64,000 nucleotides of DNA from Polytrichum commune (lineage: Eukaryota; Streptophyta; Polytrichopsida; Polytrichales; Polytrichaceae). Location: positions 28,458,001 through 28,522,000 of the forward strand of contig OX485803.1 of the NCBI GenBank assembly GCA_950295325.1. Reading direction: 5' to 3'. A program made the position numbers and the translations under genes. Shown here piece by piece: positions 1-64,000 of the stretch; position 1 is the stretch's first letter, and each line of letters begins with the position of its first letter. Below the pieces are notes generated by a model. That model had not been told where the DNA came from and ran no database searches. It worked only from the letters and a program-made list of their open reading frames with translations.

Positions 1-1300
1 CTCGTACGGTCCATGATTGTTTTCCTCCAATCAATGAAATTTGCAATCCTGATGAATGACAAACAACAGCCCAAACAAGCTTTCCTGACCTTTTGAATGA
101 GGGATAGGATTTTTTTTTTCAATGAGAAGCAAAAATGGAGTGTGGTAGTGTCACAAGGATGATGAGTATCACTTTCTCCAAGTTAGAAGTAGTGTATTTC
201 TAGGGGTTTTATAGCTTGACCTTTAAGTGTTCCGCTTTGTGAAACCGAGGTGAAACCCTTAGTACTAGGTTAAGGGTTGAAATCTATCCATAAATTTTTA
301 TTCATGGAGCGGAGGTTGTGCGATTGATTCTTTATGACAAAAGGGGCCTTTATTTGGGCATAACATTTATTAAGTAGCGTGCGTTCATGAATATGGCCCC
401 AAGAATATAACCATGGGATGCTACAGCTAGTGGGTTGAAGACTACTTAATAATGTTATGAGTTGCTTTGGCACAAAGCAATTACGGTGAACTCAGGGTGG
501 CTGAGGTTCACCCTCGGGGGGGGGGGGCAGTGTGTTAAAAAGTTAAGGATATAGGTGCGAACAACCACTATTTTATAGGGGGGTATTACTTTCAATTTTT
601 TTTTCACATGCTATCATTATGTAAAATTCTACTTTGGGTTAATAGGAAAATGGCTTGCATTACTTATAATTCCAAATTACCTATTATTCCATACCCTATA
701 GTACTTTAAAGATGTCTAGTGCCATTTTTGATACCCTATATTACTCTTAAGTCCATTTATAATTTTTAGCCCCCATGTTTTTAAAATACCCTATCATTTG
801 TTCGCACGTATATTGCTACTCCAACCAATGACTACCCCCCCCCCCCCGAGGGTTCACCACGGGTGTTGAAGAAATGTGCAATATACATTGGCATCAATCA
901 ACTATATGAAAGTTGAACCAAATCGAAGAGCACCCTAGAAACCTCTTGATTTCCGCCTGCAACATCTTTGTGATGAATATTCATGCATCCCTTAAATATT
1001 TTCTCCAAATTATGGCATTTCCTTATTTTGTGGACTATCTGGATCGAGAGAGATGTCATAATCTTCAACAACACTACGTGGCCTGATCAGGACAAAATGC
1101 ACCGAACTATCTTGCAAGGGCTCCTCCATGGCTCCTCATCTTTGCAAAGATTGTTTAGGCTGAGGTGTTGAAATTTGTGGAGGAGGCCTTCACTATGAGA
1201 AATCTCATCCACAACCTCAGGATAGCTTACAATTTGCTCTACCGTTGGTCAAGCTCTCAATTTTTTTGAGAAATCAAGTTGCCTAATGGGCCCCTAGTGT
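1..1300 (+). pseudogene. Degraded LINE 3' region, interrupted by a MITE
   Basis: The stretch around 983-1171 translates to a segment with LWTIWIERD and IFNNTTWP, the pattern seen after the reverse transcriptase in plant non-LTR (LINE) elements. Reading frames on either side are broken by stops. The remnant is split by the element at 513-850. I see no intact reverse transcriptase or endonuclease here. The element class is inferred from these short motifs only, so the outer limits are approximate. The first 500 bases hold nothing else I recognise. Confidence 0.45.
513..850. mobile_element. hAT-like MITE, 338 bp
   Basis: The element begins CTCGGGGG and ends CCCCCGAG, so its ends are inverted repeats running into G and C tracts. 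It is flanked on both sides by the exact 8-bp direct repeat GGTTCACC (505-512 and 851-858). An 8-bp target duplication is the hallmark of hAT insertions. Subterminal inverted copies of GTGCGAACAA support a foldback element. It has no coding capacity and sits inside a LINE remnant. Confidence 0.75.
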
Positions 1301-1458
1301 GCGTTATGCGTAGGTGTTTTGTTACGATTCTTAAACTTTTGGGATTTATGCTTAACCTTCTCTTTGTTTTGTTTTATTTTTGGTTTTTGGAGTTAATCCT
1401 CTCACTTTCCTTTCAAATTCTTAGATAACTTTTTGAGTTTCTTCATTGGACTCTCCAA

Positions 1459-1955
1459 CACGGGTAGATCACTTAGTGCATTTTAAAACAACGTGCGGCA
1501 TAATATAGAGAGGATTAAAATCATTTGAAATAAAAATTATAAAGGAATTCCAAATAATGAAGGGGCCATTAAATGTAGACAATCCCATTATAAGTAAGTT
1601 AGATGAACATAAAACATGGGCCATTATTTTTTTGTAAAATTAATATAGGGGCTGAAGATAAGGATCCTAGAAGGTATGTTTAGTATGGTATGTAAATGGG
1701 TTTAGGACTCACGGGGATGGATGATAATTGGGATTTCCGTCTGTCCAAAATTACTTAAAAGGAATATAGAGTACAAGAAATTGCAGTGACTTGGACAATA
1801 TAAGTAATGGAAGGGTGCAAACAAATGGGCCATTTTTGAAATTTAAGTAATTATAGGGAGGCTTTAATTCAGCCCTTGAAGGTAAATAGCCCCAAAACAA
1901 AAAAAACACCAGCCGCACGTGGTGCACAAAAATGCCTTAGAGTGATCTACCCGTG
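1459..1955. mobile_element. hAT-like MITE, 497 bp
   Basis: The left end CACGGGTAGATCACT is matched by its reverse complement at the right end, with a second matched block (CGTGCGGC) further in. The exact 8-bp direct repeat CTCTCCAA flanks the element at 1451-1458 and 1956-1963. The 8-bp duplication and termini starting CA fit a non-autonomous hAT element. No coding capacity is seen. Confidence 0.8.
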
Positions 1956-2059
1956 CTCTCCAATGTTGAAATGTTGGAAAAGGCACAATCAAACAATTTA
2001 GGAGAATCTATGATGAGGTTAATATATAAATTTGTAATGAGAATACCAACCCAACAATA

Positions 2060-3100
2060 TGAATGATTCTAACGATGATGAACCAAAACAAAAGGGTGGG
2101 AGTTGGCCAAGGAGAAGGGCGAATAAAGAGTATTTGGTTGAGATGTACGATAGTTCGCTTTTCAAGGACTATTTCTTGTAGAACCCCATCTTTGATAATG
2201 TTGGTTTTAGATTGTGTATTGCAAGAGGGCACCTATTTTCTTGTGTATATTGGAGGCTGTCACCAACACTGAGCAGTGTTTTATTCGAAAATGGAACGTT
2301 GCAGGCAAGTTGGGATCAGGTTGTCTTCAAAAGGCGATAACTGCAATGCGCACACAAGCATACAAAACATCTTCAAAATTCCAGGAAGAACACAATACGA
2401 TGGCTAAGAGCACTGCCAAGGAGACGATGTTGAGATGGTGCAAGGGGTTAGACGATGTTTTATGGCGTATTGTTTGTAGGATCCTTCATAAGATGATATT
2501 GCGAAACAAATGGAGATCAACCAAGAAAAAGGATGGTCAAGTATGTTTGGTTCCATAGATTGCATGCACTAAAATGGAAATTGTGTTTAGGTGATTTCAA
2601 TGGGCACTTCAAATTTAAATAAAGATGAGAAAAATAGTAGTAGTGGGCAATGTTGGATTATGAGCAAATGAGAACTAGTATGAAGAATATTACCTCCTCA
2701 TCAATGGCATTTATCCCAAGTGGAGTTGCTTCATGCAATTACTTCAAGACCTTGAGGACCAGAAAGAAAGCAAATTCTATAGATCACATGGAATCTACAC
2801 GCAAAAATCTAGGTGATGTTTCGGAATTTTGCAAGTTGTGGAATATGACAAACATTGATGATGTTATGTAAGCATACATTATAATGCATAGTATGATTCT
2901 ACAAGATACAAGCGGCAAAGACTTGGAATTTTTCACACCACAAGTTGCATTTTCATCGTTTGTGGGGCTACATAGAGGTTTCACCTTCGCAAATTTGACT
3001 TCAGAAACCACCCTAATTGAGGACATCGATACTTACTACAACCTGCATGACGATCTTGTGCAACACCTATAGGAATGTAAAGGGTCAAGTTTTTATTGAC
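2060..3100 (+). pseudogene. Decayed PIF/Harbinger transposase
   Basis: Fragments in different frames read like a PIF/Harbinger DDE transposase in order. An N-terminal part (near 2080-2200) has RRRANKEYL and SLFKDYF. A helical segment (near 2310-2480) has AITAMRTQAYKTSS and STAKE. A C-terminal part (near 2800-3070) has LWNMTNIDDVM, MILQD and DIDTYYNLHDDLVQHL. Stops and frameshifts separate the parts. The central catalytic stretch with the DDE residues is not recognisable and seems deleted. It cannot encode a working enzyme. Related MITEs with three-base TWA duplications lie downstream. Assignment rests on remembered family patterns, not a search. Confidence 0.6.
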
Positions 3101-4916
3101 CATATGCATTTGTGTGCATGTTTTGGTTCCCCTGCTTCATGTACTCCACTATTAAAATATTATGTGATTTTATTTTTGTGTGGTCAAGTGCTTGTGTAGA
3201 TATAGATTGCTTGTTGAAGCAATATTTTATGCAACGTTAGAGGAAGTGTTCATGCCTGTAGAAGCAATGGTAATGTTTGCTTATGTTTGTCAATATTGCC
3301 AACCTTTATTGTTTTATGTTGCTACTAGCAATTTTGCTCTTCCATTTCTCCTATTTTTCCCTAGTTTGTGTAAAAACCTGATGCATGTATAGGTTGGGAC
3401 TAAATTGGCGGTAGTAGTGAACAGACTACCTATGAGTCAGACCCCTCCTTGTCTTCAACCTTGAGATCTTTGTCATTGGACATATCAACGTTGGCCCCCT
3501 CGTTCAAGCATAGGTGTAGGTGTGGCAAAGGAGCTCCCTTTCTTGAGAAAGGGAACTTGAGGCGGCAACAATCAATGCAGTTGCGGATCCGAGGACAATC
3601 GGTGTGTACATGCACACACTAACAGTCGGAGTAGTAACCTTGTTGCAACCCTTTACTAGCCCCCTTATCAATATTGCTCATTTTCATTTCTAGCAAGGGT
3701 CACGAGCGCTAACCCTTCGCATTCCGACATGCTAATGTTAGCTCCTCCTACCCCGGACCTTATAGTTCATAGGAGGGGAACCGACCCTCCTACTTTGCTT
3801 TCGAGATTCACCCCTTAATCGGTAACCAATTCTTAGATGTGGACTTCCATCCATGAAAGTCCAACCTTATGTTGATCATCGCGTTGCCGGAGCAACACTA
3901 CAACAACCCAAACCATACTAGGCAACTATGGCCTCACATTGGGCCAATGCCCATGGAGGCCATGCCATTCGGCCTCGGGTGGGTGATGCCACACCACCTC
4001 ACCCATATAAGCCTCTAGGACTCTAGGAAGGGCCCCTACCCCACCGTCAAGAAACCTTTTGTCTCTCTACCAAGAGTTTGGGCCAAGTAGACATTTTCCC
4101 TTAGCCGTTGGACCTAGAAGCCCCTAGCAGCTTCAAACCATCATCACTTCCTTATGTGATCTCTGATGCTAACAAGCGACCCCTTCATCTACGCTTCACG
4201 TAGATACCAATGGACTCCTCACTTGCCCCATTTGGGCAAGTATTGAGGAAGTTATGCCTGTTCAAACCTTGGCAGTCCCGGGAGCCACTCCCAGGCCACC
4301 GCTGTACCAGGGCGCTGTCCCAGGACAGCGCCCCACTCAAATTGTCATATCTCCTAGCACACACCTCCAATTGAGGTGTTCTTGAGCATTTTAGAATTAA
4401 CACGCCATATGCTATGCATAGTTGATGACCTTACCCTTATGCCTCCTAGTCTCCGTGGGTGGAAGGCGTTTCCAACACCCGGGGCCCTCACCCACACTTG
4501 GATCACTTGGGCCCTCTCACCAACATCGCCACAAGTCATGGTGTCACTGCGGGGTCCCCCTTGTGCCCATGGTGTTTCGGGCACTCCTTATGGAGTGGTG
4601 CGCGACAACATAGAAGCATCGTTGCATTACGCTACAAGTGATAAAGGAGTCTTCCAATGTACAAAGGCTGAAGGCATTTTGGTGGGCAATCTTCTAAGCC
4701 TTTTTAAGCATTGCTTGTGTAGACTTGGTAATAGCCCTCACATTCGCCCTCAAGGTTGTTTCCCTTACCTTTATGTCCATGTCATTTGACTTGGCCGACT
4801 TCCCTTTTGATGGCTTATCAGGGCAAATGTTTGCTTGGACACCTTGAGCCTGTTGCTACCCAACCAAAAAAATAGGCCATCTTCCTGTCAATAGGCAAAT
4901 CAGATGCATTCACGTG
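3101..4916. other. Intergenic, no gene recognised
   Basis: Only short open frames without domain character are seen. A perfect 11-bp inverted repeat with a 2-base loop (GGGCGCTGTCC and its complement) sits at 4310-4333. GC content is higher than in most of the window around 3700-4600. Confidence 0.5.
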
Positions 4917-5400
4917 TCACGCATTGCGCTTCGACCCCAAGGGCCTAAAGATAGTTGCAAATTGCGGGTGATCTCGAAGGAGGAGCCAACATTGTTTATG
5001 TGCAAAGGGTTTCCCAACCTTGTGCTCAAAGAGCTGCAAGGCATCAACAATGATGTTGTCCTCTACTTGCCCCACTTTCATCCAAGACCTTGATGTGCTC
5101 ATAGCAACCACAAACTTGGCAATGCTCACCTTCAAATCGCCCCACTTGAGATTATTGGATGGTTGCTTCGTGCATGATGCATGATTGTTTCTTGCATAAT
5201 GTGCAACCACAACTACCCATAACGCAACCTTTTTCTACCCAATCCATCGTCGCATGTCGGTTGAGACACATAAAACTCTTGCAACATTCTTCCTCATGCA
5301 CGAAATTCTTCCCCTTCCACTTTGGCCCACACACGGTGATGTTCACATCTAGCAACCTTGACATACTTAAATTCGGAGAATTTGATTTGTAGCGGGGGAA
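4917..5400 (-). pseudogene. Decayed Myb/SANT-like transposon companion protein
   Basis: The minus strand from about 5350 to 4917 reads GPKWKGKNF then HEEE. After a frame break it continues with NLKWGDLKVSIAKFV, then AFAH-type text: KPFAHKQCWLLLRDHPQF. This order (WKG...EEE, K.GD.K.SI.KF, KPF...CW.LL..HP) is typical of plant Myb/SANT-like proteins with a NAM-associated C-terminus that accompany Harbinger-type transposons. A stop and frameshift near 5150-5160 break it. It may be a relic of the second gene of a PIF/Harbinger element whose transposase remnant lies at 2060-3100, but the gap and orientation leave this uncertain. Confidence 0.5.
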
Positions 5401-5524
5401 AGCTAAGCACGCCAATTGAGACCAATTTGGAATAAAACTCACTTTTGATTATGCCCGCCCGCTTGCCTCTTATGGTGTTGGCTGGCCTTCCTGGGGATCC
5501 ACTTTTGACAATCCCGGGCACTAA

Positions 5525-6072
5525 GGGCCAAGTTCCATGTGCCGGTCCCGGTCCGTTTTTTAAATGGGTGAGAAACGAGTGACATCATCCAAAAAATGGG
5601 TGATGTCACCCATTTTATGGAGGGGTACTTCTATGTGGGGTGCCGGTTTTTCCCGATTTCCTACTTTCTAACTAAATTTGGTGAGTGATAAGACATGACA
5701 CTTTATGAAGGTCACCGGCAATGAAGGTCATCTACATTCTAAAAACATCTTAAAGTACACGTTCCCTAGGAATACTCCTCAAAAGAAGGGACTAGAAGAA
5801 CAAAGTGGCCTTTAGTATCAAAGGGTGTACCATGGGTGACCGGCCGATCCGGTCACCATAGCTTTCTAACCGGCACATGTCCTTCTTGTGACCGTTAGGA
5901 CCGCCGGTCCTTTGGCACCCGTTCTTGCACAACACAAAATGTGGGACACCCATCCATGGGGGGTACCGGTCCTTGGGTGAGAAGGATGGGCACATGGCAC
6001 CACCTTCTTTTCACCGGCCCACCCATTTATTTTGAAAAAAACGGACCCAGACCAGCACATGGAACTTGGCCC
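5525..6072. mobile_element. Tourist-like MITE (PIF/Harbinger), 548 bp
   Basis: The left end GGGCCAAGTTCCATGTGC is repeated as its reverse complement at the right end, and the match continues imperfectly for about 40 bp (GGTCCG, poly-T, AATGGGTG). The direct repeat TAA flanks it at 5522-5524 and 6073-6075. Termini starting GGGCC with a three-base TWA duplication are the signature of PIF/Harbinger elements. Short open frames inside are chance. Confidence 0.85.
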
Positions 6073-6230
6073 TAAGTGGGGACGCTCTTAGTCATGAGTC
6101 TTCTCTCATCAACTAGTTTGGATCATTTCAATGTGTTTTGTGCATCAAACAAACAAGTTCCGCGTTGTTGGCAAGTCAACTCTAACTACTATATACTTAA
6201 TCTTACCTTCAATACCTATAAAGGTTTTGT

Positions 6231-6400
6231 GTCTGGGAAGATTTTGGGGCATAATCGGTCACAATTCTAGTGTTTCCAAGTCCATCGGTTACATGTTGTG
6301 ATCCTTTGGGTTTTCTTTACTAATTGAGGTATATTCTATAGATTCCTCTTAAATGATCCATACTTTTTCCAAACTCAACCAGTTCATCTGTAACTACATT
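6231..6400 (+). repeat. Dispersed repeat family R1, copy 1
   Basis: It shares an ordered string of blocks with four other places in the window (7555, 37255, 44185, 56970): GGGCA-AAT-GGT, then CTAGTGTTTCCAAGTCCA, then GAGGTATATTCTATA, then CAAACTCAACCAGTTC. Divergence between copies is substantial. Class unknown. Confidence 0.65.
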
Positions 6401-6408
6401 AATATAGG

Positions 6409-6687
6409 ATATTTAGTGTTTGATTATATTTTAATGTTGTTACCACCCTACCCTGTTCAACACTAATTTTCAATTTTTTGACATTTGTGTTAGAAGATGT
6501 GTTGGAAGTCTCCTTTTATCCTTGTTTTTTTTTATCATATCCTAACACTAAATTCAAACATGTAACTTCCATATAATACTATAGTTGATATTAAGTGTTT
6601 GAGTTTACATTTAATGTTACTTACTTTCATAGGGTTATTGATATTTAGCGTATGCGTTCGTATTTAGTGTATCAAACACTAAATATC
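6409..6687. mobile_element. AT-rich MITE with 17-bp terminal inverted repeats
   Basis: GATATTTAGTGTTTGAT at 6409-6425 is the exact reverse complement of the sequence at 6671-6687. The interior is AT-rich and non-coding. The termini resemble those of the element at 39789-40211 (GATATTTAG-GTCA), suggesting one family. No clear target duplication is seen. The element abuts the next MITE. Confidence 0.6.
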
Positions 6688-6694
6688 TTATTTA

Positions 6695-7282
6695 GGGCCG
6701 CCTTACACCTAGAGGCGGGGCCAATTCCCCTTGAGGCCGATTGCATGAAATTTCAACCCCTTTTGGGTTGGAGGCCGGCCTCAACTACACATTACAATAA
6801 GATTATAACAAGGGGCCAATTTTCCCATATGTTAAGGCCTTAGGGCCAAGAAGCAAGGCTGATTCAAAAAATCTAGCATAATCCAACGTATCTAGCATAA
6901 TCTAGCATAGAGCCGTTCATATTTCCACATAATCCAACAGATCTAGCATAATCTAGCATAGAGCCATTTATATTTCCACATAATCCAATGGATCTAGTTC
7001 GCTGAAAAAATCATATTTTATTGGAAAAAGGTTTTTTGTATTGGAATCTGACGTTGGCCCCGACGCCAAGAATTGGCGGTCCATTTTGGGTGCACCCAAT
7101 TCAACGAGCTCGGGCCACGTCAGACCATGCATTTTTTTATTTAAAAAAACATACCACCAAATCAGCGCGGCCTCTAGGTGTAAAGGGGTTGGGGCTGAGT
7201 TTAGCCTTTTGACCAATCACAAGTGAAGATTTCAAGCCTCTTACACAACGAATTGGCTCGGCCTCTAAGTGTAAAGTGGCCC
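6695..7282. mobile_element. Tourist-like MITE (PIF/Harbinger), 588 bp
   Basis: About 32 bp at the left end (GGGCC-C-TTACAC-TAGAGGC) is matched in inverse at the right end with a few differences. The three-base repeat TTA flanks both ends (6692-6694 and 7283-7285). An extra internal copy of the terminal motif (GGCCTCTAGGTGTAAAGG) lies near 7168. It is non-coding. It is a different subfamily from the element at 5525-6072, but the same TWA target class. Confidence 0.85.
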
Positions 7283-7554
7283 TTAGTGTAGTGGTCAGTT
7301 CACCCCGTTCATTGAATTGCGGTGTCTGGTTCAGGCCTCAAAATTGTCAGTCTTTGTCAATGCACAGGCATTCTGTCCAACGCGACACATGTCATATCCT
7401 CCATTTTGAGTTTGTCAGGATGTTTCAATGAAGATTCTGAATACAAATGTCATGTACAAAATTCCAATGGACACCTATAGATGCATTTTTAGACAGAAGA
7501 TGGCACTCGATATTCAACAGGTAAATATGTCCTATAACAATGTCCACAGATTTT

Positions 7555-7765
7555 GGGCAAAATCAGTCAAGGTCCAAGTGTTTCCAAATCCAACGGTTAC
7601 ATGTTGATATCTTTCTGCATTTCTTTATTGATTTAAGGTACATTCTATACATTCTTCTAAAATGATCAGCAATTTGGCCAAAGTTTTCATCTTGAACCAG
7701 AGACTCCTCAAACTCAACCAGCCCATCTGTAACTAGCAGTTGGATGTAGCCATTCATAGTTTTAA
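7555..7765 (+). repeat. Dispersed repeat family R1, copy 2
   Basis: Ordered blocks TTTTGGGCAAAATC, AAGTGTTTCCAAATCCA, AAGGTACATTCTATACATT and CAAACTCAACCAGCCCATC match the other R1 copies. The copy lies downstream of the MITE at 6695-7282 and is non-coding. Confidence 0.65.
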
Positions 7766-8672
7766 AAGCTTGAGGTGAACCTATATTCTGTGATAGTGGA
7801 GTAATTTCCCTTGTCACCTTTCCTCAAATAATTGACCAAAACCAATGTCTGGTTGAGACAAGATCAACTGTCCCTGAAGCACGATCAAAAATTGCAGATA
7901 TTTCAGATTAAAAACCTACAATAAAGGATGGCACCATGGGCATGACCATGTGTTCCGACCCCATGTACTGAGGTTCTCGGCGGAAAACATAGGGTGCTGT
8001 CAGGCATCTTATGGGTGGTTGCTATAAGCCCCAGAATGAAGTGACAATATTCAAGAACAGTGAACAGTCACCCTTGTAGGAGAAAGGTAAATGAAAATGC
8101 TGCTACAGTGAAAAGAGATGTGTAGCGAGTACGAGAGCACTGCATAGTGAAGCTGATTCCATGTTAGAAGGGGGTTAGAAGATGGCCAACTGCCTGAAAC
8201 TGGTACTGACTGGTACATAATAGATAATCCTATCATCACAAGATCTGCATGTGCATAATCTTGTCAACAGTGTCAAGTGAAGGTCATTTCCAGGAATGAT
8301 GCACATGGGTGAACATGTGTCGTGCACATGGATAAATGGTGTGGGTTTACTTTATGCATCTGAAATATGAAGACAATGAAGAGACAGATGTATGGACATC
8401 AAAATTTGATTCATGCAGCATGATGGCATGTGATATCACTGCAATTTATGCAATTTCACATGTGATTCATGAAGAAATTGCATGTGAAATTGCAGCGATT
8501 TATGTTGGCATGTGAAACCATGTGAAACCATGTGAAACAGCAGTAGTCCTCTCCCTTCTCAAAGAAGCATCCTCAAGGTGGAACAACTTTCATGACACAG
8601 ATCTCAGTAGTTCTATACAAGACCCTGCAAATAAAAGGATCTCTTGATGTTCACCTTTTAATCCTTTATTTA
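7766..8672. other. Intergenic / probable 3' flank of the zinc-knuckle gene
   Basis: No gene is seen. Near 8509-8538 the 10-bp unit GAAACCATGT is repeated about three times. Around 8400-8520 there are imperfect inverted copies of CACATGTGAA. The part next to 8672 is presumably the 3' UTR of the minus-strand gene. Confidence 0.45.
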
Positions 8673-11600
8673 TCATGCTTCCCCACTTTGAAGCTCTGGG
8701 CAAGATCTCCGAGTGTGGCCAAGTTGCTGACAGCACCCACACTTGTAAATACCTCTTGTCAGTCCCTTTGCCCTAGGCTTGTAACTTCTTTTTTGTGGCT
8801 TCACGTCTTCTTCAATGTGGAGGTCTTTGTTAGGGCAGGTGGTTCTCCGGTGGCCTGGTTGCTTACAAAGACCACACCGAACTAGATGAAGGTTTTTGAC
8901 AGAGACCTTTTTCACATACCCAAGCTCAGGGCAGAAATGGCGTCGATGACCTTCTTTCCCACAGTGCTTGCAGAAGAATTTGACTCCTGCAAGACTTGTG
9001 TTGGTTAATTGCCTCCAAAGCTAGAAGCACAGTTCACCAATGCAGTTGATAATTGATGGCAACATTATATGCAGATTGATCGGAAAATTTAAATTTACCC
9101 TTCATCTGGAGTCCTCTCATTCGGCGATTCTCAGGATTTTGAAAGAATAGTTTTTGCTTCTCCGAGACCTTCTTCTTGGACAATTCAGTATTCTTAGCTT
9201 TCTGCATTGCATTGACACATATAATCACTGCACCCTGCTACTTTCCAAGGCTAAATCATCAACTTCACAATTGAGTTTTGTTTAAACAATTTCTTCCATC
9301 AAATGGCTAAACTAGAACTACACATTCAAGGCAGAAGCTAAACAATCCCACAGGCTAAGGCCAACACTGTACAGAGAAAGTCTGCGGAAAACTTCTGTGT
9401 GAGAATGATTGCTACTGAGATATTCAATGATAAACAAGATGGCTAACCTTGATGGCAGCCACCATTTGAGCATGAATTGCAGGGTCCTGATGTTGCTTCT
9501 TGACCCGGTTACTGATAGCCCCAGTCCGTTTCTCCAGCTCCTACAAAAGTCTACCCTGGCTATATGTAAAGCCTCTCTTTCATAATGCAGTGCATGATGT
9601 ATTTGGAAAACAAAATCTCAATAAAAGGTACACAGTATTACACATGCAGGCATTTAAACATGACAAAGTAGCAGTGTATTTGTGCTCTGTACCTTCAATG
9701 TGCGGCTGATTTTTAATCGAACGTCTTCTGACCGGGGTCCATAAACCCTCCCTGAGGGTTTTCTAACTTCTGGATCCACCTTATCTAGTGCTTCATCATC
9801 TTCAACCTTCAGCACTGACCTGACAAATGTAGGGAAATCAAAAAGGATTGTGCTTCCCTCTCCAAGGACATCATGTTTACATAACATAAAATGTTCATGC
9901 TAAAATATTAAACACATGTAAGACGAACCTAGTTTGAGCTGTTTCCCAAGCTGATTCCCAAACTGAGTCCTCCAATACCATTCCCTTACCAATACAGTGG
10001 GTACAAATACTTGGACCCTGCCAGAACCAAACGCACATTATTATCTCACTTGTGCTAGAAATATTCCGCATGGAAATTATAAGAGGAAGACAATTTCACA
10101 TTCAAGAGAAACAACATGCACTCCTTTAGATATCAGACAAAAGCTGTCAGCAACCTAAAGATGACGACCCAAGTGTGTGATTCAGGGAATCCGTGAAAGC
10201 ATACAACTGCAAACCTGAATGCATCAATTCTTATAGTATTCCATGATTTGCAAGTGACTAGAACAAAATGCCTCTCAACCAGCACAAGGTTCTAAACTTT
10301 TTTTATTACCTTAGGGCTCTCAGGAATATAGCCCCGCCCTCGGCATACTGGACATGGGACCTCCCTTTTGTACGCTCCATATGATGAGCGAGAATTGTCA
10401 CTGCTCTGGACTTGCTTTCTGCATGCCCAGATGAACGTCCACCACAAACTATTAAAAAGGTAACACTTCCAAGGCTTAAGAAACCCAGTATATTCCAGTG
10501 TTTGGCTGAAGCTGTGAACGTTGTAAGCAAATTTTACAGCCATGACTCTCAAAAGTCCATGAACAATTATTGTTATTGAATGCTGTCTAGCGTATAACCC
10601 ACCCTAAAAGAATTCCATCAAGCGTAACCAACATCCCATGCTATTTGTCTTGATTACTAGAAGGTGGATATCCCACAATTTCCAGTCCCACAATACTTAG
10701 TCAGCTTTAGTCCTTAAAGGCCTGAAGAGTGAAGCACTTTCACAGCATTTACTAAAATGTGTCACAGATGTGTTATGAAATAACATTTCCAAGGGTTCTT
10801 AAAAACTATCGCAAAAGAGAAGTTGTGAGCCACAATCAAAGGATCACATTCCATGCGGTTAGCAATACAAAAATAGTTTTGATCCTCCTTCGATGAATTC
10901 GGTTGAAATTAGAGATACTATAGATTGGTGGAACGCCACAAGTGAAATATGATTTTGAAGTGACAACCTACGAAATTGCCTCTTGAGCTGTGAGCAGTTC
11001 ATGAGGTATACAGGATATGATCAAACTTTGGGGACGATGAAAATTTGAAATGCGCGTTTGGAAAAGAAGAAGAAAAAATGTTACTCCAATCATTTGAAAT
11101 TGAGAGTCCTATTTTGGGACAATGTTCAGGCCCTTAAGGGTTTAAGCATTTACTGCATGACGACCAACAGCATCTTCCTGATAGACCTCACGCAACACAT
11201 GCAAATGCAGTAGTAGGGATGTAAGGAGCACCTTGTTTTCATGTCAATGCCCAACCCAAAGAAATCCTCGAAAGGGTCATAATCCACCTGCCCAAACCAC
11301 CTCTCAAGCGTTCATCCTCCCCTCTTCATACACTAAGGCAGGTGGAATCAGCCTAATCAATACACTCAGGCTTGATTGCAACGGCATGACATTATCGACT
11401 CAACATTATTAAGCCTGGTAAGCTCGTTCCCTTCTAATCAGAATCAAGGAACAAATCTCCAAGAATTGGGGTCCTCATTTCTAGGAATGAATGCTGAGGC
11501 CTAGTCAAGTCACAGGTGGCACTATGACCTTATCTTAAAACGTAAAGCCTTTCCACACTCTCAGCTTAAGACTTAAAATTGCAGAACCTTCTCTTACATG

Positions 11601-11958
11601 ACTTTATAATGCCGTGAATTCCCGGTCCCACCGAGCTTCATATGAAGGTTAATAATGCTGCGGATGACAGAATCTCATACAGATATTGCAAGCAAAGAGA
11701 AACAAAAGCAGGTGAAAACAGAAGCACGTACATACAGACATTGCACGCAGAAAAAAAATACAAAGATGTGAAACTCACCGTAAAATCCGGAGGCTTCTGG
11801 GGGTACTCACATCTAATCCCAACGAGCATCTTCACCATTCCTCCATGGGGAAATTGAACACACCGGTGGTGTCTGTACACTCTCCTCTTTCTTGTGGCAG
11901 TCGTGGGGTTTACAAGCAAGATGGTCGCCTGGACCCCTAACCCTACCTTGACACTCAT
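8673..11958 (-). CDS. DnaJ-type Cys-rich plus triple CCHC zinc-knuckle protein
   Basis: Seven exons join in phase on the minus strand: 11958-11779, 10405-10310, 10017-9929, 9819-9693, 9540-9448, 9201-9099 and 8986-8673. All introns are GT-AG and the model gives 333 residues. Residues 78-81 (CPVC, then RGRGY) and 97-100 (CTHC, then IGKG) form half of a DnaJ-like zinc centre. Three CX2CX4HX4C zinc knuckles follow at about 235-248, 267-280 and 312-325. A basic, Lys-rich linker spans about 165-230. The first exon is the least certain: it has an ATG at 11958 and could supply an organelle targeting sequence. Zinc knuckles suggest single-stranded nucleic-acid binding and the Cys pair suggests a thiol or chaperone-like zinc site, but no reaction is known to me. 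It resembles plant proteins annotated only as zinc-knuckle family proteins. Confidence 0.85.
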
Positions 11959-12568
11959 TGAAATTCCCAATCTAATGCACTTAGTCTCTACCTACTCGGA
12001 GTAGAAACTTGCCACCCTAAACCCCTGGCACAAAATCAAGGTGTAACTCCTGTTGAGACAAATGCAGTTGTCGACATTGACATGGAAGAAGATGGTCGAA
12101 CTGCAAAGAATTAGGGTTCCACTAAGTCAAATGACATTTTTCGGAGCCAGAGCAGCTTCAAATTGCGCATCAAAGGAAACTACAACCACCCATTGCCGTG
12201 TCTTGCAAAGATGCGGGCAGCTGAGTCGACAGCAGATTAAACAAATTAGAGAAAAATTAGAGCCCGCACATTTGATTACATGCAAAGTGCATAGAATCAT
12301 TACCTCCGGGAAACAACAAGACAAGAGGTGACAAAAGGATTCCGGGCTTTGGAAATTTTACATCAAGTGAGCTCAGCTCGCTCGCTCCACCACCATATCC
12401 AAAACAAGAGGAGGCAGCTGTCTCTCACCTCACCAGTGCCGTCCATGTCAGCTTCGTATTAGCCACGTCATGTGTCCACGTCAGTGTGTCCTGTCAAGTG
12501 TACATCGGCTTAAAGTTATTAATTAACAATGTTATGCCCCCTAACTTCTGAGCAGTTTTCATGTAGGC

Positions 12569-12720
12569 AATCTACAGGACAATGCAAAAGGTCGTGATAT
12601 TAGAAACGGGCTGGGCAGTGAGTCTAATTAAACGTAAAAAAAGATGTTGCTCGATTTTATGAGTATATTACATCAGGTCATGTTTCTCCTGGAGTTCTAA
12701 AGACGTGGCGGATGAAACAA
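12569..12720. repeat. Left copy of a degenerate direct repeat flanking the MULE
   Basis: The block AATGCAAAAGGTCGTGA here recurs at about 18180 in the same orientation. Weaker similarity extends for roughly 150 bp (for example ATCAGGTCAT here and ATGAGGTCAT there, both followed by GATGAAAC). The two copies bracket the broken MULE and the minisatellite. Confidence 0.5.
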
Positions 12721-13025
12721 TGATGTGATGGATGCAATTCTCACAGCAATCAACCAATTCTGGTAATGGACATCGGTTGCACCACTACCAGATTTAATTG
12801 GAATCCACATGGCTTGGCCTAGGTGGATATTAAGTTCCCCCCCCCCCAAAAAAAAAAAACTTCTAGGGATTCTCTCTGACGGTGTCAGGGTTGCCCGCAA
12901 AGTGACGTCAACCCAAAAAGCAACAAAAAAAAAATTTCTATCCACACCATTTTCATGTCCACAGAGGTCCGTGTTGAAGACAGATCTACACCATGACTGC
13001 TGCAATAAAGAACATACACTTATTG

Positions 13026-13207
13026 TTAATCATATATTGTCATTCACATCTAGTCCTACAGATCCAATCATACAGATATGGTCCCACAGGTCTGGTTCTA
13101 CATATCTTGTCGTACACACATTGTCCTACAGATGTGGTCATACACATATTGTCCTACAAAATATGTCATACATATCTTGTTCCACATATCTTATTCTACA
13201 TATGTGG
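13026..13207. repeat. 14-bp minisatellite, 13 units
   Basis: Thirteen consecutive 14-bp units fit the loose consensus TCNTACAxATxTNG, for example TCCTACAGATGTGG and TCATACACATATTG. There are no gaps between units. Because 14 is not a multiple of three and the unit lacks stops, all three forward frames stay open across the array. That explains the long but meaningless open frames here. The surrounding 12.7-13.5 kb holds no recognised gene. Confidence 0.85.
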
Positions 13208-13513
13208 ATGTGCCATTATTTACGTACAGATCTAGAATTTACCCCTTGTTCGATCCCGTCGCACACAGTTCTTTGCATTGTGTGTGCTATGCTACTCAAC
13301 ATTCACTGTGTTCGTCGTTTGTTTTGTGGTTTTTTATTTTCAGTTCTTTGCACTTCATTTTTGAGTTCTTTGCGGCGGTTTTGGAAGAATGTGAAGGTTT
13401 AGGGGTATGTAGAGTAATTGGGTGCTTAAACTACTGCGTTTTGCATCACTGCTTTCATTTTCATTGCAAGGAAATAGGGTTTAGAGGTCTCTTCTCTCAT
13501 CACGTTTGTCTCC

Positions 13514-16500
13514 ATGGAAATAGACTCCACAACTCATGTCCATCAAATGGTGAATGCCCATTGTCCCCGCACTATGTTTCATCCTCAATCCAATCTAGAG
13601 TCAAATGACGACCTCGCTCAATTTGCTCCTGCAACATTTTGCGCAAAGTAGGCTGATCTAATACTTGTGTTGAGAGAAAGAGTTCAAAATCCCCCACCAT
13701 GCACATTTGGCATGGACGACTTAATATGGACCAACTACGTGATGAATGGCCAGGGGATACCCAAAACCTCTATGCTAGCCGTCATATTGTGAGATAGACT
13801 TGAGGATTTCATTAAGGGTGAGCAACAACATCCTCATTTCCCCTACAAATTCACCAAGGACATTGTACGTGTTAACTTGCCGTACTCCTTGCGAACACCT
13901 CGTGCAAACAGTCCGGCACTTGTACTGAGGTTTAACCTACTACCTACTCTAAAATTAACGCCACATTCACTATTCTTCATGTTTTGTTTGTCATAATATC
14001 CTAACCAAGCAAGTTCCATTAATATTCATTTTCTTTACAATCAAGGATTGGAAGTACATTGTACTTACGGATCATGAGGGTGCCTCAAATGGATGTCCTT
14101 CAATTTATGTTTGTTCTTTTTCATGAAGATACTCATAAATGCATATCTCTTCCATGTGTCCTGTTGTTGCGCCTACATTGGTATGTATATACTTCATATA
14201 CCATTACATGCAATTGGATCTACATAAACCAATACCACCCATCATTTTCATATACCATGCAACAAATAAAATGTTCATTTATCTCATTCTTCCATGGCCA
14301 TTTCAGATACACGCGCAACTTTGGCCCTGAATATAAGACCGATATAATGCCATATGATATGCAAGCTCTATTGAAATCCATCCAAAAAAAATAAACAGAA
14401 GATATTGCAAAAGAAAAAACGAGGGACAAAGATTGTACCGGAATACAAGTCTTTCCCAGTGACCAAATCAACCCGTCCGAAGGCATCGTGCATTGGTAAG
14501 ACGTTATCATGCAACTCCATGAAGCGAGGGTGCCAACGTTGTTTTGTGGCAAAGAAACCCTACTTGGACCACTCATTGTGTTTGGTGATTTACAAAAATA
14601 CACAACACTTGAATGCCGCTAGAGAACATTGTCATGGCGCCATAATCAGTGGATTTAGATATGCACTCGGTGTTGGATTATCATAGGAAATGAAACTCAA
14701 AATTGCTCAAATGCATTCCTATGGGTTATCACCTGCCCAAATTATGCAACAACACACCAAAGAAATTTGAGAGTTGGTCGTGTCCAACGGATTTGTCATG
14801 CTCGACACATTGTTGTTGCCGTCGGACATTAGGAATGTTTGTCATAAAAGGGCAAAAGAACTGTTGGAGGAACATCCATCCGATCCCATCAACATCCGTA
14901 TGTGGACAATTGAGAATCCAAACAACGTGGTCTACTACCAAGAGCACTCCCTAATGGACCTTCATTCCCAAATACAAGATTACTCACCTTTCACCCTAGG
15001 CATTCAAACTTAATGGCAACTAAAGATATGTAAATTCATCATATTTTCAGGCTTATTCACCCCTATTCTAACCATCATACTGCAAGTTTTCAATAATACC
15101 CACTCTACACAGTTATGGTTTTCAACAATTGGAGAAATGACATACACATAGCTTTCTTTGTCATTTCACGGGCACGTGAACAAGACCTCCACCATGTTTT
15201 TTTGGCTCTATATCACAGGGTTCAAAGCATCAATTCGGACTGGAATCCATCTGCCATTATTGTTGACAATGCTCAGGCTGAAATTAATATGTTAAGATAA
15301 GCTAATTTAATTTTTGTTCTTCATTGAGACATTTATATCGATATTTATGTCCTTCAGAGTGATATAACAATCATTCAATGTCATACAACCAATCTCCGTG
15401 TGAGATAACAATTCTTTAGTGTGAGATATGAATTCTTCAATTACTATCCTCCATTCTATTTTCTCTTCTATTGTGTGATACATGCGTAACTTGGTGTGGC
15501 CCAATACCAGAATTATTTTGTGTTTATGGTATGTCAGGAAGGCATGGGCAGAGAATGTCGAAAAAAAATTACCAACGCTGGAGAGTGCACTATTGGTTTT
15601 TAAATGCTTGATGATATCATATACAAAAAAATATGCGATGTTAACGATGATCCTCTCAATTGGGCCCTTGCCCAACTTGACAAGATATCCAACACTCGTC
15701 CAAAGGCAACTGCATTCATAAGATACATGAACGAGGTTTGGCGAGCCAAGACACCAATGTGGTGTGTTGGAACCCGACGGATACCACACGCAGGACAAAA
15801 TACAAATGCAACCATTGAATCCTACCACTCCAACTTAAAGAGAGTTATAAACTCCGCCAAGGAGAGGTTTGTGGGTAAGTGTATAGACTGTTTTATTTAT
15901 CATCTAACAAGCGACGTCTTGACTCACCATTGGTGCAGTGTCCAATGCATAGCATTTAGGTTCATATGCAATAAGAAACAAAGAAGGTATTGTTGCCTCA
16001 ACAATTATAAGAGCCAACGTCATATCTAACACGAAAATCTTTATTTATATGGACAAAAATGTTGTATATGTTGGGTTGTAAATCATCACCCGAATGTGTG
16101 GACCATCCAATCTCCAGATTTGGAATGGGCACAATGAGACTATCCCGTCGCCAAAGAAGACATGATTTGCAAACATACCGTTAAATTTTTCAAGGTGCTA
16201 CACCTTGGAATTGATGATGGTGTCATAGTTTGTGAAGTGGGTACAAAATACGGTGTCCAACACGCTACTCCAATGGCACAGTGCTACACATGGTTATCGC
16301 AACCAACCACTGAGCTCCATACTCCATCCAACGTGACCAACCCCGCCGCAGCTGAACTTGTGGTGCATGACAATGTTATTCATGTTGATGTTGATGAAGA
16401 ACATACTCCTTTAACTCCTTGAGACCCTATATTCATTGACTCAGAGTACCCTCTCGATTATCCTCTCATTTTATATTGTGTGATTTTTTAAACCCCATAA

Positions 16501-16812
16501 CCTTTTCCCAAGAAAGTTCTTCACATGCAGCTCCAGCCGCAACCGTACACGACATATACACTTCACTTGCACTGAAGGCCAAACAACATAATGTTCTTCA
16601 AGATCACTTGATTGTTGGCCTTAGACAATTATGGGGCAAGCAAACCCAACCAATATCATAAGGTGTCACGAAAATCCCATTGATCCCTATAACAACTTCA
16701 TTTCCAAAAAGAACAGGTGACAACTCTCTAAAACACAGCCGAAGTTTTTTGGAGTTGTCGCTCCTGAGGAAAAGGCTATCCAATGTCAGATGAGACCCCT
16801 CTTCCATTCTTA
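13514..16812 (+). pseudogene. Broken MULE (Mutator-like) transposase gene
   Basis: Segments in order resemble a plant MULE transposase. Near 13514 lies an N-terminal piece beginning MEIDSTTHVHQMVN. Near 14405-14680 is a zinc-binding-like piece with GCQRCFVAKK and HLNAAREHCHG. The transposase core follows near 15115-15300 (SAIIVDNAQAEIN), 15480-15560 (IILCLWYVRKAWAENV) and 15680-15900 (NTNATIESYHSNLKR). A SWIM-like region lies near 16160 (ICKHTVKFFKVLHLG). The C-terminal tail runs to about 16812. Several in-frame stops and shifts, such as those near 14683, 14769 and 15013, block translation, and some interruptions could be former introns. No terminal inverted repeats were found with confidence. 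Confidence 0.7.
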
Positions 16813-18165
16813 GTTATGCGTTATGTTGTGCCAATAGATATTCTTCACATGTTTTATATTGTCCTACATGTCCATATGGCTATACTTGAAATACTGCAAT
16901 AATTTTTTGCGTAGTCATAGTGTCATTCACTTGTTCTACAATTATATTTGTTGTCGTATAGACTCAAGCCATTTTGCATAAGACTTGTTATTTCTTGATT
17001 TTGCAAAATTTATATATATATATATAATGAATTGATTTTGATATTGCGAATCTTTTAAAGTTCCTTGGATAGCTGATTTGATTTGTTGATTGAAAATAAT
17101 CCAACCAACTATTGTACAAATATAAACATCAAGTATTTGTTTTTCCTTTTCTTTTCTTTAAGTTGATAATTTTCATAAGTTTAGAAAAAATACCTAATGG
17201 ATCATATTGAATTTCAAAAGGTTTCTCGCTATTAGGGGAATTAGTCATTCGTGAATTGGTTCAACAAATGGGCAACTCTAGAAATTTCAATATAACATGA
17301 TTTTTAGGATAATGTTGGCCACCGTAGGGAATTTAAATGTGAAGTTTAGGACATTGTGAAGTGTATGAACTCATTTATATTTGCAAAACACATGAAGGAC
17401 ACTATGACATCAAGGATGTTTGCAGGACATCAAGTATAGCAACGAGGACATCTAGGCGACATAGTTGGATTGTTGGGCGTGGAGTTGCGCAACGGATGGA
17501 GGCGTAGAAAAAGCATGGCCTAAAAGTGTAGAACCCTCCTACCTTGTAGAGCATGTTTTTAAAACCATCATATCTTGTGTACCATGTTTTTTTTATACCC
17601 TCCTACCTATATGTGTGTGTACAAAAGAAGGAGGGTTAGGTTTTGACGTTTGCCAACTACAAGTACACTAGATCAACCATCATTTCTTGTAGAATATATT
17701 TTCTCAACCATCATACCTTGTAGAACATATTTTTTCAACCCACCTAACTTGCAGAATATGTTTTCTAAACCATCCTATCACACATAGCTTGAGATGCTTG
17801 AAAGTTTGAGCTTTCCCCCAATAATTGGTTGCTACATGTGCCTATAATGGTGAATCTTAGGTTCCAACCTTTTGAATTAGACTTTCAACTTAAACCTAAG
17901 TTTGAATTTATAATCACCAAACTTCAGAATATTGGGGAGCAACCTTGGGAGACAAAGCTCCACCACCTTAGACACATGACATCATGTTATATTGAGTTTT
18001 CGCACTTATGTGTGGTTTTTCTATCCACGTACATAGTATCTTATTCATAACGTCCACTTTTTGTCCATGACATACTAGTTACATCTCATGACGGCTTGAG
18101 TGGGTGAAAGTTTTGTTGTGATAAGAATATTATGTCTCAAGACTACTGGGTAGTTTACAAGTAGA
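16813..18165. other. Intergenic with a degenerate 32-34-bp repeat
   Basis: No gene is seen. Between about 17538 and 17780 a unit of 32-34 bp (core CTTGTAGAACAT, poly-T, then AACCATCATA) recurs about five times, in two groups split by about 100 bp of unrelated sequence. Confidence 0.55.
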
Positions 18166-18345
18166 CAACATACAAGATAATGCAAAAGGTCGTGACATTG
18201 AAAATGACAAAGGTGGTGAGGTTAACATTAGCAACAAGTGTGAAGTGGAAAATGAGATGTGATAGAAGGAAGACATCCATGTACTCAAGCCATTCATGAG
18301 GTCATAATTTGGTTTGTTAGATCCAAAAGTTATTGATGAAACGTT
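18166..18345. repeat. Right copy of the degenerate direct repeat flanking the MULE
   Basis: It matches the block at 12569-12720 in the same orientation, best over AATGCAAAAGGTCGTGA. The two copies are about 5.6 kb apart. They could be ancient long terminal repeats, MULE-internal ends, or two independent copies of a dispersed repeat. Confidence 0.45.
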
Positions 18346-19380
18346 CTATGTCTGGAAAAGAAAAAGAACAAAACAAAACAAAACATACAAAAAAACACAA
18401 TTTTCTTGTAATCCAATTATAATTAACGCAATGGCTTTACATCTTAAGGACTCAAAGAAATCGAGTAGAATGAACATAGAAACCTAGTGCTTTTTCAGTT
18501 CTTTTAAATTTGTCCATTATTTGAGAGAATTAACTCATTTAAGGCTACAATGCATTATGGCCGGTGCAATGCCCACTGTACGTGGTCTATATACAGGAGA
18601 ATGTCCTTGAGGATCGTGCATTATGGATTTTAAGGACACGTGCCGTATCCTCCGACCCTCGCGCAAGTGCCCTTAAATTCCATAATACACTCCCCTCAAG
18701 CCATTCCCCTCTACATATGCCGCGGAAGAGATGAAACCGGCGTCAACTTTCATCCATGGCAGGATTTCTTTCCATGGAAAAAAAGGAAATTACATTTGGG
18801 AATCGGAGTTTCCCGCTGGATACTTTAAGCTTATTAGTTGCTACTGTAGTGATTTGAAATTAGATCATCGGGATTCGGCTCCCAAGCAGTTTACTATTGT
18901 GCAAGCAATTTAACTTAAGATTACGATGTGGGATTACGATTCATCGGCACTGAGACGCACTGCTTCGAAGCACCGTAGATGAGCATTTCGGAGGAAACAA
19001 AGTGAAGAGGAGAAAACAACAGCTTCTGTAAATTTTCCCATCTGTTCACGCATCAAAGCAAACCGAAAGTGCAAGAAAGTTTAGTCAGCCTACTTAAGTT
19101 TCACTACTACTAACATCATCAAGAGTCTTCGGCGGCAAATTACATCATGACTATCTATATCCCTACATTTGCCCCGCATTCATTTTGAACCCTAAAAAGG
19201 CTCACAAACGCCATCATCACGTCTGCGATAGGTCATTCATCCTCATTCAATGTCCACGGGACTCAAGTGCAGAGGCTTTGTAGCCACGTAAACCACGGGG
19301 TTTATTAGTACTCTTGGAAATCTCATCTGCAAGGGAGCAACCTTAAGAGTCAGACTCAGTAGGCAGTGTTATGACTTTCT
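18346..19380. other. Intergenic, no gene recognised
   Basis: AT-rich sequence without a supported gene. The part nearest 19380 may belong to the promoter of the exonuclease gene. Confidence 0.4.
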
Positions 19381-20080
19381 GGGTTTGGGTGATGGATGTG
19401 ATGGTGGTGTAGGGAAAATTGGGCTAGTCCGAGGAATTGGAGGCGTCTCCTTTTGTGGAGCATCTGTAGTCTGGACTTGGAATTGGAAGCGGAATATTGA
19501 ACTGAAATATTGAATGTAGTGAAGGGAATGAAAGGCCTATTGTAGTGGTTGGGTGATGGGTGTGACGGTGGTGTAGGAGAAGTTTGCTAATCTGGGAAAT
19601 TGGAGGTGACTCTTCTTGTGGAGCACCTGGAGTTTGGACTTGGAATTGAACCATTGAACTGGAAGTCCGAATGTGGTGAAGGGAATGACCTATTTTGGTG
19701 GTTGGCTGTGTGAGAATTTCTGAGTTTGGATGATGGATGCGATGGTGGTGTAGAAACTTTTTCGGGGAAATTGGAGGTGTCTCTTCTTGTGGAGCAACTC
19801 GAATCTGGGCTTGGAACTGGAAGTGTGAATGTGGTGAAGGGAGTGAATGACCTATTGTAGTGATGGGGTGATGGATGTGATGGTGGCGTAGGAAAGTTTT
19901 GCTAATCCGGGGAATTGGAGGTGTCTCTCCCTGTGGAACAGCTGCAGTCTGGGCTTAGAATTTAAAACCGGGAATACTGAACCTGGAAGTGTGAATGTGG
20001 TGAAGGGAAATTATTGTAGTGGTCTGTACTCTGAGGCTTTTGGGGTGAAGGTGATGGATGTGATGATGGTGAAGGACAGG
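19381..20080 (+). repeat. Tandem array of about 155-170 bp units upstream of the exonuclease
   Basis: Four degenerate units and a partial fifth lie head to tail immediately 5' of the exonuclease start. Each contains TGATGGATGTGATGGTGG, then GGGAAATTGGAGGTGTCT, then TGTGGAGCA, then CTGG-CTTGGAA-TGGAA, then GAATGTGGTGAAGGGAA. The array probably spans promoter and 5' UTR. I see no open frame running through it. Confidence 0.75.
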
Positions 20081-20145
20081 CTGAGAACCATGGCGACGAG
20101 CGATGATATTGGTAGTGATGGAGAAACGGTAAGTTCTTCGCTCAC

Positions 20146-23100
20146 ATGAGGAGGAATTCAGTTGACATGAAGGGCCTGGCTTCTACCTCGTCATCTCTGA
20201 CAGGAAACGTCACGTTCCGCAGCAGCGATGAATGCACAAAAGCCACAAAAGTGGACGACACTCTGCTGCCTGTGGCAGTGAACTCCTTCCTGCCCCCACC
20301 CTCCACACAACAACATCAACAGCAACAACAACATAACCCTGCCACTTGGTTTCTCGGTGGTCACCGAACTAGGGGCAGGAGCGAGAGAGCTTCAACTGCA
20401 ATGTCATGTAGTAGCTCCTCACATGTCAGTGATGGAAATGGGGATGATAAGGGTGAGGAGCAGCCCCAACAACAAAAGGTGCAAGAGCTGCTCCCGGAGA
20501 TGGGTTCTCCATTGGATGGGGGGATGACACATCCGGCTAATAGGAGGGACAGGTCAGAAGAGAGGGAGCGGATGAAGGAGGCTAAAGCAGCAAGGGCGCA
20601 GGCATATGAAGAGCGATGGAACCAGAAGTGTGCACAAGAGACAAGTGAGGACATGGCATTTTCGGGGTGGAAGCAACCCATTGGAAATGCAGAGTATGGT
20701 GGCTGGATGTACCCGGTGGCGAAGGCGAGTCATCAAGAATCCGTGGACAAGAATGCGGAATTGGGGTGGAAGAGAAGCTTGCATCCTGCTGGGGTGAGCG
20801 AGGAGAGAGATTACAGAGGATGGGATTGTCCAGCTTCGTCTCCTTCGTCATCCGAGAAGGAGGATCTGGGCGGCTGGTTGTTTGCACGTGCACAGGTCGA
20901 CCACATCCTGGATGATTATCAAGCAGAAGTGGAAATTCTCGGCAAGAAGGTAAGTACAATCTCTTTCCCTCCCCAGCACTGCAGACATTGTTTCTTTGAA
21001 ATGGACCTGGTTGCTTTCCATTCGGTGGTTATGTTGATTGCAAACACGTGATGATCCTTACTGAGGTCTTAGTCACTTCCCAACACTACAGAAATTAACT
21101 CTTCACATCAACCTGATTGCTTTCTATTTGGTGGTAATGTGGATTGGAAATAAATGATGATCCTTACTCAGGTCTTAGTACATATGCTATACAATATTCC
21201 TCTCCAGCACTACAGAAATTTTATCTTCGAAATTGACCTGGTTTCTTTCCCATTCGGTCGTATGTTGATTGGAAACATGTGATGATCCTTACTCAGGTCT
21301 TAATACACATGCTACATAACGATATGCTATACAAACCATACAACAAGTGTATCTCAATCCCTCCTGTTGACTCGATGTGTTAGTACTCACACAAAATGAT
21401 GTGCAACATGTGGAAACCTTGATTTTGACACAAGGAAACCAAGAGAGACAAGAGAATCTTGAAGTAGGCAAAACGAAAGAACACCCTATTTTTACTACAG
21501 CAAGTGCACTTCAGGCATCTGCATAGCAAATTGTTCTCTCAAATAAAGTGAAGTGTGGCCTTTGGTTTTGCTACTTCTCTCCTGGTTTGGTTTGTTTGTG
21601 TTGAAATTGAGGTCTTAGTACACATGCTATACAACAAGTTGCTCGAGGCTTCCCATTACTTTGGGAGACGAAGCAGAAACTCAAGACAAGGATCCATTGT
21701 TAGGAACTGATGCTGAGGTCAGTGGGGATGTCTCGGAAGGTGGCTTCTTCCATGCAGATAGATTGTTGTGGATTGCCCCCTGTCCAAATGGATTGCCACC
21801 ATTAGGCTATTGCCGCATGTGTGATTTGTTCTCTATTTCAATATAGTTTTTAATTGATTTCTTTTGATTGCTTTGGATGAGTATGTAACTGTAAACGCTT
21901 TGGATGAATCACACTCTTGATTCTCATTTTTTGGTTCACTGTTTACCTTTATCTGTAAGTGTCGTTTGAGCATTGATACTTCGAAGGATAGTCTTGTTGC
22001 AAGTCTTGCGTTTACGTTCCTTACCAGAGGCTTATGATTCTTCTCGAATCAATGAAATTGGAAATGGGGTGGAAAAGGTGATGGTGACGGTGGCAACAAA
22101 AGGAGGGACAGTGGAGTGGTGGTTGGATGGGCACAAAGACGAGGCAGTGTGGGGGCTTGACATCGAGTGGCGACCCACTTTCCAGAAGGGCGACTACCAC
22201 TTCGCATCGCTCCTGCAACTGTCCCTTGAGGATTGTTGTCTACTCATCCAGCTCCAGTTCATTGATGTGTTGCCTGAGTCTCTTAAGAACCTCCTTGCAA
22301 ATTCGCAGATAATGATGGGAGGAGTGGGGATCAAGGTACGGTTTGAGTCTCTTGTCTATCTTCCTGTCGAGAATTTTCTTTGTAATTTGAACCATTGGGA
22401 GGATGTGAATCTTCCAGGAACATCATATGAACTAGGTAATGGATGCGGGGAGCCCTGCCACAGGCTGTAGTAGGCGCCAACCCACCGAGCCGTGGTAGGG
22501 TAGATACGGAAGTACTACAGCTGATGGCAAGGTGACACGTGTCCATAAATGGTCCGGCCATGGCAGGGTCGTCCATTACGTGTGGTACTATGCCTCCTCG
22601 TATCTAATCAGGAAGACATCAGCAACATGGGTTAGCCTAACCACTATGATTAGGGTAATTTGACTCCAGGCCTTCACATGTTCTAGTCCTAATTTCCTAT
22701 TCTAAGGGGAGAAGCTATCGCATTTTCATGGAGAACTGAGAATGCTTGCAGCTGTGCGAGATGCCAGTTGGGCCTTTAATGATATTTGTTTCAATCAAAG
22801 CCAGTAGATGTATAAAACCCTTTAAGAATCAGGAACCTTGTGAGACTTGCAATCTTATCATCGGTTGTGTGTATGGTGTAGGCGGATACAAATAAGCTAA
22901 GGAAGGACTTCAATCTAAATTGTGCTGGGGAAGTTGAGCTGACAACGCTGGCTGTATCCACATTGAAGAACCCTGCTCTGAAGAAAACCGGCCTTGCGAG
23001 TCTCACTGAGATAGTTCTTGGTGTTCCGTACAAGAAAAACAAGCGTACAACCATGAGTAATTGGGAAAACCGTGAGCTCACATATGCACAAATCCAGTAT

Positions 23101-23220
23101 GCTGCTGCAGATGCTTGGTTGTCATATTCCATTCTGGTGGCACTTCTGAATCACAAAGAGAAACCTGCAGTCTCCCACCTCACAGGTTCGGATGAAACTT
23201 CCCTAACACCAGTATTCTGA
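20146..23220 (+). CDS. WEX-like 3'-5' exonuclease with N-terminal Gly-Trp repeats
   Basis: Three exons join in phase 0 (20146-20949, 22030-22335, 22882-23220), giving 482 residues. The C-terminal half is a DEDDy exonuclease of the Werner/RNase D type. Exo I is GLDIEW (Asp312, Glu314), Exo II follows VGIKADTNKL (Asp372), and Exo III is YAAAD (Tyr443, Asp447). All five catalytic residues are present. Such enzymes remove nucleotides from 3' ends, and the Arabidopsis relative WEX is linked to post-transcriptional gene silencing. The N-terminal 268 residues are low-complexity and polar, with a Gln/His stretch and a charged helix. They then carry five GW motifs with Trp at 175, 187, 208, 226 and 244, each in an acidic or Gly-rich setting. 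The start is the first ATG of the open exon, and a further 5' exon cannot be excluded. Intron 1 is about 1.1 kb. The unusual N-terminus is treated in the findings. Confidence 0.88.
20965..21320 (+). repeat. Three-copy repeat inside exonuclease intron 1
   Basis: Units of roughly 115-140 bp share CAGCACTACAGAAATT, ACCTGGTTGCTTTC, TTGATTGGAAACA and TGATGATCCTTACTCAGG. They begin just after the exon 1 donor. A fragment (GGTCTTAGTACACATGC) recurs near 21611. Confidence 0.75.
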
Positions 23221-24655
23221 TCATCTGTCATCTGCCTCCTGTCAATCAAGTCTCACCTCATTATTGAACTCATCAACTGGCAAGGGTGACTATTACCACA
23301 TACTTCTCATGGAAGAGTGCATGAGGATGGGCATCAAAAGGCAGCAGCTTAGACATGATCAAGAGATTTAAGGGTTTTCAGATTTTCCATCCCCAAGTCC
23401 TTACAAAGCCAATTTTAGTAGGGTCTTGAGAATGAAAAGTTAGTGATGCAGGCTCCTCTAGGTGTGTTGCAAGTGATTTAAATTTGAACATTGACCTCCA
23501 CCTAAGGTCACTTCTTGCTGCCAAATCACCAAGGCTGGCTTTCACAGATTCAGGGAACTTACCTTCTCCAAAAGTGGATGTTATTGTAGACCTGTAGAGC
23601 ATGGCAGGGGAAGACTCTCATCACTTATGGGAGAGTGGTTGGGAATGTAGATCAGAAGGATTAGGTTGGTGGCACCACGTTGAGAAGCTGGAGTGGGTTT
23701 TCCTACAAGATTATCTCTTAAAATTGGTCCAGTCGAGCGCATTGAAGGCATGATAACCGTGTTAGTTGTAAGGGATGGCCATCATCATTACAACCTCATG
23801 GAAGGCAGACAGCAATGTAAGGGGTTGTTTAACCTAACTCGGAATGGGAGAGAGATGCTTGTTTGTCAAACGTTTCTTCTTTAAAGAAAGTTGGTGGAGG
23901 GAGGAGAGACTTGTGCAAACTTCATTTTTTGTGAATTGGGATTATGTCTCTCAATACAGTTGTTTGATGGAGACTTCTTGACCAATCACATTTACAAAAA
24001 CATGGTATATCTCACAGCCTTTGACTACTGTGACACATCTCTTACAGATCTACCTATTTCCTTCCTATCACTCTGTTGGAAGGACGATTGCTCAAAATGT
24101 CCAGCATGAATTTTTCATGTCTACTATGTTGACTCCTCTAGACAACCCTGTGTCTGTAGGTCAGACGATGCACAGAGCATGAACAACCATGCTCGTTAGG
24201 CAGTCCTACACATGAACGAGTGAATCGATTTTCCAGACAGAATTGACATGAGATGGCAGGCAAAGTACCTTAAAACCATGTCAAACAAATTCTGCTCCAG
24301 TATAAACAAAACCTAAACTGCAACAAGTAGGAATGTGATCATGACCTCATTACTGTTGCACTCAAAGTATCACACCATTACCCATCTCCTATTTCTTCTA
24401 ATGGGTTAGGTATATCTAACATGTTTTGATTATTGATGCTGGACCAAAGTTGATGGACAGGTGCTTTGTAGTTGGCAGGCTGTCAAAACTGTCATTGTGG
24501 TTCCCAAACCCCATTTGTCCTGACATACAAGGACCAGATACCTATGCAAGTTTGAAGAAACTTGGTCACAAACATCTACTGTATAGCACTCACATACTGA
24601 TTTTCATTATGACCTATGTCTTATTGTTCAGCAGCTTCCAAGGTGACATATCTCT
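23221..24655. other. Convergent intergenic region
   Basis: Lies between the 3' ends of the exonuclease gene (plus) and the DCD-related locus (minus), and presumably contains both 3' UTRs. No additional gene, RNA or repeat was recognised. Confidence 0.5.
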
Positions 24656-26191
24656 TCATGGGCACGTTTCCCTGAGTCGTAGACATGAACTTACTCGTTG
24701 CCCTTGTCTCAAATCTTGACTTGATCTGCACAAAGCCTCTGCCTGGGTGTCACAACCCTCTGCCTGGGTGTCACAATCCTCCTCTGCCATCTGCAATAAG
24801 ATCTCAGTGGGCTCTACAGGACTACTGATGCTTTCTACTCCTGAAGGTTGCCTTGAAATAGGTTTACCAATCATGTTGGACCGAATTTTGGATGCTTTCA
24901 TCTTTTTCCGAGACTTTGGTTTGGAAGAGCAATCTTCCCTCCTGTGTTTGCCTGTAACAGAAGTCTGGGTGCCTTCCTCTCCCCATCCACCTGCTCCAGC
25001 ATCAAAGGCTCTACCTTCACCAAATAGTATTCCACAATCAATGTCACCGCCCAAATCTGAAGATTCTGGATATTCTTTCATTCTATTACAAGTGGCTGTC
25101 AAAGAAGACTCCTGATCACATCTTATGGGAGTATTCTCATGCATCTCCAATGAAAAGGTGGTTGTCTCTCTGCTTTCAACCTCAATCACATCATGTTGAG
25201 AATTCTCTGCTGCAACAGGCCATCTGCGATATGGCTTTGAACCTGACTGAACATTGTCAAGAACCGAGCTTGCCGATTTTTTTGCTTCCTCTCTCTTCCC
25301 ATAAGGGGCATATACATGCTCCCAACAAAAATCAACCTCATTATTTCTTTCAGCCAGGTGTCCACATAACCAACTTGGAGTCTCTTTCACATCTGATAGA
25401 GCCGCAGAATAAGTTCTGCTCCAGAACTCCGAATTCTTTGGATGAAGGAACGGAGAGAGAGTACTAAACCACGGGGGCCTGCCTGTATCTGGGCTTGCCT
25501 GCCTAGAAGGCAAGGGAATTGGTAGTACCAGATGCGTTGGAGCACTTTCTTCTGCCATTAGTAACCCTCCATGGTTAGAGGAGCGCAGTTGATCAAATAG
25601 AGCCTCAGAATTCTTACCACTCCTCTGCACACACATGCATCTATAAATACTTTGGCGCCTGAATTGGAAGCAACCTGACAACCAGGACTGTGGAAAATGG
25701 AAAGCCCACCAAAAGCCAGCAGGGTACCATTGAGAGAAAGAAAACCTTCTCAAGCATTCATATGTGCATATAGAAGAGGAAGCATGTGATACAGTGCTAA
25801 AATTTTTTTGAATAAAGAGCAGATTGTCAATCATGTGATGGAATCAGTGTTACAATGAGGTTCTTTGTACAAGTTTCTTCAACACACGTTCAAAGAACTA
25901 GAGACTGTCAAGTATGACGCAGGAACAATTTTCAATGTAGCAGTGAACAACAGACAATGGTACTGGAGCTTTGAGCTCACAGTTGTTGTGTCGAGACAAA
26001 ACTAGGCTGTTTCATTCCCAGGCCATCAAGAGAATACAGGCCTCCTCAATTGAACATACCTCACAATGACTTGATAACTCGTTTCCAGTGCTTGACTGTG
26101 ATTGAGCCTGTTGCAAGTCAGATTTCTTGTATCCCCTCTCGCATTGCCAATACTCCATACCTTGTATAGATAGCCCAATCAATCCAGCCAC
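24656..26191 (-). CDS. 3' exons of a diverged DCD-related gene
   Basis: Two exons in phase 0 (26191-26060 and 25624-24656) encode 44 and 322 residues on the minus strand, with GT-AG borders. The first exon, starting VAGLIGLSIQGMEYW and with LQQAQ near its end, aligns without gaps with exon 4 of the intact DCD gene at 51159 (VRKLVALFEQEAKYW, FQQTQ). The last exon is open throughout and unrecognised. It is rich in Ser and Pro, contains aromatic patches such as EFWSRTYSAALSD, a basic cluster KPKSRKKMKASK that could be a nuclear signal, and a 7-residue duplication (CDTQAEG/CDTQAEA). Such a long open exon argues against a simple dead gene, yet the DCD exons upstream are damaged in their ancestral frame. 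The function is unknown. It may be a rapidly diverging or recently disabled paralogue. Confidence 0.55.
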
Positions 26192-26680
26192 CTGTTTGAA
26201 AAAGAAATTGATGTCAATGGGGATTTGACTGATGGAAAAGACTCCTTCCTTCAACTTATGGTGATTGATATAAACTGGGTGTTTATAGAGATCGATATTA
26301 ACATTTTTGACCTTGTATAAGCCCAGATCTACTTTCAACAGTCCTCCGGCATAGTGTATATATCCTTGTAAGTGTTGATGTTCAAACAACACTTCCAGAT
26401 AGAGGATAAAACCAAAAGATGTTCCCATTGCATGTTTGTATTAGCAAGATGATGAAACAAGACTACCTGTATCACATGAGTAGGAACCTGAAACGAAGGG
26501 CCACTGATACACTATAATCTTCATTTGAACTAGGGAAGACATGAGCAGATTTGTCCAGAGATGTGCACGAGCATATGCATTTATTAATGTACAATCTTAC
26601 ATATATTATTAAAATTAAACATGGACATTACAAAACATTTCACTCCAGCTGAAAATTGTGATAAGCCATCTAAGACTTAC

Positions 26681-27320
26681 CTGTACTTGGTTCTGATAGT
26701 ACTCAACTTGGACCCTAGAAGTTCTTGCTGATGGCTTCCTTGAAAGCCTTCAAGACAGGGTTAAAGCTCCCCTCTAATCACAGAATTCTCTCCTGAAGTT
26801 TAGCCAAAGAAACTGCAAATAAGACCACAAGGAACTCTATCTATTCCACAAAGCATTGTGTTGAAGTTGACCAACATAGTTCAGGCACCCTTAATGGGTA
26901 TGACTGCCAAGTCCTTGTCAGCATCTTCTCTAAGACTCGCAAACACTTGGAAATGAAACACCTTATTGTCAAATGAATCCAGCATAAACTGCATAAAACT
27001 GCTTCCTTGTTCACATGACATTCAATATGCCCTTGACCTTTTCTTCTCGACAGAACCCCTATTTTCATTCGACAGGAAATCAGCTCGAGCAAAGGGGCAC
27101 CACCTGAGCTGGAAAAGAGTTCCATCAGTGAGAAGCAGTCGCCACAATGTCCACTTTTCCTTGTAGCATTGACTTCAATAACCCTGAGTAATTATCTGCT
27201 AATGACTTCGAGAGGAATGAGTTTGAGATTGTGACCAAATGCAGTACCTGATACAACAGTCCAAACACTTTACACAGTCAATACACTCTCTGCAGACTGA
27301 ACAGGCAAATGTCTGTTTGT
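26681..27320 (-). pseudogene. Decayed DCD domain core
   Basis: This stretch aligns exon by exon with the intact DCD gene at 49178. Around 27315-27248 lies the FGC...EC...KLFGLP end of exon 1, seen as TFACSV, RECIDC and KVFGLLYQ, with one frame change between the last two. Exon 2 (27247-27104) is exactly 48 codons, the same as the intact copy. It shares SG, G..DI and NSFPAQ (GSFPAQ in the intact copy), with an in-frame TGA at codon 41. Exon 3 ends at 26681 with a conserved donor. It keeps LKAFKEAIS but carries TGA, TAG and TGA stops. In the ancestral frame the DCD fold cannot be made. Alternative frames with working splice sites exist here. Confidence 0.7.
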
Positions 27321-27709
27321 TTCAATTCAAGACATTACAAATAGAAAGAAATTCCCTCCCTTCAACACGGCTATTCTGATGTTACGCTGAGAAACCTGGG
27401 AGGTCTTTTCCAAGAATTTACACAACCAAACACTTAAAATTATGGAAATGGAAGTCTATCAACCTATCCTAGCTGGTAATACAAACAAATGAAAACATCT
27501 GTAACCCACTCATTACCAGAAAGATAACTGGAACACTTAGAAATATGAGTGACATAGTGAGAAGAAGGGAGTGACATCACTCCATGTCATCGACTGATCT
27601 CACTTCCTCAACTCCACAAGAGGTTAGTAAAATCCTTCATCCTGCAGCTAATTAGTTTGTACAGCATTATGAAATAAAGGTACGAATGTGGACGCTTTCA
27701 TAAATTTAC

Positions 27710-27940
27710 CTGCCTTCCTCATGTAGGCTGCAAGTGAACACCGGTCCTTGCATGTGTTCCTGATAAGTAGTGGATCCAGGGGCAAATTTTCAATTGGTTG
27801 CTCATCCAGTGTTATGCACCACCACAAGTTGATGATGGCACCTTGTTGATTGCCACTTGATTGTCGCCTGGCCTTCTCAGCAGAAGTCTTTATTGAATGA
27901 CTCGATTCACGCACATTTCTTCGAGCTCCTTCACAGGTCT
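27710..27940 (-). CDS. Putative upstream exon of the DCD-related gene
   Basis: An open stretch of about 77 codons ends in the donor GCAG-GTAAAT. It is highly coding-like (LWWCITLDEQPIENLPLDPL) with six Cys or Trp residues. A plausible acceptor lies before 27940. A small first exon with ATG at 28652 and donor at 28616 would join it in phase. I recognise no domain. It might be the N-terminus of the gene whose 3' exons are at 24656-26191. Confidence 0.4.
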
Positions 27941-30098
27941 CTTTGTTTGTACACCAGTGCCATATTCATGTGTACATTACATCATCACCCTCCCTCCCCT
28001 CTGCAAACGCAGAAGCTAATTCCTCGTACATCTCTCACAGGCACTCTCACCATGTCTGTTTTTATTGAGTCTGTAATCTGTACTCCAGTAGCATATGTAT
28101 CAACCTCGTCACCCCTGCAAAGAATCAGTTGGGAAGTTGTTGGCTACAGGTACAACTTTAAAAGGACATCATCACCTTTGCACTCCACTTAGGTTTCTTT
28201 GTTACGTTCAAAGTCAGCAGTTTTTTACAGATTGGTTAATAGTTGGGGATGTGGACTAGAGTCAGATGTTGATACTGTGTTGGAAGATTGACTTCCTGTC
28301 AGGGTCTGATGCGTGCATCCCCATATGACCAAAGATTTCCTCCTTAAACAAAGTAACGCATACACATGTGTCTCATGAATAAGGACTACACTTTTCTAAC
28401 TCTCTTCTATACTCCACTTCTGAAATCAGTCCAATGGCGACCACTTTTATGGAATCTGATCAATAAGCACCAGTGCAAGACGAGTGCGCAGTAGCAGAAA
28501 AGATCGCTGAATCTCTGCCCAAAAAATAATTAAATAAATAAAACACCTCAAGTGCTCTCCAAAGTAGGCTTCCCCAAGTTCCTAAGATTTTCTCTCTCTA
28601 ATCTTTTAGCCATACCTTCAAGGGGGTACGAACTGCCTTCCGAACGCCTCATTGAACGTGGAAGCAGCTCCCAGCTCAAACGAAAAATCCTCGCCTCTGC
28701 TCAATTTCCACACATTCACCATCAAAACAAGACTCCCGCCTCACTCATGGTGCCAATTTGTTTCACTCCGGAAGAAAGGGAATCTAATTTCTCGTGCACC
28801 AGCCGACCCGGAAACTAAAGTCGGTGATGGACTTCGTACTGAACCGAATCGATGATAGGTCCCGAAGCCAAAATGGTGATCATCACCACGAGTTCTTCAT
28901 CATCGACATCTAGTACGCACGAGACTCAACTTGCTGCTGCCAAGTTACCAAAATCAAATCAAAGAGGTGAAGTCGTTGAAATGCCCGTGACCCTCTCGAA
29001 CCCCAATTACTTTAAAGCATGCTCATTACGCGTGGCCAGTGCGCCGATAAAGTCAAGAGCAGGTTATGTTAAGAGCTTATATAAGTATGCCAGTCGACCC
29101 AAAAGTTAACCCAGGGGAGAGGAGACGTGGAACGATAGCTTCGACTGCCACAATGCAAAGGTCAAAGGTGACACGTGCGCTCGGTCGTAACGAACGAACC
29201 ATGTGCACGCTTTAACACCCAATTTAAACTACATGCATCGGAAATTAACTTAATCTTCCCGAGAAGTTTAAGTCCTCAAGTTTTCGCCCCCCACTTCACG
29301 AAATATCTATCATAAGTACTTGTCACCAACCTTATCGTGCTGCTGCTTGCTTCGGGGCCATTTGGAGGCTTGCAAATTCGGGTCAGAGTGATGGTGTGGC
29401 AGGCTACTCTACCTTTATTGACTTCCGGAGCACCCGCAAAGTAGAATAAGCTTCCTCAATATCGGATCCTCTATCTCTCTACCTCTCTATCTCTCTACCT
29501 CTCTCAGCACCGATGCAGCCACCGAGCCTGCACATATATCGAAGCACAGCGTCTCTTATGCGACTTACACATACAAGTGCCAAGGTCCAAAACATACATA
29601 CAATCAAACAAGCAAAAAAGACGACACTTACTCACAAGTCCAATTTGAGCCGATGATGATGTTCCTCCTTCACGTTTAGAGCAAGACCAAGGCGACCTCC
29701 CATACAGAAAGACAGACACACAGACAGACGTCTCTTAGAGAATTATCCATATCTGCAAGCAATAAGCAATAAACGCAAGCTACCCCGTATGCGAATTCCC
29801 TCACATCGCCCTCCCTCTGGCGTACCTTTTCCCAGCTGCTCCTTGGCGCATTGCTCGAAGCTCTATTCGGCACTAATAAGGGTTCGCCTTTTGAAGTTAG
29901 CTGCGACTCATCGACACACATGATGATGCTGATGATGGTTAATACCACCATTGCGCTCTACTTCACTCATAGTTCCACGCCTCGGCCCCTCTTGGGCTCT
30001 TCGTCGTCTGCTTCTTCGTACTCGTACTCCTGTGACTACACCAGGCTGTGTGGTTCTTCACCAATTGTGCGGTTTGGTTCCCGTTCGGTTTTGCGCCG
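27941..30098. other. Probable 5' region of the DCD-related gene
   Basis: No complete gene is seen. The segment 28616-28652 may be a short coding exon on the minus strand. A stretch near 29790-29950 on the minus strand is open, with coding-like composition (SQLTSKGEPLLVPNRAS) and possible donors, but nothing confirms it. A (TCTC/TACC)n pyrimidine-rich stretch lies at about 29470-29507. Confidence 0.35.
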
Positions 30099-30185
30099 TT
30101 GTTGTTGCTGCTGCTGTTGCTGCTGTTGCTTCTGTTGTTTGTTGGGTTGGCGTTGCTGCTGCGGCTGCGGCTGTTGCTGCGTACA
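30099..30185. repeat. CTG/CAG-type trinucleotide tract
   Basis: Mainly GTT, GCT and GCG triplets on the plus strand. On the minus strand it reads as a Gln-rich tract of ten or more consecutive CAG/CAA codons. No splice or start context supports translation. Confidence 0.8.
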
Positions 30186-30387
30186 GGGCGATGTAACTAA
30201 GTAAGATGTGTGGGGTGTGTGAGAGCAGGTGAGGAAGGGAGCATCGTTTGGGATCCGCACGCCAACAATCTGCGGCCGCGAGACACGCAGAGACCGACAA
30301 CGAAGAGGAGAGATCGGGTGCAGGAAGAGGACAATGCCCAGCCTTTCTCGTCCGCCCTCCACAGGGACAGCATCCATCCGTCCGCCG

Positions 30388-30416
30388 GATGGATGGATGG
30401 ATGGATGGATGGATGA
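30388..30416. repeat. (ATGG)n microsatellite
   Basis: Seven tandem copies of the four-base unit. Confidence 0.9.
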
Positions 30417-30474
30417 GGCCACTCCTCCCATTGGTTAATTGGTTGCAGCTTGCTCTCCAGGCGAGTCTAATGCA

Positions 30475-30620
30475 ATGAATTGAAATTGATTTTTAAAGTC
30501 CGGGAAGCCATGCGATTGGAAAGTACATCCGGATGGTTTCAAACCAGCTAATCCTCTAGAGCAGCGGAGTGCACTAGCCTCTATGAGATAAGAGGCTAAT
30601 GTCAACTTAATGATCCAAAT
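30475..30620 (+). repeat. Dispersed repeat shared with the DCD gene 5' flank
   Basis: Matches 49021-49165 in the same orientation: AATTGATTTTTAAAGTCC, then GAAGCC, GGTTTCA-ACCAGCTA, CTAGAG and GAGATA-GAGGCTAA. About 145 bp is shared with moderate divergence. Confidence 0.7.
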
Positions 30621-30624
30621 GAAA

Positions 30625-31375
30625 GAAAGACTTGAGACTCCCTAGAACTACATTCTCAAATAATGATGAAAACTCGTCTCTAATGGGGTTATACATGGGA
30701 CATTCCAACACGAAATGTGCCTCAAATTCAATCGCAGCATAGGAGCAAAAGTGGCATAGCCTAATATCTCTAGAGATAGAGATAGTCGACCATCGACCAA
30801 TTTCAATGGCAAGTCAATGGTTTGAGGTGTGGTAGGCAGCATTGATCTTGCGTTGTGGTGGGTGTCAATGGTTGCTTCAAGTACAATTCACATTCATATC
30901 GAAAAAGCCCTTGGGGTGGAGGTAATCTAGTTCCTTCCATGAGAGATGGAAAGAGTTCCACTCCTTAGCAAGAGAAGCCTTCTTGATATCATCATATGAT
31001 GTTTTTGATGTGGTTGGGTTGTCATGAGTGTGTAGGTGAGATAGACTCCACGATGTCTTCCACACGGTTGTCCATTTGTGTCAGGTGTTAAATCTTTGTT
31101 TGGCCAGGTGTCGGGAAAGTGAGGTTGCTTTATTAACTACCCAAGAAGGGGATAGGTGGGCAAGCCATTGTTGAGAGCCCATTGTGAGCTTGAGAGCCAT
31201 ATAATTCTATGGGAAGTTCTTCAAATTCGGCCATGAAAATATGGTAGGTAGTCGAAGAACACACTTTGACGTGGGATATCATATGCATCTTCATGCCCTT
31301 CTCGAAAACCTTCGAATGAGAGCTTTTCAAGTCCAGTCCAATCCATTTAGTCTTCCCCACATTTGGCACCTAGAT
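30625..31375 (-). pseudogene. LINE 3'-terminal remnant
   Basis: On the minus strand, around 30760-30630, one frame reads LCHFCSYAAIEFEAHF then VLECPMYNP. This is the C..C...E...H....C knuckle that ends many plant LINE polyproteins. Upstream (31080-30880 and 31370-31133) other frames contain LAKEWNSFHLSWKELDYLHP and FEELPIELYGSQAHNGLS, also LINE-like. At least two frame changes and stops disable it. Confidence 0.6.
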
Positions 31376-31494
31376 ACTTAAATAAGGTAGATGTGTGCTA
31401 TTTGTAATAGGTAAGGTAGATGAGTCTTGAATGGTTCCGACTAGCCCGCTTCTCATAGGATATGAAACAAACAAATAGTACGTGTGATGGTTAG

Positions 31495-31765
31495 CAAATC
31501 CAAATAAAAGCCATAGCCACTTTCCGCATAATTTTCGAAGCTCGTATGAATGTCTCATTCATTATCAAAGTGAAGATGATCATGCTCATCGAATTGTCAT
31601 CTAGGTCCCCGTAATTGTGTTGACTATTGAGCCTATAATGATTATCATATTTTGAGCAGACATTCCAATCTCTTTTAAACACATGTCTTTTTGGAATCTG
31701 TTCTTGAAGCCACACCTATCACATACCACTCAAACATAGGTGTCCAATTAACCAAATTAGGCATG
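31495..31765 (+). repeat. Dispersed repeat shared with 44108-44640
   Basis: It shares TTAGCAAATCCAA, GTTGACTATYGAGTCTA-type text, ATTTTGAGCA and ACCACTCAAA-A with the right-hand copy. The right-hand copy has an extra R1 unit inserted in its middle. Confidence 0.6.
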
Positions 31766-31776
31766 TCTATTTTAAT

Positions 31777-31778
<2 letters not shown>

Positions 31779-31808
<30 letters not shown>
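31779..31808. repeat. (GA)n microsatellite
   Basis: Uninterrupted GA dinucleotides, about 15 units. Confidence 0.95.
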
Positions 31809-31811
<3 letters not shown>

Positions 31812-33794
31812 TGATCATATACAAGCAAACCTCTCATCCATCCAACACCAAAGCTTGGACCCCTAGGGTTTGTTGACAATTTATCTGAAATGACCTCCCG
31901 GGGGTTGGTCTCTTCATATCACATACAAACTAACGTGAGTGTAGAAAGGGGTATTTATTGAGGCATCAGCGTACATAGCATACATGACGGAAAGGTATTG
32001 TTCTTCTCTAGTGGATAAATTAGAAAGGGTTATTAGACATGTTAGGGTAAAGGGTAGATGTACTAAAAGGGGCCCTAAGGTATAGAGAAGAAAATGACAA
32101 CATATGTGTTTGTTTCAAAGAGTTTATTTTTTCATGCAATTTTGTCATATGGTTATAGTGCCCATTGACTAGCCTATCCATTCTTGTTAGAGTTTGCATT
32201 TAGGTTCTAGGTTTTTACAAATTGGAGGTTCTTGGGGCGCTCATTGATTCCCTTTAATTTTGCTCTTTGGATTATGGCTAAATTACTGTGCTTTTGTCTT
32301 TGTCTGTTTGATGCAATCATTGAGTTACATCCTATATATGAAAAAATGTTCAATAATTTTCTCATTGGAAAGTGAAAGTGGACTGTATATGTCATAAAAG
32401 CTTATTTATTTCATCGATTATACTATGTATATGTAGTGGAGGCATTTATCACATTAAATATAAAAGAAAAATATAAATACATGAGTTCACATTCTAGCCT
32501 ACATTAGTACGTATAAATTCATTTTTTCTATATAAATTACTCGTATAATAGGGGTTTTAATTTCATAGTGCCACATGCACATCATTTTAGTTTCTAATTA
32601 AGAGTCCACCCCCCGGAAATGACCTTGAGTAGATTAATTGGTGGTCTTTAAAGCTAATTCTTGTGTCAAATTTCCTTCATAAAATAATCTTTGAGCCCAC
32701 ATACTATTTTAGGGTTTTATGTTGGATGAATGAGAGGTACACTTGTATACGATAATGCCCTCTCCCCCCATGTAATGCATGAGGAGGAGTCATAGAGGGT
32801 ACCCTCATTGTTAGAACCAAAAACCACATATGCGCATTACCCTAAAATTAATCCCCTTAATTTATAAGATTTCCCCCCTCTTAAACACGACTTACGTACA
32901 AACATGTAGCTAAGAAACCCCCTTGAATACATACACATGAGAAATAAATAAATCACATAAACCCCCGAACGTTTGTATACACCAAAAAGATCATGTGAAA
33001 AATATGGCTAAAATACTCTTAGCAAGCCACATTTATTTTAACATTGTTGAAATCATTCAACACTCATTCAACCATTGGATGTAACTCATACAAATATGTT
33101 TTTACAATATAAGTCATTGTAGCCAATGCAATGATGGTTTCTAACTCTACTATCAAATCTTCTGTCAAATCGTAGGTCCACATGGACACAATCTAATTGA
33201 CTTTCCAATGAGATAGTCATTAAATACTTTTTCATCCATAGGATGTAACTCATTATATTATGTCCCCATAACACACATCATTGAAGCTATGGTAATAAAT
33301 AACAACGGACGAAATAGGTGAATTGGATGAAACTAGCACATTTATGATCACATCTTCTTCTCTAAACCTTAGGCCCCCTTGTACATCAACCTTTACTTCA
33401 AAATTCTTAATAGCCTTTTTAAATGTGCACACTAGAGAAAAGCAATACCTCTTCCATATGTATAATAGGTAATCTAATGCCTCAAATAGTACCCCTTCCT
33501 ACAATCATGTTACTTTTGTATATGGTATGAGGAGTCCACCATGGACACAAACACAAACCCCACCCCCCACCCCCCCCAAACTAAGTGTAAATAGTCCTTG
33601 AGGTGGAGCATGCTAAAATCAAACACCCCACCCAAAACCAACACCTTAGAATCCTGCACTACAAGTACACATTGATTTTGAGAATGTCCACCATGTTAAC
33701 ATTACGCTTCCGTGTTGGTTTTAGATCACCTACAACAAACACTAAACCCACCTACATTTGCATACAAAATTCAAATAAAATACACTTTGGTGTG
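31809..33794. other. Intergenic, no gene recognised
   Basis: AT-rich sequence with short open frames only. I see no domain or structured repeat. Confidence 0.45.
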
Positions 33795-33803
33795 TTGGAA
33801 TCC

Positions 33804-33991
33804 TTTTTTTTTTTTGAGACAGAAGGCCGATAGGCCAACGCCAAAGCACAGGAGGCAGTTGACTACCTGGCAAGTTTTCCGTCAAGTAAAGAGGAGATTT
33901 CACAACCGGGAATCGAACCGCCAACCTCTTCCTTGAGATTTGGGTATCTCTCCACCATCATCCGGTAGTTTAAGGTCATCTCGGACCAAAA
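33804..33991 (-). mobile_element. tRNA-derived SINE, full length, with 9-bp target duplication
   Basis: Read on the minus strand, the element has an RNA polymerase III box B (GGTTCGATTCC) about 100 bp from its 5' end, with a box A-like region (GATGGTGGAGAG) before it. It ends in a run of about 13 A. The direct repeat TTGGAATCC flanks it exactly at 33795-33803 and 33992-34000. These features together are diagnostic of an SINE inserted by target-primed reverse transcription. Confidence 0.88.
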
Positions 33992-34000
33992 TTGGAATCC

Positions 34001-35480
34001 CTTGTCAATCACTCAAACTAATCATTTGATGTCTTCAATCTATTCAAAGTGTTTGTGCTCACCACTTAAAATGACAAACTTAGCACCACATTATTCCCAT
34101 GAATGGATAGTTAATTGAGGCCCTTTCTTTGCAAATTTGGTACAAAGGTAGCTACTACAAGGTGTTGTTCAATATTATATTATTCATTCTTATTTTATTG
34201 TTTTAGTTTCATTGCAAAAACAAAAAAAAAACAACCTCACAAATGCGGCGGTCGTGGTCAGGCCAACTTGGAGCTTATAATGTATAGTTTTTTCTATTTA
34301 TAAATTATCATATCCTCTTGGGGCCAATGACAAGGCATAGATTTGAAGCACTTTGCTGACTGTTCTGGACTTACATCCATCTCCATTGGGACAGCATTCA
34401 TTTTACAGATGGATGATTAATGAAGTCCCCTCCTTTGCACTTTGGGCATAGAGGTATATACTCTATGGTGACTAACAAGGTGAATTTACATTAGGGTTCA
34501 GGTCCAAGAAATTTGGGGTCTCAAACACCAAATAGCCCTTAATCCATTTTTACATGTGAGAGCTCCATATGTTCTCACTCGAAAACATGATTCACTGTAG
34601 AGCCATGTCATGTCTTCACCCAGGCCCCCACATGGCATGGAGATTCTTTTAAAAAAAGTTCAAGAACATATAGGTGCACATAACATTACTTACATAAGGC
34701 AACTTGTGCCTTTTTATTGAACGGAGAGGTTCCACGAATACTGACGGAGAGATTCCATGTCAGATTGTAGTAATCGACGTGTGGTTAGTAAGCAACTTCG
34801 TTGTGAGGTATGGGGGCATGTAAGGCATGGTTAACTCAACACGAAGTATTCGTGTTGGCCCCACGATTGGTAGTCAAGGTCTAATACACAACCTGGAATA
34901 CACAAAGCTCTTTTGATTGCAGTGAATAGCACTCATGCTGAGTATACCCCATTTGTGGGGGGGAACCTAGATAAAAGGGGCATAATGCCCTGGGGATTTG
35001 TGACCCCACGGAGCATTGACACGCAATTTAGTGATGTTATGCAAGTCTCATTCGATTTCGTTCAATTTGAAGGAGAACGTTGCTCTAAAGTTTATTGAAA
35101 CTTGTAAGAATTTCGTAAGACTTGGAGAAAGAAGCAAATTTTCATGCATGGGGTGCTAGCCATTGCAAGGATCAACCATCTTCGGTAGTGTTTCCAAATT
35201 GGTATTCATAGCTCATTATGAGAGACACTCATCATGTGGTCAATGAACTTTGACCACCTCTAGAATAGGCATATGAACTCCAAATTAAAATTTGAAATTC
35301 TCACATATTGGTATTGTGTATATATACAGAACCTCCTCATCCAACCAACCATTTAAATTGAGAAAATTTTAATAATTTTTTTGCAACTTAGGGATTTCAC
35401 CATTGCGATTGTTGGATCTTCTCTAATTTTTTTGAAATGAAGAGATTTTTCTTCCCATTCCTTTTTGAAAGAATGATATG
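34001..35480. other. Intergenic, no gene recognised
   Basis: No supported gene. A short inverted motif (CCACGAATACT near 34730 and AGTATTCGTG near 34845) is visible, but I cannot define an element from it. Confidence 0.4.
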
Positions 35481-35590
35481 AGAGTCCCAAGTTTACTGGA
35501 ATGCACCCATGAGCAATGAAGGGTTTATGGACCTTCTTTTGAACTCAAGTTTGGACCCAAGCTTGACGATTGGATTCTCAAACTAGGAGG

Positions 35591-36159
35591 AAATGTTTCT
35601 TACGAGTGAGGACCACCGAGGTTTGATGGGAACGTGATGCCACATCTGCACCACTTCAAAGTTTGCATTCCTTGGACCTCGACACACTTGGTATAAACAA
35701 CATACCATTTTTTTTCTAAATCTTTGGCCTTGGACCCTAGTGTAGTACTAAACCCCACCTAGTAGAAGTTAACATATCTTTGTTATAACTTTTTCATATA
35801 ACAAAGGAGGCACGTGGCCACCTTGTTAGTGTGTTTCCTGTCAAGCGGAGAGAGAAGTCCATTGCCAAGAGCAAGAAATGTTTCTTACGAGTGAGGACTG
35901 CCAAGGTTTGATGGGAACGTGATGCCACATCTGTACCACTTCAAAGTTTGCATTCCTTGGACCTCAACACACATGATATAACAACATGCCATTTTTTTTA
36001 CAAAAAAATCTTTGGTCTTGGACCCTAGGATAGTACTAAACCCCACATGATAGAAATTAACATATCTTTGTTATATCTTTTCATATAACGAAGGAGGCGC
36101 GTGGCCACCTTGCTAGTGTGTTTCCCGTCGAGTGGAGCGAGAAGTCCATTGCCAAGAGC
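35591..36159 (+). repeat. Tandem duplication of about 285 bp
   Basis: Copy 1 (35591-35875) and copy 2 (35876-36159) share long exact stretches, such as AAATGTTTCTTACGAGTGAG and TTGATGGGAACGTGATGCCA, with scattered substitutions. Copy 2 leads into an SINE-like segment. The upstream text (35490-35760) resembles 57640-57950. Confidence 0.85.
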
Positions 36160-36545
36160 CGAACCGTCAACCAGGGCATAAATTTGAAGGGTTGCTTGTA
36201 TTTCATAGGGAAGGGTAACTCAAAATTTTCCCTTTCAAAATGAAGGGTTACCTCAAAAATTGCCCTTCATGTATGTATTGAAGTTTTTGTTGAAAGTGCA
36301 CATTATCATGTTTACTTTTTTCTTTGAAGGGTTACTTTTTTTTTGCCGTTCATTTTGAAGGGTTTATAGAAAATTAACCCTTCCTTTTTGAAGGGTTGCA
36401 AAATATTTTGAAGGGAAAGTGAAGGGCTGGACCCCAAAATAAGGGTAATAGCCCTTCAAATTTACTCCTTGCCGCCAACCATTGCATGGGGGTTTTGGGC
36501 ATGTCTCCACTATCATCCATGCGGGAGGGGAGTGTGGTAGGGTTA
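36085..36545 (-). mobile_element. Second SINE copy, split by a MITE
   Basis: The left part (36085-36180: GAGGCGCGTGGCCACCTTG, AGCCGAACCGTCAACC) and right part (36463-36545: CCGCCAACCATTGCATGG, TCTCCACTATCATCC) line up in order with the SINE at 33804-33991. Between them lies the 282-bp Stowaway-like element. This copy is more diverged and box B is altered. Confidence 0.65.
36181..36462. mobile_element. Stowaway-like MITE, 282 bp, with internal GAAGGGTT motifs
   Basis: The left end AATTTGAAGGG is the reverse complement of the right end CCCTTCAAATT. The dinucleotide TA flanks both sides (36179-36180 and 36463-36464), as expected for a Tc1/mariner-type insertion. The motif GAAGGG or its complement recurs about ten times inside. 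Confidence 0.75.
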
Positions 36546-36979
36546 TCTTTGACCACCAAAAGGCATCGCATCTTAGCTTAAGGCCAATGGCTGGGCCGGT
36601 GCAGTTGTGAAGCACATTGTGCATGGCCAACTTATTAAAGGGCCCCACCAAAAGGCTTTTCGCTTCCTCTGCTGACGAGCCATCTCCCTTGAAGTTAACT
36701 TAATGGGGGCCCCCACCCATGTGACCAAATATGTAAAGTGGAAATTTGACCCTTTGGGAGCGAACTTGATTCAATCGTGCTACTCTAGCCATCCCATCCC
36801 CAGAAGATTAGGCAGAAAGGCGCAAAGAGAAAAAGAAAAAGGGATCCATGTCACAACAAAAGTGAAGTATTCCCCGGTCACATGGGCCTAAGACTACTTG
36901 TGACGATAAAGGAGAAGATTGTCTTGAAGTTTGCTATTTTACTTTCCTTTCTTTTCTTTTTTTAAAATTTAAAAATCCC

Positions 36980-37024
36980 TTGTTGTCGTTGTCGTTGTCA
37001 TTGTTGTTGTTGTTGTTGTTGTTG
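36980..37024. repeat. (GTT)n microsatellite
   Basis: GTT/GTC triplets, about 15 units. Confidence 0.9.
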
Positions 37025-37254
37025 TATCCATACAACCGCCTTCCAGATAGGTTTCTAGTATAATGTGCCATCATATTAGGGTGGCCCATTTTAATTGATT
37101 TTTTTGGGGTGAAATAAGGTTTTTGGATAATTTAAATAGTTTCTGTCCATGTGAGTCGCTCCATGGGCTTCTACCATCATTGTTTGACCACCACTCCTTG
37201 CAATTGGTCACCACTAGTCTCAAAGTGAACAAAATCTTTAAAACCCTAAGAGGA

Positions 37255-37500
37255 TTTTGGGCATAACTGGTTGAGATCCTAGAATTTCCAATGTCGACTG
37301 GCTACCTATCGACACCTTTCGGTTTTCTCTATTAAGTGGAGGGCTTATTATGTAGATTCCCCTCAATTTTATTGGTAATTTTCCTAAAGTCTTGAATTGA
37401 AACCGGTTATTTCTCAAACTCAACCAATCTACCTGTAACTAGCCATTGGTTCTTCCCGTTCATTGCTTGAGACGACTTGCCATGTCTTGACGGGAACAAT
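37255..37500 (+). repeat. Dispersed repeat family R1, copy 3
   Basis: Blocks TTTTGGGCATAACTGGTTGA, GATCCTAGAATTTCCAA and CCGGTTATTTCTCAAACTC match copy 4 at 44185 well and the others less well. Confidence 0.7.
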
Positions 37501-38062
37501 GTGTTTTAAACTTTTTGGGGTGTTAAGTGTGCTCTTACGGGCTCCAACCCGCATTAAATTGTAAAATGCAATCTCTTGCACACTACATTGATTTCTCTAC
37601 TTTGCGTAATAATGTGGTGGTACTCTACTATAGTGTGTACATCATGAAATCAAGATAGCTAATTCAATGCAAAAGCTTTTGAAATTATGAAGCCCATATT
37701 GATAGAAGAAAGAGTGTACTTGGCATCCAACTTCAATTCTCAAGCATCTAACAATTGCTCTGACTAACCTACTTGGGGGTCGTTTCCCTACTAGCGCTAT
37801 GGACAACAAAGCACATATGGATTGAAATTCACATGCAAGTGGTGTTGAATCCTCTTCATGGTTCGTATAGGCAAAATGAAGCAACAACCAATATGACCCC
37901 CCCTCCCCAACGGGCGGGGCGGGAGGCCTTTACATAGATGAAAGCCACATAGTATGTTCATCCATAGCAAACTTGTACATATTGAAATAGCAAGGGGCCC
38001 AATGTATAACCAACATACATAAGTTCTATGAGCATCACCAATTATTAGAAAAACATACACAC

Positions 38063-38110
<48 letters not shown>

Positions 38111-39179
38111 AACTTATGAAAATTATCTTGTTTATTATCTTATTCAATAGTTTTATGACATGTGGTGTTGGCACTTTATAAAAATGAACTAAGTAGTGTC
38201 AAAGTTGCGTGCCATCGTACTATGGTAAGGTGGAGGCTGCTAAAACCAACACCCCACCCAAAAGCAACACCTATAAACGTCTCCCAATTGCCAACACTCT
38301 ACTATCTTGAACCGTTCCCCATGGAATAGGAGTGCCCGGGCCCACGGAGTGACAGGTTTAGGTGTCATTAGTGGCGGCATATAGGGTAGGTAACTGCTCC
38401 ACTCTATCTCGGGCCGATTATGGGCACAAAGGGGATCGGTACTTGGTATGCAAGGGGGTCAGTACCCGGGATGCAACGTGATGATTTTGCAACCGAACCA
38501 AGTGGGTTCATGGATGTGGCCATGTGGCTTTGTGCACCGTTACTAGTTGGGCTTTGATCTAGCTTGGATCTAGTACCCAACTATGTTGTGTCGGTTCTAG
38601 GCAATGAAGGTGGGGGTCCCCATCATATGCAAGGTCGTCATACACGGGGCCTAGAGACCGGCTTAAGGAAGCTAGTGGTTTTGACTTTGAATATTCATTA
38701 CATATTTAATTGAGGCTAGTTTTTGTTTTTTACAAATATATTGATCCCAAAGGCTAATATATATATAATCAACCACATTGCTATATGTATGTGCAATAGC
38801 TTAGAGTGTTGGTTTAAGCACCCTCTACCTTAGTGAAATGTCATTGGTGAGACAAGTAAAGAGTGTTTGAAGCTATTTGTTGATTGATTGAAGGCGGCAG
38901 AAGAAGAACTTCAATCTATGGCCAAGGCTGGAGTGAATAGAATGTTTGTTCATAGAACATCCGTGGTCATGTCCTAAAGGACAATGACATTAGATGTAAA
39001 TCTACTTCAACCTTTGCAAGGGAGTAGACACTACGTCAATATCCAAATAACCAATAATAATAACCAGTAGTTTGTTACTCAAATCTTTAGGTGTTTGTCA
39101 GAGAAGGATACCATTTAGAGCATGTTTTTGTGGTGCATGGACATTGGGTCATTAGTACATCTTATTACCTCTTTGTAGC
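37501..39179. other. Intergenic with an (AT)n(GT)n microsatellite
   Basis: The microsatellite lies at 38054-38110. The stretches near 38150-38260 and 38820-38910 resemble pieces of the repeat units at 41165-42200 (CATGTGGTGTTGGCACTT, TTGAAGGCGGC). The LINE remnant at 39180 may extend leftward into this region. No gene is seen. Confidence 0.5.
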
Positions 39180-41150
39180 CATCTAAGGACATGTTTAAGG
39201 AAGATAATAAAGAGGTATGGGCTCAAGGTATCTCCTTGTATTGTTACTCTTAGTATTGGAATTGGTTGAGTCAATAAATGGGGAGAACCGATTGCTAGTG
39301 ACATATAAACCAATTGGAGTTCAAGACTTCATGAAAATTACCAATCATCTTAGAGGAATCTATAGAATATACCTCTAAATTAATAAAGAAAAACCAAAAG
39401 ATCACAACATGTAACATGTTGGACTTAGAAATGCTAGGATTTTGACCAATTACACCCAAAAATCCCCCCAAACATTGGATTGAGTTTCCCAAAGTATTCT
39501 CCAATGAATGTGGTGGTAGATTGTGAATAGATGTTTCCCACTAAGGCTGCAATGTCTTGTGGGTATTCAAGGTATTCCATGATAGTAAGTAGTCTACGAT
39601 GGTCAATAAAACCAAAGGCATTTTTGAAGTCGATATAAAGTGTGTATATATCTTGGCATGTGAATATGACGTCTTCTAGTGTGGAGATTAGTATTTGTAG
39701 TTGGCGTGATGTGCACCTTTGAACTCCGAATCCTTCTTGGCTATCATGTAGAATTTGATGTCTTACTCTGTATGTAGAGAGAATGCTACATTAAATATGA
39801 TATTTAGCGTCACAAATTATAATTGTAAACTAATTGTAAACTAATTGTAAACTAATTGTAAATTATAATTGTAAACTAATTGCTCAATACTAATTGTAAA
39901 CTGCGGTATAGTGTCACCAACACTAAATGTTAACCCAACATTATTTGTCATTCCTTGTAAATTTTTGGAGGGATTATAGATTTATAGTGCTGCAATTACT
40001 ATCACTTACCAAGTGATTTTTCATCCAACTTTCAATCATCCATGACAATATTACATCACAAGTTGTTGACAAGAGAAAGTAGGGTATTGGCCAATGGATG
40101 AACTCATCCATCATCCATGATAGTATTTGTTCACTTATTCATAAGAAGTGTCATCTGAATAGTTACCATAGCAACATTAAATACCATTTGACACTAAATA
40201 TCATATTTGGTGTAGTAAATGTCTTGGTACATACTTTGTATACTACGTTAGTGAGGGCTATTTGCCTATAATTGATGAGGTAGTAAACATTTCATATTTG
40301 TATAAAAGTATGATGTGACTTGTTTCCAATATCCAAGGATTTTTTTGTTTATAATAGTAAGTGAAGAATAGTAAGAGGAGTTTATGGAATCGTGGTGGCA
40401 TGTTTTTTAAATATGGAGTTGGGAATTTTATCTAATACGGGCATTTTTCCATCGTCCAGTTTTTTGAGGCATATGTCATATGTTTCTTGTTCAAAATATG
40501 TGTGAGAGTGGGATTAGTGGTCCTCCTCTTTTTTTGCTATGGTATAGTCATCCAAGCTATGCCAAGACTCCACATGTGCAAAATTTTGGGTGGTTTGGTT
40601 GGTAGTGGCATGTTGGGATATGAATTTCTCATGCAATGTCTTCTGCATTTGTGAGAATGTTGTCTATGAGTAGTCTAGTTGGGGAGGGGGGGGGGGGGTA
40701 ATCATTGTTTTTTAAGACAATTTGTTTGTTAATTTTCTTTGGACTTTTGTTGTATAGTTGTTGGTATTTTGATATAGCTTTTATTATTTTCTTAAGTGAA
40801 TATTTTGTGGTAATTTTGTGGGTTGCATTCTTGACTTCTTTAGTTTTTTTTGGCTAATGCTTCAATCCATGGGGTGTGTGGCAGTGAGGGGTTTGGGGAT
40901 GGTGGTAAAGGAATGTAAGTGTGATTGTAGATTTCTTGGATAATGGAGTGATTTCTCCAATTTTGGTTGTTTTCGATTATACAAATTGTTTCCTTAATGA
41001 GGTGTTAGGTTGTAAGGTGTATTTTGTTTTCCAAGTTTTTCCAAGTTTTGTGGGGAAGATAGCCCCCTTGTTTGGCAATTTCATTTGGGAGTATTGGGGG
41101 TTGGTGGTGCGCTGCATGTAGTTGTAGGTGCCAATATTAATGTGGCTATA
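39180..41150 (-). pseudogene. LINE reverse transcriptase remnant, nested insertion inside
   Basis: On the minus strand near 39655-39600 one frame reads CQDIYTLYIDFKNAFGFID, a clear reverse-transcriptase motif. Further on it reads LLTIMEYLEYPQDIAALV, NIYSQSTTTFIGEYFGK and, near 39230, IQGDTLSPYLFIIFL, all typical of plant LINE RT domains. Frames change and stops intervene, so the element is dead. The MITE at 39789-40211 interrupts its N-terminal side. Weaker similarity may continue to about 38600. Confidence 0.7.
39789..40211. mobile_element. AT-rich MITE inserted in the LINE, 423 bp
   Basis: The left end reads CATTAAATATGATATTTAGC and the inverted right end reads CACCAAATATGATATTTAGT. The dinucleotide TA flanks both (39787-39788 and 40212-40213). 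The 11-bp unit AATTGTAAACT is repeated about five times inside (39821-39890). The termini resemble the element at 6409-6687. Confidence 0.7.
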
Positions 41151-41164
41151 TTGCCACACCTAAT

Positions 41165-42200
41165 GATTGTACGAATCCGGTTGCCCACTACTGGGATGGA
41201 GTGTCAACACTTGTCGAATCCTCATTAATATTTACATGACATCAACTTTCTCGTAGGTTTCATTCAATGATTTTGTGGCATGTGGTGTTGGCACTTCAAT
41301 AAATGAAATTAATCACGGTTCAAGTTGCGGACCATTATGCTACGTCAGTAATATGTCAGTGGCTAGGCAAAGTGGTTTGAAGCCATTTGGTGATTAGCTG
41401 AAGGCGGCAAATGGCCGTAGAGTGGTCGAGTAGTATGATAGTACAAATCCGGTTGGCCACTCTTGAGAATGGAGTCTCAACACTTTACATGCCAAACCGT
41501 GGTTAAGTTTTGTGCAACGTCAACTCTCTAATAGGTCTCTATCAAATACTTGTGTGACATGTGGCGTGGACACTTCAACAACTGAATTAACTAGTGTGGA
41601 ACTTACGGGGCCATCGTACTGACTAACTACGGGTAGTAATATGTCGGATGTGGCCACACAAAGTGTTTTGAAGGGACCGTTTGGTAATCAATTGAAGGCG
41701 GCGATATGTATAAACTGACATTAAAGTATATTTGGACAAACCACTTGTCCCAAAAACAATAAGGGATGTGCACTTGTCGGGACAAAAACATCAAACGACA
41801 ACAACAAAAACAACAACACAAGAACCACAACTTCAAAATTTTGTATTCCATGTTTGTCAACCACCGGTTTTCTTTTGGGTAGTTTTTCAATCTAGCATAC
41901 ACCATATCGACGGTTGAAATCGTCCAAAATCCTTACATAAATCCAAACATATTTCAATCCTAGTTTATAGAGTGGCTAGGTAGTAGTACGATTGTACAAA
42001 CCGGGTTGCCCACTCTTACAATTGGAGTCTCCAACACTTTACTACACGCCGAATCGTGGTTAATTCCCGCGCGTCATAAACTTCCTCATAGGTCTCATCC
42101 AATACCTGCGTGACACGTGGCACTCACACTTCAACATATGGATTAAATTAGTGTGGAGGTTGCGGACCATCGTACGGACTAGGAGCCACTTCACACATGA
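41165..42200 (+). repeat. Degenerate array of about 285-bp units
   Basis: Three units start near 41168, 41453 and 41995. Each contains GTACAAATCCGGTTG-CCACTC, GGAGTCTCAACACTTT, CTCATAGGTCTC-ATC and TGTGGCACTTCAACA. The second unit is lengthened by a MITE. Shared words (TTTGGTGATT, GAAGGCGGC, GTACAAATC) link it to the younger array at 42502. Confidence 0.7.
41711..41967. mobile_element. MITE-like insertion in the 285-bp repeat, 257 bp
   Basis: The ends are imperfect inverted repeats (left TATAAACT-ACATTAAAGTATATTTGGA against inverted right TATAAACT-GGATTGAAATATGTTTGGA). TA flanks both sides. Removing it restores the unit spacing of the host array, which supports insertion. Confidence 0.55.
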
Positions 42201-42501
42201 GACTGAGAACCCGTGACCAGTACACTTCAAGCACTCTCATTGGTGGAAAAGGCGGAGCCGGTCCAAGTTTGCTCCACACTACGCTTGAGGGACCAACGGA
42301 GTATGTGAATGCAAGTCAGATGTAGAGTCTACATGGATTCCTACATGGCATCAAACGGACCATGTTTCATGATCACTTGCACTATTTTCAAAAACCACCT
42401 CTTGGAGGCAGGCCTAACACAAAACCAGGAGATCATGGCACTCCGAACACTCACAACAATTATTTTACTCAATTTTCTCATGTGTGAGGATCCGCATGAG
42501 T

Positions 42502-43590
42502 AGAAATCCATCGAGACAACATTTGGTTGAGGGCCTGGTCACATATGACTTCACGCTACAATACTTCGAGGGCCCGTGACCACACTACATGCTTTTGGAG
42601 GTGCTTTGAGACGACGGCCTTGGCACACTTTCTTCTGGGGCTCTCACAAGTCCACGGTCATGGCTCTTGGCTCGTGTGTGTGTGTGAAGTGGCCCCTAAT
42701 TAACTACAGTAGTAACACTGTCGTAGGTGGCCAGGCCAAAGTGTTTGGTGATTGGGTGCAGGCAGTCATATAATCCAGGAGTGGCGAAGTAGCATTGTAC
42801 GTAGCCTATAGGGATAGGGAAGGCCTGAATCCTGACAATGGTACAAATCGGGGCTACCCACTCTTGAAATCCATCGAAACAACATTTCGTTGAGGGCCCG
42901 GTCACATATGATTTCACGTTATAGTCTTTCAAGGGCCCGTGACCACACTACATGCTTTTGGAGGTGCTTTGAGACGACGGCCTTGGCACACTTTCTTCTG
43001 GGGCTCTCACAAGTCCACGGTCACGGCTCTTGGCTCTCGTGTGTGTGTGAAGTGGCCCCTAAGTAACTACGGCAGTAACACTGTCCTAGGTGACCAGGCC
43101 AAAGTGTTTGGTGATTGGGTGCAGGCGGCCATGTAATCTAGGAGTGGCAAAGTAGCATTGTACGTAGCCTATAGGGATACGGAAGGCCTGAATCCTGATG
43201 ATGGTACAAATCAGGGCTGCCCACTCTTGAAATCCATCGAAACAACATTTCGTTGAGGGCCCGGTCACATATGACTTCACGCTATAATACTTCAAGGGCC
43301 CGTGACCACACTACATGCTTTTGGAGGTGCTTTGAGACGACGGCCTTGGCACACTTTCTTCTGGGGCTGTCACGAGTCCACGGTCACGGCTCTTGGCTCG
43401 TGTGTGTGTGTGAAGTGGGCCCTAAGTAACTACGGTAGTAACACTGTCCTAGGTGACCAGGCCAAAGTGTTTGGTGATTGGGTGCAGGCGGCCATATAAT
43501 CTAGGAGTGGCGAAGTAGCATTGTACGTAGCCTATAGGGAAGGCCCGAATCCTGATGATGGTACAAATCGGGGCTGCCCACTCTCGGACC
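42502..43590 (+). repeat. Tandem array, three 363-bp units
   Basis: Units start at 42502, 42865 and 43228 and differ by few substitutions. Landmark words such as CATGCTTTTGGAGGTGCTTT recur at exactly 363-bp spacing. Because 363 is a multiple of three, a 65-codon open frame recurs in each unit. It has no recognisable domain and is best seen as a passenger of the repeat. Confidence 0.92.
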
Positions 43591-44107
43591 GGGGGTTGGC
43601 AATAAAGGGCACGCGAATAAGTTAAGTTAGGGGCCTGAGCCCGAGCCCGCGGCCTTTGTCCAGGCCACGGGAAATGATAACCCCCATGCACTTGATAAGT
43701 ATAATAATAAGAAGGCGGGTGTTGTGGCATGTGTTGAGGCAATTGCAAAGCTACCGCTCACAATCATGTTGCACAGGGACCGGGCGGTCACCGGCCAATG
43801 GGAACTGGGCTGCACCTCCCCTCCACTACTCACACGACATGCAGAGTGGGCCCTTGGGACACATGCGAGATTTTCAAAAAAAAAACCCCAACACTATTTA
43901 ATTGTTGTGTTCCCAGTGCACGGCAGCGCCGCTGTGGCTGCACAGGAGTCGCAGTGGGGTTTAAGGAAGGTAGCTTGGATGTGCCTCAGATGGCCACTTT
44001 CTCTCGCCCTCTCTTTCCTTCTCTTTGCTTCTCTCTCTCTCTGCCAACCCACTTTCCGATAGGACATGCAGTATACAACATGCAGCAGACAGTGTGGCAG
44101 ATAGATA
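43591..44107. other. Intergenic, GC-richer, no gene recognised
   Basis: Short overlapping open frames on both strands lack domain character. A pyrimidine-rich stretch (CTCTCTC) lies near 43999-44042. Confidence 0.4.
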
Positions 44108-44640
44108 GATGATTAGCAAATCCAAGGCGCGCCTGTAACCACTTTGCCTCAATAGTTTTTCAAAGGTCATGTGAGCCGGTGAGAATCGGGGAGATTGTTG
44201 GGCATATTCGGTTGAGATCCTAGTGTTTGCTAGTCCAACCGGTCGCTTGTTCACATCCTCCGGGTTTCCTTTACCCAATTGGGGTGTATTCTATAAATTC
44301 CTCGAGAATGATCGGTAATTTTCGTGGAGTCTTGAACTTCGACCGGTTATTTCTCAAACTCAACCGGTTCGTTTGTAACTAACTACCGGTTCTCCCCGAT
44401 CATTGATGTGAACATCTCGGTCATTACCAAACTGAAGATTCTTGTGCTCGTTAACTCGTGACAGAGGTCCTTCCTACTGTTGTTGACTATCGAGTCTAGA
44501 ATGGTGAGCATGTTTTGAGCACGTAGTTCAATTTTTATGTAAAAAAAAAACTATATGTTGGTGTCTGTTTTTGGATCCACACTGAACCACGTACCACTCA
44601 AATACCGGTGTTCAGATTATTGTTGTGTTCGATTTAGGCA
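44108..44640 (+). repeat. Composite dispersed repeat containing R1 copy 4
   Basis: The outer parts match 31495-31765. The middle (about 44185-44425) is a member of family R1 (TTGGGCATATTCGGTTGAG, GATCCTAGTGTTTGC, CTCAAACTCAACCGGTTCG). The order is consistent with R1 having inserted into the outer repeat. Confidence 0.6.
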
Positions 44641-47600
44641 CCTTCTATCTTAGGTGCAAATAGCTTTGATTCGAGATAGGTTAGTAGAGGTACTATCCAT
44701 AACCCTTGTTGTGCTCAAGGTCTATTGGGCCCCTGTTGCATCAATATCTAGTAGTAACCATCCGGTGTTTGGAGGTGCATCTTGGGAGGAACCGAGGCCT
44801 GCCACATGACACAACCTCAACGTCCAGGATGCTTGGGTAGATTGTACCTCACCTCCTCTCCCAAACTAGTCAGTCCCAATGCTTTGGAGATTTCTTCGAT
44901 GTCAAGGATATGGATGCTAGGTGAAGGGAAGTGCGAGGGCCCATCCTGTGACGCGGTTTTTACCACCTTGGATCCTGTGTAGTGGGCAGTCAAACCTCTC
45001 CCAAAGTCCACATGTTGATTTGGTATGGGTTCCTTGAGCACTTAGGGGTTATAAGGATGGGAGCAACCATCCAATGTTTGGAGGTGCATCTTGTCTTTGG
45101 TGTGTTAGAGCATGTCCATGCACTAGAGTGGGCAACTCTTCTTGCCACCATTAATTCTGGAGGTTTTTATAGAGTAAGATGGCATGCTTGTGCCTATGTG
45201 TACGTCTAAAGTGCTCATTGTCCACCGATTGTGTTACAAACATGCCAAGTCAATGCCATGCCCACCTACCTCACAACCGGCTTGTGGTTCCCAATAAGTT
45301 CCCAAGCTCAATATACTTGATCCCAAGAGGAAAACAACCAAACTTGGGACCGAACCCTGGAGAGGTCAAGAATAGGAGGAAAAACTCTTTGAACATGTGT
45401 CTTTGTAAAGATTTGAACACATGAGAGGCACACCATGCAAATAGCATTCTCGAGTAGTTGGGATAGTGTTCAATCAAAGCATACTCACTCCAAATGAATA
45501 CTAGAACATATTACGGGGATTTCTTTTTGGCATGTTTATTAACCCCCAAATGCCAGTTCCCGTTAGAGGCCCGAAAATTTCTTGAAGGGAAGGGCCCTCT
45601 ATAACACACAAACTTTAGATATTTGTGTCTCCACATCTACATGTGTAGGCCTTGTTGGTAGCTTCTACCTCACCAAGTTCTAGCCATCCAAGTATTTATA
45701 GTCGGGGTATTATAGTAAATGAGTGAATGTGAGAATATTGAACCCTAATTCTATTGAATGTCATAACTCACAAATCCATTCCAAACATGAAAGACACCAT
45801 TGAGAAACCAATAATGTTTTTGAGCACCCATAAATTATAAATGACCAAACGCCCACATTAATTTTTTTTGAAGGACTTGCTGTGGAAATTGGACATTGTT
45901 GGATCAAATCCCAATTTTTTGAAAGATACACTGGTGGACCTCAAACACCAAACTCCAATGGAAGATGTGGCATTAAGAGTATTTTAAAAAATGTGTATTT
46001 TTTTAAAGTAGAGGGAGATATAGCCCCCAATAGTTAACACCATAAACACCCTAAACAAATTGGTTGGGTGAGCATTTAAACAAGAAATCACAATTGATGA
46101 AAGTTTGAGAAAAATCTCGGGGTTTTATATCTTGTTGAAAAAAAGATCACCACTTAATTCCAAATTCTATAGCACCCAACATACTAAAACATAAAAAAGA
46201 TAGATCAAATTTGATTCACAAAACCCACTAGAAAATAAAAGTAAAAATAGGGCTTTGGCACATATGGGCTCCATGGGCATTCAAAGGTTGAGTTGAAACT
46301 CATTCAAGACTTCATGAATGTGACCCCCTACTACTAGTTGTCACTAGCCCCTTGGCCGGTGTCAACTTGCAATCAAGAGGAAGATATGTGGATGGGGCCC
46401 ATGTCATGGTGGCTTCTCATTGGATATGCCAATACAAGAGCATGGCGGCTTGTCCACAAAGAATGTGACAAATCTACCTTATTTAGGAGGGACTTTAACA
46501 TAATTAATGCCAATGGAGACGCCTTACTTGGACCATCACCACAAGTGGAAGGACAACATGCTTTAATTACTTATGTTATATTAGCATGTGGTTCTCAATC
46601 GACTATGTTGAGCCCATTTCAATATTCACGTCGTGAAATCTCGGATACCCAATTGAACAATCAACCCATGTCTAAGAATGCTATGCAATAATAGTTGCCT
46701 ATGAAACTCTTGAATTTTCCTTGTGTTTTATCTTCCATACGACCTTTAAGGGACAACTCCAGTAGCTTCAACTTTGACGGACTTGTGGTCAATTTTAATT
46801 TGGTGTTGGGCGGTCAATGAACTTTTTTAGGTGGCTAGAGTTTCCTGGTGGCTACGTAAACTTGAGGTAAGCTCATCCCATGCATGGGCCTTGTCCTAAT
46901 TTGGGTCATTAGTTTGAGGGAGCTAACGAATAACTAGAAACGAAATAGCAACAATTAATGAGACTTGTAGATTGCAATGACGGGTTTGGAAGCACGGGGT
47001 AGGGCTAGGAGAATCGGGGTATGGACATATTAGGTCATGTGTGCATTCTTTGGACAATCATGATCAATAAAAGGAAATCAAAGGATACATTGGACGATTG
47101 AGACGGTCAACATAGTATTTCTTGTGAATATTGTTGTGTTTAATAAGGAGCCCATAGTAAGTTTGACCTTTGATTGGCATGCATTGATGTCCCACCCATG
47201 TCCCTCAAGGTTTATTCACTTAAAATATGTTCAAAATGTACCGATAGGTACGAAACTGTAGGTAACGTTTTTCAAAACTCAGGCATTTTTCATCAGTTTT
47301 AGAGGCATCCCATGGGATGGGACAATTTCAAGTGAAATTTCCAAGTAGGATTTGGTTTTGATCCGTCAAATCAACCAATCAACAATTTCGAGTAAAAAAA
47401 AAGAGGCAAATTTCATGATATTTTGTACATATTCTATTGATTTTTACAAGGCTACATCTACTAATTGAAATTCACAACAAAATAAAGATACATTTGTGAA
47501 TAGTTGGGCAACCTCATTTTAGTGCACCTTATGTATATGTGCATTGATAAAACAGAAAAAAAAATCTGTTCTCAATGCATTTAATGTTATATTAAGTTAA

Positions 47601-49020
47601 CCTAATATAAGTGAACAAGTAAAAGGTTGTTTTTGTCCATTTCTACCTTAGTTACTATGTCATTGCTTTGCATGGTTGCCTTTCATGTCACAAAGTTAGT
47701 TAGTGAAAGTGGTTACAACGTAGATTGGATCCCAAAATTTGCTCACTCCTTAATGAGGGCATGGGTGGCCCTTCAATTCATTGGGTTCTAATATGTGACA
47801 TAGTAAAAGATAACCATATCGATCCATATTGAAGTAAAGGCTTTTGTGTTACATATTATGCTTGCCCTAGAAAGTTGGTTACCAAGTCATCTCACTCTCC
47901 CTCTTCTTCGCCTCCGTTTTCTCTCTACCATGCCCTCTCAAGCCTTGTTTAAATTAAACCACTGCTTCTAAACCACTCCCATCTTCATTCTCCTTACTTC
48001 AATACACATGTGCAATAAACCTACCATCAAAATAGACAAATAAACAAAAGTGGCTTAGGATTAGCAAGACAAAATTGAGAGGAACATGAGACATTTGTGA
48101 ATTTGCGTTTGTTTGTAGGTCTCGTGTTTTGATGTGAGTTGTATCGTTGAGATTGTGTGCGCCTTAGTGACACAATATGAGCTCAATTGTAAGCTTGATG
48201 TTTTGCGAGAGATGTGTATTGTAGCTTAATGAGGTTTCAAATTCATAGGTGAAACACTTGGTTTACATGTTGAAAGAGATGGATTGAGCTTTGGCAGGAC
48301 ACAAAAACTTTGTAGTAGTCAGGGTTTGGTTGTTCGCTTAGCAACACAAACTATTCTATTACAAAACAACTATTTCCCCTACATGCATCCATCTCACTCC
48401 CAAGATGACTTACTTCATAACACTCATACTTGCAAGTGATCTTACATGTAACCGTCCATGAGCATAATCAATCCGAAAGAGTCCACGAAAGTGTTTTGAG
48501 GGTTGCTTGAGGGGTGCATCACAACGAACACCGAGTGCATTGCAAGAAGTGCTTCACTAAATTTTCCGGTTAGGCCACTTCTCCGTTTCTCTCAACGCAA
48601 TTATGCATTTTTTAAAAATTGCGTAGCATTGTGCATTTTCTACCACCTCTTCAGTTTCTAGTACATTTCCATTTTGGGGGGGGGGGGTTTCAACAAGCTA
48701 CTTTGCAACTTCGCAACTTTGCAGCACAAGCCCAGGTACCTCAATAATGACCAATAACCATCACTTCTTTTACGTTCAATGCTTGGTACAGCTATTTTGA
48801 GATTTCTGTGATGCAGTTTAATAACATGGGCAAAAGTTTCATGTACGAAGCTTGTTGCATGATAGACTTATGGCATTCTATCAACAATATTGAACAGAAT
48901 TGACATCAAGCAGAATGTCGGGTGTTGAGTGATTTCTTAACACAGCTTTGGAACTCAAAATACTCAATTTTTCTGTCAAAGGAAGAAAATGATCAATTTC
49001 TTTGAATGTCTTATGAAATG
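44641..49020. other. Long intergenic region, no gene recognised
   Basis: An open frame of 117 codons at 46338-46691 has no domain character and no splice support. A minus-strand stretch near 44820-45040 is open but unrecognised. A poly-G run lies near 48676-48687. No structural RNA is apparent. Confidence 0.4.
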
Positions 49021-49165
49021 AATGAAATGGAATCAATTTTTAAAGTCCAAGAAGCCCAAAAAATTAATGCGACTGAACGTACACCATGATCATGGTTTCA
49101 TACCAGCTAGTTTCCTAGAGTGACAAAGTGGGATAGCCTTCGTGAGATAGAGGCTAAATTGAACA
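49021..49165 (+). repeat. Dispersed repeat immediately 5' of the DCD gene
   Basis: Shares about 145 bp with 30475-30620 in the same orientation and ends about 12 bp before the DCD start codon, so it would supply the proximal promoter or 5' UTR. Confidence 0.7.
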
Positions 49166-49177
49166 ACTTATGGTCTT

Positions 49178-51308
49178 ATGAACAAACACGGGACCTTGCA
49201 CAATGTAAATTTACCATTAAAATTATCATCTCATGATGCAGTTGAAAACATTAAAACTGAGATGGGGAGTTATAACTATGAGGCTCTTCATAGGCACACA
49301 CCGGGAATGAAGAGGGCATGGCCGGCCGCAGCTGCTCCGAGGGATGTCTATCTCAACGGCTTCCATCCAGACCCACTAACAAACGGCTATGGTGAATTGT
49401 TCTTGGAACGATTGATGCACCCATGTCCCAATGGCTTGCCGTTGGTGGGAGCTGGTGTCATGCCTGATAGATATTTCAACAAATATGACAATATTCCCAC
49501 CAACCGCTTCGCCGCCAATGGGCTTTCCCCTGCTAATTACATGGGGTTGTTGGAGGCTGAGCGATTTGCTCCCATGTATGCTGGAAACGGAATGTACGTC
49601 CGAGATGCCATGAGAGAGCCTATAATTAGGGAGCTGAGTCCCTCCCCACCCAGGCTTTCCCAACAACAACGGCACATGGCTACTAGTAATGTCAACATTC
49701 AACGCGAACCACCTCCAGAAGCACCTCCGAGCCCCCTCGACCCATTGGAAGATCGAGAGCCCGCTCTTCCAGGGATGATCTTTGGGTGCACGAGTGAGAC
49801 TTATGTTGAATGTATGCAGCTCAAGTTGTTTGCGTTGCCAGCTACAAACAAAAGTCAGGTAGGAATAAGATAAACTATTAATGGCATGTTTTCTTTTTTC
49901 TTTTTTCTTTTCTTCTCTATGGAACCTTTTTTTGGTGAATTAGGTCTTTCGAGAATGTAGAAAGAAGTGAGTGCACCTCCGACGTCGTTTCAAGATCAGC
50001 TTGTGACATGGAGCAGATGAAGTAATGAGTTGTTTGAGTTTGTGATGCACCAGGTCATGCATGTGCATCCAGGAACTAAATTATTCCTCTACAACTATAC
50101 CGAGCGAGAATTGTCAGGGATATTTGAAGCAACATCCTATGGTGACATGGACATTATACCGGATGCTTTCCGCCATTGGGGGTCATTCCCAGCTCAAGTA
50201 TTCTCACCACCCGCGCTCAAGCCTCATCTTGATTTTTGGCACGTCTTTGGTGTTTTTGACATGGTGTTTTGGTAAGTACAATGTGATGTGTCTTTGCATC
50301 CACATGGAATCAGAAGATGATTTGCATAGTCACAAGAGCTTGAGACAGTGAAGATTGAAGCAAATGCATATTGCAGGTGAGGATTCGCTGTGTTGAGAAA
50401 TGCCCAAACTTGCTGCTGAAGGCATTCAAGGAAGCCATTAGCGAGAACTTTGAAAAGAAAGGAAACAAATTTAAGTATGATCTGAATGAAACTCAGGTGT
50501 GCATCTCATGTATTCTATACGATGCAACTTATACTGAAACGCAGGTTTTTGCAAAAATTGAACTCACATTAGTATAATATTCTACATGGCATGTACGTTG
50601 ACAACCTTGCACTTTGATCCTCAACATCAAGGCTTGAGCTAAAACCTAAACATTCTCACACAAGCGAATAATATTATATTGAAAAATGCTTTTATTAATT
50701 GGAAAATGATACTTGAAACATGTCCAAGTCCACCCAATAGATAATTTCTCATGTCATAGAAGTAGTATAGAGATCTATCGCCAAAATTGGCACTTCGTTG
50801 GATTTCACTACTGCAAAAGGTGATACATTTTGTCACAAGGATTGTTTGGAAGATGTAGTGAAACATGTCGCCAACATGGTATTTAAATTTTGAGCCCAAT
50901 GTGCATGCTTTGGGCAATCATGGATTTATTAAGGTGTCTAATACTTCTAGAATAATCAAAGCCATCTAATCTTCTTTGTTAGTTGCATGTATCTTTTCTT
51001 TTTTTTCTTGGCTTCATACATGCCTTTCCTTGTGCCTTGGAAACACACACAACCTTGGAAGTTGGAACTCATTATAGTTTCTATGAGCATGATGTGAGAG
51101 AAATATTCATGGAAATGTCAACTTGATAATGACTCTTGAACGAATTGTCAAATTACAGGTCCGTAAATTGGTTGCACTATTCGAACAGGAGGCAAAATAT
51201 TGGGAACACCATAGGGAAATTGAGCAACACAAATTTCAACAAACACAACGACTACAACCAGGGCTACGATCAGCCTATCCAAATGCAAACAAGGTGTGTT
51301 GTATATGA
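49178..51308 (+). CDS. DCD-domain (development and cell death) protein
   Basis: Four exons in phase 0 (49178-49858, 50054-50197, 50377-50496, 51159-51308) give 364 residues. The N-terminal 195 residues are Pro-, Asn- and aromatic-rich and unrecognised. The DCD domain runs from about residue 205 to 330. It has the signature IFGC...T..EC, LFALP, a PGTKLFLYNY block, SGIFEATS.GDMDI, the PAQVRIR block, LKAFKEAI and VRKLVALF. DCD proteins are plant-specific; some (NRP types) act in ER-stress and osmotic-stress cell-death signalling and tend to be cytosolic. After the domain a Gln-rich coiled segment leads to a TGA. An alternative donor just before that stop (AAG-GTGTGT, 51294) and coding-like text beyond it suggest that the protein could be, or once was, longer. 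The start is the ATG at the head of a long open exon. Immediately upstream is a dispersed repeat. A decayed paralogue lies at 24.7-27.3 kb. Confidence 0.88.
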
Positions 51309-54300
51309 GAAGATTCTATGGGCTTGCCATGTCCTCCTCTAGTTCATACAAAATATCAATGTCCACCAAATGCCAATCATCACTACAAGCATCTATGTCC
51401 TCCAGAATTGACCAGTGTCATTGAAATAATATCATGGGTCAATAGAAAATCTATAAATCTAACATAGTGAAGGATTTGCATATTTCTTTCAATGACGTAG
51501 GTTGATTGTCTAGGACTCATATGTTGGTAGTACATCTACAAGGCATTAAGTTTTGGATTTATCTTCAAAAGATCATATGTGCACTTCTAATATTAATGAA
51601 CATAATTTTAGGACAATGTTGACTTGGAAGTGGCAGTCATGCAACACATTTGGGTGACTTCTATGCAAAATACTCATCCCTAGCACCCTCTTGGCATCAA
51701 AATGTGATGTGCACTCTTTCGACTTCTAATCGGTTCAATCCACAAGTACCATTGACAGGATCAGGCGTTACAACTCCTTCGTCGCACTCTGTATGACCCG
51801 GTTGCACTCCTTCAAGCCAAGCGTGCTCGAATGTTTTGAGGCTTTAACGCCAAAGGTGTCGGATGGCTGACATGTCCAAGGTCTGAGGTCTGGCAGGTGG
51901 AAGTCAGTATACTACGTCTCTAGGAGTGACCGAGAGCAACAACTTGTCGATTGTGTAGGCATGATGGAATCAGAAGCTCAAAATACTTTTTAAAAAGAGA
52001 GGAAATTCAGCATCGTAAAGCAGAAATAGATAAGGTGCACTATCTATTTTACCTGGTAAAATCTCCCTTATAGTCCAAGATATAATCTTATACTGTGCAT
52101 AGCTCACAGAAGGTAGCCATCCTAGGATGATGTGAAGAACAATGAATGAGACACACACAAATGACATTCTTTTCATGCTAACCCTTTTTGTTTCTCAATT
52201 AATCTTCTCTCTTAGAGGAGTGGCACAATTGTCAATCCTGAAATAGTCCCTTTCGTTATGATGAGAATTGCACAGAAAGAAGGATAGGCTGCTTGTTGGA
52301 TAAGAAGGAGCAACCATGACATTGAAATTACGTGATGTTATTTGCAACCAATGAAGAGAAGGAAAATTTATATCAGGACCTCAAAGTTGGAGTATTTTCA
52401 ACTTATGCCATAGACTTATGCCATAGGATGATTAGGCACATCCAAATCACTAATGAAATATCATAATAAAGTGGGATTTTCTTTCCTATGAAGGATCTTA
52501 GTTGACCTACTTTAATTTTAGAGTAGAAAGTGCAGGATGCAAAATCTTAATTTCAGCGTGCCTCTCAAGGGGATGGAAGAGGTGGAGTGGGTTGTACTAG
52601 GTTTCAAAAGAGAACAAGCTTCTTAAGCTGAACAATGTTATGTGGTCAAGACGAAGATGGACTTTTCTTTCTGCAATTCAAGATATTCCAAAGTAAGGAG
52701 AGTTGCACCAATAGGTTTTCATTATTTAGTTGGGCTCTTTAGTGGCCTATCTGTAAGCAGACCCAATATTCCTGAAACCTGCTTGCAATCATTATTGTAG
52801 AGGTCTCCCGTGACTGGTTGACGGCAATACAGAAGTAATCAATTTTGGACATGGCGATCCTTTCCACCTGTAAAGGTTTGAGAAAGACCCTTGTGTAAGA
52901 CTAACTTAGACATGCATAATACATGGCAACCATTGCTGTATGCAAAACTGTTACCACCCCTTCATGGCCTAAATGTCCCAAAGTGGGGCTCTCTTTTTAC
53001 AAAGGATTGCATCTTGCTAAAATCAAGCACTCTTCAGCAATCTGTTTCCTACATAATGGTATTGAAATTATCTCACTTTCAAAACCTTCATGATAAAATT
53101 TCACAAATGGGTATCCTCTATGTGACCTTGTAAAGTGCACACATCCAAAAGACATTTTGACAATTTGATCACTTCCAAGATCATATTGTGTTTGCAAGTT
53201 TTCACCAAATTGACACCTCAAATTCAGCCACTTCTATCAAGTTTCTCATCAAAACAACAACAGTTTTGCATTCAAAATGGATCTTGAGAGTTTCCAGTTC
53301 TACACTAAAGGTCCAGTAACACTTTTTGTATTCTGAACTAGATAGACGCCCCACTTCTGTTTTACGATAGTCCTCAGGATTTCAGAGAGCACATTGTACC
53401 CATCAAGGCTTTAAATGACATTTGACAACATAGTAACCCTTGACAATACACTGACAGATTCAAGCCTCAGATATTACTTCAGGAGTGAGGACCAACTCAA
53501 AAAACAAAAGACCGAAACACCAAGAGCACATCATAACATCAAAGGACACCATACAAGGCAATTGCAGCAGTACAATAATATCAACACAGACCCTACGCCA
53601 GACTTATCAATCATTTCAGCAGTGAATGAAATCACACTGAGATCACAGCATATCAGCAATGAGTCGCCTCTGCAATGTGTTACAATACTCCATACCCGTG
53701 GGGAAAAATTACTGGGCAGACAAGCTGCACATAAACGTGTAAACAGCTCTAAAGTTAGTCCCACACAAGGACATCCATTCCCATAAATAAAAACCATTAC
53801 ATGAGAAGGTCTTGCAATTATCACCAGTTCAAATTTTCCCCTTCTGAGATTACTTCTAATAAGTTCAAAGGTACACCACGTACTTGGAATTGATCAATCA
53901 AAGGACAAATGCTTGATATAACACTATTCCAGGAGACGAAGGCTGCCACTGGTGGTAGAAATATGTGTAAAGACACATACAAAAAAAGCCTCCAGACTGA
54001 AAAGTTGGACATGTTATATGATGAATCGAAACAAAGGCAGCAGAGAGCTACTTTCATGATATTCAGTATCAAAAAAGAATGCTCATATACTCTTCTACAG
54101 ACTCTGCATCTAAGACCTCCTAACTAAGAGGCTGTAAACAAAAATAAACTACAGAAACACTATACCTAACCTGGTACATGTGGCCTCCAAACCTCAATTT
54201 ACATAACTTGGAAGCACAGCCTAACCTATGCCCTTGCAAGCTGATTGCGGATTCCATTCAACTCACCCTAAGCAACAAGAGTAGCTATGTTTATGATTAA

Positions 54301-54327
54301 TCCTCTGCGTTCACGAACAATAGAGGT
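51309..54327. other. Intergenic; 3' flanks of the DCD and TM9SF genes
   Basis: At 51330-51450, in the same frame as DCD exon 4, the sequence continues as coding-like text with three CPP motifs (LPCPP, YQCPP, HLCPP) before another stop. The rest shows no gene. The segment next to 54327 is probably the TM9SF 3' UTR. Confidence 0.45.
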
Positions 54328-56316
54328 CTAGTCAATCTTGACAGACGAGAAGAGGTAGTGGACAAAATAGAAGGACGTCAGGAACCCGATTGTGCCGGTC
54401 GCAAGCAAGATGGCAATCACCATCAGTAAGGAGTACCCCACATACAACACTGCCGATACCGGGCCGCTCAAGCTGTGCAGGTCGAATACTAGATAGTTGA
54501 TCGAATACAGGAACACATAAAGAGACACCGAACCAGAGGCGAAGAAGGCCTTCCACCACCACCGATGGTCCTCCACGCATAGATGCATGTAGGTCAACAC
54601 CACAGCCACCTCTGCACACACGATCACCAGAAGCACCAACACCACGAACAAAAACCCAAACACGTAGTACACGCGCCCCATCCAGATGCTCGACATGATG
54701 AAGAACAGCTCGATGAACAGCGTTCCGAACGGGAGTGTGCCGGCACCCAACACCAACAGCCATGACGGGTACTTTTGGGGAGGAATTTCTCGTGGGATCT
54801 GGTTCGTCCTCACCGGGAACGAGATCGGTTCGGCCCGAGCACCCAGGTACCCACCCAAGAACGTCAAAGGGACGGAGATGGTGAACCACAGAAGAATCAG
54901 GATGAAGTAAAGAGAAATGGGAATGGCTCCCGTGCTGTCGTTCCTCCACAAGATGAAATTCAGCACGGTCAGGATTGTGAACACAATCCCTGGGAAAAAG
55001 CACGCTGTTTTCCAAGCGATGGCTTTCCAGCTGGCGGTGTTGCCCTTCAGGGTGCACCACATTCGGGAGGCAACGTACCCGGCAATGATTCCCAGAAACA
55101 GGTACAGCAACACCATGCCAGTCAGCAGCATTCCGCGAGAGGCAGGGGACATGAATCCCAAAGCGGCGAACAGGATGGTAACCACGGCCATTCCTAATAT
55201 TTGAACACCATCGCCCACCACGATGCAAAGAAGTTGCGAATTTTGAGGCGCACGGAACACATCGCCCACCACCAACTTCCATCCGGACAGCTCTTCTGCC
55301 ATTTGCGCTTGAGCTTCCTTGTCCAGCTCCTCGTACTTGGTCAAGTCACGTCGTACTGTCCTCAAGAAAATCACAAACACGATACCAGCTAAGAATGAGA
55401 TAACCATGAGAGAGTTTAGAATTGAGAACCAGTGCACTCGCGCACCCTCCATCTTCAGATACGCATCCCACCTACTGGGCCACCGGATGTCGCTCTTCTC
55501 GAAGGTGACATCGTAGGAAAACACAATCTGTTCACCGGTCTTCACAGGCTGGTGAAGCCCCTCAGGGTTGCAATCGGATTGTGGAAGACTGCCATATATC
55601 TCGACAGCAGCTGCGGCCTTGGCATCCCGCGGAACGCTGCATGGAGTTACCTCAAATCCCACCACCATGTATGTCCCAGTCAAGTTCTGATAATTGACAG
55701 TGGGAATAGCATCAAGACCATCGCCTGTTCCCATCACAGCTCCCCGAGACGTATCCACGTCATATGCATGAACAAGGACTTTAAACCTCAGGTGATTGTA
55801 GATGTAGTGCGTGGTGTCCCCATCTAACTTGAACCCGATTGGTGACCCAGTCCAGCGCATAGGAGCATTCGATTCCTTCGACTTGGTATACCGCGTCACT
55901 GGCAGACTGTCCAGCATCAGGTTCACCTGGTAATAATCGTCGATCCTCTGCTGAAAATGCTTCACATCATTGTCAGTGAGAGCCGGGGCGATGCACAGCT
56001 TTACATCACTCTCCTCCTTCATCATCGTAAACCGATACGGCGAATTCTCAATTTGATCCCCCATGAGCAGCTCTCCAATATTTTCCGCCACTTTCTTAAT
56101 TCCATCTTCCGGCTTGCAGAAAGGCAAACTATAATACGAGTAAGGCAGCTCAGTCTCAATCGAAGTAATCGAGTTCACCTTCACATCGAGCTTATCCCCT
56201 TCGCGATAGGGATGTAAGTAGCTCCCTGGCAGGTAAAAACCACTCACAGGAGCACACAGCAAAAACGCACACAAAAAAACCACCATCACCACAGGCTTGG
56301 CCACCATGGCAGCCAT
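54328..56316 (-). CDS. TM9SF / nonaspanin (EMP70 family) membrane protein
   Basis: One uninterrupted exon encodes 662 residues from the ATG at 56316; a second Met three codons later is possible. Residues 1-26 form a signal peptide (hydrophobic core VVMVVFLCAFLL, cleavage near PVSG). A large luminal domain to about residue 296 opens with FYLPGSYLHPY and contains ELPYSYYSLPFC, both hallmarks of the family. Nine hydrophobic spans follow, starting near SLMVISFLAGIVFVIFL. The protein ends in FSSVKID, matching the conserved KxD/E-type C-terminus that binds COPI/COPII coats and retains these proteins in the Golgi. The length fits the 640-680 residue norm. Nonaspanins act in endomembrane sorting of transmembrane cargo and in Golgi or endosome function. 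The lack of introns is shared with a subgroup of plant members and could reflect ancient retroposition. No damage is seen. Confidence 0.97.
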   Translation of the reverse strand: MAAMVAKPVVMVVFLCAFLLCAPVSGFYLPGSYLHPYREGDKLDVKVNSITSIETELPYSYYSLPFCKPEDGIKKVAENIGELLMGDQIENSPYRFTMMKEESDVKLCIAPALTDNDVKHFQQRIDDYYQVNLMLDSLPVTRYTKSKESNAPMRWTGSPIGFKLDGDTTHYIYNHLRFKVLVHAYDVDTSRGAVMGTGDGLDAIPTVNYQNLTGTYMVVGFEVTPCSVPRDAKAAAAVEIYGSLPQSDCNPEGLHQPVKTGEQIVFSYDVTFEKSDIRWPSRWDAYLKMEGARVHWFSILNSLMVISFLAGIVFVIFLRTVRRDLTKYEELDKEAQAQMAEELSGWKLVVGDVFRAPQNSQLLCIVVGDGVQILGMAVVTILFAALGFMSPASRGMLLTGMVLLYLFLGIIAGYVASRMWCTLKGNTASWKAIAWKTACFFPGIVFTILTVLNFILWRNDSTGAIPISLYFILILLWFTISVPLTFLGGYLGARAEPISFPVRTNQIPREIPPQKYPSWLLVLGAGTLPFGTLFIELFFIMSSIWMGRVYYVFGFLFVVLVLLVIVCAEVAVVLTYMHLCVEDHRWWWKAFFASGSVSLYVFLYSINYLVFDLHSLSGPVSAVLYVGYSLLMVIAILLATGTIGFLTSFYFVHYLFSSVKID

Positions 56317-56714
56317 GGCTCCCACGGACAAACCCTCGTACCAAACCCTCGCAAGCCTCAAACCCTAGTTCTCTGTTCTCACATCATTTCTATACACTAT
56401 GCATCCCCGCATGACTTCGTTCATACGGCTCACCTCCCTGAACTCCACAACTCCGCTACACCGCCCCCTCCAGTCGAAAAATCGGAGGCCTATCAATGCA
56501 AGCTCGGAACCCTAGTTCCTCCTGTTTCCACAAGAAATGACTGTAGAGTATTTAGGAAGCGTGAGTCTCGGCTTGAGTTTTTTTTTCTGGTTTGTTGGCT
56601 GCTTATGTGAATGTTCCGAGAAGAGTAGAGCTCCGGAGACACATCCAAAGGCGGGGTCACGCCTGCTGCAAGGCGAGAGCGAGCCAAGGGACGTGCGATG
56701 AAGAACCAGGGAGT

Positions 56715-56746
56715 GTCGAAAGTCGAAAGTCGAAAGTCGAAAGTCG
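56715..56746. repeat. 7-bp repeat (GTCGAAA)n upstream of TM9SF
   Basis: Four perfect units and a partial fifth. It is about 400 bp upstream of the TM9SF start, so in its promoter or 5' UTR. Confidence 0.9.
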
Positions 56747-56969
56747 GAGTTCGGTCCGTCGTGCATCATGCTGCGCGCACTCACACAGAGCAGAGGAGGT
56801 CCCAGGTCCCAGGTCCTGTTCCAGGTCCTCAGTTGGGAATACCATATAGAATATGTTTGGGTGTGTGTGTGTTAATAAGGGGCACTTTAGATGGAGGGTT
56901 CACGGTCAAAGAACATGGGGAGCAAATTGAAGCAATTTGAGGTAAATTCAACTTATGTTCAAGGAGACA

Positions 56970-57170
56970 TTTGGGCAAAGTTGGTCAAAATCTTAGTGTT
57001 TCCAACTTTAACCAGTTACAAATTATAATTTTTCGGTTTTTTGTATTGATTTGAGGTATATTCTATAAATTCTTCTAAAAGATCAGTTGTTGTTTTTGAA
57101 GTCTTGAAGTTCAACCAGTTCGTTTTTAACTAGAAGTCGGTTCTCCACGTTCATTGAATTAAACCCTTCA
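56970..57170 (+). repeat. Dispersed repeat family R1, copy 5
   Basis: Blocks TTTGGGCAAAGTTGGTCAAA, TCTTAGTGTTTCCAACTTTA, GAGGTATATTCTATAAATTC and TCAACCAGTTCGTTTTTAAC align with the other copies in order. Confidence 0.7.
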
Positions 57171-57639
57171 ACCGGACCGTTCCTTGGACCCTACTATCTT
57201 CCAAAATGGTTTTCCAAACATGAGTTCTTCTTTGAGCTTCATTATTCTGATTTGAGTCATTAGTATTTCTAACCAAAATGATTCCATGTAGGAGACACCT
57301 CACTTTGCCTCTTCTTGGTCTTGGACCCTCATCCAAAGGCCTTCGGCCCAATTTACACCCCTCGGCCAATAGGATTGCTCCATTTTATTGGATCCTCATC
57401 TAATTAAAGCGCCCCTAGGTGTGGGTTCACATTAAAGTCCAAGTCCAAGAAACTTGGGTCCAAAACCTAACCCTAGCAAGTGACGTGGTCGCCTCAGAGA
57501 CAACATTTCGGGAAAGGACTATAAGCCTCCTCCTCGACAAAGAAAAGAAATATTAACAATAATAATAATATCGGCATGAATTTGAGCCCATTGGTCTTAT
57601 CATGTTCAAGAGTCCTCTTGGTATAGAGCAGGGCTTACC
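57171..57639. other. Intergenic, no gene recognised
   Basis: A minus-strand open frame of 72 codons ending at 57151 lacks domain character. Confidence 0.4.
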
Positions 57640-57950
57640 AGCTATCTTGTGGTAGGTGGGCTCTCTTTAGGTCAAATGCAACCCTTTGATGGGCCTTGCT
57701 TTCAGACTCAAGGTTGAACCCAAGCTTTAAGATTGGTTTCTCCAACTAGGAGAAGGACATGTTTTCTTTGATACAAGAGCCAATGATATTTGGCAAGAAA
57801 TTGATACCACACTAACATCACCTCATTTTTTCACACCTTGGACCCAAACCCTAGTATAAACTTATTAAACTCATTAAACTCATGGACCGAAAGTTAAGCT
57901 CTTAACTCATAAGATCACTCAATTTTGGAGCCTCTTTAGTCTTGGACCCT
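57640..57950 (+). repeat. Dispersed repeat related to 35490-35760
   Basis: It shares ACCCAAGCTT-A-GATTGG, TCAAACTAGGAG-like text, CTTGGACCC-A-CCTAGT and TTAACTC-like text in the same order. Divergence is high. Confidence 0.5.
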
Positions 57951-58397
57951 AGTGTAAACCTATCCTAAGGGTGACTATATGCATAAGCTTGCAGACTCTA
58001 GCCAACACAATGGGAGTTTGATGCCAAGACTTTACGAATTACTCTAATGCCCATGATCAAACAGTCCGATCCCTCTCTCCCTCTGTCTCTCTCTCTAACA
58101 AAACTAAACCGGTAGTTTGGTAATGTAAACCTTGCAAATCATCTGCATGAGAATATTATATATTTTGTCTTTTGAAATTACAACTATGTAGACGCATGTT
58201 CACTTTTGACTAGGTGTATGTGGGGCTGGGGCGAACCAACCCGTACATAGGTTCCTTGGAGGCAAAGGTTTAGGCATCCAACAAGGAACGAGTGCATGGG
58301 TTGGTTCGCCCAAATCGTGTATGTGGTTTGTGTTCATGTGAACCTCAAAGAATTGCAGGGTTGAAAGTGAGATCTGTGAATAGCTCCCATGATCATA

Positions 58398-58434
58398 AGA
58401 AAAAAAAAAAAAAAAAAAAAGAAGGCCCGTATCA
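58398..58434. repeat. Short poly-A insertion with 14-bp flanking repeat
   Basis: A 21-base A run plus about 14 further bases is bracketed by the exact repeat CTCCCATGATCATA at 58384-58397 and 58435-58448. Confidence 0.7.
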
Positions 58435-58579
58435 CTCCCATGATCATATATGTAAACCATGACTCCCTGTGACTGATTGTTTCTCAAGTACAAGGAGGGA
58501 ATCCTTCATGTGATTGTCAAAATACTTCAGGGAAGTTTATAATAATAAGTTAAACAGTAATCTCTTTAAACATTTTCAT

Positions 58580-58613
58580 TGTTGTTGTTGTTGTTGTTGT
58601 TATTGTTATTGTC
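58580..58613. repeat. (GTT)n microsatellite
   Basis: GTT triplets grading into ATT. Confidence 0.9.
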
Positions 58614-58650
58614 GTCCCATTGAAGTAAGTTACCTATTGTTGATACAATA

Positions 58651-59190
58651 GGGGCACTTTATATTAGGGCCCGTTTCCAAACCCTAGGCATCAACCAATG
58701 AGAGTGCTTAGATTGCCCAAATGGGCCCTAATATGGGCCCAAGGGCTTTATATTGAGAGTTGGCCCACTTCTCCTAAAGCTTACATGGCGGGTGACATGG
58801 CGGCATTTTGGAGGGAAAGAAATGGGCCGATGCCAAAAAATTGGGTCGAGGGTTTATGGAGACCCACTTCGCACCTTCGGCCCACTTCACCCAACTTCCG
58901 TCATATAGTCATTTATGACTTTATGACTTTATGACTTTAGTTCAAGCAAGGGCATAATTCATTTAAGCCCAAGTGGGCCGTGGATTGGGCCTTACAATAT
59001 AAAGTCCCTAGGCCTATTTGGAAGGCCCACTTTAAAGTAGAATTTCCAAATTGGGCCCTACAAGTGGGCCTATGGACTTTATATTGCAAGGCCCACTCTA
59101 GGGCCCACTTTGTAAAGTAGGGCTAAAGTTAAGGCCCACTTCAAGTCCAAGTGGGCTCAACTCCAAATGGGCCCTAATATAAAGTGCCCC
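58651..59190. mobile_element. MITE-like foldback element, 540 bp, dense in TGGGCC/GGCCCA
   Basis: The left end GGGGCACTTTATATTAGGGC is matched exactly by the inverted right end, continuing to CCC-TTT. A TA dinucleotide flanks each side. TGGGC/GCCCA words occur at least fourteen times inside, together with repeated AATATAAAG. It has no coding capacity. Confidence 0.8.
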
Positions 59191-61145
59191 TAACACTACT
59201 TACTTACTGGGCTTGACAACAATTTGCTATAGGTTGTTAGACTTGCATATGATAGGACAACAAATGCATTTGATCTTAGCGATTGTTTACACCATGGACC
59301 ATGAAGTCGTCCTAGGCCCATGTAGAATTTGTGATTGATTGTTGAACTCGTCCCTAGATTACTTCGGTTTACACCAATGGAAAAATGTCAGAGTGACCAT
59401 GGAGTTTGAGGTCCCCAAAGGACATGTTTTAAGGCCTACATTGTCCACACACATGGTTCAACGGGTTGTGCGGTGAGAGAGGCAAAAGAGGTGGTCTGGT
59501 AGTAAAAGATAGGGGCCCATGATAGAGAAATGTTGTTATAATAAAAATCTAATGAATTGTTTTTGGGGGCTATAGATACAATGGCGGGTTGGGTTTTTTT
59601 TATACATACTAAAGTTATATTTTGAAACCACAGTAGAAAAAGGCCCTTGTTTGCAACATTCTCTCAATTCTTTTGTATCCTTGTTTTGGTATGGTGTGGG
59701 TAGTAGTGTGTCAAGGTTTTTTTCAAAACATGAAGGGACACACTACTGATGAGGACTTACATAGAGAGTCGCAACGAGAGTGTTCACGGAGTTCTCAATG
59801 AATGCAAGAAATACCAACTCTAATTTCCAAAATCAACAAAACATTGATTTCTTAAATGTCGCATGATCCTAATATGCTTCCCTCTCATTCTAGTGCATTT
59901 CGTCTTCCTCCAATTACAATCATTATCATTTGTTTTGTAAGGAGGACAATTAGAGAGTCCTCTTGTAGTTGGAATCTTGCAACAAATAAACAACTTGCTA
60001 AAAAAACGACCAATAAAAGAGGAGCATAGAAGATGAAGAAAACCAAGAGAGATATAATTGAGGTTGGTGAATTTGAAGAAAAAGAAGAAAAAGAAGAAAA
60101 AGAAGACATGACAATAATGAAATGAAGAGATTTTGAAGTGCATCACTTAGTTGCTATTCAAGGGAAGATAGACCACCAAAAAAAAAAAAAAAACAACAAC
60201 AACAACAAAGGTAAAGCTTTTAAAACATCAATACAGAAAACCAAGGTTGCATGTGGGCTGTAGAATGAGGTTGTAGAAGGCCTTGGCTTTAACCAAAAAT
60301 CCTTATGTTTCTTTTCACTCCAAAACTGGGTCGGTTGCTACCGCGGGGGCTTCACAATTTATTTGTTATATTTAATTGTTTTGCATGTGGGAGGGTTTCA
60401 ACCCGCCATTCTTTGATTCCAATTTTTTGCCCTCCCTCTACTCACTAACTCATTTCATATTTTGTGACCCTACCTACTTACATTGTTTTCATGTACAATA
60501 GGCACTTAATTTTTTTAATGTTGATTTTTTTTTACACTATAATTTTTTTTAATTCATTCTTATTTGCTGAAACTTCATTTTGTTTTTTTGGGTAGGTATT
60601 AACTATTGGATCAATTTACAAATTCGATTAGTGACTGCAATCAAAGATTTCAACCGTTTTTTGTTATCTTACAAAAAAGAATACAAATTTGTTCTCAAGG
60701 AATACATGATTGACAAAAAAAAAAAACTACTAAAGTGTCAAGAACTAATAGGAAACAAGGATGTAGGTGGTTTCAAGAAATGAATGTATAATGTGGCAGC
60801 AATGCAAGTGTGCACAACTAAATCTCTGCAAGTACTACAGAATCATGGAAAGAAAATGTCATTCTATTTACGCCTACTTCATATCAAATGATTACTACTA
60901 TACCGCATACAATTGGGAAAAACAAAAAAACAAAAAAAATCAAGAGAATATTTAAATTATACTAAAGATATTATTGGTAATTATGGGGTTCTTCTTGCAT
61001 AATCCTTAGAATCCATAAATTTCTTGCAAAACATGGATAAAAACTTTGCTACTCTCCTAGATAAATTATATTCATTTTACCATTGTAATGGTCCCATTGT
61101 TACTACATGTTTCTAAGATGTAGGATTTATTTCGTAGTTTAACTA
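59191..61145. other. Intergenic, AT-rich, no gene recognised
   Basis: Contains a (GAAAAA)n stretch near 60077-60106 and an A run grading into CAA near 60180-60210. Open frames are short and driven by low complexity. Confidence 0.45.
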
Positions 61146-61675
61146 CTATAAACTTTTGGCCAATAATTCATGCACCACCATAACTTCATGGTAAATGTCA
61201 TTTGCCTTCTCATTTTTTCTCTAGTAAAAATAAATATGTTACTACATCAATTGTTTCATCTACAATTGGAGCATCTCTTTTAGCTAGAGTAACTCCAAAG
61301 CGGGTATCATCTTTTGTCAAATAGAGGCCCAACCTCTCACACTAAAATTTGAATACAACGTGTTTCATCCAAGCTCACTTCCTAAACTTTTTCTCCGTCC
61401 ACAGACCCAACTATAAACTTTTGGCCAATAATTCATGCACCACCATAACTTCATGGTAAATGTCATTTGCCTTCTCATTTTTTCTCTAGTAAAAATAAAT
61501 ATGTTACTACATCAATTGTTTCATCTACAATTGGAGCATCTCTTTTAGCTAGAGTAACTCCAAAGTGGGTATCATCTTTTGTCAAATAGAGGCCCAACCT
61601 CTCACACTAAAATTTGAATACAACGTGTTTCATCCAAGCTCACTTCCTAAACTTTTTCTCCGTCCACAGACCCAA
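61146..61675 (+). repeat. Near-identical tandem duplication, 2 x 265 bp
   Basis: 61146-61410 and 61411-61675 are the same apart from what I read as one substitution (AAAGCGGGT against AAAGTGGGT). No gene lies within. Confidence 0.95.
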
Positions 61676-62159
61676 CAACAAGCGGTCTAATAATATGTAC
61701 ATCCATTCCTAACTCCATATGCTCCTCTCTCTATGCCCCATACTCTCATAAACCAAGCTCAAATTTGCAAATTTCTCCCAATACTCCTTGCAAAAACAAT
61801 GTTTGAATGTCCACAACATGCTTCACAAGCATGTACAAAAACTTGTATAATCTTAAGAGCAAAACAAGTCTCTTATTCTCCTTCATTGCAACCATGCTTG
61901 CGGAAATTCAAGGTGAAATCAAGCGAAAACAAGAACCGAAGAAAAATGAAGCCAAGAGAAGACAAGAGAATGGTCAAACTTGATTTTTATTTTTTTTCAA
62001 AACTGCCCTTTTTGGGCATATATTAAAAAAATCAGCACATTCTCTTTTTGGTGCATGGTCATTCCTCTTGGTCCACATTCAATTGATCCACATTCAATTG
62101 ATTTTTAAAGTAATCATACCATGGAAGTTGGACCATCAAGTCGGACCATGGAAAAAGGC

Positions 62160-63130
62160 CTTAGTTTGCAATGTGATCAGTTTTTGAGCATTCAGTAGTA
62201 TGCATGGGCATGAGATCTACTCGCCATATAATTTTATATTGCAACTTTCTCAAGCCGTGATTCAGGTCCCTACACAAAAGTTGTCCTAATCTTAACACTC
62301 CAATATTCAATTCAACTTCACTACACACTAACTTAATACAACCTAATGGGCTTGACAACATAATGGTCCTATTTATCAAGATGTGCAGTTTGTCAGACCT
62401 GCATCTGGTTTCAAAATAAAATGTTAGCTTTTTTAGTTTGCAATGTAATAAATTTCTGAGCACTCCCAGAATTCACGGGCGCGGGAACTACACACCATTT
62501 CTCGTACATAACGCACTCCCTTCAGGGCTATCCCCTGTACTGAAACTCTCGAGTCACAAATTCGGGTCCTCGTACACAAATTGTCCTAACACTCCAGTAC
62601 TCATTTTAGCTTCAACACACTAGAACTTGACAACAATAATGGGCTTTGACAACAATATGCATTAGATCTTAGTTTGCACTGTGATGAAAATCTGGGCACT
62701 GTATTTCGTATTGGAAACTTTCTTTAGCCACGATTTCGGGAACCCATTAACAAATTGTCCTAACACTCCAGAATTTAATTTTAACTTCCAATAAACACTA
62801 ATACTACTTAATGGGCTTGACAACAGTATGCTACTACCTACGAAGAGCTACAGCTTGTCAATCCTGCATCTGGTATGACAACAAATGCATGAGACTTTAG
62901 ATTGCAGCGGGTCATAGTTTGCACTACGATAAATTTCTGAGCACCATTTTTCATATTGGAAACTTTCGGAAGCCACAATTGTGGGTCCCCATACACATTC
63001 TCCTAACACTCCAGTTTTCAATTTGATTTTAATATACACTAATACTGCTTAATGGGCTTGACAACAAATATGCTACTATCTATCAGGAATTACAGATCGT
63101 CAGAGCTGCATCTGGTATGACAGCAAATGC
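62160..63130 (-). repeat. Array of about 250-bp units overlapping the heparanase stop codon
   Basis: About four degenerate units share TAGTTTGCA-TGTGAT, GGAAACTTTC, AATTGTCCTAACACTCCA, ACTTAATGGGCTTGACAACA and CTGCATCTGGTATGACA. The last unit runs into the heparanase gene, so that CTGCATCTGGTATGACA there is coding (final residues) while its copies near 62400 and 62865 are not. Confidence 0.8.
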
Positions 63131-63748
63131 GATAGACAAAGGAGCAACTTGGACAGGCGCCGCCTTGTCAACTTGAATAGGCACCAAACTGGGGCCATCT
63201 CCAGAGGGTGATGGACCCAAGGGATACCCATTGAGAAGCACCACTTGGCTGTGTAGATTATCCCCGGGAGCTGTCAGATGGTACTCCAGACGCTTGGCTG
63301 GCACCGAAGCCAATAATGCTGCCCAAATGGAGGCGTACACTTTTTGCACATAGTGGATGGTGGGTGAGGTTAAGGTGAAGGAGACGTCCACATTGTATGT
63401 AGTGGTGTTGCTTAAATTGATCAACAATACTGTCACTCCTCCCTAAATACAGAGAATCTTTGATGTTAATAAAGAGCACAAGTGCAACACTTGCAATCTT
63501 AGTTCAGCAAAAGATGGAATCATAGTTTAAAACCCCACCTTCTACTGTGAGATTATCCATGTGAATTTCTTGCCAGATAATTCCGTACTGCGTATTAACA
63601 ACCATGCAGGGGAATATGATTGAAAATATATACATTACTGACCTGCGTATTGTTCCTCATGCAATGTGCATATGCGCGTAAATATGTCGCATTCTTGGAA
63701 CTAATCGCCAAAACCTTGGTACCCATGAGTCGGTTCCACAAAAGAGCA
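63083..63748 (-). CDS. GH79 heparanase-like protein, C-terminal part
   Basis: Two exons (63748-63643 and 63442-63083) join in phase and encode the last 154 or so residues on the minus strand. The 5' exons lie beyond the right edge of the window. Family marks are ALLWNRLMG, then RAYAHC, VTVLLINLSN, a YHLTAPG block with LHSQVVLLNG, and VAPLSIAFAVIP. These form the beta-sandwich that closes the GH79 domain of plant heparanase-like proteins. GH79 enzymes of this type cleave glucuronic acid residues from proteoglycan (arabinogalactan) or glucuronide substrates, usually at the cell surface or in the wall. The catalytic glutamates are in the missing part. The first exon shown starts in phase 2, as expected for a partial gene. 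No TYCRQ-type exon is visible in 63749-64000, so the preceding intron continues out of the window. Confidence 0.88.
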
Positions 63749-64000
63749 CTGCATTCACATAAGCCGCTCATTGCACTTAGATTACATACTACACTAGGTA
63801 CCAATGCTCCAATGCAATGACTCAAACATAAAACTCAAACTTTAGCAAGATCCCGTAAATGATAACAGTTTCTTTCGCACACAGTGCGCTCATTTCCAAA
63901 ATAAGTGCAGGTGATATGTATAACCCCCCAATTGCGAGCTCACTTTCAAGGGCATCCCCAGAGAGGAACTCGAGGGTCATGCCCGGGTCATGTCCAGATC

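Follow-up and report, generated by a model that had tools for sequence, protein, structure and literature searches.

A gene at 20146–23220 on the plus strand of a 64,000-nucleotide stretch of Polytrichum commune DNA (hereafter the window) is predicted from the genomic sequence to be an intact plant gene for a DEDDy exonuclease of the WRN/WEX type, in which a 268-residue N-terminal arm with five Gly-Trp (GW) pairs is fused to the catalytic domain. A sister gene on another contig, C4, likewise joins a GW-enriched arm to a WEX-type exonuclease. The gene structure, the fusion, the catalytic residues and the excess of GW in both sisters are read from the sequence.

The gene model contains three exons. 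Exon 1 (20146–20949) encodes the arm, in which a poly-Q stretch is followed by the GW segment (20665–20877) and a terminal EVEILGKK (20926–20949), whose codons are adjoined by a GTAAGT donor. A first-order Markov model gives the 310-codon open frame around exon 1 a probability of ∼9e-6 in this region. Intron 1 (20950–22077, ∼1.1 kb) leads to exon 2 (22078–22335), which encodes the first half of the exonuclease, and intron 2 (22336–22881) to exon 3 (22882–23220), which encodes the second half and the stop codon. Two acceptors are available for intron 1: that ending at 22077 gives a protein of 466 residues, and that ending at 22029 (exon 2 from 22030) gives one of 482 residues, with 16 residues extra. 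The 22029 acceptor has, by eye, the better pyrimidine tract. The start of exon 2 at 22078 is nevertheless the more likely one because the 16 extra residues are missing from the C4 and C6 paralogues, and the junction that it predicts is free of gaps (EVEILGKK-VMVTVA here, EVTIIGAK-VLVTVA in C4 and EVSVAGKS-IVVTIT in C6). The sequence of the GW arm is identical under either acceptor. The proposed start ATG at 20146 is overlapped by another frame (19892–20149), which contains a GTAAGT as well as several ATGs, among them one at 20090, and is possibly an upstream frame or an alternative first exon.

Directly upstream of the gene lies an imperfect tandem repeat with a unit of ∼163 bp (19385–19688, by eye to about 20080), which yields a repetitive, His/Pro-rich frame of 176 residues on the minus strand (19427–19954) with no Pfam match. 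Elsewhere, the window contains an EMP70 gene that occupies one open frame (54334–56364, minus strand, E = 2.3e-184), a 394-residue frame with no Pfam match (24662–25843, minus strand) and a frame at 49163–49867 (plus strand) that ends in a weak Dev_Cell_Death match below the cut-off.

Exons 2 and 3 together encode a PF01612 domain, scoring 59.1 bits against a cut-off of 23.6 (E = 6.5e-16). At E up to 0.001, the domain has six matches in the PDB: three WRN sequences (5.6e-21 to 2.1e-19), EXD2 (4.8e-17), diDNase (3.2e-4) and a MUT-7 homologue (7jw2, 4.2e-4). The window exonuclease is nearer to WRN than to the other PF01612 types with solved structures. All five DEDDy residues are present, the motifs GLDIEW, KADTNKL and YAAADA being aligned with WRN: D296 (22159–22161) and E298 (22165–22167) form the DxE motif in exon 2, and D356 (22885–22887), Y427 (23098–23100) and D431 (23110–23112) are encoded by exon 3. 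We take these D, E, D, Y and D positions to be the catalytic residues of a WRN-type exonuclease. The protein is thus a predicted DEDDy 3′–5′ exonuclease of the WRN/WEX type, and the complete DEDDy exonuclease described in the initial annotation is borne out by the domain score, the best PDB match and the five residues. The PF01612 DEDDy domain and the five catalytic residues are common to the window protein, Arabidopsis WEX and human WRN, from which the window protein differs by its extra 268-residue arm with GW pairs, in a comparison that rests on alignment with WRN. We know of no plant WEX with a GW arm, and none is described in the titles and abstract openings of the literature matches listed.

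The genome searched comprises 407.8 Mb in 64 contigs, seven of which account for 406.1 Mb, and contains 11 exon-level PF01612 matches. Four genes were assigned to the WEX type by similarity to the window exonuclease, namely the window gene (contig C1) and one gene each on C4, C6 and C7 (24.7 Mb). Their exonuclease identities divide them into two pairs, C1–C4 (54.9%) and C6–C7 (66.7%), with 37.7 to 45.4% between the pairs, and the catalytic residues are kept in all four (alignment, by eye). The readable N-terminus of the C6 paralogue (222 residues from two exons that were joined by eye) contains two Trp and no GW or WG; for the C7 paralogue, neither its locus (L010) nor a further 9.9 kb upstream yielded N-terminal exons. 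Within the WEX type, the GW arm is a feature of the pair formed by the window and C4 genes, and is absent from the single readable gene (C6) of the other pair. Among the other PF01612 matches, that on C2 is Rrp6-like by eye and further ones are located on C3, C5 and C7 (29.2 Mb); C3 also has a weak exonuclease match at 57.97 Mb (E = 0.004). The match on C12 is a phage-like DNA polymerase. This 61-kb contig (L003) contains, by eye, phage-like frames resembling a DNA polymerase of the A family and a DNA methyltransferase, and is probably a contaminant of the plant assembly.

Translation from the ATG at 20146 exactly reproduces the five GW pairs that the initial annotation had listed, G174-W175 (20665–20670), G186-W187 (20701–20706), G207-W208 (20764–20769), G225-W226 (20818–20823) and G243-W244 (20872–20877), with Trp-to-Trp spacings of 12, 21, 18 and 18 residues. 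The two other Trp of the arm, W68 and W158, have no neighbouring Gly. When the arm was permuted, such a proportion of Gly-adjacent Trp (five of seven) was reached in a fraction of 0.00096 of 200,000 trials and 0.00108 of 50,000, a p value (∼0.001) that is partly post hoc since the region was chosen for its GW. The exon 1 frame is the only one of 117 window frames (at least 80 residues, stop to stop) with more than two GW/WG per 80 residues. When 120 frames from eight other loci are included, at least three GW/WG per 80 residues occur in two of the 237 frames, which are the window and C4 arms; these frames are mostly non-coding and overlapping, and the background that they provide therefore applies to random frames rather than to disordered proteins. 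The DNA repeats within exon 1 leave the GW series uncovered. A genome-wide search with a nucleotide pattern of three GW codons was useless, giving 5,420 matches where the reversed pattern gave 2,991, and many of its first-listed places were simple repeats.

The window arm has no match in Pfam or the PDB (each at E up to 1). Neither arm sequence recurs elsewhere in the genome: the search with one found only itself, and that with the other added no more than two matches at E = 0.98 to its own locus. A simple hydropathy-charge index of the FoldIndex type (51-residue segments, starts 1 to 201) is negative in eight of nine segments and positive at 226–276, the stretch containing W226 and W244; the arm is putatively disordered.

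The C4 sister encodes 553 residues on the minus strand (2478–3839 and 1027–1326 of locus L009, G000:C4:10461000-10467500). It was found by PF01612 and exonuclease similarity, regardless of GW, and its arm is therefore a better test of GW excess than the window region, which was picked for its GW. Six of the nine Trp in the C4 arm are adjacent to Gly, where 1.87 are expected (permutation p = 0.0035). GW/WG are thereby enriched in the closest relative available, which comes from the same genome; the initial annotation had asked for GW conservation in close relatives. In the C4 sister, one exon runs in a single uninterrupted frame from the arm into the exonuclease, whose first half it also encodes; intron 1 of the window gene has no counterpart there, and intron 2 is at the same position (GVGIK / AD). 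Alignment of the two arms does not rise above the level of shuffled sequences (local score 38, against 41.4 ± 7.2 for shuffles), and within this single genome it lends no support to a common origin of the arms. By eye, RG/RGG-rich stretches occur in the C4 arm and also in the tail of the SPT6L-like gene on C7.

Collinearity of the two loci was not established by tblastn of the window frames against the 39.7 kb flanking the C4 sister. Besides the gene itself, matches came from frames at 42.1–43.5 kb of the window, and these probably reflect a DNA repeat because several frames on both strands hit the same places. Frames at 30.6–31.7 kb match the unexpected side of the C4 sister gene, and one further match spans 16 residues.

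The residues flanking the Trp were compared with those of Argonaute hooks from the same genome. The reference set comprises hand-trimmed GW-rich frames (140 Trp) adjoining SH2_2 in two genes and DUF3223 in two others. All four loci (L013, L014, L017 and L019) have long GW tails, and their SH2_2 (SPT6-like) and DUF3223 (Pol V-like) domains suggest that two of the genes are SPT6L-like and two NRPE1-like. The flank matrix was built from these four genes, and is not a published matrix; applied with one gene left out at a time, it gives the hook genes medians of 8.1, 6.4, 4.2 and 5.6 and 10th percentiles of 0.3, −0.7, −3.9 and −4.1. For the five window motifs, the scores are −1.7, −7.5, −6.0, −1.7 and −6.0, all below the median of each hook gene; two of them exceed the NRPE1-like 10th percentiles, and none exceeds the SPT6L-like ones. 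Their mean of −4.6 compares with −2.2 ± 2.45 for random flanks (arm composition, Gly fixed), and is reached by a fraction of 0.84 of this null. On this genome-built matrix, the five motifs that the initial annotation had likened to an Argonaute-binding platform are no better than random flanks. The six GW/WG motifs of the C4 arm score −2.0, −1.1, 1.2, −0.3, −0.4 and 6.5; all are above the NRPE1-like 10th percentiles and one reaches the hook medians, and their mean (0.64; random flanks −1.56 ± 2.13, P = 0.15) is within chance. A published rule for annotating plant hooks calls for at least three Wsearch motifs scoring at least 6, as given in PMC10991848.

No residue recurs significantly at any one flank position of the five window motifs (best three of five, null P = 0.41). 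Position −3 is hydrophobic in four of the five (F, Y, Y and L; by eye, with no chance comparison), and the motifs do not show the small, polar and acidic flanks, rich in G/S/D/N, of Argonaute-hook proteins. Trp-Gly pairing is non-random in both arms, yet the window flanks are not of the hook type. Judged from these sequence features, the C4 sister is plausibly the likelier Argonaute binder of the two. The window copy may bind weakly, may have another partner or may be losing the function.

PF02171 has 23 exon-level matches in the genome, which represent about seven loci. The Trp pockets were examined in four of these (L020–L023), the others being two on C5 and one on C3. In worm ALG-1, the pocket residues are given as P733, F802, K803 and E838 (PMC5147811). 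Mapped through the sequence and numbering of human AGO2, the equivalents of P733, K803 and E838 are kept in the AGO1-like L022 (C7) and L023 (C4), with a Gln at F802, giving three of the four pocket residues; L020 and L021 differ in sequence around the E838 position. In TNRC6, Trp are described as spaced by ten residues or more (PMC9262622), and the window spacings of 12 to 21 residues lie within this range. The Argonaute recruitment put forward in the initial annotation is supported by motif spacing, partly supported by the pockets, which are kept in two of the four loci examined, and not supported by the flanks.

Plant AGO-hook proteins include NRPE1, SPT5L, SPT6L, SDE3 and NERD. Like these, the window protein joins a putatively disordered arm with repeated GW to a domain of catalytic or structural function. 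It has few motifs, five GW, where the genome's four SPT6L/NRPE1-like hooks have 12 to 46 GW/WG. Arabidopsis WEX is reportedly required for post-transcriptional silencing (Glazov 2003, as cited in PMC8062710 and PMC8700014). RICE1 and RICE2 are described as Arabidopsis exoribonucleases of WRN fold that act with AGO (PMC5451212). Unlike the window protein, which has both, RICE reportedly has neither the DEDD motif nor an active-site Tyr (PMC5451212); with its DEDDy set intact, the window exonuclease does not show the non-canonical residues of the RICE type, and its search of the PDB at E up to 0.001 (six matches) gave no RICE entry. The term 'GW motif' is absent from the main text of PMC5451212, as far as that text was available. 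C. elegans MUT-7 is described as having a 3′–5′ exonuclease domain and acting in small-RNA silencing (PMC7946423), and the sequence match of its homologue 7jw2 to the window exonuclease is weak (E = 0.00042).

We infer a tethering role, a partner and an RNA substrate from these comparisons. A long arm would keep its Trp-Gly pairs while the remaining arm sequence drifts freely; such an arm would tether the exonuclease flexibly, through several contacts, to a partner with Trp pockets. Argonaute is the leading candidate for this partner, because WEX is reportedly needed for silencing and RICE1/2 works with AGO, and RNA ends would then be trimmed at silencing complexes. We put this reading forward tentatively, as possible and short of probable for the window copy and with somewhat more confidence in Argonaute tethering for the C4 copy.

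A second reading, which we consider rather unlikely, is that the arm is a weakly constrained linker whose GW cluster is due to chance or is a relict. The selection of the window for its pattern, the random-like flanks and the failure of the two arms to align are in keeping with a linker, but the excess in the C4 sister was found independently of GW (p = 0.0035), and none of the further frames examined holds at least three GW/WG per 80 residues. It is also conceivable, though in our view unlikely, that a functional Trp-Gly arm binds a partner other than Argonaute, such as a decay factor or deadenylase that has aromatic pockets, or promotes the formation of condensates, the exonuclease then serving general RNA or DNA end processing. 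The GW/WG excess in both sisters would fit such a partner, as would the window flanks, which are unlike those of hooks and hydrophobic at −3 (F, Y, Y and L) in four of five motifs; GW182, described as also attracting CCR4-NOT (PMC10991848), is a precedent. Against it, the window arm resembles nothing in Pfam or the PDB at the E values searched.

The Argonaute reading can be extended to the pair as a whole, in that the window and C4 genes would each be a WEX with its own covalent Argonaute tether for 3′-end trimming at silencing complexes, the two arms preferring different Argonautes; this we regard as quite unlikely. That exon 1 belongs to a separate gene or a mis-spliced model, as the 1.1-kb intron 1 with its ambiguous acceptor (22029 or 22077) might allow, is highly improbable, because the C4 sister has the arm and the start of the exonuclease in one exon and because EVEILGKK aligns, as a short match of ∼8 residues, with EVTIIGAK (C4), EVSVAGKS (C6) and EVTAGAKQ (C7) directly before the exonuclease domain, so that the fusion claimed in the initial annotation is supported.

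To our knowledge, there is no explanation of how Arabidopsis WEX acts in silencing. If the Argonaute reading is true, a built-in GW arm would be a direct physical route from a WEX exonuclease to Argonaute; if the partner is not Argonaute, plant GW arms would serve other recruiters. Under either reading, the C4 sister would be a sharper test object than the window gene.
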